A stretch of 64,000 nucleotides of DNA from Brumimicrobium mesophilum (GTDB lineage: Bacteria; Bacteroidota; Bacteroidia; Flavobacteriales_D; Crocinitomicaceae), in assembly GCF_003025005.1 (NCBI RefSeq), contig NZ_PVSS01000008.1, positions 62,001 through 126,000 on the forward strand. Reading direction: 5' to 3'. The position numbers and the translations under genes are program-made. Positions 1 through 64,000 of this stretch are shown here, piece by piece (position 1 is the stretch's first letter; every line of letters starts with the position of its first letter). A model generated the notes under the pieces. That model had not been told where the DNA came from and did no database searches. It worked only from the letters and a program-made list of their open reading frames with translations.

Positions 1-61
1 AATGAACAATCCTGTCAACGATTTTGTAGAAAAATTTATAGCCACAGAATATGAATTATAA
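1..61 (+). CDS. C-terminal end of an ABC transporter ATPase (partial)
   Basis: The first 61 bases encode the last 19 residues of a protein whose start lies outside the window, with an NPVNDFVEKFIA tail and a TAA stop at 59-61. This resembles the tail of OpuCA/ProV-type ATPases, which often end near a PANDFV sequence. The stop overlaps the start of the binding-protein/permease gene by 11 bases, which indicates one operon and probable translational coupling. The ATPase would energise that permease. Only the tail is visible, so the family call rests on the motif and the neighbour. Confidence 0.6.
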   Translation, partial: MNNPVNDFVEKFIATEYEL

Positions 62-1544
62 ACGAAGTCTTTCTCTCCTATTCTTATTCATGATGTTCTT
101 CGGATTTTCTTGGAGCCAAGATATTTCAATTGGTTCAAAAACACATCCAGAGTCTCTTTTATTGGGAGAAATAATGGCCCAAACAATAGAGCAAAATACA
201 GATTTAACAGTTACTCGTCGTTTTGGATTGGGCGGAACACTCATTTGTTTTGAAGCACTGAAGACAGGTGAAATTGATCTTTACATCGAATATACAGGAA
301 CTGTTCTTACGGCAATTCTTAAAGAAAAATATGAAGGTCAATCGCCTCAAGAAATCTATGATTATATTTCCAAAGAAGTAAATCGTAAATTTGAATTTAT
401 CGCGGGCAAATCTTTAGGTTTTAGCAATAGCTATGTTTTGATCAGTGAGAAAAAATTGAATCTCAATGAGATATCAGATCTACAAGGTCGAACAGATTTA
501 AACCTCGGTTTTAGCAATGAATTTGTAAAACGTGAAGATGGATTTCAAGGACTAAACAAATTCTATAACCTTCAGCTTTCAGCTCCACGTGGAATGGAAC
601 ATGGCCTTGCATATAAAGCGCTACAAGAAGGTCAAATTGATGTTACTGATGCCTACAGCACAGATGGTCGCTTGGCTGAATACGATTTCCAGCTCATTCA
701 AGACAACAAAGGATTCTTCCCTGATTACAGTGCGTTTCCATTAATTAAGAAAAGTACAATTGAAAAACACCCTGAGTTAAGCGATGCCTTGAATCAGCTA
801 GAAAACATTCTTACGGCAGAGAAAATGCAGGAGTTAAATCACCGCTATGAAATAGATAAAGAAGACATTTCAAGCATTGCCTTCGATTTTTTATCTGAGC
901 AAGGCATTGTGAGCGAAAAACCTGGGATAACAACTTCAAATCCCATAATTCGACAAACCCTCGAACACATTCAACTGACGTTTATCGCCACTTTTCTAGC
1001 TATTTTATTGGCGGTTCCGTTGGCTATATTTATCACCTATAAAAAGAAAACCGCTTCTTGGATTTTGTCTATCACTGGAGTCATACAAACAATTCCCTCT
1101 TTGGCATTGCTCGGTTTCATGATTCCATTGTTCGGGATTGGGTTTACTCCGGCATTAATCGCTTTGTTTCTTTATGCCCTTTTACCAATTGTGAGAAACA
1201 CTTACACTGGCCTGCTCTCGACTGATCCAATTCTAATAGAAGCTGGACAAGCAATGGGAATGACTCAAAAACAAATCCTTTTGAAGGTTAGACTTCCTTT
1301 GGCGATGGATATGATAATGGCAGGAGTTAGAACAGCGTTAACAATCAATATAGGAACCGCAACCCTTGCAGCCTTTATTGGCGCGGGAGGGTTGGGAGAA
1401 TCCATCATCACAGGAATAACTCTTAATGACAACGACATGATTCTTCGAGGTGCAATTCCAGCAGCAATTTTAGCACTAGCAGCAGATCAAGGAATGGCGC
1501 TTGTAGAAAAAGCTGTTCGTCCTAAAGGAGTGAACAAAGATTAA
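51..1544 (+). CDS. Glycine betaine/choline-type ABC transporter, binding protein fused to permease (OpuB/OsmF-like)
   Basis: This 497-residue fusion would take up (or export) a quaternary-ammonium compatible solute with the ATPase encoded just upstream. Residues 1-22 are a signal peptide ending in WSQ. Residues about 24-285 match an OpuAC-type binding domain (SIGSKTHPESLLLGE, then GLGGT, EALKTGEIDLYIEYTGT). Residues about 303-490 form a five- to six-helix permease with an EAA-type loop (EAGQAMGMTQKQILLKVRLP) that contacts the ATPase. The ATG lies inside the last codons of the ATPase gene. The domain order is binding domain first and permease second, the reverse of the better-known OpuABC and ProWX fusions. 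The substrate cannot be read from the sequence; glycine betaine, choline or carnitine are family-based guesses. Confidence 0.85.
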   Translation: MNYKRSLSLLFLFMMFFGFSWSQDISIGSKTHPESLLLGEIMAQTIEQNTDLTVTRRFGLGGTLICFEALKTGEIDLYIEYTGTVLTAILKEKYEGQSPQEIYDYISKEVNRKFEFIAGKSLGFSNSYVLISEKKLNLNEISDLQGRTDLNLGFSNEFVKREDGFQGLNKFYNLQLSAPRGMEHGLAYKALQEGQIDVTDAYSTDGRLAEYDFQLIQDNKGFFPDYSAFPLIKKSTIEKHPELSDALNQLENILTAEKMQELNHRYEIDKEDISSIAFDFLSEQGIVSEKPGITTSNPIIRQTLEHIQLTFIATFLAILLAVPLAIFITYKKKTASWILSITGVIQTIPSLALLGFMIPLFGIGFTPALIALFLYALLPIVRNTYTGLLSTDPILIEAGQAMGMTQKQILLKVRLPLAMDMIMAGVRTALTINIGTATLAAFIGAGGLGESIITGITLNDNDMILRGAIPAAILALAADQGMALVEKAVRPKGVNKD

Positions 1545-1587
1545 TATCAGATTTAACAACAACACTTTTGATCCTACGTTTAACTTT

Positions 1588-1601
1588 CTCGCTGCAGCGA
1601 G
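1588..1601. repeat. 14-bp perfect palindrome CTCGCTGCAGCGAG
   Basis: This perfect GC-rich dyad sits in AT-rich DNA between the convergent transporter gene and metG. It could form a short hairpin, but no T-run follows on either strand, so it is not an obvious intrinsic terminator. The rest of the 310-base gap holds only the inverted-repeat element at 1743-1818 and a weak unsupported reading frame. Confidence 0.5.
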
Positions 1602-1742
1602 GGAAACACCTAAATTCCCTTATTCAACTGCTCAATATTTATTTGATTGTTAGATTGACCCTTCTTTTCAATAATCAATTCCCCTGAATAATTATGAGCT
1701 AACCCAATTTTTGAATTAGATTTTTCAGTAACAAGGCGCAAT

Positions 1743-1818
1743 TGTTTTGGAAATCCAAGGAGTTGACAATTGTCAATGCGGTGTCCTGAGCTTGCCGATG
1801 GAACTGCTTTCCAAAACA
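1743..1818. repeat. 76-bp element with 11-bp terminal inverted repeats and a REP-like core
   Basis: The element is bounded by TGTTTTGGAAA (1743-1753) and its exact inverse TTTCCAAAACA (1808-1818). It contains a perfect 14-bp palindrome TTGACAATTGTCAA (1763-1776) and the segment GTCCTGAGCTTGCCGATGGA. That segment resembles a half of the widespread bacterial intergenic palindrome with core GACAAGCTCAGGAC. It has no coding capacity of its own. It could be a REP/MITE-like unit or a fossil of one. Confidence 0.5.
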
Positions 1819-1854
1819 TTTTGTAACGCAGGTAATGGAATTTCTAAACAAAAA

Positions 1855-3939
1855 TTATCTAATTTCAGCACCAACTTCCATATCCTCACCCGGCGCAATA
1901 AAGCTCAAATTCCCAGATTTATCTTCTGCCATCAAAATCATTCCATTCGAAACTACTCCACGTAATTTTCTTGGAGGTAAATTCATCAATACAGAAACTT
2001 TCTTTCCAACGATTTCATCAATTTCAAACTGTTCTGCAATTCCAGAAACAATTGTTCTTTGGTCTAATCCAGTATCAACAAGTAATTCCAACAATTTATC
2101 GGCTTTCTTTACTTTTTTGGCAGAAAGAATTTTTCCTACGCGAATGTCCATTTTTAAGAAATCCTCGAAAACGATATCTTCTTTTTGTGGAGCTGTTGGT
2201 TTTTCTACTTCCTCAACTTCTTCTGCTACGGCATTTTCCTTTGCGGATTCTACTAAAATTGCTTTTTCTTTTTCCACAAACTCTTCATCTATCTTTTGAA
2301 AAAGAATTGAAGGCTTGTTTGTTATCGTTCCAACTGGCAATAAATCAATGGAACCAGCTTGACTCCAATTGAAAGTTTCCATGTTCAAGAAATTTCTAAT
2401 TTTCGCTGCAGTTGCTGGAATAAATGGATCAAACAATATCGCTAAGTTGGCTGTAATTTGTAACGCAATATGCATTATGGTTTCTACACGTTTTGGATCA
2501 GTTTTCACGACTTTCCAAGGCTCAGTTTCCGCTAAATAACGGTTTCCTATTCTTGCTAAGCCCATCACCTCTCCTTGTGCTTCTCTAATTTTATAGTTGT
2601 AAAGTAATTCTTCTACTTTCGCTGGAATTTCTTTAAGTGCATCAATCACTTTTTGATCTTCTTCAGTTAATTCACCCAATGCTGGAACAGATCCATTGTA
2701 GTATTTGTTGTTTAAAACCAACGCACGATTCACAAAGTTCCCCAAAACATCAGCCAACTCGTTATTTACACGCGCTTGAAAATCTAACCAAGTAAATTCA
2801 CTGTCTTTACTTTCAGGTGCAATTGAAGTCAATGTATATTTTAATTCATCCACCTTATCCGGATGTCTTTCTAAATATTCATGTAACCAAACCGCCCAAT
2901 TTCTAGACGTTGAAAGCTTTGCTCCTTCTAAATTCAAAAATTCAGATGCAGGAACGTTATCCGGTAGAATTAAATCACCGTGTTCTTTTAACAGAATAGG
3001 GAAAATTATAGCATGAAAAACGATGTTGTCCTTTCCAATAAAGTGAACCAATTTACGGTCTCCCGTCCAATAGTCCTTCCAATCTTTACCTTCTGCTTTT
3101 GCCCAATCTTTTGTTGCCGAAATATATCCTATTGGAGCATCCAACCATACATAAAGCACTTTTCCGTCGGCACCTTCTACAGGAACAGGAATTCCCCAAT
3201 CCAAATCTCTGGTCATTGCACGAGGGTGCAAACCACCGTCAATCCATGATAAACATTGTCCGTTGACTTGATTTCTCCATTTCTTCGGGTCATGTTGTTG
3301 CACACCTTCTAAAGTCCCTTCTTTAATCCACTCTCTCAACCACTCTTCGTGACGTTCCATTGGCAAGAACCAATGAGAAGTTTCTCTTAAAACAGGCGTT
3401 TTTCCACTTAATGTAGAAATTGGGTTGATCAGGTCTGTTGGACTCAAAGCACTACCACATTTCTCACATTGGTCTCCATAAGCACCGTCATTTCCACACT
3501 TTGGACATTCTCCACTGATATATCTATCGGCTAAAAACTGTTCATGTTCCTCATCGAAATACTGTTCCGTAGTTTTCTGAGTAAACGCACCTTTATCATT
3601 TAAAACTTTAAAGAAATCTTGTGCTGTTTCTTTATGTGTTTCAGCTGTTGTGCGGTGATATATATCGAAATTGATATCGAATTTCTTAAAAGCATCTCCA
3701 ATAATTCCATGGTATTTATCCACGATTTCTTGAGGAGAAATACCTTCTTTTTTTGCTCTTAAAGTAATGGCAGCACCGTGCTCATCACTTCCGCTAATAA
3801 ACGCAACATCATGTTCTTTATGACGTAAAAAACGCACATAAATGTCAGCAGGTAAATAAACTCCTGCTACGTGTCCAAGATGTAAAGGCCCATTAGCATA
3901 TGGCAATGCGGCTGTTACGGTATATTGCTTTTTCTCCAT
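1855..3939 (-). CDS. metG: Methionyl-tRNA synthetase with C-terminal tRNA-binding domain
   Basis: MetG charges tRNA-Met with methionine in the cytoplasm. The class I signature appears as GPLHLGH, with GSDEHG just after it. A zinc-knuckle segment has two CPKCG/CEKCG-type Cys pairs. The KMSKS loop appears as KLSTSRNW, a variant I believe is common in Bacteroidota. After the anticodon-binding helical domain, the last ~110 residues ([12 protein letters not shown] onward) are an EMAPII/Arc1p-like tRNA-binding OB fold. An in-frame ATG lies 24 bases further upstream at 3963, but it overlaps a perfect -7 box (3961-3968). The start at 3939 (MEKKQYTV) is therefore chosen, giving 694 residues. Confidence 0.96.
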
Positions 3940-3960
3940 CGATTCCAATTTTCTAATGTG

Positions 3961-3968
3961 CAAAGATA
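3961..3968 (-). promoter_or_regulatory. Bacteroidota -7 box (TATCTTTG) of metG
   Basis: Read on the minus strand this is TATCTTTG, a perfect match to TAnnTTTG. It lies 21 bases before the ATG at 3939, giving a short leader. No TTG was found at the usual -33 distance. Confidence 0.55.
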
Positions 3969-3987
3969 GTTATTCAATTATGAATTG

Positions 3988-4108
3988 TTTAATTACGAAT
4001 TGGTAAAAAGGGATTTCTTAATGAATTTAAATTCGAGTAAGTACTAAATTATCAATAAAGGAAATGCTCAGTATTTTCAATTCGTAATTCGTAATTATTT
4101 TAATTCGT
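3988..4108. repeat. ATTACGAATT-type dispersed repeats in inverted orientation
   Basis: TAATTACGAATTGG near 3989-4002 faces CAATTCGTAATTCGTAATTA near 4078-4098 and a further TAATTCGTAATTG near 4099-4111. The last copy runs into the final codons of the S9 peptidase gene. Similar motifs recur near 41844, 41980, 43140, 44466, 46370, 54640 and 55720. Confidence 0.6.
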
Positions 4109-6902
4109 AATTGTTTAGTCCATATTTCTTCCCTTTTTCCAAAGCAGGAACACCAATCTCTAACCACTCTGGAGCTGGTTTCCCTTGTAAATAATGATCA
4201 AAGAATTGGCGCATTCTGATGCTTAAATCCACACGATTTGCGTTTTTCATCAAATTGTGTTCATCACCATTATAGTTCAATAACCAAACAGGTTTATTCA
4301 ATCTTTTCATTCCATTAAACATTTCAATTCCCTGATACCATGGAACTGCTCCATCATTGTCATTGTGCATAATCAACAATGGTGTCTCGATCTTTGGAAT
4401 TCCAAACAACGGTGAATTTTCGATATACAAATCTAAAGAATCCCAAATAGTTTGACCAATTCTACTTTGCGTGTGTTCGTATTGGAAGGCACGACTGTAA
4501 CCACTCCCCCAACGAATTCCTCCATACGCAGAAACCATATTACTTACTGGAGCTCCTGCCATTGCAGCGGCGTATCTTTCTGTCATTGTAATTAATTGTG
4601 CCGTTTGATAACCTCCCCAAGATTGACCTTGAAGCCCCATTCTTGTGCTGTCAACATTTGGATATAACTCAAGAACCTTATCCGTTCCGCTCATAATACT
4701 ATTGTACGCACCTCTTGCTGGGTGACCAGGTTCGTAACGAATGTCCGGCATAAAAACCAAATATCCCGCTGAAGCATATTCTGTTGCGAAAATTATTGAA
4801 GCAGTTGGTCTTGGAATGTAATGCGTGTTCTTTTTGTCGCTATACATTTCATAAAAATAAACCATTAATGGATAAGATTTCGTGGAGTCAAAATTTTCTG
4901 GTTTATAAAGCAGTCCATTTAATTCTTCACCATTATATGAATTCCATTTTACTTGCTCTACCGTTGTCCAGTTGTATTCATTTTGTTGCGGATTTGTTTC
5001 AGAAATTTTCTTAGGTTTTTCAATTTTTGTATTGGTCAAATACACTTCTGGATAATCTACAACATCCATTTGACGAAATATTACAGCATCACCATTTTCC
5101 GCTTTTTTAAACGACATTAGTTTATGATCCGTTTCATACCATAAAACTAAATGCGGACTCAATCGATCATCTACAAAAGTATAGATACTTTCATTTCTTG
5201 AATCTTGATTTACTCCCAGAATATAGGTTTCTTCTAAATCCAAATAAGTACTATCATAATCTAATCTTACGAATCTATAAACTGAGTTTAGTTTTTTTCC
5301 TTCATGATTAGTAATTCCTTTTAATTCGAAAGTTGAAAAATTATAAGTCCAAATATCAAATTCAGAATACAAAATTATTTCATCGTTACTCACGTAACCA
5401 GGAGAACCTTCCGGATTTGCTTCAAATGGCATTCCATTGATGTCACTTTTCCAATTAATTGAATCTTTGGTGAAACAAGTCATACATTTTTCTTCATTTT
5501 TATCTAAATCAATAAAGTAATAGTTGTTTTCTTTGCTATTAAAATAAGTGAAATGATTTCCGTTTGGACTTAATCCTGAAACATAATTCATATTCTCCTT
5601 TATTAGTTCTGTTTCTCCGGTTTTGGTATTTACCGCATAGTAATCGTTTGGCCATGGATATCTCCAATTGTTGGCATAAGCATATCTTTCGTTAGAAACT
5701 CCTAATCCGAAATCACTATTTCCTTGATTCAGGATTCTAACATACAAAGTATCTGATTCTAACTGAGTCAAGGTATTTTCATTTAAATGAATAACTGACA
5801 AAAGGCTTTTTCCTTGGTCCCTTTTCAATTCTTTGAGTTGCTGAGGTTGCAAACGTTTGTTTTTATAGTGCCATATATCCAGTACAGCTTTTTCACTATC
5901 TAACAAGGAGTCTTCTTCCTCCTCAATTGGCAGATCTTTTAATCCAAAGTAGATTTTTGATTCATCCAACGAAAAGTATATCCTTCCTTTAGACGCAGGA
6001 GTTAAACCTAATGGTAGATCAGACCTGTCATTACCAACTAAAATTTTTGGAAGGTCGCTGTTAATATTCCACTGATAAATATCATATGTTCTTAATTCTT
6101 CAGAAGTATCAGTTGATGCCATGAAAACAAATTCGTTTCCTTTATCGCTGAAAGAGTAATTTCCCAGATCTGCAAATTCAGTTAAGAGCTTCTTCCCTTT
6201 ACCACTCTTCAGATCAAATAAATGTACATTAGACAATGTCGTTTTCTCCTTTTTAAATTCCTTCACAAAAAACAAGTGAGTTCCTTGGTCATTAAATTTA
6301 AAATCTGTCACATTTTCAAATTTTTCACGCTCTCCAGTTTCAGCATTAAGAATAAATAATGTATTTCCTTCTTCGTTGGTAATCGTTTTCGACTTTTTAC
6401 TAAATAATCCACGTTTTTTCTTTCGAACATTAGCATCACTTTTAACTAAAGTATAGGCCAAAAAATCACCCATAGGTGCTATAGAATAATCAATAAGGTT
6501 AGATAACTTGACCAAACTATCTTGATTCATGTAATATATTCCTAAAGTATCTTTCACCCATTTTTTCTTATTTACTTTTTCTAGTTTTAAGGAACGTAAG
6601 GTATCGTACCCTGCTGGAATTTTAAAAGCTATTAGTTTTTCGTTATGACTAAATGTGGCATTTTGCCCTTTTGCTATTTCTACATAACTATCTTCCTTCA
6701 CATTGTAGACAGTTAATTTTCCATCTCCTCTATGTGGATTGGTTTCATAAGACATAAAATTCCCAAAAGATGAGATGGTTTGATTTCTTAAAGATTTCCA
6801 TGAATCATAGACTGTGTGGTCTATAATTTTTTTTTGAGCAAGTAAGGTATTGACGCTAAAAAAGAGAAGTAGTGAAATGATAACTTTTTGAAACAAGGTC
6901 AT
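4095..6902 (-). CDS. Exported S9-family prolyl oligopeptidase-like serine peptidase
   Basis: This 935-residue protein begins with a signal peptide (cleavage after LLAQ, about residue 22). A long region of beta-propeller character with repeated TD-x-KF and S-P-x-G-x-F-type blades precedes an alpha/beta-hydrolase domain from about residue 690. The catalytic triad is visible: Ser761 in GQSWGGYQ, Asp848 in HNDNDGAVPW and His882 in GDEHNL. This matches the S9 peptidase fold (dipeptidyl- or acylaminoacyl-peptidase type), which would cut short peptides in the periplasm or at the surface. It has no T9SS tail, so a periplasmic site is most likely. It is monocistronic between metG and a divergent T9SS gene. 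The exact specificity is unknown. Confidence 0.9.
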   Translation of the reverse strand: MTLFQKVIISLLLFFSVNTLLAQKKIIDHTVYDSWKSLRNQTISSFGNFMSYETNPHRGDGKLTVYNVKEDSYVEIAKGQNATFSHNEKLIAFKIPAGYDTLRSLKLEKVNKKKWVKDTLGIYYMNQDSLVKLSNLIDYSIAPMGDFLAYTLVKSDANVRKKKRGLFSKKSKTITNEEGNTLFILNAETGEREKFENVTDFKFNDQGTHLFFVKEFKKEKTTLSNVHLFDLKSGKGKKLLTEFADLGNYSFSDKGNEFVFMASTDTSEELRTYDIYQWNINSDLPKILVGNDRSDLPLGLTPASKGRIYFSLDESKIYFGLKDLPIEEEEDSLLDSEKAVLDIWHYKNKRLQPQQLKELKRDQGKSLLSVIHLNENTLTQLESDTLYVRILNQGNSDFGLGVSNERYAYANNWRYPWPNDYYAVNTKTGETELIKENMNYVSGLSPNGNHFTYFNSKENNYYFIDLDKNEEKCMTCFTKDSINWKSDINGMPFEANPEGSPGYVSNDEIILYSEFDIWTYNFSTFELKGITNHEGKKLNSVYRFVRLDYDSTYLDLEETYILGVNQDSRNESIYTFVDDRLSPHLVLWYETDHKLMSFKKAENGDAVIFRQMDVVDYPEVYLTNTKIEKPKKISETNPQQNEYNWTTVEQVKWNSYNGEELNGLLYKPENFDSTKSYPLMVYFYEMYSDKKNTHYIPRPTASIIFATEYASAGYLVFMPDIRYEPGHPARGAYNSIMSGTDKVLELYPNVDSTRMGLQGQSWGGYQTAQLITMTERYAAAMAGAPVSNMVSAYGGIRWGSGYSRAFQYEHTQSRIGQTIWDSLDLYIENSPLFGIPKIETPLLIMHNDNDGAVPWYQGIEMFNGMKRLNKPVWLLNYNGDEHNLMKNANRVDLSIRMRQFFDHYLQGKPAPEWLEIGVPALEKGKKYGLNNYELK

Positions 6903-7012
6903 AAAAATTTAAAATTTGTTAAAACAATTGACTTAAATATATTTTTTGGTAGAAATATACATTTTTTAACTTACTAAGCATTATTACACAGTAAACTTTA
7001 TAAAATATTTAT

Positions 7013-7020
7013 TATGTTTG
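7013..7020 (+). promoter_or_regulatory. -7 box TATGTTTG ahead of the T9SS cargo gene
   Basis: This is a perfect TAnnTTTG match 21 bases before the ATG at 7042. It implies transcription starting around 7027 and a leader of about 15 bases. No clear TTG is present at -33. Confidence 0.6.
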
Positions 7021-7041
7021 CTGAAATTAAAAGATAATATT

Positions 7042-8889
7042 ATGAAAAAGATTTACTTCTTAGGGTTGATTTTAGGGACGGCGTCTCTATCTTTCGCTCA
7101 AAGCACACACTCTGTGTTAAATAAAAAAGTGGCTACAAATCACAAGGTAATTACAAATCCTACAGCATTTACAACTAAAGCTCCTGGAGTTGCAGTTTGG
7201 CAAGACAATTTTGACGACCCAACTACTTGGACAATGGACAATGCAGGTCAAACAGCTCCAAACACAGGTTGGACAATTGACCCTACTTATGATGGATGGT
7301 ATAGTGGTGGTGCACCAGTTGCTGCTCCAGGTGGAGGAAACTTCGCTGAGTTAGGAAACGGTGTTTCTTCATCAGCAGCTACAGCACAAATGGTAACTTA
7401 CACAATGACAACTGCATCTCCGATTGACGTTGTTGCTGCTGGAGGTTCTCAGGATATCGTTTTAGAGTTTTTACAATATGGAGCTTTATTTAATGATGTT
7501 CAAGAGTTTCAAATTTCAACTGATGGAACAACTTTCACAACAGTTGGAGATAACTCAAATTTTGACCCATTAACATCTACAGGTGGTAGTGCTTATGACA
7601 ACCCAACTCAAGTAAGAGTTAACTTATCGCAGTATCTTTCTGCAACTCCAACTCAAGTTTGGATTAGATTTTCTTGGACTTCAAGATTCCCTACAGAAAC
7701 TGCAAATGGAGCATGGATTACTTACGGATGGATGATTGACAATGTTGCTTTAGTAACTCTTCCAGATAATGACATTTCTACTAGTGAATCATACTTTGGA
7801 TCAAATGGTGTTGCATACTACCAAATTCCTCAAGCTCAAATAGCTCCTATCGACTTTACAGTTAATGTAACTAACGAAGGAACTTCTGATCAGACAGGTG
7901 TTGCTTTACTTGCTACTGAAGCAGGTTCTGGTTACAATGGTACTTCTGGTGGTGATCCAGTTTTAGTTGGATCAACAGATTCATTAATCGTTTCTACTTC
8001 TTTCACTCCATCAGGACTTGGAAACTACGAAGTTGAATTCGAAATCGAAGCAGATTTAGTTGATGATGTACCAGCAAACAATATGATTCCTTCTTACAAA
8101 TTTAGAGTAGTAGAAGATTTATATGCTAGAGATTCATCTTCACAAGCTGAAAACGGTGTTCTTTACAACCAATTAAGACAAGACGGTCTTGTTGGAGCAG
8201 CTAACATTATCAAAAAATATGCTGTTGCTTATGACGTATATGCTGATGCTGATGTAACTGCAATCGACTTCCAATTCGGTAATCAAATTGAAGATGGTGC
8301 ACAAGTTGTTGCTGCAATTTATGAGTCTGATTTAGAAACACAAGTTGGAGAAACTGAATTCTATACAGTTTCTGCAGGTGATGAAATGACTTACCACACA
8401 TTGGCATTCCCAACACCTGTAACTTTGGATGCTAATACAACTTATTATGCAACAGTTGAAATGTTCTCTACAGTAATGTCAATTGCTGCTGCTGGTTCTG
8501 CTCCAGCTGGAACATCTATCTTCCAATTAGTTGATGATTCATGGTCAAATCTTGCACCAACGAACCGTACTTTTGTAATTCGTATGAACTTTGATCCATC
8601 TGTTGGATTAGAAGACAATGAGTTATCAAACATCAACGTTTCTCAAAACTATCCTAACCCATTTGCTAACGAAACTACTGTTGAGTTCAGCTTGAAAGAA
8701 ACTGCTGAAGTTTCTTACTCAGTTGTTGATTTAACTGGTAAAGTTGTTGCAGATGTTAACGAAGGAAACACTTTTGCTGGTGAGCATTCAATCACTATCG
8801 ATGGTTCTTCATTCGCTAATGGAGTTTATTACTTAAACATTACAGCTGGTGAATCTACTGTTACACGTAAAATCGTTGTAAACAAGTAA
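7042..8889 (+). CDS. Secreted T9SS cargo protein with type A C-terminal sorting domain
   Basis: This 615-residue exported protein starts with a clear signal peptide (MKKIYFLGLILG to SFAQ). The ATG at 7042 is chosen over an upstream in-frame ATG at 7018 because the signal peptide begins here and 7018 lies inside the promoter box. The N-terminal half (to ~240) looks like a jelly-roll/MAM-like beta domain. Later regions look like CARDB-like and lectin-like beta domains. The last ~80 residues are a type A sorting tail (NYPNPFANETTVEF, then GEHSITIDGSSFANGVYYL, ending KIVVNK), recognised by the type IX system. Codon choice is strongly uniform and the gene is followed by a strong terminator, so high expression is likely. 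It has no enzymatic motif. It could be an adhesin or surface-layer-like protein. Confidence 0.85.
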   Translation: MKKIYFLGLILGTASLSFAQSTHSVLNKKVATNHKVITNPTAFTTKAPGVAVWQDNFDDPTTWTMDNAGQTAPNTGWTIDPTYDGWYSGGAPVAAPGGGNFAELGNGVSSSAATAQMVTYTMTTASPIDVVAAGGSQDIVLEFLQYGALFNDVQEFQISTDGTTFTTVGDNSNFDPLTSTGGSAYDNPTQVRVNLSQYLSATPTQVWIRFSWTSRFPTETANGAWITYGWMIDNVALVTLPDNDISTSESYFGSNGVAYYQIPQAQIAPIDFTVNVTNEGTSDQTGVALLATEAGSGYNGTSGGDPVLVGSTDSLIVSTSFTPSGLGNYEVEFEIEADLVDDVPANNMIPSYKFRVVEDLYARDSSSQAENGVLYNQLRQDGLVGAANIIKKYAVAYDVYADADVTAIDFQFGNQIEDGAQVVAAIYESDLETQVGETEFYTVSAGDEMTYHTLAFPTPVTLDANTTYYATVEMFSTVMSIAAAGSAPAGTSIFQLVDDSWSNLAPTNRTFVIRMNFDPSVGLEDNELSNINVSQNYPNPFANETTVEFSLKETAEVSYSVVDLTGKVVADVNEGNTFAGEHSITIDGSSFANGVYYLNITAGESTVTRKIVVNK

Positions 8890-8912
8890 TCATCATCTTA
8901 AAGCATACAAAG

Positions 8913-8943
8913 AAGAGGAGTCGAATGGCTCCTCTTTTTTTTT
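8913..8943 (+). terminator. Intrinsic terminator of the T9SS cargo gene
   Basis: AAGAGGAG (8913-8920) pairs perfectly with CTCCTCTT (8929-8936) across an 8-base loop, and a T-run continues to 8943. It lies 23 bases after the stop codon. Confidence 0.9.
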
Positions 8944-9016
8944 AACCATTATTTAAGAAAACCTTCTGAAACAATTATACAACTGTGGCGTTATATAGAT
9001 GTTAGGTTTCATAAGT

Positions 9017-9066
9017 AGTAGTGTTAAACAATAGAGAAGGCTCCCGCTTTCTCTATTGTTGTTTTT
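9017..9066 (+). ncRNA. Candidate small RNA, tandem copy 1
   Basis: The predicted transcript starts about 7 bases after a TAGGTTTC box (9003-9010) and ends after the T-run that follows the hairpin at 9027-9060. Its stem is 15 bp (AACAATAGAGAAGGC with GCTTTCTCTATTGTT, one G-U pair) with a UCCC tetraloop. The -33 position reads CTG rather than TTG. Alternatively this is only one of a set of reinforcing terminators. Confidence 0.4.
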
Positions 9067-9166
9067 AATGGAATATTTATAATTAAATTTCTATTAACAT
9101 TCCTTCACAGAACCAAGACAACATATACAAAATTGGTGTGTTATAAAGGCGTAAGGTTTCATAAGT

Positions 9167-9216
9167 AGTAGTGTTAAACAATAGAGAAGGCTCCCGCTTT
9201 CTCTATTGTTGTTTTT
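9167..9216 (+). ncRNA. Candidate small RNA, tandem copy 2
   Basis: This copy has the identical 34-base hairpin (9177-9210) and T-run. The promoter-like boxes are TTG at 9133-9135 and AAGGTTTC at 9153-9160, separated by 17 bases. The -7 box is weaker here than in copies 1 and 3. Confidence 0.4.
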
Positions 9217-9317
9217 AATGGAATTTTTATAATGAAATTTCTTTTTAACACTCCTTCACAGAACCAAGACAACATATACAAAATTGGTGTGTTATAAAGA
9301 CGTTAGGTTTCATAAGT

Positions 9318-9367
9318 AGTAGTGTTAAACAATAGAGAAGGCTCCCGCTTTCTCTATTGTTGTTTTT
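9318..9367 (+). ncRNA. Candidate small RNA, tandem copy 3
   Basis: The hairpin is at 9328-9361 followed by five T. The promoter-like boxes TTG (9284-9286) and TAGGTTTC (9304-9311) are 17 bases apart, matching the flavobacterial TTG/TAnnTTTG layout except for the last base. This is the best-formed of the copies. Confidence 0.42.
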
Positions 9368-9494
9368 AATGGAATATTTACAATTAAATTTCTATTAACA
9401 TTCCTTCACAAACTCATTACAACAAAAGAAAATTTCATAAGTTATAATATCAAGTAATAATAGTTAGATTTCATAAGTTTTAGTTAGACTAATT

Positions 9495-9525
9495 AGGAAG
9501 GGGCGAAAGTTCCTTCCTATTTTTA
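9495..9525 (+). terminator. Hairpin of the diverged fourth unit
   Basis: AGGAAGGGG (9495-9503) pairs with TTCCTTCCT (9510-9518), including two G-U pairs, around a CGAAAG loop. ATTTTTATT follows. TAGATTTC lies upstream at 9465-9472, as in the other units, so this may be a distant fourth copy. Confidence 0.55.
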
Positions 9526-9676
9526 TTCCAAAGAGATATCACTTCTAAGATTAATAACTCCAACAATAAAAACCTTATTTTTAGCTAAATAAAAATGTAT
9601 AGGTTATCCCAACTTTGTATTTATTATACTTGAAAAAATTTTAGAAAATAAGAATTGGTAAGTGTGAAGTTAAAAA

Positions 9677-10018
9677 TTACTCTTCCTTCCTCTTATTAGG
9701 AATGATAACCCATACAGCGACCAGTAACGCTCCAACTAAAAGAAGGTACTTAGCATTTGTAATGCCTAAAGAACTTAATGAAAACCCGAAGATTATTGAG
9801 AGTATACTGGTGAGCAATAATAGAGCCGACGCATTAAAAGAATCCGATTTCAGCAAATCAATGATATGAATAATTACACCTAGTCCGCCAAATACAAGGG
9901 CAATTAAAGGAAAAATTGGATTATTGCTGATTTCTCCAACATCAAATGCAATCAGAATAAAAGGAAGCAACATTGCCAATAAAGCAACTACAATTGAATA
10001 TGTTCCCCATTTTGTCAT
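9677..10018 (-). CDS. Small four-helix integral membrane protein of unknown function
   Basis: This 113-residue protein consists almost entirely of four hydrophobic segments (about residues 6-26, 34-55, 63-82 and 88-107) joined by short loops, and ends in NKRKEE. The positive C-terminus suggests it stays in the cytoplasm. No domain is recognised. It stands alone between the hairpin array and a divergent T9SS hydrolase. It reads as a genuine gene because its helices are regular and the codon use resembles the neighbours. Confidence 0.7.
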   Translation of the reverse strand: MTKWGTYSIVVALLAMLLPFILIAFDVGEISNNPIFPLIALVFGGLGVIIHIIDLLKSDSFNASALLLLTSILSIIFGFSLSSLGITNAKYLLLVGALLVAVWVIIPNKRKEE

Positions 10019-10226
10019 AAATCAAAAGTACCATATTTACTGAATTGATACTAGAAAATTTTAATAAGTGCTTTAAAAAAATTGGTTTCACAAAATTTCA
10101 CCTTAATCAACCAGTGAATTTTCTAAAAAGTTTAAAGAACCAAAATTAACAAGGTAAATTCAAGAGCTTAAATTAAAATTAGCTGACCCTTTGGTTATCA
10201 TCCACTTATTATCTAATTTCGGTAAC

Positions 10227-13025
10227 ATGAAACAACATTACTCTTTCTTGATCATCCTTCTATTTTGTCATTTGAGTATTTATGGTCAATTAATTCCTAA
10301 TGGAACTATAGATAGCATTGATGAACTATCAAAAAAGGACACTATTTATATTCCAATGAGTGATGGTACTTTATTGGCAACAAGCATTTCGATTCCAGTA
10401 TTTCAGGACTCTATAATTACAGAATTTTCAATTGGAGGAGCTACTTATCCCATTCAAATTATTCCGAAGAATACCCAATACATTATTTATGATTCGGTGA
10501 ATATCACACCTCAGAGCTATCAATTACCATTCGTATTTACCCGAACACCTTATGGAAGGTCAGGTGACGATTTAGGAAGCAGCCTTTTCCCATTTATAGG
10601 ATACGCATATGCAATTCAAGACATGCGAGGAAGATATGAAAGCGAAGGAGTTTATTTCCCAATGTATTCTGACAGTTGGGCCAAAGAACCTTATCACCCT
10701 TCCATTTCGATTCCAATGGATGTTACCAATATTACAGATCCAAATCACACTTTAAAGCACCAAGATGGAAGTGAGTCGATCAAATATATTGCGAATCATT
10801 TATACCGATATGAGGATGTAAATATGGATGGCATTATTGATTCAATCCCTTATAGCAACGGAAACATCGGAATGTTTGGTGCTTCAGCCTTGGGAAATTC
10901 CCAATATCAAGCACTTTCCAATATACCATTCACTGAGAATAACCCTCTGAAATGTATTATGCCTATTGTGGCAACAAATGAACATTATAATACAACATTA
11001 TTTCACAATGGAGTGTATCGAAATTCTTTAGCAACCGGATGGATAAAAGGACAAATGCTAGACGTCGACAACAGCTTGAATAGTTCAGACGGAAGTGTTT
11101 TAAATAATATCCATAGTCCATCTGATTATGGATATCTTGACAATTTAGAATTAGCTAACGATTTAATCGATTGGTATGTATCTGATCATTTAGGAACTTC
11201 GCCTTCAGGATCACATCCTACATCAGCACTGCGAGCTGACTTGGACGCATCCTTAGCTCCAATTGATGCAAATGGTTTTTCGAATGCAAACGGAAACAAT
11301 TCAAGATATAAAAACCTAAATCAACCGGCTTATCACTTGACAGGATGGTGGGATATTTTCATTAATGGTCAGATTGAAACTTATAACAAGACAAAAAAAG
11401 AGAATCCTAATTTGAGACAAAAATTAGTTATCGGACCTTGGACACATCAAACAATTGGGACGACAGAAGTTGGTGATATGACTTATCCTGATAATGTAAA
11501 TAGTATTTTGAATATAGATTTCAACTTTGATCCAGCCGATATTCTTAATGATCCAAATATTATAAATAATCTTTATACTTCGAAAGTATTGAGTTGGTTT
11601 AGAACTCATTTAGGAGGTGAACCTTATTTTATTATACCAGAATCTAACCAATGGCAGAGCTTAGGTGTTGACCAAATTCGGATTCCATCAGAAAATTATA
11701 TCATACCTTATTATGAATTTCTAAATTATTTGGCTGGAGAATCACAATTGGCAGGAATCCCAGTAGAATTAGACAATAATGGAACAATTATTCCCTTTCC
11801 TTTTGATCTTCCCATAATTGATTCGGCATTGATTAATCTTTCAGCACCATTGACTCCTCCCGATATGAATTACTTTGATCAAGTAAAAGATATTCGCATG
11901 TACATTACAGGCCCAACAAATGATGCAAATAATATAAACGTAGGGAATTATTGGCTTTCAGCTGATTCATTACCATTCAAAAGAGGAATTACTGAAGATT
12001 ATTTTTACTTCCACCAAAACCAAACCATTGATGGAAACGCTCCAACTGGCCAAGAAGGAACCTTGAGTTATATTGCAGACCCAAACAATCCAATATCTAC
12101 AATAGGCGGTAACAATATGATTCCAGAAGTTCCAGGTGGTGGGCAAAATTCGCAGGGCTCCATGAATTTAGCTAATCCTTCTTACAATTCTTTGACCATG
12201 GATAGACCAGATGTATTGAGTTTTGTGTCTGCTCCTCTGACAGACACAATGACCTATGTTGGTTTTCCGAAAGCCGGAATATATGCAAAAGGTAACACAA
12301 CAACTCACAATACTACCAAAACTGACTTCGATATCATGGTTAGAATTTTAGATGTATACCCAGATGGACGAGAAATGTTAATCACAGAAGGGGTTGTAAA
12401 TGCAAAATCTAGAGAATACGCCAAATCAATTGCGCAAAACGACACCAATGAAACAACAATTCTTACCAATATTGACAATGATACTTATTATTTCTTTGAA
12501 TTTGACCTACTCCCTTTAGGTCACACTTTTGGAAAGAATCACAAATTAAAGTTCTTATTGAGTAGTTCGAATTATCCGAAATATCAAAGTAATGCGCATC
12601 TACCAAATGAAGATGGCGAGTTTTTTAGGTGGGATTTAGGGAGTACAGACCTGTATACTTATCAAGGTCAGGATTTAGCCCCTCAAAATGCCGAAATTAC
12701 TTATGACTTCAATGATAGTCAACCAAGCTACATTATGCTCCCACAACTAGACACTTCTTATTTTGCAGACGTTTCTCAAGAAATAAAAACCTCATCAGCA
12801 TTGAATATTTATCCAAATCCAGCAAATTCATTTTTAGATGTTATTTGGAATACTCCTATTAACGGTCAAATCAATATTCACAATTTAACCGGGAAAATAG
12901 TAATTAAAAAATCAATTACACAAAATCAAAAGCAAGACCTAATTGATGTTCAAAATCTTCTGCCAGGAATTTATTTAGTTAGGATTCCTGAATTGAATTT
13001 AACCAAAAAGTTAATGATTAAATAG
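10227..13025 (+). CDS. Secreted CocE/X-Pro dipeptidyl-peptidase-type hydrolase with T9SS sorting tail
   Basis: This exported 932-residue alpha/beta-hydrolase belongs to the CocE/NonD (X-Pro dipeptidyl-peptidase, S15-like) group, which act on acyl or X-Pro substrates. The start at 10227 gives a clean signal peptide (MKQHYSFLII to IYGQ); an upstream in-frame ATG at 10191 would not. Diagnostic segments are FTRTPYGRSG, QDMRGRYESEGVY, the nucleophile Ser220 in GASALGNSQYQA, and AYHLTGWWDIF. An EF-hand-like acidic loop (EDVNMDGIIDS) sits just before the nucleophile. The later part is the jelly-roll domain of the family. The final ~80 residues (LNIYPNPANSFLDV to KKLMIK) are a type A T9SS tail. Substrate is not predictable; surface peptide or ester hydrolysis is plausible. 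Confidence 0.87.
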   Translation: MKQHYSFLIILLFCHLSIYGQLIPNGTIDSIDELSKKDTIYIPMSDGTLLATSISIPVFQDSIITEFSIGGATYPIQIIPKNTQYIIYDSVNITPQSYQLPFVFTRTPYGRSGDDLGSSLFPFIGYAYAIQDMRGRYESEGVYFPMYSDSWAKEPYHPSISIPMDVTNITDPNHTLKHQDGSESIKYIANHLYRYEDVNMDGIIDSIPYSNGNIGMFGASALGNSQYQALSNIPFTENNPLKCIMPIVATNEHYNTTLFHNGVYRNSLATGWIKGQMLDVDNSLNSSDGSVLNNIHSPSDYGYLDNLELANDLIDWYVSDHLGTSPSGSHPTSALRADLDASLAPIDANGFSNANGNNSRYKNLNQPAYHLTGWWDIFINGQIETYNKTKKENPNLRQKLVIGPWTHQTIGTTEVGDMTYPDNVNSILNIDFNFDPADILNDPNIINNLYTSKVLSWFRTHLGGEPYFIIPESNQWQSLGVDQIRIPSENYIIPYYEFLNYLAGESQLAGIPVELDNNGTIIPFPFDLPIIDSALINLSAPLTPPDMNYFDQVKDIRMYITGPTNDANNINVGNYWLSADSLPFKRGITEDYFYFHQNQTIDGNAPTGQEGTLSYIADPNNPISTIGGNNMIPEVPGGGQNSQGSMNLANPSYNSLTMDRPDVLSFVSAPLTDTMTYVGFPKAGIYAKGNTTTHNTTKTDFDIMVRILDVYPDGREMLITEGVVNAKSREYAKSIAQNDTNETTILTNIDNDTYYFFEFDLLPLGHTFGKNHKLKFLLSSSNYPKYQSNAHLPNEDGEFFRWDLGSTDLYTYQGQDLAPQNAEITYDFNDSQPSYIMLPQLDTSYFADVSQEIKTSSALNIYPNPANSFLDVIWNTPINGQINIHNLTGKIVIKKSITQNQKQDLIDVQNLLPGIYLVRIPELNLTKKLMIK

Positions 13026-13058
13026 AATTCTAATTAAAGGATTGTTATGAAATAATAC

Positions 13059-13081
13059 AATTTGATGTATTACATCAAATT
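13059..13081. promoter_or_regulatory. 23-base palindrome upstream of the SAM-riboswitch promoter
   Basis: AATTTGATGTA (13059-13069) and TACATCAAATT (13071-13081) form an 11-bp dyad around one base. It starts 34 bases after the T9SS hydrolase stop and ends 18 bases before the predicted -33 box of the metH operon. It could be a weak terminator, since a T-run appears only 13 bases later, or an operator for a methionine regulator. Confidence 0.4.
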
Positions 13082-13099
13082 ATCCGTCCTTCAACTTTT

Positions 13100-13126
13100 T
13101 TGTCTAGGGATTAGTTCTTACATTTG
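13100..13126 (+). promoter_or_regulatory. Promoter of the SAM riboswitch / metH operon
   Basis: TTG at 13100-13102 and a perfect TAnnTTTG box TACATTTG at 13119-13126 are 16 bases apart. Transcription would start near 13133, about 20 bases before the aptamer. Confidence 0.6.
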
Positions 13127-13154
13127 GGAAGTTCTTTTAATGAATGCAAGTAAT

Positions 13155-13260
13155 ACTTATAAAGAAAGGTGGAGGGACAGGCCCTACGAAACCTTGGCAA
13201 CCTTTTAATACGTTAATTCCGGTGCCAATTCCTTCCCCAATAGATTCGGGATTGATAAGT
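13155..13260 (+). ncRNA. SAM-I (S-box) riboswitch aptamer
   Basis: The conserved S-box core is plainly present: GGTGGAGGGACAGGCCCTACGAAACC, given here by its parts GGAGGGAC, GGCCC and GAAACC (13171-13192), then TGGCAACC (13195-13202), and GGTGCCAATTCC (13221-13232). Helix P1 is closed by ACTTAT (13155-13160) with ATAAGT (13255-13260). The aptamer binds S-adenosylmethionine. It stands directly upstream of a methionine synthase gene pair, as expected for feedback control of methionine synthesis. Confidence 0.95.
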
Positions 13261-13267
13261 AGAAAAC

Positions 13268-13290
13268 AAAGTCAATTCTGACTTTTTTCT
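13268..13290 (+). terminator. SAM-controlled attenuator terminator
   Basis: AAAGTCA (13268-13274) pairs with TGACTTT (13279-13285) around ATTC, with further T after it. The left half and loop, GTCAATTC (13271-13278), can instead pair over eight positions with GGATTGAT (13249-13256), which includes part of P1. SAM binding would hold P1, free the terminator and switch the operon off. Confidence 0.8.
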
Positions 13291-13392
13291 CCTATTTTCT
13301 TTTTTTTATTACTCAATCACGTAAGCTTTTCGTCATTATTTTGATTGAAAGGGCAGTTTTTGTATTCATTCTCGAGCATAAAAAAAAACAAA

Positions 13393-14397
13393 ATGAAGAA
13401 AAGAGATATACGAGAATTGGTGAAAGAAAGAACATTAGTTCTTGACGGTGCAATGGGAACAATGATTCAACAATACGATCTAGAGGAACAAGATTTTCGT
13501 AAAGGGTGGTTTGAAGACCATGAAAAACCTTTGAAGGGAAATAATGATTTATTATCTCTAACTAGACCAGAAATAATCAAGGCAATTCACGGAAAATACT
13601 ATGCTGCTGGAGCAGATATTTGTGAGACAAATACATTCTCAGGAACTACGGTTGCACAAGCAGATTATGATTTAGAAAGTGCTGTTTACGACATTAATTT
13701 TCTGTCCGCTAAATTAGCCAAAGAAGTAGCGGACGAATTCACTCTTAAAGAACCTAATAAACCACGATATGTTGCAGGAGCAATTGGTCCAACCAATAGA
13801 ACTTGTTCGATTTCTCCAGATGTAAACGACCCTGCTTTTAGAGCAATTACTTTCGATGAATTGGTTGAAGCGTATAGCCAACAAGTTAAAGCACTTATCG
13901 AGGGTGGAGTAGATTTATTATTAGTCGAAACTATTTTTGACACCCTAAATGCTAAAGCAGCTCTTTATGCAATTGATGTTGTTCAAGAAGAAATGAAAAC
14001 TAAATTACCGATTATGATATCAGGTACTATTACTGATGCATCCGGAAGGACTTTAACTGGTCAAACAACAGAAGCTTTTTTGATTTCTATTTCTCACCTC
14101 CCCGTATTTAGTGTTGGATTAAATTGCGCTTTGGGTGCAAAAGAACTGAGACAATATTTAAAAATCATGGATGAAAAAGCTCCGTTTTATGTATCAGCGC
14201 ATCCAAATGCAGGATTACCAAACGAATTTGGTGAATACGAGGAAACACCAGAAATTATGGGCCAACAAATTGAAGAATTCTTAAAAGAAGGGTTAGTCAA
14301 CATTATTGGTGGTTGTTGTGGAACTACACCCGCTCACATAAGAGTGATTTCAGACCTAGTGAAGAAATACGAGGTGAGGAAAGTGGAGTTAGAATAA
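13393..14397 (+). CDS. metH: Methionine synthase, homocysteine-binding module (MetH N-terminal part)
   Basis: This 334-residue protein is the zinc/homocysteine-activating module of cobalamin-dependent methionine synthase. It would work with the product of the next gene to methylate homocysteine from methyltetrahydrofolate. Visible motifs are [11 protein letters not shown] at the N-terminus, ETNTFSGT, and the three zinc cysteines Cys245 (GLNCALG), Cys308 and Cys309 ([10 protein letters not shown]). The ATG at 13393 is chosen over an in-frame ATG at 13345 because family members start with the [18 protein letters not shown] segment. The gene ends where the first domain of full-length MetH ends. 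It is controlled by the upstream SAM riboswitch. Confidence 0.93.
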
Positions 14398-14403
14398 GTA
14401 TCC

Positions 14404-14431
14404 TCCCCCTCACTCTCCCTCCAAAGGGGGA
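14404..14431. repeat. C-rich/G-rich inverted repeat between the two metH parts
   Basis: TCCCCC (14404-14409) and GGGGGA (14426-14431) form a 6-bp stem around a pyrimidine-rich loop containing CACTCTCCCTCC. It lacks a T-run, so read-through into the second metH gene is likely. I recall similar CCCTCC-AAAGGGGG units in other Bacteroidota intergenic regions. Confidence 0.4.
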
Positions 14432-14526
14432 TGTAAAAAGTTCCAATTCAAATTGAAGCTTTATTAAATCTTCATCTTTTGAAGACCAGCATTAAAGATT
14501 ATTTCCAAATCAACAACATTAGAAAA

Positions 14527-17214
14527 ATGAACAAAAAGAACATACTTCCTCCTTTAAAATTATCAGGATTAGAACCTTTGATAGTTACTCCAGAATCGAA
14601 CTTTATCAATGTTGGTGAACGAACGAATATGACGGGTTCAAAAAAGTTCTTGCGTTTAATCAAAGAAGATAAATACGAAGAAGCTTTAGAAGTTGCGTTG
14701 GATCAAGTTCAAGGTGGAGCACAAATCATTGATGTTAACATGGATGAAGGAATGCTCGATGGGAAGGCTGCAATGATTCGTTTTTTAAATTTAATAGCTT
14801 CCGAACCAGATATTGCAAGAGTTCCAATCATGGTTGATTCTTCAAAATGGGAAATTATTGAAGCAGGTTTAAAATGTATTCAAGGAAAAGGTGTTGTGAA
14901 TTCTATTTCATTGAAAGATGGAGAAGCGCTATTCATTGAAAGAGCTAAGATTGTTCGCAGACTAGGTGCTGCAGTAATCGTAATGGCATTTGATGAAGTT
15001 GGTCAAGCAGATAATTACGAACGCAGAATTGAAATTTGTAAACGCTCTTACGACATATTGGTGGACAAGGTTAATTTCCCACCTCAAGACATCATTTTTG
15101 ACCCAAACATTTTCCCTGTTGCAACGGGAATGGAAGAACATCGAAATAATGCTTTGGACTTTTTTAACGCAACAGAGTGGATTCGAAAAAATCTACCTGG
15201 AGCTAGTGTATCAGGAGGAGTTTCAAACGTTTCCTTTTCTTTCCGTGGAAATGATGCCGTCCGTGAAGCTATGCATTCCGCTTTTTTATACCATGCCATT
15301 AAACGAGGTATGAATATGGGTATTGTAAACCCTGCTTTATTAGGAGTTTATGATGATATCGACAAAGATTTATTGGAACGTGTTGAAGATGTTTTGTTGA
15401 ATAAAAGAGACGACGCAACAGAAAGATTACTTGATTTTGCAGAAAATTTCTCAGGAGAAAGAAAAGAGAGAGTTGTGGATTTATCTTGGCGAGAACAACC
15501 TGTTCAAGGGAGATTAGCCCATGCTTTAGTAAAAGGAATTACGGAATATATTGATGCGGATACGGAAGAATGTCGACTTCAATACAAACGACCAATAGAA
15601 GTAATTGAAGGTCCATTAATGGATGGGATGAACATCGTTGGTGACTTATTTGGAAGTGGTAAAATGTTCTTACCACAAGTGGTAAAATCTGCTCGTGTTA
15701 TGAAAAAAGCAGTTGCATATTTATTGCCATTCATTGAAGACGATAAACAAGAAGACGACAAACCCAATGGTAAAATCGTGATGGCAACTGTAAAAGGAGA
15801 CGTTCATGACATCGGAAAAAACATTGTTGGAGTTGTTTTAGGCTGTAATAACTATGATGTAATCGATCTAGGGGTAATGGTTCCTGCTGCAAAAATCATT
15901 CAAACAGCAATCGAAGAAAATGCCGATGCCATCGGGTTAAGTGGTTTAATTACACCTTCACTTGACGAAATGGTAACTGTTGCCAAAGAAATGGAACGTG
16001 CAAATATTAGCATTCCATTGTTGATTGGTGGCGCGACAACATCTCGTGTACATACAGCCGTTAAAATTGAACAATTTTATACGAAGAATCAAACAGTTCA
16101 TATTTTAGATGCTTCTCGTTCTGTTACCGCAGTTGAAAGTTTACTCGGAAACAAACGTGATGTTTTTGTAGCAAACATTAAAGAAGAATACAAAAAATTA
16201 CGTGATCATCATGAGAAGAATAATGCTCGCAAAACGTATATTTCCTTGGAGGAGGCTCGAACAAATAAATTTCCAATTGAATGGAAACAAGAAGATATTA
16301 AAACACCGAACCAATTGGGTGTCTATGACTTCCAAGACTACAGCATTGAAGATATTTTAGAATACACAGATTGGACACCTTTCTTCCAAGCTTGGGAATT
16401 GGCAGGAAGATATCCAGCAATTTTAGAAGACGAAATAGTTGGGGAAGCCGCAACGAAATTATTTCAGGATGCAAAGGAAATGCTGAAGAAAATCGTAGAC
16501 GAAAAATGGTTGACAGCCAAAGGAGTTTACGGATTATTTCCAGCCAACTCTATCAACAATGACGATATAGAAATCTACAAAGACGAAAGCAGAACAGAAG
16601 TTTTATACACACAACGTTCGATGCGCTCACAATTAAAGAAATCAAAAAAAGCACATAATATTGCATTAGCAGATTTCATCGCACCAAAAGAAAGTGGAAT
16701 AAAAGATTATATCGGAGGATTTGTTGTGACTTCAGGAATTGGAATAGATGAACACATCAAGCGTTTTAAAGATGACCATGATGATTACAACGCAATTCTA
16801 TTACAAGCATTGGCTGATCGTTTAGCGGAATCATTTGCGGAATTACTCCATGCTAGAGTTAGAAAGGAATTTTGGGGTTATTCTCCAGATGAAGAATTAG
16901 ACAATGAATCATTAATCAGAGAAAAATACAAAGGAATTCGACCAGCACCAGGTTACCCTGCTTGTCCAGACCATACCGAAAAGCCAGGATTATTCGAAAT
17001 TCTAAATGCAACAGAGCACACAACAGTAGAGCTAACAGAGCACATGGCAATGTATCCAACAGCGGCAGTAGCAGGCTGGTATTTTGGCCATCCGGAAGCG
17101 AAGTATTTTGGAGTTGGGAGAATCACAAAAGAACAAGTTGAAAGTTTGGCAGAACGCAAGGGAAAAAGCTTTGAAGAAATGGAAAAATGGTTGGGATCTA
17201 ACTTGAGTTATTAG
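14527..17214 (+). CDS. metH: Methionine synthase, folate-, cobalamin- and SAM-binding modules (MetH C-terminal part)
   Basis: This 895-residue protein carries the rest of MetH. Residues about 20-290 are the pterin-binding (methyl-THF) barrel ([20 protein letters not shown]). Then come the four-helix cap and the B12-binding Rossmann domain with the axial-ligand motif DVHDIG (His427) and GGATTSR. The C-terminal ~330 residues are the SAM-dependent reactivation domain ([22 protein letters not shown]). The start at 14527 (MNKKNILPP) fits the domain edge; an upstream in-frame ATG at 14479 adds an unlikely extension. It lies 129 bases after the N-terminal module with no terminator between. Together the two genes give a complete split MetH. 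Confidence 0.94.
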
Positions 17215-17300
17215 AAAAATGTTTTAAAAGAATTCCCACTAAAAATGACCATTCTACATAATAGGATGCGTAAAAATGAAAGAATAAGCGTACAATTTAT

Positions 17301-17346
17301 ATACTAGGAGTTTACCATAGCAGTAGAAACTCAGCAAACCTAGTAT
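17301..17346 (+). terminator. Nested hairpin after metH
   Basis: ATACTAGG (17301-17308) pairs with CCTAGTAT (17339-17346). Inside, AGTTT (17309-17313) pairs with AAACT (17327-17331). It begins 87 bases after the metH stop and lacks a T-run, so it may be a structured 3' end rather than a classical terminator. Confidence 0.35.
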
Positions 17347-17440
17347 CAAGCATAAATTAAAAAAAGAGACAAAACTATAATAACAACGGAAAAAGTATCA
17401 ATTTCAACCAGATATTTCCTCATTGAATAATAATAAACAC

Positions 17441-17546
17441 CCCTTACCTCACTTCAAATCACAACATAATTAACCCTTACTTTTATTTATATAAATCAAA
17501 AAATAACCCTTACTTTAGTGGGAAAATGTAAAAAAACAACCCTTAC
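17441..17546 (+). promoter_or_regulatory. Four CCCTTAC motifs at exact 33-bp spacing (candidate operator array)
   Basis: CCCTTAC occurs at 17441, 17474, 17507 and 17540, each exactly 33 bases apart, within CCCTTACT/C and usually preceded by AA. The intervening sequence is not conserved. The last copy ends 15 bases before a perfect -7 box at 17562, so it occupies the -33 zone. The spacing is about three helical turns, placing all copies on roughly the same DNA face. This is what an operator or activator array would look like. Nothing else is evident in the rest of the 400-base gap except the hairpin at 17301. Confidence 0.6.
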
Positions 17547-17561
17547 TCCTAAAAATAATAG

Positions 17562-17569
17562 TATATTTG
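17562..17569 (+). promoter_or_regulatory. -7 box TATATTTG of the DUF4143-type ATPase gene
   Basis: This is a perfect TAnnTTTG match 46 bases before the ATG at 17616. There is no TTG at -33; instead the fourth CCCTTAC motif lies there, suggesting an activator-dependent or repressor-controlled promoter. Confidence 0.5.
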
Positions 17570-17615
17570 AATTATAGTAGTACCAAAAATAATCCGACTA
17601 TAAATATAAAAGAAT

Positions 17616-19295
17616 ATGTTTTACCGAAGAATGATCAAAGATTTAGAACGATGGCGAACAGATAATTTTCGCAAACCATTAGTTATTCGTGGTGCTCGAC
17701 AAGTAGGTAAAACAACCTTGGTAGATGAATTTGGAAAACAATTCAAACAATACATACACCTCAATCTCGAATCCGCACAAGACCGTTCATTCTTCGAAAA
17801 CTTTAGAGACATACATCAATTATTTGCACGAATTCTTTTACACCATCGCATGAAAAAAGAACTCGTTAATGAAACATTACTTTTCATAGATGAAATTCAA
17901 GAGATGCCAGAAGCAGTAAATATCTTACGTTACTTTAAAGAAGACTTATCCGAACTAGCAGTGATTTCTGCAGGAAGCATGTTAGAAACATTATTAGGTA
18001 AAAACGTGACCTTTCCAGTAGGAAGAGTTGAGTACAAGGTTTTACGTCCCGTTTCATTTGAAGAATATTTATTAGCAATGGGTGAAGATCAATTACTGGA
18101 AGAATATACAAAACTACCAATTGAAAGCTACGCACACTCAAGTTTGCTATCATCATTCCATACATACGCCCTAATAGGCGGAATGCCAGAGATAATTCAA
18201 CATTATCGAAAGAACAAGGACATAACAGCACTCGGTCCGATATACGACAGTTTAATACAATCCTATATTCAAGATGCAGAGAAATATGCTAAATCAGATC
18301 ACCAACTACAATTGATTAGATTTTGTATACACCAAATCTTTAAAAAAGCAGGAAGCAGAACATCGCTCATCAGTTTCGGAAATTCTAATTACAGTTCCAA
18401 AGAAATTGGAGAGGTACTTCGCGCATTAGAAAGAACCTATTTAATGCATATTTTATATCCAGTAACAAGTACCACATTACCCCTTGAACCCGATCAAAAG
18501 AAAACACCAAGAATTCAATTTCTGGACAGCGGTTTAATCAACTATTTCTTAGGATTACAAAAAGATATTATAGGCAGTCAAGACCTACACAATGTTTACA
18601 AAGGAACATTAATTGAACATTTAACTGGTCAAGAATTACTTGCACAAAAGACCCTCAGTTTAGACAAACTTCACTTTTGGATTCGTCAAAAAAAACAATC
18701 TGACGCTGAAATTGATTTCTTACACGTTAACAATGGAAAAATCATCCCCATTGAAGTAAAGTCCGGAGCAAAAGGTACATTAAAATCACTTCAGGTTTTT
18801 ATGGACAAATCGCCAATTCATTTTGCAATACGGCTTTATGCAGGTCAAACTCAATTAGATGAATTAAAAACTCAGAGTGGGAAGCGTTTTCATTTATTAA
18901 GTCTTCCCTATTATCTATCAGGCAAAATAGATAAATACGTAGAATGGCTATTTGATGAATTGGGAGACGAACCCAAAACTCCATTCATTGTTGCAGAAAA
19001 CATGGAAGAATATGGAAAGAAGAAAAAAGAAATAAAACCATGGACCATTGATGAATTGGGTAAAAAGCACCTTCAAGTTTTAGCTGCCTGTTTGAAAACA
19101 CCCCGAACAGGACGAGAGCTAATTGAAGAAAAATTAGGATTGAGTTATCAATCAATCAATAAGCGTAAATATCTAAACTCTCTAAAAGATCTGGAATTAA
19201 TAGAATTTACAGATAAAGAAAATGAAAAAAGTAAAAAACAACGTTATCGAATAACTGAAAAAGGGAGAAGGTTTTTAGAGGCAGAGAGAAGTTAA
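17616..19295 (+). CDS. AAA+ ATPase with DUF4143 and a C-terminal winged helix
   Basis: This 559-residue protein belongs to the AAA_14/DUF4143 group of ATPases, which are common accessory genes without an agreed function. Walker A is GARQVGKTT (26-34) and Walker B is LLFIDE (88-93), followed by a sensor-like ISAGSMLE. DUF4143 covers about 200-390, ending with the nuclease-like segment DAEIDFLHVNNGKIIPIEVKSG (Asp, Glu and Lys arranged as in PD-(D/E)XK folds). Beyond the usual end (~400) there is an extra ~150 residues including a winged-helix domain (TGRELIEEKLGLSYQSINKRKY to RYRITEKGRRFL). That suggests DNA binding and possible autoregulation at the repeats upstream. It is monocistronic. Confidence 0.85.
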   Translation: MFYRRMIKDLERWRTDNFRKPLVIRGARQVGKTTLVDEFGKQFKQYIHLNLESAQDRSFFENFRDIHQLFARILLHHRMKKELVNETLLFIDEIQEMPEAVNILRYFKEDLSELAVISAGSMLETLLGKNVTFPVGRVEYKVLRPVSFEEYLLAMGEDQLLEEYTKLPIESYAHSSLLSSFHTYALIGGMPEIIQHYRKNKDITALGPIYDSLIQSYIQDAEKYAKSDHQLQLIRFCIHQIFKKAGSRTSLISFGNSNYSSKEIGEVLRALERTYLMHILYPVTSTTLPLEPDQKKTPRIQFLDSGLINYFLGLQKDIIGSQDLHNVYKGTLIEHLTGQELLAQKTLSLDKLHFWIRQKKQSDAEIDFLHVNNGKIIPIEVKSGAKGTLKSLQVFMDKSPIHFAIRLYAGQTQLDELKTQSGKRFHLLSLPYYLSGKIDKYVEWLFDELGDEPKTPFIVAENMEEYGKKKKEIKPWTIDELGKKHLQVLAACLKTPRTGRELIEEKLGLSYQSINKRKYLNSLKDLELIEFTDKENEKSKKQRYRITEKGRRFLEAERS

Positions 19296-19398
19296 TCTTC
19301 ATGTTTTAATTTTTAGATTCATTTGAATAAGTTGATGCCTCGAATTTAGAATTAGAACAAGGTAAACCCCTGAAATATTTTCGTAACTTCCACTCATA

Positions 19399-19746
19399 AT
19401 GTTTTCAGATAAAACCAGAAAATATCACTTGGCAGATTCTCGTGAGGAATTTCTACAGAACTTTCATGAGAGTAATGAATTGACCAAAAACTTTCCATTT
19501 GGTGAAGTACTTTTTGTGCGAAAAGAAGATGAAATTTATGCTTTTATCAATAACTGTCCACATCAAGGTCAAAAAATGCAAGGCTGTACAATTCAAGAAG
19601 GACAAGTGATTTGTCCAGTACATAAATACAAATTCGATGTTAAAACAGGACGAGGACATGGCCTATATCTTGATTTTTATCCACTAGAAGAAACCAAAGA
19701 TGGTTTCTTTCTATTACGGACTTACTTTAGTTGGTTTGGAGAGTAA
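19399..19746 (+). CDS. Rieske [2Fe-2S] ferredoxin-like protein
   Basis: This 115-residue cytoplasmic protein has the Rieske cluster motifs C53-x-H55 (NNCPHQGQ) and C72-x2-H75 (ICPVHKYKFD), spaced 16 residues apart. It lacks a signal or membrane anchor, so it resembles stand-alone Rieske ferredoxins (NirD- or BphF-like) that pass electrons to an oxygenase or reductase. No partner enzyme lies nearby. It runs toward radA with 8 bases between the stop codons. Confidence 0.88.
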   Translation: MFSDKTRKYHLADSREEFLQNFHESNELTKNFPFGEVLFVRKEDEIYAFINNCPHQGQKMQGCTIQEGQVICPVHKYKFDVKTGRGHGLYLDFYPLEETKDGFFLLRTYFSWFGE

Positions 19747-19754
19747 AATTTATT

Positions 19755-21119
19755 CTATCTAAACAACTCTCTTAAAACCTCCTCAATTCTTGTACATCCT
19801 ATAATTTCAATTTTAAAATTCTCTTGTTTAATACCTTTGTTGTCTTTGGAAATAATGATTTTATCAAACCCTAATTTTTCCGCTTCGGAAATACGTTGAT
19901 CAATTCGATTTACTGGTCTAATTTCTCCAGAAAGACCAACTTCGGCAGAAAGGCAAATATTTTTCTCAATAGCTAAATCCTCGTTTGAAGATAAAATAGA
20001 AGCTACAACTGCTAAATCAATTGCAGGATCGTTCACTTTTATTCCACCAGCAATATTTAAAAACACATCTTTTGCACCCAATTTAAATCCACATCGTTTT
20101 TCCATAACGGCTAACAACATATTTAATCTTCGCAGATCAAAACCAGTAGCACTCCTTTGAGGGGTTCCATAAGCTGCTGTACTCACCAAAGCCTGAACTT
20201 CAATTAGCATTGGACGCAAACCTTCAAGAGTCGCTGCAATTGCACTACCTGAAAGCTTGTCTTGGTTATTAGAAATAAGAATTTCTGAAGGATTTTCCAC
20301 TTGTCTTAGTCCCGTTCCAAGCATTTCGTAGATTCCTAATTCATTCGTAGATCCAAATCGGTTTTTGATGCTCCTTAATAATCGATAAACATGATTTCTG
20401 TCTCCTTCAAACTGAAGAACAGTGTCTACCATATGCTCCAAAACCTTTGGTCCAGCAAGCGAACCTTCTTTTGTTATATGACCAATCAAAAACACAGGTG
20501 TATCTGTTTGCTTGGCAAAACGTAACAATTGTGCTGTACTTTCTCGAATTTGGGAAATACTTCCAGGAGAGCTTTCAATAACCTCCGTATGAATAGTTTG
20601 AATAGAATCTATAACCAACATCGAAGGTTGTAACTCTTCAGCATGTTTGAAAACACTTTCCAATTGCGTTTCAGTTAAAAGGTAACAATTTTCGTTTAAT
20701 TGCCCTATTCTACCAGCCCTCATTTTGATTTGTTGTTCACTTTCCTCACCAGAAACATACAATATCTTTTGCCTTGTTTCCTGCATGGCAACTTGCAACA
20801 TCAGCGTGGATTTTCCTATTCCTGGCTCTCCCCCAAATAGAATTAAAGATCCAGGAACCATTCCGCCACCTAAAACACGATTTAACTCCATGTCAACCAT
20901 TTGAACACGTTGTTGAGGAATATCTTGAATTTCATGAATAGCTCTAGGAACGGCAGTCCGTTTAGTGTTTTTTGAAAAAACAGAGATCTCGTTTTTACCT
21001 TTACTGATGACTTCTTCCACAAAGGTATTCCATTCATTGCAAGAAGGACAACGACCCAACCATTTAGCAGATTCGTGACCACAATTTTGACAGAAATGCG
21101 CTGTTTTTACCTTCGCCAT
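19755..21119 (-). CDS. radA: DNA repair protein RadA/Sms
   Basis: RadA is a RecA-like ATPase that drives branch migration during recombinational repair. The zinc finger is C10-x2-C13 with C24-x2-C27. Walker A is GEPGIGKST (97-105). The RadA-specific KNRFGS motif follows (SIKNRFGSTNELG), and the C-terminal third is the Lon-protease-like domain (DVFLNIAGGIKVNDPAIDLAV). The 454-residue length is typical. The ATG begins MAKVKTAHFCQNCG as in relatives. It has no operon partner. Confidence 0.97.
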   Translation of the reverse strand: MAKVKTAHFCQNCGHESAKWLGRCPSCNEWNTFVEEVISKGKNEISVFSKNTKRTAVPRAIHEIQDIPQQRVQMVDMELNRVLGGGMVPGSLILFGGEPGIGKSTLMLQVAMQETRQKILYVSGEESEQQIKMRAGRIGQLNENCYLLTETQLESVFKHAEELQPSMLVIDSIQTIHTEVIESSPGSISQIRESTAQLLRFAKQTDTPVFLIGHITKEGSLAGPKVLEHMVDTVLQFEGDRNHVYRLLRSIKNRFGSTNELGIYEMLGTGLRQVENPSEILISNNQDKLSGSAIAATLEGLRPMLIEVQALVSTAAYGTPQRSATGFDLRRLNMLLAVMEKRCGFKLGAKDVFLNIAGGIKVNDPAIDLAVVASILSSNEDLAIEKNICLSAEVGLSGEIRPVNRIDQRISEAEKLGFDKIIISKDNKGIKQENFKIEIIGCTRIEEVLRELFR

Positions 21120-21429
21120 GTTTTAACTTATTTAGAAAATTTAAAAATTTTATTTCAATACCAATGGAAGTAAAATTTCCAAGAAATAAAAGTAAGGTTT
21201 TCTTCTGGTTTAAGCCAATTAAACCGAATAATTGAAACTAAAATCCACCATTCTACACCCAAATTAACCAGTTGGATTTATAATTTATAAAACATATAAA
21301 ATCTAATTAAGGGATAATTCTACCAAAAAACCAGTTCAGAATTAATTTTACCCATCTGAATATTAATCTGATGGCAAATTCTAAAAGAAAACCATTTTAA
21401 TTTTTAATTTTATTGAAAGAACTATTCTT
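21120..21429. other. Divergent intergenic region without recognisable features
   Basis: This 310-base AT-rich gap separates radA from the divergent histidine kinase gene. I looked for TAnnTTTG boxes, hairpins with T-runs and short coding frames and found none convincing. It presumably carries the two divergent promoters. Confidence 0.5.
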
Positions 21430-23253
21430 ATGAACTTGGTTAAATTAATACTCCTAAATGTTTTGCTGCTTGTGGGAAGCTTTTCTCAAGCACAAAGTGA
21501 GTTTTATAAAGCGTTTAACCAAAGTTTGCCCAAACTAAATTCAGCTCAGCAAATCGATACAATTTTAGCTATTCCATTTGAAATTATGAATAGTCAGGTT
21601 TATGCAACACTAGAAAAATATAATCTTGCATTACAACTTGCAACAGAAATAAAAGACAACGACAGAATAGGTGCTGTTTATGAAAAAATGGGATTAGCCT
21701 ATTACTATTCTGGAGACTATGAAGCTTCAGTATTATCGATGACAAAAGCAATACATGCCTATGGCAACAGCGGAAACAAAGTTAGAATTGGCTCTACATA
21801 TGCATCCATGGGATATCAAATGAAGCGAAGAAATCTTCCAAAAGCGATGGAATATATGCATCAAGGTCTAGACATTTTGAAAACCACCGATGATGAAATT
21901 GCAATATCTGCAGCTTACAACAACATTGGTGTTTTATATCAATTTAACGATGATTTAGACAGTGCACTTTATTATTTTTACTTAGGCTATGAAATTGTAA
22001 AAGAAAAAAATGATAGTCTTGCTATTCCATATAGTTTAAACAATATTGGTCAAGCTTTTTTTGCAAAAGAAGAATATGATAAAGCCTTGTCTTATTATAA
22101 AAAAGCCTTTAAAATTAGGCAGATTAAAAAAGACATGAATGGTTTAGCCGAAAATTATGGGTTCTTAGGTACAGTTTATTTTGAGCAAAACAAAGTTGAA
22201 AAAGCAATAGAAAACTATAAGGCTTCACTTAAAATTAGTGAAGATATCAATTACACTTATCTGTGTCAATTAAATAGTGACCAGTTAGCTCGAGCTTATG
22301 AGAAAATTGGAGATTACAAACAAGCATTGTTTTACAGGAATAAAAACCAAACCATTAAAGATAAAATAATTAATGAACAAAGTAATAAAACTATTGCTCA
22401 ATTAGAAGTTCAGTTTGATACAGAAAAAAAGGAAAAAGAATTAGCAATTGAAACGGCTAATGTACTCCAAGAAAAAGCCAAAGTGAGAAGAAGAACTGCA
22501 ATTTTAATTGGTGTTATTCTCGTTACAGCTACCTTAATCTTTATAGGAATTTTAATTTATCGTCAGCTGAAAGCTAAACAAAAACACCTGCAAACAGAAA
22601 ATGAATTGAAGGATATAATTGCGGATGAAGCAACAAAAAACAAAATTTATGAAGAGAGAATGCGTATTTCTAGGGATTTACACGATAATATTGGTTCTCA
22701 ATTGACTTTCCTCATTTCCTCTATGGATAATATGAAATACATTTCAAATGAAGACAAACTAAAATTTAAACTGTCAGATCTTTCAACTTACACTCGAGTG
22801 ACAATTTCTCAACTTCGCGATACTATTTGGGCAATGAACAAAGATCAATTAACCATTGAAGAAATGGCTATTAGAATTGTGGAATTCTTAGACATTGCAA
22901 AGCAAAGTACACAGAACATTGATTTTAAATTAGAAAACTCTATCTTGAAGAATGAATATAATTTCACTCCAAATGAAGGAATCAATTTGTTTAGGATTCT
23001 TCAAGAATCAGTAAACAACGCGATAAAATATGCATCTCCAACCAAGATTGAAATTAAAATCCAAGAATCACATAATTCAATTGTATTCACGATAAAAGAT
23101 AACGGATTAGGGTTTGATGAAAAAACAGTTAAGCAAGGATTTGGCTTACGAAACATGAAAGCAAGATCAGAAGAAATTAATGCGAAATACAATTTGATTT
23201 CGCATGTGGACGAAGGAACTCAAGTCAAGGTTGAATTCCCTAAAACTACGTAA
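21430..23253 (+). CDS. TPR-containing sensor histidine kinase (HisKA_3 / NarX-type)
   Basis: This 607-residue two-component sensor has a signal peptide (ending FSQAQ), then about six tetratricopeptide repeats (residues ~60-310, e.g. KALSYYKKAFKIR and KAIENYKASLKI). A coiled linker leads to one transmembrane helix (356-377). The cytoplasmic kinase has the HisKA_3 box RDLHDNIGSQ with the phosphoacceptor His418, then N-box ESVNNAIKYA, DNGLGFD and GFGLRNMKAR of the ATPase domain. The TPR part faces the periplasm and probably binds a protein or peptide. A NarL-type regulator starts 56 bases downstream, forming a matched pair. The stimulus is unknown. Confidence 0.93.
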   Translation: MNLVKLILLNVLLLVGSFSQAQSEFYKAFNQSLPKLNSAQQIDTILAIPFEIMNSQVYATLEKYNLALQLATEIKDNDRIGAVYEKMGLAYYYSGDYEASVLSMTKAIHAYGNSGNKVRIGSTYASMGYQMKRRNLPKAMEYMHQGLDILKTTDDEIAISAAYNNIGVLYQFNDDLDSALYYFYLGYEIVKEKNDSLAIPYSLNNIGQAFFAKEEYDKALSYYKKAFKIRQIKKDMNGLAENYGFLGTVYFEQNKVEKAIENYKASLKISEDINYTYLCQLNSDQLARAYEKIGDYKQALFYRNKNQTIKDKIINEQSNKTIAQLEVQFDTEKKEKELAIETANVLQEKAKVRRRTAILIGVILVTATLIFIGILIYRQLKAKQKHLQTENELKDIIADEATKNKIYEERMRISRDLHDNIGSQLTFLISSMDNMKYISNEDKLKFKLSDLSTYTRVTISQLRDTIWAMNKDQLTIEEMAIRIVEFLDIAKQSTQNIDFKLENSILKNEYNFTPNEGINLFRILQESVNNAIKYASPTKIEIKIQESHNSIVFTIKDNGLGFDEKTVKQGFGLRNMKARSEEINAKYNLISHVDEGTQVKVEFPKTT

Positions 23254-23309
23254 TTTGACCAGTGAAAATGCAAAATATTTATGTTTAGTTTTACTTAAAA
23301 ATAAAAAGC

Positions 23310-23960
23310 ATGATCAGAATAGCAGTAGCAGAAGACAATTCATTTTTAGCAAAAGCCATATCAGATAAGATTGAGATTTTTGATGAACTAAAGCTTAAGT
23401 TTATTTCTCAAAATGGAGCTGAATTAATCGAGATGTTAGAAGAAGACATCAATGTAGATATAATATTAATGGATATTCAAATGCCCCTAATGGATGGGAT
23501 TAAGGCAACAGAAATTGTACGAAGTAAATATCCTCAAATTAAAATTGTGATGCTAACGGTTTTTAATGATGATGAAAATATTTATAACGCAATAAAAGCT
23601 GGAGCGAATGGATATCTACTAAAAGACACTGATCCTGAGATGCTTTTTAATGGCCTGAAAGAAGTTCTTAATGGAGGTGCTTCAATGAATCCTTCTATCG
23701 CCTTGAAGGCTCTAAATCTATTGAGGGATCCAATTGAGCCAAGAATAGAGAAAGAAACTGAGGAAATTAACCTCACCAAAAGAGAACAAGAAATTCTAGA
23801 ACAAATTGCGAAAGGATTAAATCATCATCAAATAGCAGCAAATTTGGTTATCAGTTCGTCCACAGTGAGAAAACACATCGAAAATGTATACAAAAAAATG
23901 CAGGTTCATAATAAAGTTGAAGCCATTCAAAAAGGAATTAAGAATAAATTAATTTCTTAA
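23310..23960 (+). CDS. NarL/LuxR-family response regulator
   Basis: This 216-residue regulator has a receiver domain (1-120) with phosphoacceptor Asp55 in ILMDIQMP, the acidic pair E8-D9 (AVAEDN), and the conserved Lys in LLKDTDPE. A LuxR-type helix-turn-helix occupies ~150-210 (LTKREQEILEQIAKGLNHHQ, then STVRKHIENVYKKM). It follows the histidine kinase gene on the same strand and should be its phosphorylation target. Target genes are unknown. Confidence 0.95.
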   Translation: MIRIAVAEDNSFLAKAISDKIEIFDELKLKFISQNGAELIEMLEEDINVDIILMDIQMPLMDGIKATEIVRSKYPQIKIVMLTVFNDDENIYNAIKAGANGYLLKDTDPEMLFNGLKEVLNGGASMNPSIALKALNLLRDPIEPRIEKETEEINLTKREQEILEQIAKGLNHHQIAANLVISSSTVRKHIENVYKKMQVHNKVEAIQKGIKNKLIS

Positions 23961-23975
23961 AGAAAAAAAAGAATA

Positions 23976-24365
23976 TCATTTCTCATAAATCTCTAAAGAA
24001 CGCTTACGTTTAAAAGTATCGTCGGTGAGGTGAATTTGCACTCTTTCCTTTTCAAAAATCGTCATTGCAACGTATAAACTAATTGCATTGAGGGCATAAT
24101 CCAAGGATTTATCTGTATGATAAGCATCCTGAGTTACCATATTTATATTGATTATGCTATCCCGAATAAGTTGAAAACTAACCACACCGTTTTTACCATA
24201 ATCTAGCGAATCCATTAACTCCGCAAAAATTTGTGCTTCTGCTTTTAATGCATCAGGCTTGTAGTAAACTTCGACATCGTTTTTGTTTACTTTTGGTCCG
24301 TAAACATCATTCACGCATGATGCACACAATAGAGTCATGACCAATAAAAAAATCATCTTTTTCAT
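23976..24365 (-). CDS. Small lipoprotein of unknown function
   Basis: This 129-residue protein has a lipoprotein signal with lipobox CAS-C (MKKMIFLLVMTLLCASC). The mature part is hydrophilic and mixed alpha/beta, with no recognised domain. It is convergent with the response regulator, 15 bases apart, and its start lies close to a small membrane protein gene on the same strand, so the two may be cotranscribed. Confidence 0.7.
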   Translation of the reverse strand: MKKMIFLLVMTLLCASCVNDVYGPKVNKNDVEVYYKPDALKAEAQIFAELMDSLDYGKNGVVSFQLIRDSIININMVTQDAYHTDKSLDYALNAISLYVAMTIFEKERVQIHLTDDTFKRKRSLEIYEK

Positions 24366-24392
24366 AATTTTGCAATCTGTGTTATGTCTATT

Positions 24393-24773
24393 TCAAATTA
24401 TTCCAAAAAACCAAGCTGAACTAAGAGTATTAATAAGTGTTAGAAAAGCAAGAATTTTAAATAGTCTATTCATTTTACTTAGTGAATTCACTCTATGGAA
24501 TTTCCATGTTAGAAAAAGTTGAAATAAAAAAAAGGGAATACACAAAACGATGGTGAAATAATAGAGCCAAAGACAACTTGTGACCATCGTGTATGGTACT
24601 ATTAAAAAAATAAGAATTTGATAAAACTTTTGCTTACCCCGTACATTTTTAAGCTTAAAATGATCAATTAAAAGAACTAACCCACTTAAACCTAATGCAA
24701 ATGCCCATGGATACACAGACATTTCTATGGCCTGTTGTAAGTTTGTATTGGATAGGGTTAAAGTAAAAACCAT
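24393..24773 (-). CDS. Small four-helix membrane protein of unknown function
   Basis: This 126-residue protein has four hydrophobic segments (around residues 18-38, 47-65, 69-89 and 103-124) and is unrelated in sequence to the small membrane protein at 9677-10018. It lies 27 bases upstream of the small lipoprotein gene. No motif suggests an activity. The downstream 288-base gap to rdgB holds nothing I can recognise. Confidence 0.65.
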   Translation of the reverse strand: MVFTLTLSNTNLQQAIEMSVYPWAFALGLSGLVLLIDHFKLKNVRGKQKFYQILIFLIVPYTMVTSCLWLYYFTIVLCIPFFLFQLFLTWKFHRVNSLSKMNRLFKILAFLTLINTLSSAWFFGII

Positions 24774-25061
24774 GATTCCTTTCTTCTTGTTCTAATGATT
24801 ATTTCAATTATTAATTGAATCAAAATTAAGGTATGAACGGTGTTTTTACAATAAGCCAAATTGCGTATTTGTTTTAAAGGAAAGGGAAACAACAATCAAG
24901 TCCAGTAAATTGTTTTACAGTAAGTTAGGTCGTAAATCACAAATGATAAAAGTGTATTATTTCACTCCTTGTAGCCTAAAACCCTGTTAAATATTTCAAT
25001 TTAGAATTAAATCTCTTTTTAGATAATTACGACTTAGCTTAGTAACTCAAAATTTCGAATA

Positions 25062-25652
25062 CTACAAATTTTTCAAAAACTCACCCAAAGCCTCTATTGC
25101 TCTTCCACGGTGACTGCGCTCGTTTTTTTCTTCTTTAGTCATTTCAGCGAAGGTTTTTCCATAATTCTCTGGTTCAAAAATTGGGTCATAACCAAATCCT
25201 TTTTCTCCGCTACGTTCATGTCGAATTTCACCAATTACTTTTCCTTCAAAAAGATATTCTTTACCATCTAAAATCAATGCAATTGCTGTTCTGAATTGCG
25301 CTTTTCTATTGGTATTACCCCCTAGTTTTTCCAGCACCAAATCCATGTTTATTTCGCTGTCCTTTTCTGGTCCAGCATAACGCGCACTAAAAACTCCCGG
25401 CTCGTTATTTAAAGCTTCAATTTCTAATCCAGTGTCATCTGCAAAACAGTTTACATTGTATTTTTCATAAACATAACGTGCTTTTTGCATTGCATTTCCT
25501 GCCAAATCTGGCTGATCTTCGGGAATATCATCATCACATCCAATATCTTGCAGTGTTTTCACAATTGTATTGGCTGGTAAAAGTCCTTGAATTTCGTAGG
25601 CTTTATTTTTATTTTGAGTGGCGAAAACAAGTTCAATATTTTTTAATGTCAT
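25062..25652 (-). CDS. rdgB: Non-canonical purine NTP pyrophosphatase (RdgB/HAM1)
   Basis: This enzyme hydrolyses dITP, ITP and XTP to their monophosphates, which keeps deaminated purines out of DNA and RNA. The family motifs are all present in 196 residues: FATQNKNKAYEI near the start, FADDTGLEIEAL with catalytic Asp, GFGYDPIFEP, and SHRGRAIEAL at the end. It has the expected length and no signal peptide. It precedes nothing obviously linked; the upstream gene on the same strand is a lipoprotein hydrolase 42 bases away. Confidence 0.96.
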   Translation of the reverse strand: MTLKNIELVFATQNKNKAYEIQGLLPANTIVKTLQDIGCDDDIPEDQPDLAGNAMQKARYVYEKYNVNCFADDTGLEIEALNNEPGVFSARYAGPEKDSEINMDLVLEKLGGNTNRKAQFRTAIALILDGKEYLFEGKVIGEIRHERSGEKGFGYDPIFEPENYGKTFAEMTKEEKNERSHRGRAIEALGEFLKNL

Positions 25653-25694
25653 GATGAAAATTTTTGATAAAGATAATGAAGTGAAATGATTTGA

Positions 25695-26621
25695 TTATTC
25701 AACTTTCTCTATAAAACTCCTTAAAGCTCTATTGAAATCTTTAGGTTGTTCAACTGGCAACGAATGTCCCGCCTTTGGAATGATTACAAGTTCGGCGTTG
25801 AGCTGCTCTTGAAGCTGTTTAGCATCATCAATTAAGAATACTTCATCGTCTTCTCCCCAAAGAATTAAAACTGGCTTATCAATTTTCAAATCTTCAAACT
25901 GGACTCTATTTTTAGGCAGATTACTAATCATTTCAATTTGTTCCTCAGGATTTTTACTTAAATAAAAACCTAAAATTTGCTCTCTAATATCCTTCGTAAA
26001 TATATGAGGTTTTAAAGACGCAAAACTCAACATTCTTTTCACCTCATCACTATTTTGAGGTACAAAAGCATCCGAAATTTTTTCTACTCCAATTTTATCC
26101 GTAAAGATTTTTAATTCATCATCTGAAAAATGTACTCCTGGAGAATCTACAATAATTAGAGAAGCCAATTTAGTTTCATTTTCTTGTTCTACTCCAAGAC
26201 TAATAAAACCTCCGTAGGAAATTCCTACCAAATGTATTTGATCAATTTTAAGAAATTCAATCAATTGATTTATGGCATCTATTTGAGAAGTTAGTTCAGG
26301 ATGAGCTTTGCTTGTACTATTTCCAAACCATAAAATATCTGGAATTATCACTCGGTAATCCTCTTCAAAAGCCAATGCTTGCTTTTGCCATGAGATTTTT
26401 CCATCACCTCCAAATCCTTGCAAAAACAACATAACGGGAACATTTTCCCGCTTATTGTCATAGTAAAAAACTTGATGTTCACCTAGCTCGACTGACTGAC
26501 TAACAAAGTTATTTCGCTGATAAGATTTGTGAACTTGTTGATCGAATTTTCTAACGATATTTTTGCAACTTGTAATTCCAAAAAGCAAAACCAATGAGAG
26601 AATTCCCCAAAATTTAATCAT
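25695..26621 (-). CDS. Alpha/beta-hydrolase lipoprotein
   Basis: This 308-residue exported hydrolase has a lipoprotein signal (LLFGITSC). The fold is a standard alpha/beta hydrolase: oxyanion region FLQGFGGDG, nucleophile Ser in VGISYGGF, Asp in LWGEDDEVF and His in KAGHSLPVEQP. This resembles MhpC/BioH-type esterases, so a small ester or amide is a likely substrate. It lies 14 bases downstream of a DUF4412-like gene and may share its transcript. Confidence 0.87.
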   Translation of the reverse strand: MIKFWGILSLVLLFGITSCKNIVRKFDQQVHKSYQRNNFVSQSVELGEHQVFYYDNKRENVPVMLFLQGFGGDGKISWQKQALAFEEDYRVIIPDILWFGNSTSKAHPELTSQIDAINQLIEFLKIDQIHLVGISYGGFISLGVEQENETKLASLIIVDSPGVHFSDDELKIFTDKIGVEKISDAFVPQNSDEVKRMLSFASLKPHIFTKDIREQILGFYLSKNPEEQIEMISNLPKNRVQFEDLKIDKPVLILWGEDDEVFLIDDAKQLQEQLNAELVIIPKAGHSLPVEQPKDFNRALRSFIEKVE

Positions 26622-26635
26622 TACAAGTTAAGATA

Positions 26636-27301
26636 TTACTGACCAAAACTTTTCATTTCCTCAGCCGTTCTCAAAGTGAATCCTTCAGGAACTTCTGTAC
26701 TAAAAATCTCATCTGTTTTCTTTAGTTTTTCTTTAAATTCGTATGCCACATATTTCATATCCATATTACGCCAAGTAGTATACATTTCTAAAGGAGCTCC
26801 TGGAATTTCCTTCAATAAGTATTCATTTTTTCTATAATTTGGCACAATTTCTTCAGAATACCAAATAATAGTTTCGTCAGACCCACCAACTGTTACAATT
26901 GCTTTTTTACATTCATAACCCATAATTTCTTTGGTCTCATTTGTCAATTCAACTTCTCTATTCTCATAAGCTAAACGATCTTCTTCATCCATATCATTCT
27001 CAGTCACTTTCATGGCTATCCTTCCAAACATAGCATCTATTAGAATTAATGCAGTATCGGCATCTTGAAGTGTTATTGCTGTCTTGGTCATTATTTGACC
27101 TATGAATAAATCAGTCCTCACTTTTCCATCCATAAAAGTAAGTTCCATTAAGCTCCCTTCAGTTTGACTTAACATTCCTGCGGCAGCAGCATCATCTGAG
27201 GTGACAAATACATCATAGGATAATTTTCCTTTTGTAGCCTGCGAGAATGCTGTCATTGAAAGAATTAAAACTACGGTACCTAAAATTGCTTTTAATTTCA
27301 T
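26636..27301 (-). CDS. Exported DUF4412/GLPGLI-like protein, paralogue A
   Basis: This 221-residue protein has a Sec signal peptide (MKLKAILGTVVLILSMTAFSQ). The body resembles the next gene upstream: K(G/L)K-L-S/K-YD at the N-terminus, a G-Q-[IL]-M-x-[KN]-T segment, [IL]-[ML]-G-Y-[EK]-C-K-K-A, then WY-[ST], and PEG[FY]T near the end. This pattern resembles DUF4412 and the GLPGLI family of Bacteroidota. Function is unknown; a beta-sheet-rich periplasmic fold is likely. Confidence 0.7.
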   Translation of the reverse strand: MKLKAILGTVVLILSMTAFSQATKGKLSYDVFVTSDDAAAAGMLSQTEGSLMELTFMDGKVRTDLFIGQIMTKTAITLQDADTALILIDAMFGRIAMKVTENDMDEEDRLAYENREVELTNETKEIMGYECKKAIVTVGGSDETIIWYSEEIVPNYRKNEYLLKEIPGAPLEMYTTWRNMDMKYVAYEFKEKLKKTDEIFSTEVPEGFTLRTAEEMKSFGQ

Positions 27302-27319
27302 ATTTTTTATTTTTAAAGA

Positions 27320-27973
27320 TTAAAAATTTATCATACTGCTAACTTCTTCGAATGATTTTTTTGTATATCCTTCTGGAATTTTAAGATCAAACAAGCCTTT
27401 TTCATCAATATTAGTTTTAACCTCTGTTGCAACAAATTTCATTGATGCTTCTGAACTATTTATACTGTATTCTAGTGGTACACCTTGTAATCCCAATTTC
27501 GAATATTCTCTAAGGTAGACATCTGAAACTTTGAGCTCATTGGTGTACCAGTAAATCATTTCTTGGTTATCAACAAGAGCAACAGCTTTCTTACATTTAT
27601 ATCCCAAAATTGTTTTAGTTTCATCAAGATATTCAAACTTTACATCCTCTTCTTCTGCATTAAATCCCTCAAAATCTGAACCTTCAATAATTGCAGCTTG
27701 TTTTCCTACCATACCATCAATTAATTGAAGTCCCTTTTTTTTCCCATTATCGAGAATTGTAGTATTTTTCATTAACTGACCCATAACCATTTCAACGCGA
27801 GACTTATCATCCTTTGCATATATAGTTAATGATGAACCTTTAGACAGTTGTAAAATATATTGCATTTCAGGATCGTCTGATTTTATTTCTATATCATACT
27901 TCAGCTTCATATCTTGAGCAAAAGTTGAATTTATAATAAAAAGGAAAGCAAATAAAAGAGATGTAATTTTCAT
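27320..27973 (-). CDS. Exported DUF4412/GLPGLI-like protein, paralogue B
   Basis: This 217-residue protein is a tandem paralogue of the gene 18 bases downstream, sharing the MGQLMKNT, ILGYKCKKA, IYWYTNE and PEGYTKKS segments. The start is the ATG at 27973 giving MKITSLLFAFLFIIN and cleavage after FAQ; an in-frame TTG two codons earlier is less likely. The pair and the lipoprotein hydrolase appear to be one transcription unit. No function is known. Confidence 0.7.
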   Translation of the reverse strand: MKITSLLFAFLFIINSTFAQDMKLKYDIEIKSDDPEMQYILQLSKGSSLTIYAKDDKSRVEMVMGQLMKNTTILDNGKKKGLQLIDGMVGKQAAIIEGSDFEGFNAEEEDVKFEYLDETKTILGYKCKKAVALVDNQEMIYWYTNELKVSDVYLREYSKLGLQGVPLEYSINSSEASMKFVATEVKTNIDEKGLFDLKIPEGYTKKSFEEVSSMINF

Positions 27974-28149
27974 AAACAAGAATTTAATACACTAAAATTA
28001 CAACTTTTATATCATTTGATTGGTTAAAGTAGAAGTTAAAACATTACAAAACTGAGCTAAGTCTTGTTTATTTGGAATTGGCGTAGTAAAGCACCTCGCT
28101 GGATCAATTTTCCTTCCAACCAAAATATATGATTCTTTAAAGTTTTAAA

Positions 28150-28213
28150 AAAGAAAAAACTTTGATAAATATAGCTTTTCTGTAGGTTCGCTACTTAGCT
28201 ATACTTATCAAAG
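28150..28213 (-). terminator. Long intrinsic terminator on the minus strand
   Basis: CTTTGATAA (28160-28168) and TATAGCT (28170-28176) pair with AGCTATA (28197-28203) and TTATCAAAG (28205-28213), with one A/C mismatch. GTAG and CTAC close an inner loop GTTCG. On the minus strand the hairpin is followed by TTTTTTCTTTTTT (down to 28148), so it terminates the gene at 28268-29830. Confidence 0.85.
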
Positions 28214-28267
28214 CCTCACTTAAATATATAAAATTCCAGGTAATTAATTATTACACCAGTAAGTACC

Positions 28268-29830
28268 TTACTTCAGATCAAATTTTGCAGACCTTAAAGT
28301 TCCATCAATTATCGCCTTCATAGTATAAACGCCTGGTTCATCGCCAGGATAAGCAATAAAAGTAGTTAAAGCCCTTACTTCTTTTGTTCCAAACTTCATC
28401 TCTCCAACAGTTGTCTCGCCATTGTTCAAGTTAACTACTGCTTTCGTGGGAATAAAATCATCATTCTTTCTAACTAAGAGTTTTGCATCTGCGTCTGAAA
28501 CATTTGTATCGTAACTTCCATTCTTAAATTGATTACTGTTGGTGTTAAATACAATTTCTAATAAATTATCGTCAGTATAATATAATAAACAGTGTAGACT
28601 AAACCAATCATTCAATGCGTTTGCGTTTCTTTTTACTTCGGAAACCCATTCAATTTCTCTATCATTATCTATTTTTACTACAGTAAATCCTTTTCTGAAA
28701 TAATCATAATAATCAACAGTATAACCACCGGTTTCACTGGAGTATGTTTTAGAATTATTAAACTCTTGGTAAGCTACATTTAACAACACTATGTTCGAAC
28801 CATCCTTCAAGAAATGATTTTCTCTAATTGTGTATTTACCAAATTCGGCTTGCAATTCCTCATTACTCCTGTAAATATCTTCAGAACTGTACTTTTTAAG
28901 TTGCATATTGCCATTTTCTGTATCGTATTGATACGAAGTTATTGCTCCTTGTGTTTCGTCATCTGAATCAAAAGAAAGTAATGAAAAATTAATCTTATTA
29001 TTTATCGAATTATCACTAAGTTTCATTCCTCCAATACGGTTAAATTCCGCAGTAATTTCCTCCTCCATTGGTTCTTTTTTTGGATCTAAACAAACGAACG
29101 TAAGTTCTTTAACAAGCACCTCCTTATTTTTAGCATTGGCTTCCTCACTTTCCTCACTTTCTTCAATTAGCGTAGCAATTGATCCATTTTCATAATGAAC
29201 TATCCTATCATTTGATAATTTGTGTTCATTGTTCTTCGCATAATAAGTGTATGGCTCTCCAATAATATTGTTCTCGTTATCTAAGTTCACTATTCGGATC
29301 AATCTTCTTGACTCTTCCTCTTCTGAAGAACCATTTATAATTAATGAGATGTTTTCATTTATCCCACTGTAACTAAACCACATTCCTGTATTAATTATAT
29401 GTGATTTTGAAACTATATATTTTGAAGCAATCCCATCTACTACATCAATTTTAATTGGATCTTTAATTTGAGATAAATCGTCATAACTTAAAGTTTGAAG
29501 ATAAATACCCATTGACTTTTTTGATTTAACTAAACTAATAGTTACAATTTCATCGTCCCTGAGTATAACTTGATCTGCAAATGCTTTTCCATCATCAGTC
29601 TTGAATTCTACTTTCTTCTCAATAACTTTCTTCCCATCTTTAGATATTCTTATTGATTTCCCTTTAAAATCGCCTTCAACCTTAAATCCTTCATGAGTAC
29701 CCCATGGAATGTATCGAACCGTTTCTATTATGTCTTTCTCCTCTCCATATTCTTCAATGATCTCTTGTCCAATTAATGGATTGTTATAAGTAAATGCAAT
29801 TATTAAGAATGTTAAAAGTGCTGATTTCAT
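28268..29830 (-). CDS. Large exported protein of unknown function
   Basis: This 520-residue protein has a signal peptide (MKSALLTFLIIAFTYNNPLIGQ). The body is rich in charged residues and short beta-strand-like stretches with repeated D-[DN]-E/N patterns, such as SFDSDDETQG and YTDDNLLEIVF. This suggests a beta-propeller or repeated beta-sheet scaffold. No catalytic motif or T9SS tail is seen, so it probably stays in the periplasm. It has its own terminator and no clear partners. I do not recognise the family. Confidence 0.6.
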   Translation of the reverse strand: MKSALLTFLIIAFTYNNPLIGQEIIEEYGEEKDIIETVRYIPWGTHEGFKVEGDFKGKSIRISKDGKKVIEKKVEFKTDDGKAFADQVILRDDEIVTISLVKSKKSMGIYLQTLSYDDLSQIKDPIKIDVVDGIASKYIVSKSHIINTGMWFSYSGINENISLIINGSSEEEESRRLIRIVNLDNENNIIGEPYTYYAKNNEHKLSNDRIVHYENGSIATLIEESEESEEANAKNKEVLVKELTFVCLDPKKEPMEEEITAEFNRIGGMKLSDNSINNKINFSLLSFDSDDETQGAITSYQYDTENGNMQLKKYSSEDIYRSNEELQAEFGKYTIRENHFLKDGSNIVLLNVAYQEFNNSKTYSSETGGYTVDYYDYFRKGFTVVKIDNDREIEWVSEVKRNANALNDWFSLHCLLYYTDDNLLEIVFNTNSNQFKNGSYDTNVSDADAKLLVRKNDDFIPTKAVVNLNNGETTVGEMKFGTKEVRALTTFIAYPGDEPGVYTMKAIIDGTLRSAKFDLK

Positions 29831-29947
29831 GTTTTTGTGTTTAAATGATAATTTAATTTTGAACCTAATTTCTAATTGGATTCATTTTTATTGACGCCAA
29901 AAATAACCATTTACTCATTAATACCTCTAATTCTAAGTTCAAATCGA

Positions 29948-30772
29948 TTATTCAATAAAAACTTCCTTAAGACTTCTTGATTGATTCAAGAAATGATACG
30001 TTTTTCCATTTTCTGTTTGAACATCATAATTCACAGAAACAACTTGAAGCACAGCGTCTCCTTTTCCAAGAGATTCTATTTCCTGTTGACTAAAAAGGTG
30101 AGAAGATTCACTAGCATGAATAACTTTTGAGATGTGATTTCTTTGTCCAAAAATATCAAAAACCAAAGAATCACCATTTGACTCGGTGCTAACCCTAAAA
30201 TTATAAGATGATTCAATACTTGGATCGGACGAAATTATTTCACGTTCGCTTGGAGTACCGATTGTAGTGAATAGTTCGAAAGCTGGCCAAGTATTTCCAG
30301 ATGCTTTCCAAACTACGGTGTCTAGGAACGAAAATACGACTGATGGAGGTGCAACTGTCCCGTTTTTTACATATGAATTGTCAGATAATATAGCCAACTC
30401 CTCAAAATAAAATCCGAAGTAATAAGGGCTAGGTATTCTCTGCCAGAATGAAACTAATCCAGCAGATTGGTATTCTCCATTGTTCCCTTGAAATTTTGCT
30501 GCTAATGTGTATGACCACGAGTATTTTGTTCCAATCTTCCAATAGTGCGGAGTTTTCCCTTTATTTATAGCTGCTAATGTAGCGGTATTAGCTCCATAAT
30601 TTGGAACATATCTTTTCACCTCAGGCATTGCGTATCTACAAAAATTATCATTCTCAATCTTTGCATTTACATCATAATTTAATGCAAACTCATCCGTGCA
30701 GCCCTGTTTCTTGCAGCTTAATACCAATAAGGACATTCCTAAAACGATAAATATTTTTGAATATGATTTCAT
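29948..30772 (-). CDS. Lipoprotein with a CTDxxALNY-type cysteine motif
   Basis: This 274-residue lipoprotein has lipobox LVLSC (MKSYSKIFIVLGMSLLVLSC). Just after the anchor comes GCTDEFALNYDVNA followed by NFC. This short two-Cys motif is common in Bacteroidota surface proteins, where it precedes variable domains. The rest is beta-rich and unrecognised. It lies 36 bases downstream of an outer-membrane-like protein gene on the same strand. Confidence 0.65.
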   Translation of the reverse strand: MKSYSKIFIVLGMSLLVLSCKKQGCTDEFALNYDVNAKIENDNFCRYAMPEVKRYVPNYGANTATLAAINKGKTPHYWKIGTKYSWSYTLAAKFQGNNGEYQSAGLVSFWQRIPSPYYFGFYFEELAILSDNSYVKNGTVAPPSVVFSFLDTVVWKASGNTWPAFELFTTIGTPSEREIISSDPSIESSYNFRVSTESNGDSLVFDIFGQRNHISKVIHASESSHLFSQQEIESLGKGDAVLQVVSVNYDVQTENGKTYHFLNQSRSLKEVFIE

Positions 30773-30808
30773 AATTTCTAATTATTTAATTTTCGAAAAT
30801 CTGTAATA

Positions 30809-31534
30809 TTAAAGATTGTAAGTCAATCCAAAACGAAATCCTAACTGATCTATTATTGTAGTTTCAATTTCTTGTTCATTAATTATATCTTCGAGTAATC
30901 GGCCCTCGAAACTGGATGGATCCCAGACAACTTCTCTCGTTTTCATAATTCTAAAATTATTTTCTAAAGACAAATTAAAATGTAATCCTTTATAGATTTG
31001 GACATCTGCTCCTATGTAAAAACTTGAAGCAAATGGAGTAGAATAATAAAAGTCTTGATATTGAATTATAGAATTAGAGTTTAACAATTCATAAGTATAA
31101 TTACTGATTGGATAAACTGGTGAACCTTCACTTATGTAACCATTTCTATAATTAGACGCAATTTCTGTTAAGGCTGAAAAACCTACTAATAGAGAAACCC
31201 TCTTTTCATCCCAAAACCGATTTTCTACACCAACCCCCATTAAATGACTAGCAAATAAAAAGCTATCATACTCTTCGGTGGTTGATTCAAATTTTAAATT
31301 CCCATATAACTCATAAACTCCAAAAACACGGAAATTATTAGATTCTAAATCAAGATTGACCCCTAATTGAACACTAGTTCTTGTATATTTAAAATTTTTA
31401 AACCTTAATTTACCACCTTCCGAATAAAGGCTTTCAGAAACCCCAAAATGGAGTGATTTACTGATCTGCGAATTAACAGTGTTTCCATGCAAAAGAAAAA
31501 TGCCAAGTAACAATCCTATAATTATCTGTTTCAT
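30809..31534 (-). CDS. Outer-membrane beta-barrel-like protein (intact paralogue)
   Basis: This 241-residue protein has a Sec signal (cleavage near TVNSQ). It then shows alternating hydrophobic/polar strands ending in an aromatic/hydrophobic C-terminus (FRFGLTYNL), as expected for a porin-like barrel of about eight to ten strands. The upstream gene at 31570-32274 is a paralogue sharing features such as VGVENRFW versus GGLKYVFF, NYR[ND] after a strand, and LHFNLSLENN versus LNLELGVG. Function is unknown. Confidence 0.65.
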   Translation of the reverse strand: MKQIIIGLLLGIFLLHGNTVNSQISKSLHFGVSESLYSEGGKLRFKNFKYTRTSVQLGVNLDLESNNFRVFGVYELYGNLKFESTTEEYDSFLFASHLMGVGVENRFWDEKRVSLLVGFSALTEIASNYRNGYISEGSPVYPISNYTYELLNSNSIIQYQDFYYSTPFASSFYIGADVQIYKGLHFNLSLENNFRIMKTREVVWDPSSFEGRLLEDIINEQEIETTIIDQLGFRFGLTYNL

Positions 31535-31569
31535 AGTTCATTTATTTTAAAAAGAGTTATCTCATGCTT

Positions 31570-32274
31570 TTATTTGTTGTTCTTTATATTAATCGAACAA
31601 ATCATACCTACTTGAAAACTAAGCATTTTAAATTCTCTTCCAATCGTAGGTGTATCTTTTACATCCGCTAAAACATCTTCAAAAGGAACAGATTGACTCC
31701 AATATTTCTCCTTAATTAAAACTCTCTTTCTTCCGATTCCTACACCTAATTCTAAATTCAAATTATTCAATAATTCTATCTCTAAACCTAAGATTAGTTA
31801 ACAATAAATAGGAGAAGAATCATAAAAATCTAATGAATAATAATACTCGTAAGAGTAATTAAAATCTCGTTCTTTGTAAGGAATTTTGGTCACAGCGAAA
31901 TTATCAGGCGCCAAGAAAGCATCTCTATAGTTTGAATACACTTCCGTTGAAAGATTAAACCCTATAAAAGATCTGAATCGATTTTCTTTCTTAAAGAAGA
32001 CATACTTTAGACCACCTCCTAAATAATAACTTTGGAAATTAATAGAAGATCCCAAGTTTCGTGACAATTTATAAACACCTTTTATTTCTACACACCCCCT
32101 ATCTTTGTCTAATCTTGCACCTATTCCAAATCCAAATTCATTAAAAGAACTAGAGTATTCATCTGATTGTACCTTTGAATAAGATTTAGAAACATCTACA
32201 ATTATTAATGTTTGGGTTTGTGAAAAACCAATCAAAGTAATAACCAGAAGTAAAATGGAAAGTAGAGATTTCAT
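31570..32274 (-). pseudogene. Outer-membrane beta-barrel-like protein interrupted by an in-frame TAA
   Basis: The first 158 codons (signal peptide, then barrel strands) end at TAA (31798-31800) after SSPIYC. Reading on in the same frame gives LILGLEIELLNNLNLELGVGIG and about 65 more codons to 31570, ending SFQVGMICSINIKNNK. The combined length and the position of the break match the intact paralogue at 30809-31534, whose corresponding segment is uninterrupted. This is a nonsense mutation, a sequencing error or a very young pseudogene. The downstream part has only a TTG at 31770 as possible restart. Confidence 0.75.
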
Positions 32275-32428
32275 AGTCTTGTATAGTTTTAGTGTTAAAA
32301 TGATGATTAAAGTAGTCTTTAAAACTTGGAATCTGACATCTTAATTCAATAGCGTTTTTGTGAAAATACAACTAAATTGTGAGAAAATTAAAAAGTGAAT
32401 CAAATAAAAGTAACGCTTATGACCAAAA

Positions 32429-32466
32429 AAAATGGAGACACGCAATAAATCACGCACCTCCATTTT
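32429..32466 (-). terminator. Intrinsic terminator after the site-2 protease gene
   Basis: On the minus strand AAAATGGAG pairs with CTCCATTTT (plus-strand arms 32429-32437 and 32458-32466) around a 20-base loop. A T-run (plus-strand A-run 32425-32430) follows, 23 bases after the stop at 32489. Confidence 0.85.
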
Positions 32467-32488
32467 AAAAATCATTTATTATAAAAAG

Positions 32489-33820
32489 CTATTGGAAAAT
32501 TGCTTTGTAAGCATCATTTCCGTTGGCATAAAGGAAAATAGTAATTAATAAAATAAACCCTATCAATTGCGCGTATTCTAACACCTTTTGCGGCGCTTCT
32601 TTTCCCGTAATCATTTCATACAACAAGAACACGATATGTCCACCATCTAAAGCTGGAATTGGCAGAATATTCATAATTGCTAAAACGAGAGAGATAAACG
32701 CAGTATTTGTCCAAAAAATTCTCCAATCCCAAGTAGGGGGAAAAAGATTTCCAATTGCTCCAAATCCTCCAACACTCGTTGCACCTCTTTCAGTAAAAAT
32801 AAGGGGTAATTGCGCAGCATAATCATACATTGTCCAACCTGCTCTATCAAATCCTCGAGAAATTGATTCTCCAAAAGTATAATCCGTATGCGTAGTTTTT
32901 AACCATTCTGGAAATTGAGGTAAAAATCCGATTGTTTTATTTTTATCGGTATAAACATCTAAATCTAAATACTCACCATTTCTGTAGAGTCCAACTGTAG
33001 CCAAAGTAGAATCTCCTTCTTGCTTTGCCAATTGTGCTTGTAAATCGTGGAAAAATGGAGTTGCAACACCATTTATACTTACAATACTGTCTCCTTTTGT
33101 CAATCCTTTTTTGAAAGCGTCTCTGTTTTGCATAACAGAATCGACGATAGTTGGCATTCTTGGATTAAAAGCCATAACAGCATCATTTGCCCACATCCAA
33201 TCATTAATATCTTCATCTAGAACAATGATTTTCTTTTCTCCAGAAGGTTTTTTCACTTCGATTTCTCTGTAACCCCTCAAGAAAATTTGCAAGTTAACGA
33301 GTTGAGCATTCTCAACTTTCTCACCATCAACTGCTGTAATGATATCACCATCTTCAAACCCTAAATTCAACTCAGCAAAGTTTTTGTTTACTGCGATTCC
33401 ATATTTTAAAGCATCATTCTCTAAGGCATCATCGCCCCAAGCAGAAACTACCATTGTGTAAATGAAGAATCCTACTATTACGTTTACCACAACACCAGCA
33501 ACCATTACAATTAAGCGTTGCCATGCCGGTTTTGAACGAAATTCATCCTCTTTCGGAGGAAGTGCCATTTGATCTTTGTCCATAGACTCGTCAATCATTC
33601 CGGCAATTTTCACATATCCACCCAAAGGCAACCAACCGATTCCCCATTCTGTATCACCAATTTTCTTCTTCAATAAAGAAAACCAAGGGTCAAAGAAAAG
33701 ATAGAATTTTTCAACACGAATTTTAAAAGCACGAGCGGCCAAATAATGTCCGAACTCATGAACTGTAACTAATATTGCTAGTGAAAGTAGTAGTTGAGCG
33801 GCTTTAATCCAAAAATCCAT
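32489..33820 (-). CDS. rseP: Site-2 zinc metalloprotease RseP (M50)
   Basis: This membrane protease cleaves transmembrane substrates such as anti-sigma factors or signal-peptide remnants. The zinc site HEFGH (His21, Glu22, His25) lies in the first helix and the second ligand motif is NILPIPALDGGH near residue 390. Two PDZ-like domains lie between (GFEDGDIITAVDG and GLTKGDSIVSING). At least four membrane segments are visible, and the 443-residue length fits. It is the last gene of a probable operon with a PfkB kinase, a DUF349 protein and a membrane protein. A cognate anti-sigma factor is not in the window. Confidence 0.95.
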   Translation of the reverse strand: MDFWIKAAQLLLSLAILVTVHEFGHYLAARAFKIRVEKFYLFFDPWFSLLKKKIGDTEWGIGWLPLGGYVKIAGMIDESMDKDQMALPPKEDEFRSKPAWQRLIVMVAGVVVNVIVGFFIYTMVVSAWGDDALENDALKYGIAVNKNFAELNLGFEDGDIITAVDGEKVENAQLVNLQIFLRGYREIEVKKPSGEKKIIVLDEDINDWMWANDAVMAFNPRMPTIVDSVMQNRDAFKKGLTKGDSIVSINGVATPFFHDLQAQLAKQEGDSTLATVGLYRNGEYLDLDVYTDKNKTIGFLPQFPEWLKTTHTDYTFGESISRGFDRAGWTMYDYAAQLPLIFTERGATSVGGFGAIGNLFPPTWDWRIFWTNTAFISLVLAIMNILPIPALDGGHIVFLLYEMITGKEAPQKVLEYAQLIGFILLITIFLYANGNDAYKAIFQ

Positions 33821-33897
33821 AATCTTAGTAAAATTTTAAAATGCAAAGGTGATGATTAGTAATTGATAATTTAGTATTGAAAAACTACAATTAACAT

Positions 33898-34578
33898 TTA
33901 TTGCTCTTCAAATCCTGAGAAATACACCTGAGTTTCATCAACGTTTATACGTAAAAGACGCATAAATTCTTCTTGTTTTTCTACGGGAATTGTATTGAGC
34001 TGAAAATCCAAAACTAAATCATTGTTATTGTATTCGAAGAACAATTGATCTTTCGTAATTGAAATTCTTTTTAAACCTTTAAAATAAATTGCAATCACTT
34101 CCCTATCCACGGAAACTATTGCTTTTTTCGTCATCCCTACTCGGTATTTCTTACCTATCATTCCACGTATTGTATTGATAATGGAATCGACAATAAAAAT
34201 GAGGAAAATTAATGTAATAAAAATTGCATCTTTTGAAAAGATGATAAACACTGTACCGATTAAGAAAAAACCGACAATTTCAATACTATTGTTTAAAAGA
34301 ACACTCTGTTTTCTTTCATTGCTGATTACAGAGTTAAATTGAAATCGATCTACTTGATTTACAATTTTAATTCCTGACCATTTTCTAGAAGATCTTGATG
34401 CTCCCAGTAAGAAAATCAGACCTGCGGCAATCCCGAAAACCAGTTCTTTATATTCGAACTGGTCTCCGTGAATTTTAAGGCCAAAAATACCAAAGACTTC
34501 ATTCAGCCCCACTGCAAATGCGAACGGTAAAGTCAGCAAGGAGATGATGAAAATCCATGTATTGTAAATTTTATTCAT
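33898..34578 (-). CDS. Membrane protein of unknown function coupled to the DUF349 gene
   Basis: This 226-residue protein has hydrophobic segments near residues 8-28, 45-62, 100-118 and 120-137. A soluble C-terminal domain of about 80 residues (KRISITKDQLFFEYNNNDL) has a PH-like alternation of strands. Its ATG (34576-34578) overlaps the stop codon region of the DUF349 gene (ends 34571), as ATGAATAA, implying translational coupling. I do not recognise a family. Confidence 0.65.
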   Translation of the reverse strand: MNKIYNTWIFIISLLTLPFAFAVGLNEVFGIFGLKIHGDQFEYKELVFGIAAGLIFLLGASRSSRKWSGIKIVNQVDRFQFNSVISNERKQSVLLNNSIEIVGFFLIGTVFIIFSKDAIFITLIFLIFIVDSIINTIRGMIGKKYRVGMTKKAIVSVDREVIAIYFKGLKRISITKDQLFFEYNNNDLVLDFQLNTIPVEKQEEFMRLLRINVDETQVYFSGFEEQ

Positions 34579-36274
34579 TAGGAATCATTTTAAGCTTTGC
34601 TTTAAGCGCTAACAACTTATCTTGCTCTGCTTTGATGTTGTTTTCTACTTGGTCTTTTAATGCATTTGCTCCTTTGGAGTTAGCAAAGAATCCAAGATTA
34701 TTTTCAAACTGAATAATTTCTTGTTGAATTGTACTTATTTCAGCGCGAATTGTTTGCTTTTCTTTCTCAAACAATTCAGCTGCATTTCCACTTCCTCGTA
34801 GCGTTTTAATACGCGCTTCAAACATCACTTTTTCTTTCTCTTCACCTTTCATATCAAGAGAATCATAATGTTTATCGATAGCCGCTTTATAAGCTTTAAA
34901 GATTCCGTCTTTTTCTTTTGTTGGAACAAATCCAATCGCTGAAAAACGTTCAGAAAACGCATGTAAAGATGCAATCGCTTCGTCTTTATCTTTAGACAAT
35001 TCGAAAGTTGAAATTTCTTCAACTAAATCTTGTTTAGCTTTTAGGTTGTCATCGAAAGCTTTATCTTTTTCATCGAAATGAGCTTGTTTAGCATCAAAGA
35101 AATAATCACAAGCGGCACGGAATTCTTTCCACAAACTTTGTTCGTTCTTTTGACCTGCGCTACCTGCTTTCTTCCATTGTTTTTGAAGTTCAATGATTGA
35201 TTTAGTTGTTGGACCCCAATCTGCATTGTCTTTTAAAGTATTTACTTTTTCGATTAACTTCTTTTTACCTTCAGCAATCTTATCATATTCTTGCTGAATA
35301 TCCTTATAGAATTCGCTTTTGATAGAGAAGAATTGGTCACATAATCCGCGGAATGTTTTCCATACTTCATCGTTCTCTTTTTTAGGACCAAATCCAATTG
35401 TTTTCCATTCTTTCTGAAGACTAAGAATTTCTTTAGTTTGATTCGACCAATCTTTAACTGATTCACGGCTTTGAGCTAAAACAGCTTCAGTTTTTTGAAT
35501 CAGTTCATTTTTCAATCCAATATTCGCTTGCATTTTCTCACGTCTATCGTCGTAAAATGAGCGAATACGGTCATAAATTTTGTTGATTGTAGAATAATAT
35601 TCATCTTTCAGCTCATCCCAGTGCTCTTGTTTGGTTGGACCAACGTCTTCCCATTCATTTTGCAAACTTTTGATTTTCGCTTCAACATCTTTAATTTTCT
35701 CAACTTTGCTCAGCTCTTTAATCTGCGCCAAAAGCAATTTCTTAGCTTCATAGTTCTTTTTGAAATCATAATCTTTGATTTCCTTATAGATATTCATGTT
35801 GTAGAAAAACTGCTCTAACAAACGGCTGTATTCTTGTTGAATATCATTTCTTTTTTCACGAGGAATATCTCCAATATTTTTCCATTTCTCGTTAATTTCC
35901 TTGTGCGCAGAAAAAGCAGCTCCAATATTCTCTTCATCTGTAATTACAGCTTGTAATTGAGAAATTAGTGCTCGTTTTTTCTTCAGATTTTCATCTTCTT
36001 CACCGCGTTTTGCTTCAATAATAGCTTTGCGCTTTTCTTTATATGGAGAAAAGATTTCATAAAACTCCTCTTTGAGTGGATTCATCCATTCCTCTTGAGT
36101 AAACTCTTCATTTCTATCTTTCGCCTCTAATTCAGCAATTTGAAATTGTCTCGTTGCTTCAATTAAATAATCTTCGAATTGCGTACGCAGTTCATTTACT
36201 TCTCTTCCCGTTTTTAAGACATTCTCTTTTTCGGTTAGTTCTTTAAGCGCATCAATAAATTCTCTCTTCTCCAT
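34571..36274 (-). CDS. DUF349-repeat coiled-coil protein
   Basis: This 567-residue cytoplasmic, highly charged helical protein carries about five DUF349 repeats of ~75 residues. Each has a W-K-x-[IVA]-G core, for example WKNIGDIPREKRNDI, WEDVGPTKQEHWDEL, WKTIGFGPKKENDEVW and WKKAGSAGQKNEQSLW. A final coiled coil follows. DUF349 proteins are widespread in Bacteroidota but without an agreed function. It sits between a PfkB kinase (12 bases upstream) and a membrane protein gene that overlaps its 3' end. Confidence 0.9.
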   Translation of the reverse strand: MEKREFIDALKELTEKENVLKTGREVNELRTQFEDYLIEATRQFQIAELEAKDRNEEFTQEEWMNPLKEEFYEIFSPYKEKRKAIIEAKRGEEDENLKKKRALISQLQAVITDEENIGAAFSAHKEINEKWKNIGDIPREKRNDIQQEYSRLLEQFFYNMNIYKEIKDYDFKKNYEAKKLLLAQIKELSKVEKIKDVEAKIKSLQNEWEDVGPTKQEHWDELKDEYYSTINKIYDRIRSFYDDRREKMQANIGLKNELIQKTEAVLAQSRESVKDWSNQTKEILSLQKEWKTIGFGPKKENDEVWKTFRGLCDQFFSIKSEFYKDIQQEYDKIAEGKKKLIEKVNTLKDNADWGPTTKSIIELQKQWKKAGSAGQKNEQSLWKEFRAACDYFFDAKQAHFDEKDKAFDDNLKAKQDLVEEISTFELSKDKDEAIASLHAFSERFSAIGFVPTKEKDGIFKAYKAAIDKHYDSLDMKGEEKEKVMFEARIKTLRGSGNAAELFEKEKQTIRAEISTIQQEIIQFENNLGFFANSKGANALKDQVENNIKAEQDKLLALKAKLKMIPNE

Positions 36275-36285
36275 AATAGTATGCT

Positions 36286-37212
36286 TTATACAGCTTGAAC
36301 CATGTCAAAATTTGTCAATTGAACAAATTCTTGAATACGGTCTTCGATTTCACTTTTCGATAAATTTTCTAATCTTTCAGTTCCAAATTTCTCCACGCAG
36401 AAAGATGCCATTGCAGAACCTGCAATAATTCCTCTTTTCATATTTTCGAAAGAAATATCATCAGTTGACGCTAAATACCCCATAAATCCACCTGCGAAAG
36501 TATCTCCTGCTCCTGTTGGATCAAAAACATCTTCTAATGGCAATGCTGGTGCAAAAAACACCTTCGTTTCATGGAACAATAAAGCTCCGTGCTCACCTTT
36601 TTTAATCACTAGAAACTTAGGTCCCATTTCACGAATTTTCTTCGCTGCTTTAACCAATGAATATTCACCAGAAAGTTGTCTTGCTTCCTCGTCATTGATG
36701 ATTAACATATCTATCTCTTTGATTGCTTTTACCAAATCTTCCATAGCGATATCCATCCAGAAATTCATGGTATCCATAGCTACTAATTTTGGTCGCTTCT
36801 CCATTCTATTGATTACTTTCAACTGAACTTCTGGACTTAAATTTCCTAACATTAGGTATTCACATCCTTGGTAAGACGCTGGGATAATTGGATCAAAATG
36901 TTCTAAAACATTTAGTTCAGTTACTAAAGTGTCTCTTGAATTCATGTCATTGTGGTACTTTCCAGACCAAAAGAAAGATTTCTCTCCTTCGATAATTTGA
37001 AGACCTTCCAAATTAACACCTTTAGTGCTTAATTTATCAAGCATTTCTTGTGGGAAATCTTCTCCAACAACAGAAACGATATTTTGATTTTTCATGAAAT
37101 AAGAAGAAGAAAAAGCAATGTAAGTTCCTGCTCCCCCTATAATTCTATCTGTTTTACCAAAAGGTGTTTCAATAGCATCAAATGCGACACTTCCAACTGT
37201 TACTAAACTCAT
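36286..37212 (-). CDS. PfkB-family sugar/nucleoside kinase
   Basis: This 308-residue ribokinase-fold enzyme would phosphorylate a sugar or nucleoside. The N-terminal GGAGTYIAFSS and the C-terminal catalytic DPTGAGDTFAGGFMGYL (Asp base and anion hole) are the two PfkB signatures. The substrate cannot be told from the sequence; adenosine-kinase-like and ribokinase-like relatives both fit. It starts just downstream of a perfect -7 box at 37230-37237 (minus strand) and heads the four-gene set ending with rseP. Confidence 0.93.
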   Translation of the reverse strand: MSLVTVGSVAFDAIETPFGKTDRIIGGAGTYIAFSSSYFMKNQNIVSVVGEDFPQEMLDKLSTKGVNLEGLQIIEGEKSFFWSGKYHNDMNSRDTLVTELNVLEHFDPIIPASYQGCEYLMLGNLSPEVQLKVINRMEKRPKLVAMDTMNFWMDIAMEDLVKAIKEIDMLIINDEEARQLSGEYSLVKAAKKIREMGPKFLVIKKGEHGALLFHETKVFFAPALPLEDVFDPTGAGDTFAGGFMGYLASTDDISFENMKRGIIAGSAMASFCVEKFGTERLENLSKSEIEDRIQEFVQLTNFDMVQAV

Positions 37213-37229
37213 AATCTATAATTTTGATG

Positions 37230-37237
37230 CAAATATA
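37230..37237 (-). promoter_or_regulatory. -7 box TATATTTG of the PfkB operon
   Basis: On the minus strand this is a perfect TAnnTTTG box, 17 bases before the start codon. No TTG is seen at -33. Confidence 0.5.
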
Positions 37238-37315
37238 TTGTTAATAATATAGATACGCCATTTAGTAAGGTGCTTTCGTCATTTTTTTATAAACAAAATA
37301 GATAAATAGTTAAAT

Positions 37316-38032
37316 CTAGAGACCTTTCCAGACTTCGTAGGCAATTTTTTTGGCAATTAAAATATCCGTTTCAATATCAAATTCGGAATCTATAAAAACA
37401 GAAAACGAAATATTACCAAAAAGAACATCTAGTGATTTCAAATTATGATTGTAATAGGCCTGATTTCCTATTCCTTCAATTGCCGTAAACTTACGACTTT
37501 CACCGCTATTAACGATTGTCAAACCAGCACTTTCCACTTGAATATCAGCACTTTTATTTATTTCAATATTTGAAGAAACTTGATGAGAATTGTAAAAATC
37601 ACTTTTGGCAGATTTGAAATTGGCGTATTCTCTAAAAAGCCCAATTTTCAGATAGTTATTTGCAGATTTTAATTTTTTCAAGTCAAAAACATCTACTTTC
37701 TTGGATAAACCATCCTCTCTGCTCGTTCCATTTATCGCATAAGCCATCATCATTTTTGAGCGATGGTCTTGAATTTCATCATGATTAGTTTTTTCCCATT
37801 CAAATCCACAAACAGATAAAGAATTGTCATTCGTAATGATCTCTTCAACATAATCCAATTTAGCACTTGAAACACCAAAGTGACAGACAATCATACTTCT
37901 ATGAATGTGCTCCATCGGGTTAATTGGAAAATCCATTTCTTTCACATACGTGGAGTCATCAATACTTCCATTTTTATCACACGATGACAAAATAAAAAGA
38001 GATGCTATTATAAAAATTAGAGAATACTTCAT
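37316..38032 (-). CDS. Lipoprotein of unknown function (intact paralogue)
   Basis: This 238-residue lipoprotein has lipobox ILSSC (MKYSLIFIIASLFILSSC). The conserved points shared with the decaying copy upstream are DFPI(N/K)P, CG(F/Y)xW, a RSxxMMA segment, FYNSH/FNNSHKV, GIGxxAY and KSLDV(L/R)FG. The ending is [IA]KKIA-EV. No enzymatic motif is seen. The C-terminal half looks like a single alpha/beta domain. The function is unknown. Confidence 0.7.
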   Translation of the reverse strand: MKYSLIFIIASLFILSSCDKNGSIDDSTYVKEMDFPINPMEHIHRSMIVCHFGVSSAKLDYVEEIITNDNSLSVCGFEWEKTNHDEIQDHRSKMMMAYAINGTSREDGLSKKVDVFDLKKLKSANNYLKIGLFREYANFKSAKSDFYNSHQVSSNIEINKSADIQVESAGLTIVNSGESRKFTAIEGIGNQAYYNHNLKSLDVLFGNISFSVFIDSEFDIETDILIAKKIAYEVWKGL

Positions 38033-38142
38033 GGTTTTTGATTTAGATTTAATTCAAAATTAGGCCTTTTAGAATAATTATTAGCAAGGGTTTTCCCTAT
38101 ATCTGGTATATAGATTCATTTTAAATTGTATTAACTAAGGAA

Positions 38143-38913
38143 TCATAATTTCCCCAAGACCTCATTAGCTATCTTTTTGGCTATCTTGATATTTGCAACA
38201 AGATCCAATTCTGTGTCCATAGTTATGGCAAAAGAAAAGGTCCCAAATCGTACATCTAATGATTTTGCTAAATGATCAATATATGCAGCATCACCTATCC
38301 CATCAACTTTGGTGAATTTTAAGTTATCTGCTATTCCACTCGTTAATTTTCTTCCTATTTCTATAGCCTTTTCATCTAGTTCTTCTTCCTTGGATTTTTT
38401 ATCAATTTCCTTTTGCAATAATTTCAAATCAGCCTCTGAAGGTACTTTATGGGAATTATTAAAATCATTAACAGCTCTTACTATGTTTTCGTATTCAATA
38501 ATATGTCCACCTTTCACTAAATTCATTGGAGACTCTAATGAAGTAATATCGGACAAGGTTAATTCCTCTTCAGCATTTTTATTTAATCCTTGCATTGTAT
38601 AATGCCATCATTAAATCTGAACGCTTAGTTTGCAATTATTCGAAATTGTCCTTTTTCCAAGAGTACCCACATTGGGTATACTTGTAATTTGGATTATTTG
38701 TACCATCTTTCATTTCCACCTCCTCACTTGTCACATCAAAATATTTGAGAAGCATTTCTTTGGATAATATATCACATGGTTTTATAGGAAAGTCAATGCT
38801 TTTAAATGATTCTACATTTGGTTCATTTGAGCTTTAATATCATTTCAAAATTCTGAATTACAAGAGGTTAAACCTAAAATAGAAGCAAAAATTAATACAG
38901 TTAAATTTTTCAT
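38143..38913 (-). pseudogene. Decayed second copy of the lipoprotein at 37316-38032
   Basis: A lipoprotein start is intact (MKNLTVLIFASILGLTSC, from 38913), but reading stops at TGA after NSEF. In another frame the sequence continues SIDFPIKPCDILSKEM to CGYSWKKDNFE, stops at TAA, and resumes with TKRSDLMMAL. A third frame from about 38598 then gives NKNAEEEL onward, FNNSHKV and IAKKIANEVLGKL. The order and content match the intact copy, so at least two frameshifts and two stops have accumulated. The 150-codon open remainder (38143-38595) is unlikely to be expressed as a functional protein. Confidence 0.85.
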
Positions 38914-39177
38914 AATTATTGTTTTTTCAATTATTATCGAAGATCGACCATTAAAAAACATTAGAGTTTTTCCTAGAATCAGGATTGAGTACAGAGATTT
39001 TGAGTAAGGGGTAGTAAGTTTGGGAATGGCAGATTCACAAAACACAGTCAATTTCTTCTCCTCATTGCGCAAAACTCAATACTCGATACTGTATTCCGTA
39101 ATCTTTTAAAACTTTCACCGTTAATAAGTAAAGCTCAAGCGATACGAAATGTATAGATAAGCTGTTATTTTTGTTTT

Positions 39178-41841
39178 ATGGACTGGAAAAAAGCATTAAA
39201 AATATTCAAATGGGTTGCGGGAATCATAATTTCCCTCATGATTTTGATTAGTGCATTACTTTTGGTTTTTAAAGATGACATAAAATCATATGCATTAAAG
39301 GAGGCCAATAAATATCTAAATAAACGTGTTCATATTGGTTATATTGACATTGGAATTTGGAAGAGTTTTCCTGATTTAACCCTTTCATTTGATGATGTGT
39401 TAGTGCATAGTAAATTCGATTCTATCCAAACTGGAGACACTGCAATCTTCGCAAAAAAATTTGATTTACGCCTGAACCCTTTAGATATTCTTGGAGGTAA
39501 TTATGACGTACATCGCATTGACATTGACAACGCAGTTCTAAATCTAAAAATTCTAGAAAATGGCAGCGTAAATTACGATTTTTTAAAACCCAGTGGAGAT
39601 ACTACCGTAACTCCTTTTGAGTTTAATTTAGAAAAAATCAATCTAACATCTACAGATTTCACTTATGACAACAAGTCTACACAACAATACTATGCTGCTT
39701 ATTTCAACACCTTAGAATTTAACGGTTCATTCACAGAGAAACAGTTTATTTTGGGCGCGAAAACGGATTTCGATGTAAAAACAATTCAATCAAAATCAGT
39801 AAAATTATTGGAAAATAAGAAGACCAAATGTGATATATCTATTCAAATGGATCAAATCAATGATGTGTTTGAAATAATCTCAGCTGATCTTTCAATAAAT
39901 GATCTTCCTTTTTTAGTTAAGGGAAAAGTGAGTAATGACAGTATGGATTTCTATGTTGGAGCTAAAAATCTTGACCTGGCTGATGTGGCAAAAAACTTTT
40001 CTTTTCAGGAATTAGATGTGGTGGACCAAATAAATGGAAAAGGAAAAGTCAATTTTGAATTATTCATTAAAGGTTCAAATGAAAAAACCTCTTCTCCAGC
40101 AATTGACGCTAATTTTGATGTAAAAAACGGTAGTTTATCAGATCAAGGATTTTCATTATCTAACATTAATTTAAAAGGAAAGTATACGAATGGAATAATC
40201 GCTGGGAAAGAGCAACTCTCACTTTCCACTTTAAAATTCCGCACTTTAAATGAAAACTTTTCAGGGAATTTATTGATTTCAGATTTTGACAAACCCCGCT
40301 TAACGGGTAAAGCGAATGGTTTATTAGACTTAAAGGCAATTCATCGTTTGTTTGGCCCATTTTCCATGCAAGAATTATCTGGCACAATAGGCTTGAATGG
40401 AGATTTTGATTTAAGAATGAATCAACCTAAAACAAATCAAAAAGACATTACAATTTATGATTTGAGAATTTCATTGGCTTTACAAAATATTACTGCCCAA
40501 TTCATAGATGATCAAAGAAAACTGAGCATTAAAAATGGTGATATTACCATAAGAAATCAATTTGCAGGAATTACAGATTTAGCAATTTCTCTAGGGAATT
40601 CAGCACTCGTTTTAGATGGTCAATTTAATCATTTAGCAGATTATTTTAAAGGCGCTGGAAACTTATCTGTTGATGCTAGTGTGAGCAGTAACGCTTTGTA
40701 TTTGGACGATCTTTCAACAACAAATGAGCAAGAAATAAGTAAAACTAAAGCCTGGTTATTGCCTGATGATATTGTTGGAAAATTGATTCTTTCCTTAAAT
40801 AAAGTAGAATATAGCGGTCACCAATACACCAATATAAGAGGGAGAATGGATTTTGGAAAAAGACAATTGACATTTCCTATGGTTGAAGGAATAAGTGCCA
40901 CAGCAAAGATTAATGGACGATTAAAAATTACCGAAGTTCGTCCAATGTACTTAGTGGTTGAAACTACCTTAAATTCGGATGCTGTAAATTTCAAACCTTT
41001 GTTTGCAGAATGGAATAATTTTGACCAAACTGTTATTACATCCGACAACATCAAAGGAAGAGCTTCAATTCTATTAAATTTTAAAGGGCCATTTGATTTA
41101 TATGAAGAAAATATTGAAAAAGAAAAATTTGATGTCACCGCTCGAATTAAAATAACAGATGGTGCATTGGTTAATGTTCTAGCGTTTAAAGAAATCACAA
41201 AGAGTTTAAAATCATCTGGCGGAACTTTAGTTATTCCTCGATCAAGAATTGATGAATTTGAAAGAAGGTTATTGAACTTAAAATTCGATTCTTTTGAAAA
41301 TGAATTTACCGTAAAAAATGGTGTCATTACGATTCCAAAAATGTCGATAAATTCGAATGCTTTAGATGTTAATCTTTCCGGAACACACTCCTTCGAAAAC
41401 GACATAGATTATTCTCTTGATTTTAGATTTCGAGAAATTAAAGGAACGAAATCATCGGAGTTTGGCGACATTGTAGATGACGGAACTGGATTGAGGGTTT
41501 TCCTTCGCATGTTTGGAACAATAGACTACCCTAAATTTGCTTGGGACAAAGAAGCGAAAAAGGCGGTAACAGAACAAAATGTCGATCAAGCAAAAGATGA
41601 TCTAAAAAGTGCTTTAAAATCTGGATTTGGAATCAATAAAAAAGACACTTCAATTCACAGAATAAAAGACAAGGAAAAGCTTGAAGAAAAAGTAATTATG
41701 GACTTCGGAAAAGAAGGTGAAGAAGATGAATTTTCTCCAGAAAACAAGAAGAAGAAAAAGAGCGCTTTGCAGAAGAAAATTGATGCTTGGAAAAAAGAAA
41801 ATGAAAAGGAAAAAGAAGAAACTATTTTTGAAATCGACTAA
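39178..41841 (+). CDS. AsmA-family inner-membrane-anchored envelope protein
   Basis: This 887-residue protein has an N-terminal transmembrane anchor (about 12-32) and then a long periplasmic beta-rich body. It has the AsmA start pattern (KEANKYLNKRVHIGYIDIGIWKSFPDLTLSFDDV) and the AsmA_2-like C-terminal region (FEIVTKSLKSSGG-type segment, then NVNLSGTHSFENDIDYSLDFRF-like ending). AsmA-like proteins form long lipid-transfer bridges between the membranes. The last ~80 residues are very Lys/Glu-rich and probably disordered. A TATTTTTG box at 39166-39173 lies only 4 bases before the ATG, so the message may be leaderless. Confidence 0.85.
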   Translation: MDWKKALKIFKWVAGIIISLMILISALLLVFKDDIKSYALKEANKYLNKRVHIGYIDIGIWKSFPDLTLSFDDVLVHSKFDSIQTGDTAIFAKKFDLRLNPLDILGGNYDVHRIDIDNAVLNLKILENGSVNYDFLKPSGDTTVTPFEFNLEKINLTSTDFTYDNKSTQQYYAAYFNTLEFNGSFTEKQFILGAKTDFDVKTIQSKSVKLLENKKTKCDISIQMDQINDVFEIISADLSINDLPFLVKGKVSNDSMDFYVGAKNLDLADVAKNFSFQELDVVDQINGKGKVNFELFIKGSNEKTSSPAIDANFDVKNGSLSDQGFSLSNINLKGKYTNGIIAGKEQLSLSTLKFRTLNENFSGNLLISDFDKPRLTGKANGLLDLKAIHRLFGPFSMQELSGTIGLNGDFDLRMNQPKTNQKDITIYDLRISLALQNITAQFIDDQRKLSIKNGDITIRNQFAGITDLAISLGNSALVLDGQFNHLADYFKGAGNLSVDASVSSNALYLDDLSTTNEQEISKTKAWLLPDDIVGKLILSLNKVEYSGHQYTNIRGRMDFGKRQLTFPMVEGISATAKINGRLKITEVRPMYLVVETTLNSDAVNFKPLFAEWNNFDQTVITSDNIKGRASILLNFKGPFDLYEENIEKEKFDVTARIKITDGALVNVLAFKEITKSLKSSGGTLVIPRSRIDEFERRLLNLKFDSFENEFTVKNGVITIPKMSINSNALDVNLSGTHSFENDIDYSLDFRFREIKGTKSSEFGDIVDDGTGLRVFLRMFGTIDYPKFAWDKEAKKAVTEQNVDQAKDDLKSALKSGFGINKKDTSIHRIKDKEKLEEKVIMDFGKEGEEDEFSPENKKKKKSALQKKIDAWKKENEKEKEETIFEID

Positions 41842-41843
41842 AC

Positions 41844-41999
41844 AATTACGGATTACGAATTAGGGAATTACGAAATGGCACCATGGGTGAATCAGTCAAT
41901 TCACCAATTTTGTATAGGTCTGTCATTGTAAATTCCAAGTTAAATGAACACAGCACATTTAAATTATTATCACAAATTTTCAATTCGTAATTCGTAATT
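41844..41999. repeat. Inverted ATTACGAATT-type repeats between convergent genes
   Basis: ACAATTACGGATTACGAATT (41842-41861) and AATTACGAAAT (41867-41877) face CAATTCGTAATTCGTAATTA (41980-41999). This gives inverted ends ~155 bases apart, the same arrangement as at 3988-4108. No terminator with a T-run is seen. Confidence 0.6.
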
Positions 42000-42009
42000 A
42001 ATCCATTGA

Positions 42010-43101
42010 TTATTCTTCCAAATACTCTCCAACAATACCAGCAACATCTTGTTCTTCCGCTAATTCCAAAAGCAACCTATTGACATCATAAACAAGTTTG
42101 GAATCCATTGAAAAAGCGAAACCATAACCTTGTTTGTAATATTCAGCTTGTGCAATATGAAATTTATCTTTTTGATTTTCTGCCAAATAAAACAATAACT
42201 GAGGTCTGTCATAAACTACCGCATCGACTTCTTTTTTTCTCAGCATTTCCATTGCTTCTTCTAATGAATTAACACCAATCGGTTTTACTTTATTCTCTTT
42301 TAAGAACCCAACAGAAGGAGAATTTCCAATTGTTGCGGCTTCTTTTCCTGATAATTCCTCAATGTTTGTAACGACAGAAGTCCCCATTGAGCTTAGGGTT
42401 AAGGTACTTGCTATTCCAGCCACCATAGAAGTTGCAAAAATTATGGAGATCACCATCCACGAACCGGCAATTATTCTCCCCATCAAAGTGATTGGGGCTT
42501 TATCGCCATAACCAACTGTGGTCATCGTAACTATCGCCATCCACATGCCATTTCCAATTCCATTTACGGGATCTTTAGGAAACTGATCCGGTGACTCTTT
42601 TCGTTCGGCTAACCAAAATAAAGTTCCAACAATCGACAAAATAAATACGAACACAAAAACAGCATACAGTAAGTTCAGACTAAAAAATGGTTTTATCTTA
42701 TCCCATAAATTTAGTTTTCCTTGACGAGAAACAATAGCTAAACTAGAATTGTAAAAAGGTTGAGAAAAACGCCAATATTCTATTCTTTCAGAAGTAATAC
42801 TTATTGGACCAACAATAACATCTAAACCTTCATTTTCCAAAGCATGAATCGCTTCATCAACAGTATTGAAAAATTTATAGATATAAATCCAGTCCTTTTT
42901 CTCGGCTAAGCTCTCCCAAATATCAATTGCGATTCCCTTTTCATTGCTGCCTTGAGGGTAAACAAATGGTTGACTTCCTGCAACTCCAACCAGCAAAGTG
43001 TCAGGCACTGAAAAATCTGCAGTAGTTTGTGCATTTGAAAATGAAGGAAATATTAAAAATGAAAAAATAACTAATATAAAACAATAATATTTATTGGTCA
43101 T
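42010..43101 (-). CDS. GluR0-like ligand-gated potassium channel (glutamate-receptor homologue)
   Basis: This 363-residue protein has the layout of prokaryotic ionotropic glutamate receptors. A signal peptide (to ~25, SNAQ) precedes ligand lobe S1 (~35-130, including SITSER with a candidate ligand Arg106). Then come TM1 (~143-163), a pore loop and TM2 (~205-230), then ligand lobe S2 (~240-350, with DAVVYDRPQ). The pore loop contains TTVGYGD (194-200), the potassium-channel selectivity filter rather than an animal AMPA/NMDA pore. The ligand is probably an amino acid such as glutamate or glutamine, but this is inference. It is monocistronic, convergent with the AsmA-like gene. Confidence 0.9.
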   Translation of the reverse strand: MTNKYYCFILVIFSFLIFPSFSNAQTTADFSVPDTLLVGVAGSQPFVYPQGSNEKGIAIDIWESLAEKKDWIYIYKFFNTVDEAIHALENEGLDVIVGPISITSERIEYWRFSQPFYNSSLAIVSRQGKLNLWDKIKPFFSLNLLYAVFVFVFILSIVGTLFWLAERKESPDQFPKDPVNGIGNGMWMAIVTMTTVGYGDKAPITLMGRIIAGSWMVISIIFATSMVAGIASTLTLSSMGTSVVTNIEELSGKEAATIGNSPSVGFLKENKVKPIGVNSLEEAMEMLRKKEVDAVVYDRPQLLFYLAENQKDKFHIAQAEYYKQGYGFAFSMDSKLVYDVNRLLLELAEEQDVAGIVGEYLEE

Positions 43102-43243
43102 AAAATGATGAATTTGAAAGAGTAAAACACTAATATAATTAATTACGAATTAAAAACATAGAATTCATATTCTGATCAGTTCTCCCCCCGTAATTATTAA
43201 TTATTTCATTAAAAATATATATTAAACCATTCGAAATTATTCA

Positions 43244-43251
43244 TATATTTG
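43244..43251 (+). promoter_or_regulatory. -7 box TATATTTG of the lipoprotein pair
   Basis: This is a perfect TAnnTTTG box 27 bases before the ATG at 43279. It supports that start over an in-frame ATG at 43249 that lies inside the box. Confidence 0.5.
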
Positions 43252-43278
43252 ATAAACCATTCTAAAACTACTATTCTC

Positions 43279-43854
43279 ATGAGAAACATCCTAATTCTTT
43301 TGCTTTTAACGTTTCTATTATCTTCGTGCCTCTTTCATTTTGTTACAGATAATTATTACAGTTATTTAACTCCTATTGAACAAGCCAGAATTAAACATCT
43401 TTCAGCATTTGAAGATGCTAAAGCTGGAAATGTATATAAAATAACTGGAAATCAATTGATGGAAGAATTAAAAAATCATGAAAAATCTATGGTTTATTCC
43501 TTTGCAAACAGTTGCCCTTCACATTCTATAAATCATTTATATGAAGAAAAGAAATATGCAGAAGAAAATGGGCTAAAATTATTTCTAATCATGAGCAATT
43601 ATAGTAATATGGCTCAAACCATAAACAAGAAGTTAGGTTTACCTCTTTATTCAATTAATAATGAAGCTTACGGCATAGAAAAAAGTAGAAAATATTACAA
43701 AAAATTCAGAGAAGAAATTGGCTTTTATGAATACCAAGAATCTTTGGATGGAATGTGGCCGGGGAGCTATCTTTTCTATGAAGGAGATAAACTTGTTGAT
43801 GGTAAAAACTACTTAACTGAAGAACAGGAAAAGGCTGCGAAAGCTAATAAATAA
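43279..43854 (+). CDS. Lipoprotein of unknown function (intact paralogue)
   Basis: This 191-residue lipoprotein has the lipobox LLSSC (MRNILILLLLTFLLSSC). The mature part is hydrophilic and has a thioredoxin-like flavour (SMVYSFANSCPSHS, then LGLPLYSINNEAYG), with one Cys in a position that could be redox-relevant. The same pattern appears in the next gene (LVYVFKNGCKSDAC, GIPLYSINADAYG). The family is not recognised. The start at 43279 is supported by the promoter box and the signal peptide. Confidence 0.7.
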   Translation: MRNILILLLLTFLLSSCLFHFVTDNYYSYLTPIEQARIKHLSAFEDAKAGNVYKITGNQLMEELKNHEKSMVYSFANSCPSHSINHLYEEKKYAEENGLKLFLIMSNYSNMAQTINKKLGLPLYSINNEAYGIEKSRKYYKKFREEIGFYEYQESLDGMWPGSYLFYEGDKLVDGKNYLTEEQEKAAKANK

Positions 43855-43906
43855 GCTTTTTTTTAACTAAAACAGCATTAAAACTTGACAAAAAACACAT
43901 TTAAAC

Positions 43907-44467
43907 ATGAGGAACTTTATTCTATTCTTTTCTTCCTTTCTTATTTTCACTTCCTGTATAATGATTGAATTTGTAAATGATAACTATTACACTCATTTAT
44001 CCCCAAAACAACAATCAAAGATTAAGAAATTAGATGATTTTAACTCAGCAAAAACGGGAAATATTTATGAAATTTCGGGGAAACAATTATTGAAAGAATT
44101 AGAAAAAAATGAAAAGTCATTGGTTTATGTTTTTAAGAATGGATGCAAAAGCGATGCATGTTACCCACTATCACAAATAAGAGATTATGCAAACGAAAAT
44201 GATTTGAATTTGTACATGGTTATGACTTCATATCACAGTTTAAATAACTCTCTCGATCAAAAAGTTGGAATTCCACTTTATTCGATAAATGCAGATGCTT
44301 ATGGCGAGACCTAGCCCAGAAAATACCTTAAGAAATTTGAAGAGGAAATTGGATGTGATCAATTTCTAGATTTGATGAATGAAAAATGGATAGGCAGCTA
44401 CTACTTCTTTGAAAAAGATCAAATCAAAGAAATCAAAAAGTACTTATTTGATGAAGAAACAAATTAG
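43907..44467 (+). pseudogene. Tandem lipoprotein paralogue cut by an in-frame TAG
   Basis: The open part codes for 135 residues (lipobox FTSC, then NGCKSDAC and IPLYSINADAYGET) and stops at TAG (44312-44314). Reading on in the same frame gives PRKYLKKFEEEIGCDQFLDL, then WIGSYYFFEKDQIKE, and about 50 codons in total to a natural TAG at 44465-44467. This matches SRKYYKKFREEIG and WPGSYLFYEGDKL of the intact neighbour, so only the single stop separates it from a full gene. It was either lost very recently or read through. Confidence 0.8.
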
Positions 44468-44506
44468 TAATTCGTAAATGATTATTTGTAATTAACTATT
44501 TTCGAT

Positions 44507-44745
44507 GTGGAAATAGTAAATGAAGTAATCCAAAGCTTAATCGCAACATCTGCATCGGAGTGGGCAGGTGTATAGGAACTTTCTATTTGACATTCATCGC
44601 TCGAAAAAACAGATTTGGTTGGTTTTTCATAAGGGCTAGAACCTCAATTTACATATAACTTTGTTATGAAGCTGATCTTTTTATTGAATCTGGGTTCCAT
44701 TATATGGTTTATACCATAATTGCTATTTTTGCTTTTTTCTCTTGA
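44507..44745 (+). pseudogene. pnuC: Remnant of a PnuC-like nicotinamide riboside transporter
   Basis: One frame from GTG at 44507 gives EIVNEVIQSLIATSASEWAGV and stops at TAG (44573). The frame shifted at 44575 continues TFYLTFIARKNRFGWFFI, then IYI-stop (TAA 44656)-LCYEADLFIESGFHYMVYTIIAIFAFF to TGA at 44743. The pattern (SxEWxAV, then ARKNxxGWxFxxxxxxIY, then YxAxLxxESGxxxxY) is that of the first three helices of PnuC. The rest of the gene is missing. In many Bacteroidota pnuC lies next to a NadR-like kinase gene, as the adjacent gene is here, which supports the assignment. Confidence 0.5.
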
Positions 44746-44770
44746 TATAAAATGTATAAAGCTCAAAAAA

Positions 44771-45298
44771 TTGAAAATCACATTCACAGGACCTGAAAGT
44801 TCGGGTAAATCAACAATTTCCAAAGCTGTTGCGGAACATTTGGATGCGCAATGGTTCCCTGAACATGCTCGCGAATATTTGCTCAAAAAGAACGGTAAGT
44901 ATGAGTTTGGTCATATTGAGCAAATTGCAATCAACCAAGAAATAATCCGAAATGCCAATGCAGAAAGCGGCTTGAAGATTTACGACACGGAGAATATTGT
45001 ACTTTACATTTGGTCAACTTTCAAATACAATAAATGTGATGAGAGCGTTCAAAAATTAATGGAAAACCAACGTTTTTCACATTACTTTTTATGCAGTCCA
45101 GAAGACATTCCTTGGGAGGATGATCCACTTAGAGAAAACCCAAATCAGAGAGAAGAACTGTTTGAATTGTATTTAGCTGAATTGAAAAAACTCAATGCCG
45201 ATTTCACAATTTTAAAGGGGAATTTTGAAGAACGAAAGGAAAAAGCCATTTCCATTATTGAAGAATTGAGTTTATCCAAAGGTGGTTTCTGCGTTTGA
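44771..45298 (+). CDS. NadR-like P-loop nucleoside kinase
   Basis: This protein of about 176 residues has the Walker A GPESSGKST right at its start, then EHAREYL and a DTENIVLYIW segment, typical of the ribosylnicotinamide-kinase domain of NadR. That enzyme phosphorylates nicotinamide riboside to NMN in NAD salvage. No ATG is in frame; the likely start is TTG at 44771 (M-KITFTGPESSG), although the open frame begins at a TTG at 44720. The remnant of a PnuC transporter gene lies just upstream, consistent with a former salvage operon. With the transporter broken, its substrate supply is unclear. Confidence 0.8.
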   Translation: MKITFTGPESSGKSTISKAVAEHLDAQWFPEHAREYLLKKNGKYEFGHIEQIAINQEIIRNANAESGLKIYDTENIVLYIWSTFKYNKCDESVQKLMENQRFSHYFLCSPEDIPWEDDPLRENPNQREELFELYLAELKKLNADFTILKGNFEERKEKAISIIEELSLSKGGFCV

Positions 45299-45361
45299 TT
45301 AACAATTGGACTAAACTGACGAAATTCATATAATAATTTATGGTTTGAACTTCTTTTCATC

Positions 45362-45369
45362 TATCTTTG
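45362..45369 (+). promoter_or_regulatory. -7 box TATCTTTG before the small Cys-pair membrane protein
   Basis: This is a perfect TAnnTTTG box only 4 bases before the ATG at 45374, so the transcript may be leaderless. TTTG at 45344-45347 is too close (14 bases) to be a standard -33 element. Confidence 0.4.
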
Positions 45370-45373
45370 TATC

Positions 45374-45658
45374 ATGAAAAAATGGCTTCCAATTATATTA
45401 CTTTTAGTTGCTTTTGTTTTTTTCTTTACAGGAGATGTAGAAGCACAATGTTCGCAATGTAAATTACTAGCGGAGCAAAGTGGCGATTCTATTGACGACA
45501 GTATTCTTGACAACAATAATGGAAACAACATGAATTCCGCGATTTTGTATATCATGGCTTCTCCATATATTCTACTCGCTGTTTTGGCTTTTTTATTTCG
45601 TAAGAAAATCAAAGCATTGTTTACAGGAAAGTTTGGGAAGGGCAATGTAAATGGTTAA
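45374..45658 (+). CDS. Small exported membrane protein with a CxxC motif
   Basis: This 94-residue protein has a signal peptide (MKKWLPIILLLVAFVFFFTG), then CSQCK, a short acidic linker, and one transmembrane helix (~57-73). It ends in a basic tail (RKKIKALFTGKFGKG). The CxxC pair could bind a metal or form a disulphide in the periplasm. I do not recognise the family. It is flanked by a NadR-like kinase and a MerR regulator without obvious linkage. Nothing recognisable is in the 227 bases after it beyond CGCAGAG-type repeats near 45780-45815. Confidence 0.65.
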   Translation: MKKWLPIILLLVAFVFFFTGDVEAQCSQCKLLAEQSGDSIDDSILDNNNGNNMNSAILYIMASPYILLAVLAFLFRKKIKALFTGKFGKGNVNG

Positions 45659-45885
45659 TTTTTATCCGAAAAGTGATTGGATGGCCAAGGTTTAACGTGG
45701 ATTGGGTTGGAATCTCTTCTGCGAAGTGATTGTGGTTGTTTTATTTCAGAGGAAATGGAAATTTTCACAGAGGGACGCGGAGGACATCTTCGGTGTTGAA
45801 GTCGCAGAGATGGGAAAAGCAATAGCTAATGGTTAGCGTGTGTGGAATCCCTTCTATCGTTAAAGGACAAGGTAACAGCCGCATT

Positions 45886-46221
45886 CTATCTCAAAGCCTT
45901 CAACTTCTCTTTAATCCCTTCCAGTTTTTTAATCAACTCCTCCTTATCAAAATCCGGTTGTGTAATCTCAATATCGCCACCTTTCAATGCTTTTTTTGCA
46001 CCTTCGAGGGTATGACCATCAACTTTAACCAATTGATAAATATTCTGAATTTCTAAAATACTCTTTGGAGAGAATAAGCGGTTACCTTTCTTGTTCTTTT
46101 TAGGCTTGATAGAAGGGAATTCTTTTTCCCAAAAGCGAATCAATGAAGTATTCACATCAAACATTTGTGCAACCTCACCAATAGAATAATATAACTTTGT
46201 TAATTCTGACGCTTTAATCAT
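45886..46221 (-). CDS. MerR-family transcriptional regulator
   Basis: This 111-residue protein is mostly the MerR winged-helix domain: YYSIGEVAQMFDVNTSLIRFWE, then FPSIKPKKNKKGNRLFS (wing) and a dimerisation helix with few added residues. No effector-binding domain is present, so it resembles the short Bacteroidota MerR proteins that act without a clear metal or drug ligand. It lies 168 bases downstream of the M23 peptidase gene on the same strand. Targets are unknown. Confidence 0.9.
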   Translation of the reverse strand: MIKASELTKLYYSIGEVAQMFDVNTSLIRFWEKEFPSIKPKKNKKGNRLFSPKSILEIQNIYQLVKVDGHTLEGAKKALKGGDIEITQPDFDKEELIKKLEGIKEKLKALR

Positions 46222-46389
46222 AACTTGAATTCGTTAGGGCTAAATTAATGAAAATAAAGCAATCTAATGAGAAAGCTTAGTGAGTAATCTACAACTTTAG
46301 AAAAATAATTAAAGAAGTGCGTTTGCAAGAAGGTTCGGAAATTGTTATTTCAATGAATATCGGAACGTAATTGATAATTCGTAATTAAT

Positions 46390-47361
46390 TTAGTCCATCG
46401 ATTTTAAAGCATTCTTCGAAATCTCAACAATTTTCTCGTACTGTTCAGGTGTTAAATCTGAGTGGAAATAATCAATTGGGTTCATTTTATGCCCATCTTT
46501 TTCCACTTCATAATGCAAGTGAGCACCAGTAGACTTCCCTGTATTTCCAACTAATCCGATAAGATCGCCACGATTAACTTTATCTCCTTCTTTAACAAGG
46601 AATGAACTTAAATGTGCATATCTCGTTTTGTATCCAAATCCATGATTAATCACAATTTCTCTACCATAGCCCCAACTGTTTACACGAGTTTCTTCAACAA
46701 CCCCTTTTCCCGTAGCGTAAACATCGGTTCCAGTTTCAGCCGAGAAATCTGTTCCCCAATGCATTTTTCTTGTTCCATAAACAGGGTCAATACGCCATCC
46801 ATAACCAGAAGCCATTTTCTTTAGCTCTTTGTTGTTCACGGGTTGAATCGCTGGAAGTGAAGCCAACCTATTCTCTCGTTCCTTTGCCAAGGAAATCAAC
46901 TCTTTAAACGACAAACTTTGAGCATGTAGTTTTCTTTCAACCTCATCTAACTTAGAAATAGATGAGATAAGCAATTCACTGTTGGACATTTTTTTGTACG
47001 AATCGTATGCATCACTACCTCCAACACCCATTAACCGTAATTCTTCTGGAAATTCATTTGCCCCTAAGGCTGTTCTGTATAAATCTTCATCACGTTTTTT
47101 AATAACCTCTGTTACGCGATCAACTAATTCTAATCTTTCTTGAATGTTTTTAAACTCTCCCTTTAATTCATTTAACTCTTTATTGAGTGCTTTTTCTTTT
47201 GGAGAATCGATACGGTAAGCAATAAAAAAAGCAAAGATTAAACTCAATACAACGGTTGGAGCAATAAATATTATTCCACGTAAAATACGTTCGCCTGTGG
47301 AGCGCTTCACTTTTTCGTAAGAAAGTGTTTTGGGGTTATATCTGAACTTTGTCTTTGACAT
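46390..47361 (-). CDS. M23-family peptidoglycan endopeptidase
   Basis: This 323-residue protein would trim peptidoglycan cross-links outside the inner membrane. It has one N-terminal transmembrane helix (~28-48), a coiled-coil region (~55-165), and an M23/LytM domain from ~185. The zinc ligands are in MHWGTDFSA and GAHLHYEV. All ligands are present, so it should be catalytic. It is divergent from alaS and has a well-formed promoter (47382-47411, minus strand). Confidence 0.93.
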   Translation of the reverse strand: MSKTKFRYNPKTLSYEKVKRSTGERILRGIIFIAPTVVLSLIFAFFIAYRIDSPKEKALNKELNELKGEFKNIQERLELVDRVTEVIKKRDEDLYRTALGANEFPEELRLMGVGGSDAYDSYKKMSNSELLISSISKLDEVERKLHAQSLSFKELISLAKERENRLASLPAIQPVNNKELKKMASGYGWRIDPVYGTRKMHWGTDFSAETGTDVYATGKGVVEETRVNSWGYGREIVINHGFGYKTRYAHLSSFLVKEGDKVNRGDLIGLVGNTGKSTGAHLHYEVEKDGHKMNPIDYFHSDLTPEQYEKIVEISKNALKSMD

Positions 47362-47381
47362 TATTTAACTGTAAAACTTCG

Positions 47382-47411
47382 CAAAATTATGTAAATAATC
47401 TAACTTTGCAA
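47382..47411 (-). promoter_or_regulatory. Promoter of the M23 peptidase gene (TTG-N19-TAATTTTG)
   Basis: On the minus strand a perfect TAnnTTTG box (plus-strand 47382-47389) lies 19 bases from TTG (47409-47411), the ideal spacing for Bacteroidota. It is 21 bases before the start codon. Confidence 0.65.
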
Positions 47412-47417
47412 AATCGT

Positions 47418-47425
47418 TAACTTTG
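47418..47425 (+). promoter_or_regulatory. -7 box TAACTTTG of alaS
   Basis: This is a perfect TAnnTTTG match 42 bases before the ATG at 47467. A second identical box stands at 47401-47408. No TTG at a standard -33 distance was found for either. Confidence 0.45.
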
Positions 47426-47466
47426 ATTAACAGAGCAAAGACCAAATTATATTATAAGGAAACCCA

Positions 47467-50079
47467 ATGAAATTAGAAGAAATCAGACATAAATTCCTCT
47501 CTTTTTTTGAAGAGAAAGGACACACAATTGTACCTTCTGCACCGATGGTAATTAAAAATGATCCAACCCTGATGTTTACGAACGCAGGCATGGTTCCATT
47601 CAAAGAATTTTTCTTAGGAAATGCCATAGCCAAGGACAAACGTGTTACTGATACTCAAAAATGTTTGCGTGTTTCTGGAAAACATAATGACTTGGATGAA
47701 GTTGGTGTGGATACTTATCACCACACCATGTTCGAAATGCTAGGAAACTGGTCCTTCGGAGATTATTTTAAGAAAGAGTCTATAGCTTGGGCTTGGGAAT
47801 TATTGACAGAGGTTTACGGAATCGACAAAAATGATCTATACGTTACCATTTTCGAAGGAGACGAAAAAGATGGTGTTCCAAGAGATACAGAATCTTATGA
47901 TTTTTGGAAAAAATGGATTCCTGAAGACCGCATTATCGAAGCAAATAAGGACGATAATTTCTGGGAAATGGGTGAAATGGGACCTTGTGGACCATGTTCT
48001 GAAATTCATATAGATATTCGTTCAGACGAAGAAAAGAAAAACGTTGATGGTAAAACATTGGTCAATCAAGACCATCCTCAAGTAGTTGAAGTTTGGAACT
48101 TAGTATTTATTCAATTCAACAGAAAAGCAGATGGAAGTTTAGAAAAGCTACCTGAAACACATATCGATACAGGAATGGGATTGGAGCGTTTAGCGATGGC
48201 TTTACAAGGAAAACAATCTAATTATGACATCGATTTATTCCAAACTCTGATTGCACAAATCGTGAAACAATCTGGGTTTGAATACGGAAAAACTGAATCA
48301 ACAGATATCGCTTTACGTGTAATTGCAGATCACGTTCGTGCAATTGCATTCTCTATTTCTGATGGACAATTGCCTTCAAATACTGGAGCAGGTTATGTAA
48401 TTCGCCGTATTTTGAGAAGAGCTGTTCGTTACGGTTACCAAACTTTGAAAATGAATGAGCCTTTCTTGGCGCCTTTAAGCAAAGTTTTAATCGCTGAAAT
48501 GGGTGAAGCTTTCCCAGAATTAGTGGATAATAAAACATTGATCGAAAACGTGATTCGCGAAGAAGAAATGAGTTTCTTCAAAACCTTAGAACAAGGAATT
48601 AAGCGAATTGAAATTATTATAGAAAATCAAAAAGAAGAAGGAATTAAAGAAATTCCTGGAGCACAAGTTTTTGAATTGTATGACACTTTCGGATTTCCAT
48701 TCGATTTAACAGCATTGATGGCTCGAGAAGCCGGAATGACATTAGATCAAGCAGGTTTCGACAAAGCATTGCAAGCACAAAAAGACCGTTCTCGTTCTGC
48801 TACTTCATTAAAAACTGATGATTGGACAGAACTTCTTGTAGACGAGAAAGAAGAATTTATTGGCTACGACCATTTAGAAGCGGATGTAAAAATTACACGT
48901 TACAGAAAGGTAGTTCAAAACAAAAAATCTTTCTACCAATTGGTTTTCAATTTAACGCCATTTTATCCTGAAGGAGGTGGACAAGTGGGTGACAAAGGTT
49001 ACATTGAATTTGATGGAGAGAAAGTTTCAATTTTTGATACGAAAAAGGAAAACAATCTGATTGTTCACTTAGTGAAAGACTTACCGAAAAATCCAAATGC
49101 AAGCTTTAAAGCTGTTGTAAACACTGAAAAAAGAACACTTTCTGCAGCAAATCATAGTGCTACTCACCTATTGCACCATGCGTTGCGCACTGTGCTAGGA
49201 GATCATGTTGTGCAAAAAGGATCTTTGGTGAATCCTGAATATTTACGTTTTGACTTCGCTCACTTTTCAAAAGTATCTGATGAAGAATTGATTCAAATTG
49301 AGCAAATTGTGAATGATTTAATTCGCCAAAACACGCCATTGAATGAATTGAGAAACACACCAATCAAGGAAGCACAAGAGCTAGGTGCAATGATGCTTTT
49401 TGGTGAAAAATACGGAGATACAGTTCGCGTTATTCAGTTTGGTGATTCAATCGAATTGTGCGGAGGAACTCACGTTCCAGGAACAGGAAACATTGGATGG
49501 TTTAAAATCATTTCTGAAGGTTCTGTTGCTTCTGGAATTAGAAGAATTGAAGCAATTTCTAATCATACAGCAGAAAAATACATCAACAATAAATTGGAGC
49601 AATTGAGTAATGTGAATGCATTATTTAAAAACACCAAAAACGTTGTTCAGTCGGTTGAAGAAATATTAGAAAGCAACAACCGTATGCAAAAGCAGTTGGA
49701 GCAAATTGAAAAAGATCGCGCTAAAAACATCAAGGGAGATTTAAAAAATAACATCGTTGAAAAAGACGGAATGAATTTCTTAGAAGCGATTGTTCCATTA
49801 GACGGTGGAGCAATTAAAGATGTACTTTTCCAATTAAAAGGAGAAGTAGCTAACTTATTTGCCGTAATTGGTGGAGAAAAAGACGGAAAATGTACGTTAA
49901 GTATCATCATTGACGAAGAAATCGTAAAATCGAAGGATTTACATGCTGGAAACATGATTCGTTCGGCAGCCAAACACATCCAAGGTGGAGGTGGTGGACA
50001 ACCATTCTTTGCTACTGCAGGAGGTAAAAAACCAGAAGGATTGAAAGATGCTATTTCTGAAGTAAAAGAGATGGTTTAG
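47467..50079 (+). CDS. alaS: Alanyl-tRNA synthetase
   Basis: AlaS charges tRNA-Ala. The 870-residue protein begins KLEEIRHKFLSFFEEKGH and has the class II core (GKHNDLDEVGVDTYHHTMFEMLGNWSFGDYF). Its editing domain has metal-binding HxxxH (SATHLLHHALR) and CxxxH (CGGTHVPG) sites. The C-terminal C-Ala region ends with GGGGQPFFATAGGKKP. All usual parts are present at normal length. A strong terminator follows at 50131. Confidence 0.98.
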   Translation: MKLEEIRHKFLSFFEEKGHTIVPSAPMVIKNDPTLMFTNAGMVPFKEFFLGNAIAKDKRVTDTQKCLRVSGKHNDLDEVGVDTYHHTMFEMLGNWSFGDYFKKESIAWAWELLTEVYGIDKNDLYVTIFEGDEKDGVPRDTESYDFWKKWIPEDRIIEANKDDNFWEMGEMGPCGPCSEIHIDIRSDEEKKNVDGKTLVNQDHPQVVEVWNLVFIQFNRKADGSLEKLPETHIDTGMGLERLAMALQGKQSNYDIDLFQTLIAQIVKQSGFEYGKTESTDIALRVIADHVRAIAFSISDGQLPSNTGAGYVIRRILRRAVRYGYQTLKMNEPFLAPLSKVLIAEMGEAFPELVDNKTLIENVIREEEMSFFKTLEQGIKRIEIIIENQKEEGIKEIPGAQVFELYDTFGFPFDLTALMAREAGMTLDQAGFDKALQAQKDRSRSATSLKTDDWTELLVDEKEEFIGYDHLEADVKITRYRKVVQNKKSFYQLVFNLTPFYPEGGGQVGDKGYIEFDGEKVSIFDTKKENNLIVHLVKDLPKNPNASFKAVVNTEKRTLSAANHSATHLLHHALRTVLGDHVVQKGSLVNPEYLRFDFAHFSKVSDEELIQIEQIVNDLIRQNTPLNELRNTPIKEAQELGAMMLFGEKYGDTVRVIQFGDSIELCGGTHVPGTGNIGWFKIISEGSVASGIRRIEAISNHTAEKYINNKLEQLSNVNALFKNTKNVVQSVEEILESNNRMQKQLEQIEKDRAKNIKGDLKNNIVEKDGMNFLEAIVPLDGGAIKDVLFQLKGEVANLFAVIGGEKDGKCTLSIIIDEEIVKSKDLHAGNMIRSAAKHIQGGGGGQPFFATAGGKKPEGLKDAISEVKEMV

Positions 50080-50130
50080 CTCGGAGGTTTTAACCGCAGA
50101 GAATTACGCAGAGAAAAGAAATACCCAGAA

Positions 50131-50188
50131 AAAAAAGGGGGGAGAAAAGTATTGAAGTTTTACTTCAGTATTTTTCTCCCCCTTTTTT
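50131..50188 (+). terminator. Long intrinsic terminator after alaS
   Basis: The left arm 50131-50157 (six A, six G, then AGAAAAGTATTGAAG) pairs over about 25 positions with the right arm 50163-50188 (CTTCAGTATTTTTCTCCCCC then six T). The loop is five bases. It should also work in the reverse direction for transcripts coming from truA. Confidence 0.9.
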
Positions 50189-50304
50189 GACTATAAACAA
50201 TATGACTTATCATCCGATAAGCATTTAACATCTATGACTTTTCAATGATTGAGGGACCTCTATTTTCTTTGTGATCTCTGCGAAAAACTCTGCGATCTTT
50301 GCAG

Positions 50305-51090
50305 TTACTTCCCGATCAATTCAACATCATGCAACTGCAAGCCCGAAGCTGGAGCATTGTAAGAAAGCTTAACTTTATTCGCTCCATCGAGCGTTTCCAA
50401 AAACTCCTCCCAAGTTTTTAATCCTTGCCCCAATTCAAAGAGCATTCCCATCATTAAACGTATTTGATTGCGCTTAAATCCTATTCCTTTTACTTTTACT
50501 AGGTAACTCTTCTCAGGAAAAAAAGAAGCTGTTAATTCTGTGTTTTCTGTGAGTTCGCAGGAAAGTACTTCTCCATTTGTTTTTGTTTCTGGATTTGGAC
50601 GAAAAGTGTAAGAATAAAAATCTTTTTTTCCTTCAAATAATCGGGCTGCTTTTTGCATTATTTCAATGTCCAAATCTTGTAAAATGTTACACATAAAAGC
50701 GGCACAATAGGGATGAAACTTCTCGCCAAAAGCAAAATAATAATGATATTCTTTTACTTTATCTGACTGAATAATATTGAATTCTGGAGTAGTTGGAACA
50801 ACAGAAAGTGCTTTTACATCGGCGGGTAAATTGGTATTGAAATCTTCGAAGAAAAAATCTAAATCTTCAATTTCTTTATCCGTGAAAATTTCAATATAAG
50901 TTTGATTAACAGAAACTTTCGCATCTGTTCTACCAGAAGCTAATACTTTACTAGCTGTATCTGGCAACACCCAATTGAGTGTTTTTGTAATCATTTCTTG
51001 AACTGTAATTACGTTGGGTTGTTTTTGCCAACCGTGATAACGAAATCCCAAATATTGAATTTCCATTAAATAATAAAAGCGTGTTCTCAT
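50305..51090 (-). CDS. truA: tRNA pseudouridine synthase A
   Basis: TruA makes pseudouridine at positions 38-40 of tRNA. The 261-residue protein has YLGFRYHGWQKQPNVITVQ at its start, then the catalytic Asp in SGRTDAKV. The C-terminal half has KVKGIGFKRNQIRLMMG, matching the core of the family. The start at 51090 (MRTRFYYLMEIQYLG) fits relatives. It is isolated, followed downstream by an intergenic region with CGCAGAG-type repeats. Confidence 0.94.
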   Translation of the reverse strand: MRTRFYYLMEIQYLGFRYHGWQKQPNVITVQEMITKTLNWVLPDTASKVLASGRTDAKVSVNQTYIEIFTDKEIEDLDFFFEDFNTNLPADVKALSVVPTTPEFNIIQSDKVKEYHYYFAFGEKFHPYCAAFMCNILQDLDIEIMQKAARLFEGKKDFYSYTFRPNPETKTNGEVLSCELTENTELTASFFPEKSYLVKVKGIGFKRNQIRLMMGMLFELGQGLKTWEEFLETLDGANKVKLSYNAPASGLQLHDVELIGK

Positions 51091-51134
51091 ACTAAATGTA
51101 ATGTATCTTCAGATTAAATAAGGGTTTGAAGATA

Positions 51135-51163
51135 TAAAAAAAGCAGTCCTTTTGGGAACTGCT
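51135..51163 (-). terminator. Intrinsic terminator of the small Lys/Glu-rich protein gene
   Basis: On the minus strand AGCAGTTCC pairs with GGACTGCT (plus-strand arms 51155-51163 and 51142-51149) around a short loop. A T-run follows (plus-strand A-run from 51135). Confidence 0.85.
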
Positions 51164-51194
51164 CTTTAATAAAAATGTAGGTAGATTTTAATGT

Positions 51195-51467
51195 CTACAA
51201 ATCTTCTTCTTTCGCTTTGATTGACGATTTAACTTCTCTTTTCTTGAAAGGTTCAGTCGTTTTTAAAGTACTATTAGGTATAACCTTAGCTTTCCCCTCC
51301 TTTTCAGATTCCATAACTTGTTCTTCTGAAGTTTTCGCTTTGTTCATTTCAAGTTTTGGTTCAGCAGTTTTCAACTCTTTAGTTGTTTCAGCAGTTTTCT
51401 CTTGAGCAAACGAAGGAGCGGCAATTAATAATGTAAATGCTCCTAAAATTATCATTGATTTTTTCAT
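51195..51467 (-). CDS. Small exported Lys/Glu-rich protein
   Basis: This 90-residue protein has a signal peptide (MKKSMIILGAFTLLIAAPSFAQ) and a low-complexity, highly charged mature part rich in Lys, Glu, Thr and Ser. It is probably disordered and periplasmic. An upstream in-frame start at 51527 would destroy the signal peptide, so 51467 is preferred. No function is assigned. Confidence 0.7.
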   Translation of the reverse strand: MKKSMIILGAFTLLIAAPSFAQEKTAETTKELKTAEPKLEMNKAKTSEEQVMESEKEGKAKVIPNSTLKTTEPFKKREVKSSIKAKEEDL

Positions 51468-51559
51468 AGTCTTAATTTTAAAGTAAATATATAATTTTAA
51501 ATACAAAAACGTATAAACAATTTTCATTCCATAAGTTATTTAACGCTTTTTACAAAAAT

Positions 51560-52006
51560 CTAAAAATCATCCTCGTTTAGCGTGAAATCATCCATAGCTC
51601 CATAAACTTCATCGTTGTTATCGTCTTCTCCATTAAAATTATCATCTGAAGAAGTGCTTGTATTTTTACTTGATCTTAAGATATTTGTTCTTGCAATATT
51701 CAATCGAATTTCAGTTTTTATGGTTTCATCCTCTTGCTGAAAAGCTTTGGCATAAGGTGTTCCCACAACTTCAACCAACGCTCCACTTTTCAAAAAATCT
51801 AGAATTCGCATGTTTGATCCTTCTTTCTTCCAAATCGTACAATTAACCCAAGTTGTTTTCGTGCGAGACTCTCCTGTTCTTTTGTCCCTCCAATTTTTAT
51901 TATGAGCCACCGGAAAGTTAATTGCCACTACTCCTCTATCCATTTTTCTTACTGTTGCGTCTTTTCCTAAATTTCCAATTAATCTTGTTTCAAATACCGT
52001 TGCCAT
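51560..52006 (-). CDS. ssb: Single-stranded DNA-binding protein
   Basis: This 148-residue protein has an OB fold (RLIGNLGKDATVRKMDRGVVAINFPVAHN, WVNCTIWKKE, LVEVVGTPY). After an Asp/Asn/Ser-rich disordered tail it ends DDFTLNEDDF, the acidic tip that recruits repair and replication proteins. The family match is clear. This may be one of two SSB copies, since Bacteroidota often have a second. It is isolated here. Confidence 0.94.
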   Translation of the reverse strand: MATVFETRLIGNLGKDATVRKMDRGVVAINFPVAHNKNWRDKRTGESRTKTTWVNCTIWKKEGSNMRILDFLKSGALVEVVGTPYAKAFQQEDETIKTEIRLNIARTNILRSSKNTSTSSDDNFNGEDDNNDEVYGAMDDFTLNEDDF

Positions 52007-52107
52007 GTTTGTGCTTTTCTTTTGAATTTCTATTGTCTGTGTTGTCTTTAATTTCTAAATATAGTTAATCAGTGAGGAATTGACAAATGCTGAATGAAAA
52101 GCGTGGA

Positions 52108-52235
52108 AATGAATAACATTGTTTGCGCTGTAATGGCACGCGGTCCCGCAAGCTTTTCGGAAACAAGGATGCAAGCAACGCGGAATTTGTCCCGTATTTC
52201 AATCGGGATGGTCGCAGATTTTTTGAGCGTGAATT
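52108..52235. other. GC-rich structured island in the ssb upstream gap
   Basis: Within a 326-base AT-rich gap this ~125-base stretch has a GC-rich composition with short inverted repeats. TTGCG (52123-52127) faces CGCAA (52147-52151), and TCCCG (52190-52194) faces CGGGA (52204-52208). It resembles the dispersed intergenic palindromes of Bacteroidota more than a gene. No reading frame or RNA family is recognised. The rest of the gap has nothing evident. Confidence 0.4.
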
Positions 52236-52332
52236 ATATATGAAAATTTAATGGACTCGAAAGTTGAATTTTCATGGTTTCTTAATGAAGAAAACTAAAT
52301 GAGAATCGGAAAAATAAAGTCAATCACTATTT

Positions 52333-52785
52333 TTAATTCTTCTCAATTCGAATTGCAACTTTCTTCCCTCCATAACCAAGTGTTTTGCTACTTTCGAAAG
52401 TCTTGGTTTTACGCTTATCTTCAACAACTTCATAATCTCCGCTAAACTTAAAAGTTTGCTGCTCCACTTCTTCGGTATAGAAATCTTCACAATCCTCTGG
52501 AGCTACAATTCTAGAAATGGTGAAAAGTTTAGCTTTTTCATTGAATTGCCAATAAAACTGACTTTGCTTATCTTCAAGTTTCCATGATGCAGTGCATAAT
52601 TCTTCATAAATATCGCAATCGTTAATTTCCCAAGATGGTAATGGAGAAATATTTTGACCATCAACTGAAAGCTCTACAACTTCCCAGTTTCCTGCTTTCA
52701 TGAGTTTCTTTGAAGCTCGTTTGTTCTTGTCACATGCTGTGAAAAGGAATGCTGCTGCTAGTAATAGTAATGCTATTGTTTTCAT
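52333..52785 (-). CDS. Lipocalin-like lipoprotein of unknown function
   Basis: This 150-residue lipoprotein has lipobox LFTAC (MKTIALLLLAAAFLFTAC). It has G-N-W-E-V near the start and a W-x-F-N-E pattern, reminiscent of small lipocalin-like beta barrels. It begins 6 bases after the stop of the lipoprotein gene upstream and so likely shares its transcript. No precise role is known. Confidence 0.65.
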   Translation of the reverse strand: MKTIALLLLAAAFLFTACDKNKRASKKLMKAGNWEVVELSVDGQNISPLPSWEINDCDIYEELCTASWKLEDKQSQFYWQFNEKAKLFTISRIVAPEDCEDFYTEEVEQQTFKFSGDYEVVEDKRKTKTFESSKTLGYGGKKVAIRIEKN

Positions 52786-52791
52786 AATTTA

Positions 52792-53577
52792 TTAATTTAA
52801 TTTCCTCCCGAAAAGATGTTTTTGAACTTGTTGGCTTATATCGTTATCTTTATAATATCGGTATTTCATTTCGCACGTTCCATTTAAATGATGCCATGCT
52901 CTAAAACCACCACCTAGACTTTGACAACTACCAGTAGCCGTTCCCGCTGAATGCAAATATCTATAACTTTTGGTAACCCTGAAATAATTACCCGGACAAA
53001 TAGATCCAACTCCATCAAAATTTGTAATATCTACACTGTAACAATCATTCCATGGAGTATATTCTTTAAACTCCAATTCAATATCAATTGAATCAGTACT
53101 GTTTTTTGAAGCCATACGGAATGTTCCTTCTAAAAGGTAATTTTCACGACAATGGGTATATACATTAAAAGTTTTAGTAATAGAGTCGTACCCATCATCA
53201 TTCGGAAAGCAGATTTTATTAGGCTCTTTTTTAACAACTAAGGTTATAGGAATGGTGCTTCCTATCCATTGAGTAGTAAAATGTTTAAATGCTTCTTGGC
53301 CGGTTTCAATATGTGCCCCAATATACCACTTGTATTCTGCATCATTCAAACTTGACCTAAATATTACTTGTTTATTAGCAAACACATGATCGGTTTCTAT
53401 TAGGACAGAATTTGCAATTTGAGAGTGTCTTTCTAAGATATCAAAATCAGCACTCACCTCACTTGCACAGTCACATGGATCAGCAGTCTTAGTTATTTCT
53501 AGTTGATCCTTCTTACAAGCAAATAAAACAAGTAAAAACACAGAAGTGAGCAGTAGTATTTTTATTAAAGTTTTCAT
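52792..53577 (-). CDS. Lipoprotein with PKD-like domain, array member A
   Basis: This 261-residue lipoprotein has lipobox LLVLFAC and the array-specific anchor KTADPCDCASEVSADF. A beta-sandwich-like segment follows (EYKWYIGAHIETG to TIPITLVVKKEPN) and then CFPNDDGYDSITKTF, suggesting a PKD-like fold. The C-terminal half (from ~160) is unlike members B and C. It follows a copy of the small secreted peptide gene, 58 bases upstream. A surface or periplasmic receptor or adhesin role is only a guess. Confidence 0.7.
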   Translation of the reverse strand: MKTLIKILLLTSVFLLVLFACKKDQLEITKTADPCDCASEVSADFDILERHSQIANSVLIETDHVFANKQVIFRSSLNDAEYKWYIGAHIETGQEAFKHFTTQWIGSTIPITLVVKKEPNKICFPNDDGYDSITKTFNVYTHCRENYLLEGTFRMASKNSTDSIDIELEFKEYTPWNDCYSVDITNFDGVGSICPGNYFRVTKSYRYLHSAGTATGSCQSLGGGFRAWHHLNGTCEMKYRYYKDNDISQQVQKHLFGRKLN

Positions 53578-53634
53578 AGCATTTGTTTAATTGGGAATTC
53601 CGAATTCGATCACTCTCAAGTTAAAAAATTCAAG

Positions 53635-53802
53635 TTACGCATTATTTCGAAATAAATCGTCGTATGGTGTTAAATGAGGATTGTTATTCGACAAGTGAGC
53701 GTTTAAAGATGAATAATGATCTGTACTTACTTTGTTTCCACACAGAGATTTTTGTTCAAAACTGAAACTAAACAATATTACTTGTATAATAATTTTCTTC
53801 AT
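53635..53802 (-). CDS. Small secreted peptide of a duplicated family, copy 1
   Basis: This 55-residue peptide has a hydrophobic N-terminus (MKKIIIQVILFSFSF) and a Cys at 21, followed by the hydrophilic tail VSTDHYSSLNAHLSNNNP then HLTPYDDLFRNNA. The tail differs at only two positions from the second copy at 54708-54884, while the N-termini differ. It begins 10 bases after the stop of lipoprotein B, indicating coupling. A signal cleavage site is less obvious than in copy 2. I do not recognise the family. Confidence 0.6.
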   Translation of the reverse strand: MKKIIIQVILFSFSFEQKSLCGNKVSTDHYSSLNAHLSNNNPHLTPYDDLFRNNA

Positions 53803-53812
53803 AATAAAATAT

Positions 53813-54622
53813 TTATATTGGTCCAACTCTTCTACCAAAATAATGAAATTCACGGTAGTCAGAATCTCCAGGGTCTTGCTGCGTAAAGTACATTTCAACC
53901 TGGCCATTTACAGGGGTTTTCATGTATCCCTTTAAACGGTTACAATTGGCGACTGTTGTATGGCGAAAGCGAGTTTCTCTATATGTTAAGGTATATTCGT
54001 TAATTGATTCAGTGCAGTTGGTTCCATCTCCATCAAAATTATAGATGTTTATAAAAAAAGGTCCATTTGAGGTTTCAATGATATGGTCAATAATGATTTC
54101 AATACTGTCTGATGAATTTTGATCTTTCATTCTAAACACACCTTCCTTAGTCCCTAAATCCTTGTCATTGTTGGCCCAATCATTAATGGGATATTCAGTT
54201 ATTGCGATTTGTTTAACCACCGAGTCATACCCATCATCATTTGGGAAACAAATTAAGTTGGGATCTTTTTTTACAACTAAGATGATAGGTTGAGATGTTC
54301 CTGAAAAGGAGGGGTCACCAAATGATCGAAAAGTCTCTTTTGTAACTTCTGTTTCTGTTCCTAAATACCATTTGTATTCAGCATCTATTTGCTTAGCTTT
54401 AAAACGAACATGGCGACCTTTTAAAATACTATCGGTTTCTGATGTCCATTCTGAAGTTGAACCCCATAGTGCTGATTCTTCCATTGTAAAATCAGCACTC
54501 ACCTCACTTGCACAATCACAAGGATCTGCTGTCTTTTTAATTTCTAATTGTTCTTTTTTACAAGAAAATAATACGAGAAAAAACACAGAAGTGAGTAGTA
54601 GTATTTTTATTAAAGTTTTCAT
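53813..54622 (-). CDS. Lipoprotein with PKD-like domain, array member B
   Basis: This 269-residue lipoprotein has lipobox VLFSC and the anchor KTADPCDCASEVSADF. It then has EYKWYLGTETEV, QPIILVVKKDPN and CFPNDDGYDSVVKQ, the same PKD-like core as A and C, and a different C-terminal half (INIYNFDGDG, then YFTQQDPGDSD). The start at 54622 gives the clean signal peptide; an upstream in-frame ATG at 54655 lies in the repeat. The first ~40 codons are nearly identical in DNA to member C, so a recent duplication or gene conversion is likely. A small peptide gene follows 10 bases downstream. Confidence 0.72.
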   Translation of the reverse strand: MKTLIKILLLTSVFFLVLFSCKKEQLEIKKTADPCDCASEVSADFTMEESALWGSTSEWTSETDSILKGRHVRFKAKQIDAEYKWYLGTETEVTKETFRSFGDPSFSGTSQPIILVVKKDPNLICFPNDDGYDSVVKQIAITEYPINDWANNDKDLGTKEGVFRMKDQNSSDSIEIIIDHIIETSNGPFFINIYNFDGDGTNCTESINEYTLTYRETRFRHTTVANCNRLKGYMKTPVNGQVEMYFTQQDPGDSDYREFHYFGRRVGPI

Positions 54623-54623
54623 A

Positions 54624-54710
54624 GCTTTTTTAAATGACGAATGACGAATTATCAATTACGAATGACGTTCCTACGAATTCAATCACTCTAAGATTATAAA
54701 ATTCAAGTTA
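54624..54710. repeat. ~87-bp direct repeat, copy 1
   Basis: This spacer contains GACGAATTATCAATTACGAA and GTTCCTACGAATTCAATCAC and ends at the stop codon of the second small-peptide gene. A near-identical copy is at 55706-55794, ending just before the coiled-coil protein's stop. A diverged third version lies near 53586-53637. Confidence 0.75.
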
Positions 54711-54884
54711 CGCATTATATCGAAATAAATCGTCGTATGGTGTTAAATGAGGATTGTTATTCGACAAGTGAGCGTTTAAAGGTGAATAATGATCCGTACT
54801 CACGTTGTTTTCACACTGTCCATAAGTCACATGAATAACCATGCCAAATGTCAACACACACAATATAATATATAAATGTTTCAT
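54708..54884 (-). CDS. Small secreted peptide of a duplicated family, copy 2
   Basis: This 58-residue peptide has a signal peptide (MKHLYIILCVLTFGMVIHVTYG, cut likely before QCENN), then VSTDHYSPLNAHLSNNNP and HLTPYDDLFRYNA. The mature peptide would be about 36 residues with one Cys and a His/Asn/Asp-rich tail. The tail and its DNA are almost identical to copy 1. The ATG is 5 bases after the lipoprotein C stop, so translation is probably coupled. No family is recognised. Candidate roles are a secreted signal, a ligand for the neighbouring lipoprotein, or a bacteriocin-like peptide; none is shown. Confidence 0.62.
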   Translation of the reverse strand: MKHLYIILCVLTFGMVIHVTYGQCENNVSTDHYSPLNAHLSNNNPHLTPYDDLFRYNA

Positions 54885-54889
54885 ATCTT

Positions 54890-55705
54890 TTAATTTATTT
54901 TTCTACCGTTAACATTAAATTCGGTTGCTTCTGGATCATTAACATGCCAATATTCATAACTTAAAAACAGTTGATTATTTAAATCCAAGTAACACTTCTT
55001 AATTACAAGATCACCACATTCGTATGAAGCCCCTCCCCAATTTGAAAAATTACCTTTCCTAAAGGCTCTATAATTCCGCGCCATGGCATTATCATAACCC
55101 ACACAATTACTTCCGTTGCCATCATAGTTATAAAAATCCAATCTAGAACAATTACTATTTGATAAAACCCCTGGTGAGGCATACGCCAATTCAAAATCCA
55201 AAACAATATCAAAAGAGTCAATTGAATTTTCTTCTGCGACACGAAATGTTCCTTCCATAATACTTGAATCGCAAAAACTATGAACTTCCATGTATTTTGT
55301 TATAGAATCATATCCATCATCATTAGGGAAACAGGTATTATTGGGTTCTTTTTCTACTACCAATGTAATTGGAATTGTACTGCCCTCCCATTGACTCGGA
55401 AAAAATCTAGATATTTCTCTATCCGTCTCTGTTTCAAGCCCTATATACCAGGTGTATTGAGCGTCAGCTTCTTTAGCCTTAAAAAAGGCAGTTTTATTGC
55501 CCAAGATGTCATCTGTAACTGTGTACATATTTATAGATGGTGCTCCGTTATTGAGCGCTTCTCGTATTTCAAAATCAGCACTCACCTCACTTGCACATTC
55601 ACAAGGGTCTGCTGTCTTAATAATTTCTAATTGTTCTTTTTTACAAGAAAATAATACGAGAAAAAACACAGAAGTGAGTAGTAGTATTTTTATTAAAGTT
55701 TTCAT
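54890..55705 (-). CDS. Lipoprotein with PKD-like domain, array member C
   Basis: This 271-residue lipoprotein has lipobox VLFSC and anchor KTADPCECASEVSADF. The PKD-like core is QYTWYIGLETETD, TIPITLVVEKEPN and CFPNDDGYDSITKYM. The C-terminal half is again distinct, with several Cys (NCSRLDFYNYDGNGSNC, then YECGDLVIKKCY). It heads the three-member array and is followed by the small peptide gene. An ~87-bp direct repeat separates it from the coiled-coil protein gene. Confidence 0.72.
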   Translation of the reverse strand: MKTLIKILLLTSVFFLVLFSCKKEQLEIIKTADPCECASEVSADFEIREALNNGAPSINMYTVTDDILGNKTAFFKAKEADAQYTWYIGLETETDREISRFFPSQWEGSTIPITLVVEKEPNNTCFPNDDGYDSITKYMEVHSFCDSSIMEGTFRVAEENSIDSFDIVLDFELAYASPGVLSNSNCSRLDFYNYDGNGSNCVGYDNAMARNYRAFRKGNFSNWGGASYECGDLVIKKCYLDLNNQLFLSYEYWHVNDPEATEFNVNGRKIN

Positions 55706-55794
55706 AGCTTTTTTAAATTACGAATGACGAATTATCAATTACGAATGACGTTCCTACGAATTCAATCACTCTAAGATTATAAAATTCAAGTTAC
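55706..55794. repeat. ~87-bp direct repeat, copy 2
   Basis: This is almost identical to 54624-54710, including GACGAATTATCAATTACGAA and GTTCCTACGAATTCAATCAC. It lies between the coiled-coil protein gene and lipoprotein C, so the repeat marks the array's module boundaries. Confidence 0.75.
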
Positions 55795-55797
55795 ATA

Positions 55798-56769
55798 TTA
55801 TTTTGATAAATCTAGAATTAACTCCTCAAGGCGAGTGATACGTTCTTGCAATTTAGATTCTTCTTCATCGATGGACTCTACTTCAACAACGCGCTCTTCC
55901 AATTCCAAGATATACAAAGTCAATTCCTCAATTTTTTCAACTAAAAGTCTATTGATCTCCCCTATATCAGCTCCATTCTCTTTTACTTCAAAAGCCGTTG
56001 GCATGTTTGGAAGATGTTTATTGGTGTTTATAAAATTTCTCAACTCCGCAAAAGTTCTTAATTCGTAATCTGGCTGGAAAACATAGTCTGGAAAAGGGTC
56101 TAGAGTAGTTACGAATCTTCTTGCATGGACAGTACCTGCACCTGAAACTTGAAAATTTGGTTCTACATTATCTGTTCCATACCCTTCTATAAGATTACTA
56201 GTGTTACCTGCAACTTTTAATCTTAAAGCATATTTAGAATTGTTGGTAGTTTTAACACTTATTCCATTGTCAGATGTTTCAACACTAAACCTAGCAAACT
56301 CATTTGCTAAACTTGGTGTACCACCAACAAAAATTCTTTGTGTTGAAGTAGATAATCTCATATCAACTCCTGGCACACCTATTTTTAAATCGGCTTCTTC
56401 TCTGTTCAATAAGAACAAATCATTTCCAGCCATCATAATTACACCTCCATCAGTATCTTCTCGCCCCGTTACAGAGTTTGTAATTCCAAATCTAGAAGCT
56501 ATTCCGTAATCAATAGAATAACCAGCACCTCCACCACCTCCCATTCCAACTGGGCCTGCTGGAAAGTTTATAGTATAATTAGATACTCCGTGTAACTGAA
56601 AATTGAAGTTCGGTTTTATTGCTGTTGTGTTCTGAGTTGGTTTCGTTCCTATACCTACATAACCATTTTGAATAGAATTACTGGTAGTTTGATGAAAAGG
56701 AGTGTTGTATTGCGCCTGAATACTTAAAGCTAAAAAAACTACAGTGGCTGTTAAAAGTGATTTTTTCAT
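55798..56769 (-). CDS. Exported tail-fibre-like coiled-coil protein
   Basis: This 323-residue protein has a signal peptide (MKKSLLTATVVFLALSIQAQ), then NGYVGIGTKPTQ, typical of Bacteroidota proteins with beta-helix fibre repeats. Its last ~90 residues are the tail-fibre-type module DYVFQPDYELRTFAELRNFI, then HLPNMPTAFEVKENGADIGE, and a leucine-rich coiled coil. Such proteins usually trimerise outside the cell. It has no phage context around it. The start at 56769 gives the signal peptide; an in-frame start at 56805 does not. Confidence 0.8.
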   Translation of the reverse strand: MKKSLLTATVVFLALSIQAQYNTPFHQTTSNSIQNGYVGIGTKPTQNTTAIKPNFNFQLHGVSNYTINFPAGPVGMGGGGGAGYSIDYGIASRFGITNSVTGREDTDGGVIMMAGNDLFLLNREEADLKIGVPGVDMRLSTSTQRIFVGGTPSLANEFARFSVETSDNGISVKTTNNSKYALRLKVAGNTSNLIEGYGTDNVEPNFQVSGAGTVHARRFVTTLDPFPDYVFQPDYELRTFAELRNFINTNKHLPNMPTAFEVKENGADIGEINRLLVEKIEELTLYILELEERVVEVESIDEEESKLQERITRLEELILDLSK

Positions 56770-56961
56770 AATAATTAGTGTTTGTTTAGTTAAAGTTAAA
56801 ATCAAGTTTTTTTGTTAGTATTTCACAAAAAAAATCGTAAGTATTTGAACTGCAACACACTACAAAGTGTTAAAATTTATGATCCGATTATAAAAGAAGG
56901 TGAAAGCTTATAAATGCAAAATACTATTTGAAAAAGAAGAAAACTAAAATCATTCCTATTT

Positions 56962-58542
56962 TTAGCTTTTCAACACATCACTACCGGAATTTAGTTCTTT
57001 CTCCTTCTTCCAAGAATTCATCAAAGCAACTATTCCCAAAAACAAGGCAATAAAGGTCACGCCTTGTTGTGTTTCAATCGTGTCTTCAGATAAGAAGGAA
57101 CCAATTGCGATGAGTGTAAAACAGATTCCAATGAAGTTTATCGTTTTGATGTTTTTGTATAAAAACCAAAGCCAAAATCCAGTAAAAACGAGAAAGCCAA
57201 AGATTCCAAAAGCAATCCAAAACGTCATAAATTGATTGTGTGCTCTATTCCAATTGGCTTGATCAAGTTGTGTATTCGAATCAGCATATTCAGCGTCAAA
57301 TTCTTGTTGTAAATCACCTGTTCCAACGCCAATCAACCAATTTTCTTTAATTATATTTCTCCCTGCTTTCCAATGTTCGAAACGTTGCAATAAAGAATTC
57401 CCATCAGGGTCTCCATTCACAGAATAATGGTAGATTTCATCTTTTATACCCGCTAATTTTGAACCTAAAGGTCCGTAAGTAAACCTGATAGATGTCATTC
57501 CATTTTCGACGTTTTTAATGTCTTCATCAGACATTTTTTTCATTCCTACTTTGTCTTTCGTCAGGTTTTTTGAAGTCATGTAACGAAACAAAATCCCGTT
57601 TAGAAAATATCCATTCGAAAGGGTATCATTATAATCGATTTCCGAACGTAAATTCCAAGCTTCTTTTAATTCATTTTCGGCTATATTGGATAAAATATGG
57701 TGTCCATTTTCAAACCAAATTGAAGTTGTATCATGAAAATATTTCTCTCCACCTTTACTGTGTGTTGGCAAAGTTTTAAAGTCAATCTTGGCTTTTTTAG
57801 GTGAAATATATTCATAAAATTGAACACCAACGATTAAACTAATTCCTACAACCACTACACCGAACATCTTCTTTTTTCCACTTGGCTTACTCGCTCTGAT
57901 GAAATAAATAAAGCTTCCGAGCAATAAAAAAGCAAGCGCAACATAACCACTATCTACCTTGCTTACAACAGTATAGAAAATAAACCAAATTCCTAATAGC
58001 GCGAAAACTATTCGCAAATTGTTCTTTTTTAGAATTAGATAAACGGATAATACAATTCCAGTAACAATCAATAATGCATAGCGAATATGAGAACCAAAAA
58101 GTGAAAAATCTCTGTAGCCACCTACATCAGAATTCATCATAACATTAAAATTCACGACAGATGTAATTGTTAAAGCCAACAGAAATCCATAAATGATGTA
58201 GTTTAAAAATCGCTCCTTAATTGGGTAAGCGATCATTACAATAGGAATGGCAAAAAGCGGTAATTTGGAATTTAGATCTCGGAACGCAAAGGAGAAATCT
58301 GTGGTATAAATTAAGCCCAAAATGTGAAATCCAATTACAGCAACAACGAACCAAAAAACTACATTTGTTTTGGTCCTTTCCCAATAGTTTTTAAAATCAG
58401 CATTCAATAGAAAATTAATTGCCAAAAGTAAAGTACCCAAAGACATTGCAATTTTGGTGACCGGCAGGCCAATTGCAACTACAAGAACGGCAAACATATT
58501 AATGTTGTCGTGCGTTTTAGGACCGAAAAAACGGTTAAGCAT
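56962..58542 (-). CDS. O-antigen ligase/polymerase-like membrane protein
   Basis: This 526-residue protein has about ten to twelve transmembrane segments split by one large periplasmic loop (~250-390). Near its end it has ENWLIGVGTGDLQQEF and NRAHNQFMTFWIAFGIFG, the H-x-x-x-x-F-type signature of the Wzy_C/O-antigen-ligase domain. It would ligate or polymerise a surface polysaccharide. No sugar-transfer genes are adjacent. It begins 10 bases after the S41 peptidase stop and is probably cotranscribed with it. Confidence 0.85.
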   Translation of the reverse strand: MLNRFFGPKTHDNINMFAVLVVAIGLPVTKIAMSLGTLLLAINFLLNADFKNYWERTKTNVVFWFVVAVIGFHILGLIYTTDFSFAFRDLNSKLPLFAIPIVMIAYPIKERFLNYIIYGFLLALTITSVVNFNVMMNSDVGGYRDFSLFGSHIRYALLIVTGIVLSVYLILKKNNLRIVFALLGIWFIFYTVVSKVDSGYVALAFLLLGSFIYFIRASKPSGKKKMFGVVVVGISLIVGVQFYEYISPKKAKIDFKTLPTHSKGGEKYFHDTTSIWFENGHHILSNIAENELKEAWNLRSEIDYNDTLSNGYFLNGILFRYMTSKNLTKDKVGMKKMSDEDIKNVENGMTSIRFTYGPLGSKLAGIKDEIYHYSVNGDPDGNSLLQRFEHWKAGRNIIKENWLIGVGTGDLQQEFDAEYADSNTQLDQANWNRAHNQFMTFWIAFGIFGFLVFTGFWLWFLYKNIKTINFIGICFTLIAIGSFLSEDTIETQQGVTFIALFLGIVALMNSWKKEKELNSGSDVLKS

Positions 58543-58552
58543 GCAGTTTCAT

Positions 58553-60190
58553 TTAAGGTTTTAAGAGTGACTTGTATTTAGCATTATCATTTAAAACTTC
58601 GATTGCTTTTTTAAGTGGTTCATCATCCTGAAAAGCATTCACCACACGTCCTTCTTGATAGTAATAACGCGAAACGATTTCGTTGGACAATAATTCTTTA
58701 ATTTGATTTTCAAATAAAACTAAATCATCCTCTTTCGAGGCGCTCACTACTTTTTGAAGTGCTTTAAATTCACCATTTATTTTTTGGTCATAACCTTCAG
58801 ATTTCGCAGTTTCTAAAACTCTTTCCAAATATTCCTGAGTTGCAGTTTTGTATTCGAAATCTTGTTTCAACACATAATCTTTAAAATCTTTGTAGACCTT
58901 ATCCGTAATTTGAAACTCTTTCGCTGACGCGATTTCTGGATTTGCTTGAGAGAAGTTCGTTGCAAAATCAAACACGATATTTTCACCCATTAAAACAGCT
59001 GTTAATCTTGCCAAATTTTCTTCCTCAACGCGAATATCTGGTTCAATTCCTCTTCCGTCAATCACTTCTCTACCATTTTTAGTGTGGAAAATCTTGATTA
59101 ATGAATCTGGAACCTCATCGACTTCACCATTATTTTTATGGTAATAATCCAATTTCTGAACACATCTTCCAGAAGGCGTATAGTATTTTGCAATCGTTAA
59201 TTTCATTTTAGCGCCATACTTCAAATCAATCGTTCTTTGCACCAATCCCTTTCCGAAAGTTGTGCTTCCAATAATTACTCCTCTATCTAAATCTTGCAGC
59301 GATCCCGAAACAATTTCAGAAGCTGAGGCAGAATAACCATCAACTAAAACAACGACAGGAATTTCTAAATCTATTGGAGAATTCCTGGTTTTATAGATTC
59401 TGTTTTCGTCCTCTATTCTCCCTTTCGTCTTCACGATTACTTCATCTTTATCTACAAAAAAGTTTACGATATCGATAGATTCTATTAACAATCCTCCACC
59501 ATTTCCGCGTAAATCAAGAATGATCTTTTCCATTCCTTCCTTACTTAATTCATCGTAGGCACTTTTGATACTTTTAGAAGCAGTTTGAGTGAAAGAAGTC
59601 AATTTTATATAACCAATCTTCCCTTTTTCGTCAACCATTCCAAAATAAGGAACATCAGGAACTTTGATTTCATCACGCTCAACTTTAATTGTGTTAACAC
59701 CTCCATTTGGACGTTCATACTCCAACATAAAAGAAGAACCTTTTGCTCCTTTTAGTGCATCCGAAACAACATCAGAATCTACACTTTTCATGCTTCTCCC
59801 ATCGATAGACAAAATCTTATCTCCAGCCTTTAAACCTGCTTTTTGGGCTGGCATATTTTCATAAGGTTCTGCAATAAAAACATACTCCCCCGATTTTCTA
59901 ATTAACGCACCAATTCCACCATATTGACCTGTGGTCATTAAGCGGTAATCTTCGATATTTGATTCGTGATAATACACCGTGTATGGATCTAACTCAACCA
60001 GCATTGCATCAATGGCAGCTTTAGAAATCTCACCTGTTTTTGGCTCATCTACATAATATTTATCTAAATTCATGTAAATCAAGTCGATCAACTCAAGGTT
60101 TTTAATCACCTCAAAGCCATTCGATTGGGAAAAACTGGTATTACTTATTCCAAAAAGAAATAAAAAGACGATTGCATAAATATTTCGCAT
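58553..60190 (-). CDS. S41-family C-terminal processing peptidase
   Basis: This 545-residue periplasmic protease has a signal peptide (MRNIYAIVFLFLFGISNTSFSQ). A PDZ domain (~85-165, GGIGALIRKSGE, GLKAGDKILSIDG) precedes the tail-specific protease core. The Ser-Lys dyad is visible as Ser289 (GYSASASE) and Lys314 (TTFGKGLVQ). The start at 60190 is chosen because a -7 box (60212-60219) overlaps the alternative start at 60214. It lies just downstream of rnpA, an arrangement I associate with Flavobacteriia. It is followed by the O-antigen ligase-like gene. Confidence 0.95.
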   Translation of the reverse strand: MRNIYAIVFLFLFGISNTSFSQSNGFEVIKNLELIDLIYMNLDKYYVDEPKTGEISKAAIDAMLVELDPYTVYYHESNIEDYRLMTTGQYGGIGALIRKSGEYVFIAEPYENMPAQKAGLKAGDKILSIDGRSMKSVDSDVVSDALKGAKGSSFMLEYERPNGGVNTIKVERDEIKVPDVPYFGMVDEKGKIGYIKLTSFTQTASKSIKSAYDELSKEGMEKIILDLRGNGGGLLIESIDIVNFFVDKDEVIVKTKGRIEDENRIYKTRNSPIDLEIPVVVLVDGYSASASEIVSGSLQDLDRGVIIGSTTFGKGLVQRTIDLKYGAKMKLTIAKYYTPSGRCVQKLDYYHKNNGEVDEVPDSLIKIFHTKNGREVIDGRGIEPDIRVEEENLARLTAVLMGENIVFDFATNFSQANPEIASAKEFQITDKVYKDFKDYVLKQDFEYKTATQEYLERVLETAKSEGYDQKINGEFKALQKVVSASKEDDLVLFENQIKELLSNEIVSRYYYQEGRVVNAFQDDEPLKKAIEVLNDNAKYKSLLKP

Positions 60191-60211
60191 ATAAATTTTT
60201 GTTTTAATCTT

Positions 60212-60219
60212 CAAAGATA
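60212..60219 (-). promoter_or_regulatory. -7 box TATCTTTG of the S41 peptidase gene
   Basis: On the minus strand this is a perfect TAnnTTTG match 21 bases before the ATG at 60190. No TTG is seen at -33. It may drive the peptidase and ligase genes independently of rnpA. Confidence 0.5.
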
Positions 60220-60236
60220 ATGAAAAATGAGGTTAA

Positions 60237-60620
60237 CTATTGTCCTCTGCTTTCCACTAAACGCAGAAAAAGGGCTTCTATTTTATCAATAATTTTTTGG
60301 TAAGATTCTTCTTGGCTAGATGTGTAAATTAAAAACAAAGCCAATTGCATTTCTTCGGGCGTCATTGATTGCTCAATAATGTACTTTTTTTTACGCACTG
60401 CTTCACGTATCAAACGCTTGATTCTATTGCGATCTACAGCTCTTTTAAACTTTCGTTTGGGTACAGCTATCACAACTTGAAAACAGGTGTCAGTTTTTAA
60501 ATCTACTTCAAGATAACGCAACAAAAAAGGGTAAACTTTTTCTTGTTTTCCCTCTTCGAAAATTGAAGTCATCACTTTTTTACTGCAGAGTTTGTATTTC
60601 TTGCCGAAACTTTCATCCAT
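60237..60620 (-). CDS. rnpA: Ribonuclease P protein component
   Basis: RnpA is the protein cofactor of RNase P, which matures the 5' ends of tRNAs. The 127-residue protein has the diagnostic RNRIKRLIREAVRKKK motif, preceded by VIAVPKRKFKRAV. The length fits. Unlike many genomes no rpmH is visible directly upstream within the window. Confidence 0.95.
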   Translation of the reverse strand: MDESFGKKYKLCSKKVMTSIFEEGKQEKVYPFLLRYLEVDLKTDTCFQVVIAVPKRKFKRAVDRNRIKRLIREAVRKKKYIIEQSMTPEEMQLALFLIYTSSQEESYQKIIDKIEALFLRLVESRGQ

Positions 60621-60707
60621 GCCGTAAAAGTAATGGTTTTTTCGATGATATGATGAAATGTAAATCTGTTGATTTGTGGATTGTTACTGTGGCAAAGTAT
60701 CAAAACT

Positions 60708-61103
60708 TTAGTGTTTAGATTTTAGCCATTTTTTTCTAAAGAAAAGCCTTTCCAAAACATACCCCGTTGTTCCTCCTAAAGTATAGCAAACTAAATCGCT
60801 CCATAAAAAGCCGGAACCTAAAACAAGCGCGCCTAGCCTATGACTTCTTATTTCATTAATCCAATCAGCTTGATACAATTGTAATATTTCAATTCCGTAA
60901 CAAATGAGGATACTAGCAATTGCAACTTTTAGAGAAGTGGTTTTATTGAAAAGGAATCCGACAATCACAAAAATCATAATTGCATAAAAATAATCTCCTA
61001 AATAGGGATATACAATTTTGGGAACAAATTCTGTTCTTGAAAATAAGCCCAACATTATTGTGATGACAAGAAGGGCTATATATGCAATCCTATTTCTTTG
61101 CAA
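60708..61103 (-). CDS. DUF2809-like small membrane protein
   Basis: This 131-residue protein has four to five transmembrane helices and conserved-looking polar motifs within them, GLFSRTEFVP in the first loop and YGIEILQLYQADWINEIRSHRLG in the middle. This pattern matches DUF2809-type proteins, loosely related to VanZ. No function is established. Its ATG is 2 bases from the stop of a small lipoprotein gene upstream, so they are likely cotranscribed. Confidence 0.7.
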   Translation of the reverse strand: MQRNRIAYIALLVITIMLGLFSRTEFVPKIVYPYLGDYFYAIMIFVIVGFLFNKTTSLKVAIASILICYGIEILQLYQADWINEIRSHRLGALVLGSGFLWSDLVCYTLGGTTGYVLERLFFRKKWLKSKH

Positions 61104-61105
61104 TC

Positions 61106-61438
61106 CTATTGATAAAAATTAAGTTCTTCCATTTTTCCCGTGTCCTTTGACGACACTTTCATAGCGATTATATTTCCGGTAGTACAACTACAAGCTTCGC
61201 AAAACTGAGCTTTTGAAGAGTCAAATTCAAAGTTCACAGCTTCAACTGAAATATCTTCATTGAGTAAATAGAGTTTTATACTCGCCTTTTTTTCTTCTTC
61301 AGGATCATAAGCATTTGCCTGCCAAGGATCAGAACACGAAGTTTCGTCCCAGTAGAATATTTCCGTTTTATCCTTATTACAGGATGAAATAAAAGTAAAT
61401 AAGGAAATCAACATAATAAAAAGAGTTACTTTTTTCAT
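61106..61438 (-). CDS. Small lipoprotein of unknown function
   Basis: This 110-residue lipoprotein has lipobox FISSC (MKKVTLFIMLISLFTFISSC). The mature part contains ETSCSDPWQANAYDPEEEKK and FCEACSCTTG, with four Cys that could form disulphides. The family is unrecognised. It lies 2 bases upstream of the DUF2809-like gene. Confidence 0.68.
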   Translation of the reverse strand: MKKVTLFIMLISLFTFISSCNKDKTEIFYWDETSCSDPWQANAYDPEEEKKASIKLYLLNEDISVEAVNFEFDSSKAQFCEACSCTTGNIIAMKVSSKDTGKMEELNFYQ

Positions 61439-61504
61439 AAGAAGATGTTTTATTAATTAACTATTTAATTTTCAAATTATTGCTTCGAATATTAAAAGCG
61501 TTAA

Positions 61505-62419
61505 CTAATCCACTCCTTGCGTATTCATGTCAATCCTATAAATTGAATTTCTGGCAGATATAAATAGTTGATTTCTGTCTTTTCCTCCAAAACAAACATT
61601 TGCCACTCTTTCTTTTAATTGTATGGTTTCTAATAATTCACCTTGTTGAGAAAATATATCTACAGCATTTTTTCCATCTGTCGTTAAATAGATATTTCCA
61701 GATTTGTCAATTGTCATTCCATCACATCCTAGTTCAGCAAAGAGTGTTTTATTTTCCAACGTACCGTCTTCTTGAATGTCATATTTAAATGTTTCTCCGG
61801 CCTCTACGTCAGTAACGTAAAGTGTTTTTCCATCGGGAGTTCCTAAAACACCATTAGGTTTTTCAAAATCATCGATAACTCTAATCACTGATTTACGATC
61901 TGGTTTGATATAATAAACATGCATTCCGTCTTGTGGAATTTCAGAAGCATCATCACCAAACTTTGGGTCAGTGAAATAAACACCTCCTTTACCATCGGGC
62001 CATAAATCATTGGTTTGATTAAATCGTTTTCCATCGTACTCAGTTGCAATCGCCTTATATTTTCCATCTGGAGTTGTCGAAGTAATTTGTCCTTGTTCCC
62101 CTTCGCACGCCAGTAAGTTTTGATCTTTATCAAAGTATAAACCGTTTGCTCTTCCGCTATTTAAACGGAAAGTATCTAATTGGTCATCAATTGTCCAAAT
62201 CAAAATAAGGTTTTCAGGAATATCTGTAAAATAGACATTTCCTTGCGCATCAACTGCCGGACCTTCTGTAAATGAAAATCCATCTGCTAATTTCTCTAAA
62301 TCTGAAGCAATTAATGATTCAGATTGAACCTGCTCTTCCTGGACCTCTTCAACTTCTGATGAGTCGTTAGTACAAGAAACAATTGCAATAGAAACGAGTA
62401 AAAATGTGATCTTTTTCAT
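61505..62419 (-). CDS. SMP-30/gluconolactonase-like lipoprotein
   Basis: This 304-residue lipoprotein (lipobox VSC in MKKITFLLVSIAIVSC) has an acidic linker, then a six-bladed beta-propeller of the SMP-30/Gnl type. Recurring motifs are FTEGPAVDAQGNVYFTD, NDLWPDGKGGVYFTDPKFG, KPNGVLGTPDGKTLYVTD and CDGMTIDKSGNIYLT. Glu in FTEGP, Asn in QTNDL and Asp in YVTDVEAG are candidate metal ligands. The family hydrolyses sugar lactones; the natural substrate is unknown. Confidence 0.9.
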   Translation of the reverse strand: MKKITFLLVSIAIVSCTNDSSEVEEVQEEQVQSESLIASDLEKLADGFSFTEGPAVDAQGNVYFTDIPENLILIWTIDDQLDTFRLNSGRANGLYFDKDQNLLACEGEQGQITSTTPDGKYKAIATEYDGKRFNQTNDLWPDGKGGVYFTDPKFGDDASEIPQDGMHVYYIKPDRKSVIRVIDDFEKPNGVLGTPDGKTLYVTDVEAGETFKYDIQEDGTLENKTLFAELGCDGMTIDKSGNIYLTTDGKNAVDIFSQQGELLETIQLKERVANVCFGGKDRNQLFISARNSIYRIDMNTQGVD

Positions 62420-62464
62420 AATGGTAATTATTTATTTTTTCATAAAATATTCTCTCAACTCTTA

Positions 62465-63088
62465 TCAGTTAAGATTCGGTTTTTTCGCAATTCCTCGAGC
62501 TATCGGTGTTTTTGAAGCAAAAACGAGCGCCTGAAGTACAAGTAATATAACAATTATCAATGCAAACACAAACTGAGAAGATGTTCTACTTGAGGAATAC
62601 AACGCCTCAGCATTTTTCATTATTTTTTTAGATTCTACCAACTGAATGTTGGAAAGTTGGTCAAGGATGCCAAGCGATTCACTTGCAATTTCAAGTTTAT
62701 CTTGTTTATTTTTCGAATGAATCGTTTCTAATTCACTTAAAACTATCATTAATTCTTCTGCTTTTATCAACTCAATTTCAGTAAGTTTTGTTTCTTGATA
62801 AGCAAGGTTTTTATCTTTAATATTCAACAGTAATTCATCAATTCTTTGCACTTTTTTAGTTTTGTTATCATCTGATCTAATGACTTCCTTAATTTGATAG
62901 ATACTGCTTGTCATTCTAAAAATATATTCCTCCGCAATTAATCGATCTTCATACATCGTGCTGATCATATTTTTAACATTGTCAGTATGATTTCTATCAA
63001 TATAATTACTTAACAAAGCTAATAAACACAATGAAATCAATGCAACTGAGGCGGTGACTTTGTTTTTTATAATGTAAGTCCATTTCAT
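62465..63088 (-). CDS. Two-helix membrane protein with a periplasmic four-helix-bundle sensor
   Basis: This 207-residue protein has transmembrane helices at about 11-30 and 177-195. They flank a ~145-residue region of long charged helices, the shape of the 4HB sensory domain found in chemoreceptors. No HAMP, kinase, cyclase or signalling domain follows, only a ~12-residue tail (KTPIARGIAKKPN). It may be a stand-alone sensor subunit or a truncated receptor. Function is unknown. Confidence 0.65.
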   Translation of the reverse strand: MKWTYIIKNKVTASVALISLCLLALLSNYIDRNHTDNVKNMISTMYEDRLIAEEYIFRMTSSIYQIKEVIRSDDNKTKKVQRIDELLLNIKDKNLAYQETKLTEIELIKAEELMIVLSELETIHSKNKQDKLEIASESLGILDQLSNIQLVESKKIMKNAEALYSSSRTSSQFVFALIIVILLVLQALVFASKTPIARGIAKKPNLN

Positions 63089-63208
63089 ATTTTTCTGGAA
63101 TATTAATGATGATTTATAATGCAGAAAATAAAGCAGTAGTTCTATTCATTCACAACCCACTAAGTTAATAAATTCCTTGATTTAAGAATAAAAACCAATC
63201 ATTCATAT

Positions 63209-63964
63209 TTAATCTGACTTTAACCTAGTAAGAATGACGTTTACTTCTTTAGTTTCAAACTTATGCATGAACTTGAGCAAAAATCTAAGGAATTTGGATT
63301 TAGGAGCTTTGACTACTTGGCTCAACTTAAGAACTAAATTATCTAAATTATTGATGGTTTCTTTGTTATTTTCACCTCCTAAAGACCACAGTAAATTTGC
63401 TGAATTCCAAGATTGTTGGCGGGCTTTTCTCATGCTAAAATCAATTGCCTTCTCATCATTATTTTTACCTAGCCAATCTAAAATAAACATCATGGGGGTC
63501 ACTCTACTCAAGCGATCTTGCATTTCGTTGACGATTTGAAAAAGGATGTCGTTCACTTTATTGAAGTCAGCTTCTATTTCAAGTATTTCCTGACCTGACA
63601 TTGTAGAAGCAGTTGCCACTCCAAGATCTAGATTGATATGGGCGTTCATTCCTAACATAATATGCTGGAGAATAGTCAAAGGTTCATTTTCTTGATCAAA
63701 GGCAAACGCCCATGAGGTGCTAACAAGCTGTCCATTTTTATAGTCTTTGTATGCATCAAGATATAGGTTGGCAAAAACTACATCCATGTCTTCTAAGCGT
63801 TGATTATTTTCAAAATTTCCTAGTGCAATTTCTGCGGCAATTTCTGCAGTTGTACGTCTGTAGATGTAAGCAAACAAACCCAATCTACTGTTGTTTGCAA
63901 TGCAATCTTCTATAATCACATCAAGTTGGTCTAAAACCTGTTGAATGGTAGTTGCGCGTGACAT
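63209..63964 (-). CDS. DUF5995-like protein
   Basis: This 251-residue cytoplasmic, mostly helical protein has LGLFAYIYRRTTAEIAAEIAL and MLGMNAHINLDLGVA, motifs I associate with DUF5995. His and Asp residues in the second segment could bind a metal. No signal peptide is present. Function is unknown. Its start at 63964 lies 36 bases from the window edge and nothing upstream is visible. Confidence 0.75.
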   Translation of the reverse strand: MSRATTIQQVLDQLDVIIEDCIANNSRLGLFAYIYRRTTAEIAAEIALGNFENNQRLEDMDVVFANLYLDAYKDYKNGQLVSTSWAFAFDQENEPLTILQHIMLGMNAHINLDLGVATASTMSGQEILEIEADFNKVNDILFQIVNEMQDRLSRVTPMMFILDWLGKNNDEKAIDFSMRKARQQSWNSANLLWSLGGENNKETINNLDNLVLKLSQVVKAPKSKFLRFLLKFMHKFETKEVNVILTRLKSD

Positions 63965-64000
63965 AATTTATGTTTTTACAAAAAGTAATATGGTGTTTAG

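Follow-up and report, generated by a model that had tools for sequence, protein, structure and literature searches.

The 64,000-nucleotide stretch of the Brumimicrobium mesophilum genome that we analysed (hereafter the window) contains four tandem units, which we consider, with a probability of roughly 0.62, to be separate genes of a multi-copy family of trans-acting small RNAs of the Crocinitomicaceae. The family consists of a leader, GTTAG(G/T)TTTCATAAGTAGTAGT, followed by a covarying terminator hairpin; the family itself, the covariation, the promoter motifs and the genus-wide synteny are all results of computation. A preliminary description had read the units as a candidate small-RNA array, and the comparative data (a conserved unit, covariation, multi-copy spread and terminators) support that reading well. 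Among 4227 Rfam families none reaches its gathering score in the window except the SAM riboswitch, and at E ≤ 10 only weak, unrelated names appear. We found nothing in the open PMC literature for TTTCATAAGTAGTAG, nor for a small RNA of Crocinitomicaceae, and none of the papers listed by a broader search deals with these genera; as far as these searches go, the family is undescribed. To our knowledge, small-RNA regulation has been little mapped outside Proteobacteria and Firmicutes, and few small-RNA families with a defined seed are known in Flavobacteriales. The sequence alone yields a family for which a covariance model is available, whose leader is defined, and which follows a rule: a constant leader is joined to an exchangeable class of promoter. 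Small-RNA action where ribosomes ignore Shine-Dalgarno sequences thereby becomes testable in marine bacteria that are in culture.

Direct repeats of 177 nt begin at positions 8970, 9120 and 9271 (spacing 150 and 151), and Tandem Repeats Finder reports 8990-9410 with a period of 151, 2.8 copies and a score of 770. Three units of ~150 bp and a diverged fourth had been proposed, and the hairpins were recovered exactly where they had been placed, at 9027-9060, 9177-9210 and 9328-9361, each with its T-run; GTTTTT lies directly 3′ of each. All promoters and RNAs of the array are predicted on the plus strand, the promoters from sequence motifs, and the RNAs from repeats, folding, the terminator search and the covariance model R1. 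Predicted sRNA 1 (9001-9066) consists of the 5′ leader GTTAGGTTTCATAAGTAGTAGTGTTA, the first hairpin and its T-run, behind an ECF-like promoter at 8967-8992 (TGAAAC-N16-CGTT) with an expected +1 at ~9001. Predicted sRNAs 2 (9151-9216) and 3 (9302-9367) contain the second and third hairpins, behind ECF-like promoters with AAC-N16-TGTT at 9120-9142 and 9271-9293. The predicted, diverged sRNA 4 (9452-9525) has a related leader, GTTAGATTTCATAAGTTTTAG, from 9463 and a different hairpin at 9494-9519; its start at ~9452 is derived from the position of an ECF-like promoter at 9421-9444 (AAC-N16-AGTTA), and the unit matches R1 with 53.3 bits (E 1.1e-8). The RNAs from these units are predicted to be ~66 nt long, rather than the ~50 nt estimated earlier.

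As had been noted from the sequence, the hairpin and the box are conserved while the linkers drift. Unit-to-unit identity is 100% in the hairpin, 96-100% in the RNA leader, 65-97% in the promoter stretch and 57-89% in the trailing linker, where the promoter and linker figures are lowered by one-base shifts because the units were compared without gaps. The stem, described as a perfect 15-bp helix, is present, and consists of 14 Watson-Crick pairs and one G·U (93% complementary). Folding energies are -20.9 kcal/mol for each of units 1-3 (z = -6.1) and -18.8 kcal/mol for unit 4 (z = -4.35), whose leader contains a small extra helix. Positions 8800-10100 hold five terminator-like sites, compared to 0.5 (sd 0.6) in shuffles, namely the four unit hairpins and a minus-strand site at 8936-8913.

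The gene upstream of the array encodes a T9SS-cargo protein (Por_Secre_tail). The inverted repeat at ~8913-8942 (GAGGAG...CTCCTC), which the terminator search called on the minus strand only, looks like that gene's own terminator when it is read on the plus strand, where a long T-run follows. The terminator-type hairpins, the tandem duplication and the site behind a T9SS-cargo gene could suggest that the units are DNA elements only, either redundant terminators or a mobile repeat of the REP/MITE type. We regard this as very improbable. The T9SS gene's own terminator-like repeat argues against redundant terminators, and it and the single copies in the same genome, on C10 and C1, tell against the possibility raised in the preliminary description that the units only terminate the T9SS gene. 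These single copies, and the promoter motifs upstream of most copies, also speak against DNA elements in general. Moreover, recently transposed repeats would share their stem, whereas the stems of this family vary yet stay paired, and the leader is kept.

Units were likewise found close to T9SS-cargo genes in the relatives. In all nine genus relatives (G001-G009), units are situated ~0.1-0.6 kb behind T9SS-cargo homologues, as determined by tblastn against the fetched loci; these homologues are 38-55% identical over longer alignments, and 28% identical in G009. On the other side of the array, the gene at 9677-10018 is convergent to it and encodes 113 amino acids, with no match in Pfam or NCBIfam. 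By tblastn, this gene is also found near units in G001-G004. In G005 a further copy adjoins a similar gene end (L324, a reading by eye).

A search with a single unit found matches at E ≤ 0.01 in 38 of 99 genomes (B. mesophilum itself included), among them all nine genus relatives. Model R1 detects the family at E ≤ 0.001 in 108 of 150 Crocinitomicaceae genomes, in 82 of the 114 good genomes, in 18 of 24 genera and in 10 of 10 genus genomes. At this threshold B. mesophilum has seven matches and genus genomes have four to nine each. An order-wide sample gave matches at 1e-5 in 49 of 249 genomes, of which 48 belong to Crocinitomicaceae and one is a MAG (G088, 71% complete), and a phylum-wide sample gave matches at 1e-4 in 2 of 395, namely B. 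mesophilum and G598; both searches use strict filters, by which weak matches are lost. The units of G088 lie on a 5.3-kb contig (L025, G088:C127) of a MAG assigned to another family, and perhaps reflect a misbinned contig. The G598 match (L318) was considered as a distant homologue in another family and rejected, as it is a hairpin beside a seemingly chance AGGTTTCATAA. In Crocinitomicaceae genomes without a good match, a search for a diverged RNA found TTTCATAAGTAG 28 times in 15 genomes, compared to 40 times for the backward control.

A scan of an 84,980-species collection with the pattern GTTAGNTTTCATAAGTAGTAG returned 90 stretches. The titles of 80 of these name Brumimicrobium, Fluviicola, Lishizhenia, Crocinitomicaceae or unspecific Flavobacteriales/Bacteroidetes MAGs, with, as exceptions by label only, one Cryomorphaceae MAG, three Chitinophaga pinensis MAGs and one Glaciecola chromosome. 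The last record (L112, CP034120.1), titled as a complete chromosome of Glaciecola amylolytica, carries a unit of Fluviicola type at 7334, preceded by a sigma-54-like site, and is perhaps a mixed assembly or mislabelled. Three pattern matches in Flavobacteriaceae (L104, L114 and L115), which affect one gene that is similar in all three, were rejected as units, since they are the reversed start of a gene for a large exported protein. They were not counted as evidence because we estimate that chance alone would give the pattern ~0.5 times in 257 Gb. As a separate observation, the exported-protein start region in these Maribacter and other Flavobacteriaceae sequences, CTACTACTTATGAAAACTAAC, is an exact complement of the T-type leader. 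Viral contigs, searched for phage carriage, had no instance of the exact pattern.

The fetched loci contained 131 units (two with three mismatches were dropped), which gave 123 non-redundant ones; these 123 still include L104, L114 and L115, which were dropped from later counts. For covariation analysis, we aligned the 79 of the 123 units that have a 4-nt loop and distinct stems. Two-sided changes are seen at every one of the 14 stem pairs. A check proposed with the preliminary description, namely a search of related genomes and a test of stem covariation, came out in favour of the family on both counts. There are 335 double-change cells versus 88 in shuffled alignments, and the covariation score is 0.857 versus 0.360 for shuffled alignments and 0.19-0.32 when the partner is slid by 1-3 columns. 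Stem cells are paired in 96.9% of cases versus 73.4% when shuffled, a percentage that is inflated because a hairpin finder chose the stem-loop of each unit; more weight attaches to the double changes, which were counted at a fixed register. The 5′ arm is for the most part rich in purines (GGAGAG-like), and its 3′ partner in pyrimidines, even though the pairs covary (alignment A1, columns 43-56 and 61-74). At least five T nucleotides occur within 10 nt after the stem in 100 of the 123 units. The C-rich loop to which attention had been drawn is recurrent (GCCC in 41 of the 123 units, GCCA in 30, ACCC in 13) but not universal (GCTA in seven); UCCC, as in the window, occurs in three, and we found nothing that favours the loop as a pairing site.

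Because the scan pattern fixes the leader, we judged leader conservation on copies that lack the pattern. R1 yields 148 matches over 94 loci, including 11 rows without the scan pattern, of which 10 are distinct. Among these 10 copies, UUUCAUAA is kept in nine, UUUCAUAAGUAGUAG in six and GUUAG in two. The B. mesophilum copy C1:223055 reads GTTAAATTTGTATAAGTAGTAGTAGGTTAGG and has lost UUUCAU, and its transcript may start inside the core. Of 120 units, 113 retain TAGG in an unpaired position; it belongs to the core in G-type copies and to the linker in 74 of 77 T-type copies.

This conservation pattern bears on an alternative in which the main role of the RNAs is that of decoys for a protein: their GUUAGGU/GUAGUAG repeats would hold an RRM_1 (RbpB-like) protein off its mRNAs, and base-pairing would be secondary. 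Each of the 10 genus genomes has one RRM_1 gene, and the B. mesophilum protein (C34:221265) has a confirmed 70-aa domain and, counted from the first Met, 153 aa with a basic tail. RbpB of Bacteroides thetaiotaomicron prefers GUAGGAUA, as stated in PMC12119571 (citing Adams 2021), and this sequence resembles the GUUAGGU/GUAGUAG part of the leader. The unpaired TAGG would suit a decoy, as would multi-copy arrays, which lend themselves to titration, and C1:223055, the sole copy that loses UUUCAU, keeps AGUAGUAGUAGGUUAGG. However, the diverged copies retain UUUCAUAA (9 of 10) better than GUUAG (2 of 10), which would be needless for a pure decoy of the UAGG type, and we consider the decoy explanation unlikely. 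A more limited role, in which the RRM_1 protein, present once in each genus genome, binds the GUUAGGU/GUAGUAG part of trans-acting RNAs, is a tentative suggestion.

We scored promoter motifs in the 118 units that have 70 nt upstream, with expectations from 200 shuffles. A sigma-54 site, TGG[CT]A[CTA]-N5-TTG, precedes 64 of the 118 units (0.09 expected), an ECF-like arrangement, AAC-N15-19-GTTA, precedes 22 (3.8 expected), and the sigma-A box TAnnTTTG precedes 11 (3.1 expected, and at most 10 in any of the 200 shuffles). One unit is counted twice, and 22 fit none of the three motifs. Thus, judged by motif only, most copies have their own promoter upstream. In a set of 35 units, mostly from the genus, a stricter version of the ECF motif, AAC-N16-xGTT[AT], occurs in 20 (0.33 expected, and at most three in 200 shuffles) and is lacking in 15. 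In Flavobacterium psychrophilum, a CGT box at -10 is described as a probable ECF promoter (SM6; PMC9723704). Predicted starts were set 13 nt downstream of the G in TTG for sigma-54 and 5 nt downstream of the box for sigma-A, whose box is given as -12 to -5 (PMC9723704). The sigma-54 starts then fall 1-16 nt before GTTAG (32 of 64 at -13), and those of sigma-A precede it by 0-20 nt, 5 of 11 coinciding exactly with its G; these ranges are partly set by the counting window, because starts were counted between -25 and +3 only, but the clustering within that window is not. Transcription of the units, and the use of these promoters, is a prediction. In each of several Fluviicola-type arrays, one copy (L025:234, L086, L097:1073, L099 and L120:5813) has a GTATTACATATAACAATAC-like palindrome, perhaps an operator, upstream in place of the sigma-54 site (by eye).

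In the preliminary description, TTG (CTG in the first unit) and a TAGGTTTC box 17 bases downstream had been taken as the promoter. Both strings are present, but we do not regard them as a promoter, and TAGGTTTC falls inside the predicted RNA. If TTG-N17-TAGGTTTC were a sigma-A promoter, a transcript of ~50 nt would start from ATAAGTAG. TAGGTTTC is indeed one base off TAnnTTTG, C1:223055 has TAAATTTG at the position of the box, and 24 of 118 units have a TTG 16-20 nt ahead of the core TA, compared to 12.3 (sd 3.2) when shuffled. Yet this excess is modest and may stem from the TTG in sigma-54 sites, and the last base of the box is C instead of G in 9 of the 10 copies that the scan pattern had not selected. 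The sigma-54 sites of 64 of the 118 copies put +1 upstream of the TAGGTTTC box, and in L004, L106 and like copies a full TAnnTTTG places +1 on the G of GTTAG. We therefore consider this layout quite improbable. Since the same leader stands behind sigma-54, sigma-A and ECF-like promoters, and the predicted sigma-54 and sigma-A starts lie at or upstream of GTTAG, TAGGTTTC is most likely inside the RNA.

In the explanation we propose, that of trans-acting small RNAs, each unit would give a ~66-nt transcript with an unpaired 5′ leader, GUUAGGUUUCAUAAGUAGUAGUGUUA, followed by a terminator hairpin whose sequence would be free to vary provided that pairing is kept. The array in the window would be under ECF-like promoters, and other copies under sigma-54, sigma-A or ECF-like ones. 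Because one leader is shared by copies whose promoters differ, several signals would feed one RNA output. The leader would pair via UUUCAUAAGUAG with translation starts of type CUACUUAUGAAA, which favour mRNAs for secreted proteins and lipoproteins, and this pairing would block initiation, as FopS does in Bacteroides. We can extend this to a family-wide ‘start-codon mimic’ RNA, with a leader antisense to CUUAUGAAA under sigma-54, ECF or sigma-A control, by which different envelope or surface signals would, through one shared RNA, lower the synthesis of exported (T9SS, lipoprotein) proteins with RRM_1 as partner, in hosts that make no use of Shine-Dalgarno pairing; in this full form the proposal is speculative, and we hold it to be rather doubtful.

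Several known systems share features with such an RNA. The Qrr small RNAs of Vibrio comprise several near-identical copies with sigma-54 promoters, under quorum-sensing control by LuxO. The sigma-54-driven, near-identical copies are a point of likeness, but the hosts are unrelated, and the promoter class varies between the Crocinitomicaceae copies. The LhrC family of Listeria has tandem copies, C-rich loops and a link to cell-envelope stress, and its C-rich stretches pair with Shine-Dalgarno regions. Tandem copies and C-rich loops are shared, whereas the conserved part of the Crocinitomicaceae RNA is the leader, not the loop. FopS of B. thetaiotaomicron is described as a set of 14 paralogues of ~65-70 nt, in which a terminator follows a single-stranded 5′ seed, and as blocking susC translation by binding beside the start codon, an effect counteracted by the RRM-1 protein RbpB (PMC11697453). 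As described there, FopS and GibS resemble the Crocinitomicaceae family in being multi-copy, in their length, in having a conserved single-stranded 5′ seed followed by a Rho-independent terminator, and in the presence of an RRM-1 protein in the host. However, FopS is reported to have canonical sigma-ABfr promoters and to be conserved within Bacteroidaceae, while the Crocinitomicaceae promoters are of the sigma-54, ECF-like and sigma-A classes, and the pairing of FopS with the susC start was tested by experiment according to that source, while that of the Crocinitomicaceae RNA is predicted from sequence. No FopS name is found among the Rfam matches; FopS and the family in the window are compared here by their descriptions. 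The comparison raises the question of whether FopS-like start-codon seeds have arisen more than once in Bacteroidota. Rfp11 and Rfp36 of F. psychrophilum are listed as putative small RNAs with ECF-type (SM6) and sigma-54 (SM4) promoters, respectively (PMC9723704). They share these promoter classes, in a flavobacterium, and are likened here by description; outside Crocinitomicaceae, R1 matched one genome of the order-wide sample.

Start-codon pairing is, chiefly because of the analogy to FopS, the likeliest mode of action in our analysis, although we put its chance at somewhat under even. CUUAUGAAA, a sequence context of start codons, is the complement of UUUCAUAAG. Among 711 called starts in 844 kb of the B. 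mesophilum genome, 25 form duplexes of ≤ -14 kcal/mol versus 11.4 for shuffled leaders. We set this excess aside because shuffles in which UUUCAU is kept reach equal numbers in the same genome (27.2 starts at ≤ -14 kcal/mol versus 25 real ones, and thus no excess). Two carriers of the RNA, G007 and G018, gave the same picture, while G061, from another family and without a match in the single-unit search, exceeds free shuffles to a similar or greater degree (T-type leader, 18 versus 7.0), and G013, with a weak match only, has little. All that the duplex test shows is a general fit of UUUCAU to start codons.

Near-perfect sites are a stricter measure. ACTACTTATGAAAMCTAA, with up to two mismatches, has 56 matches in the 10 genus genomes, of which 39 are the units and 17 lie outside them. 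These 17 are not above the backward control (36), and they exceed each of two flank-scrambled patterns (9 and 9), which are unmatched for dinucleotides. Nine of the 17 coincide with the first ATG of a long ORF, where the encoded N-termini all read as signal peptides or lipoproteins, compared to four starts, two of them exported, among the 18 sites of the two flank-scrambled controls (Fisher 0.062 for starts and 0.0098 for exported starts); signal-peptide assignments here and below were made by a crude rule or by eye. The N-termini at C56:234092 of B. mesophilum and at L338 of G004 are alike enough to look orthologous.

Across 60 family genomes, CTACTTATGAAARD has 36 matches, 30 of them with loci, which by rule include 13 starts, 11 of them exported. 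The control TCATTCATGAAARD has 77 matches, and its 30 with loci include three starts, one exported (Fisher by rule, 0.0037 for starts and 0.0012 for exported). This control matches the positional expectation at starts (2.45e-4 and 2.44e-4), but among genes with signal peptides the expectation is higher for CTACTT (4.1e-4) than for the control (2.7e-4). Adjustment by eye, with L378 added as a start, L384 as exported, and L370-L372 taken as units (L372 provisionally), gives 14 starts and 13 exported of 27 for CTACTTATGAAARD, a count that favours our own reading because the TCATTCATGAAARD control was kept without such adjustment. CTACTTATGAAA start sites number five in the 22 family genomes with no or a weak R1 match and nine in the 38 with a good match; since they are equally common in genomes without the RNA, we treat targeting as hypothetical. 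Candidate ‘sponge’ RNAs in G002 and G004 (L325 and L326) were rejected, as the antisense stretch lies inside an ORF that reads as conserved in both.

Elsewhere in the window, the SAM riboswitch (RF00162) lies at 13154-13261 on the plus strand (80.7 bits), upstream of ORFs at 13345-14397 and 14479-17214, which look like two parts of methionine synthase.
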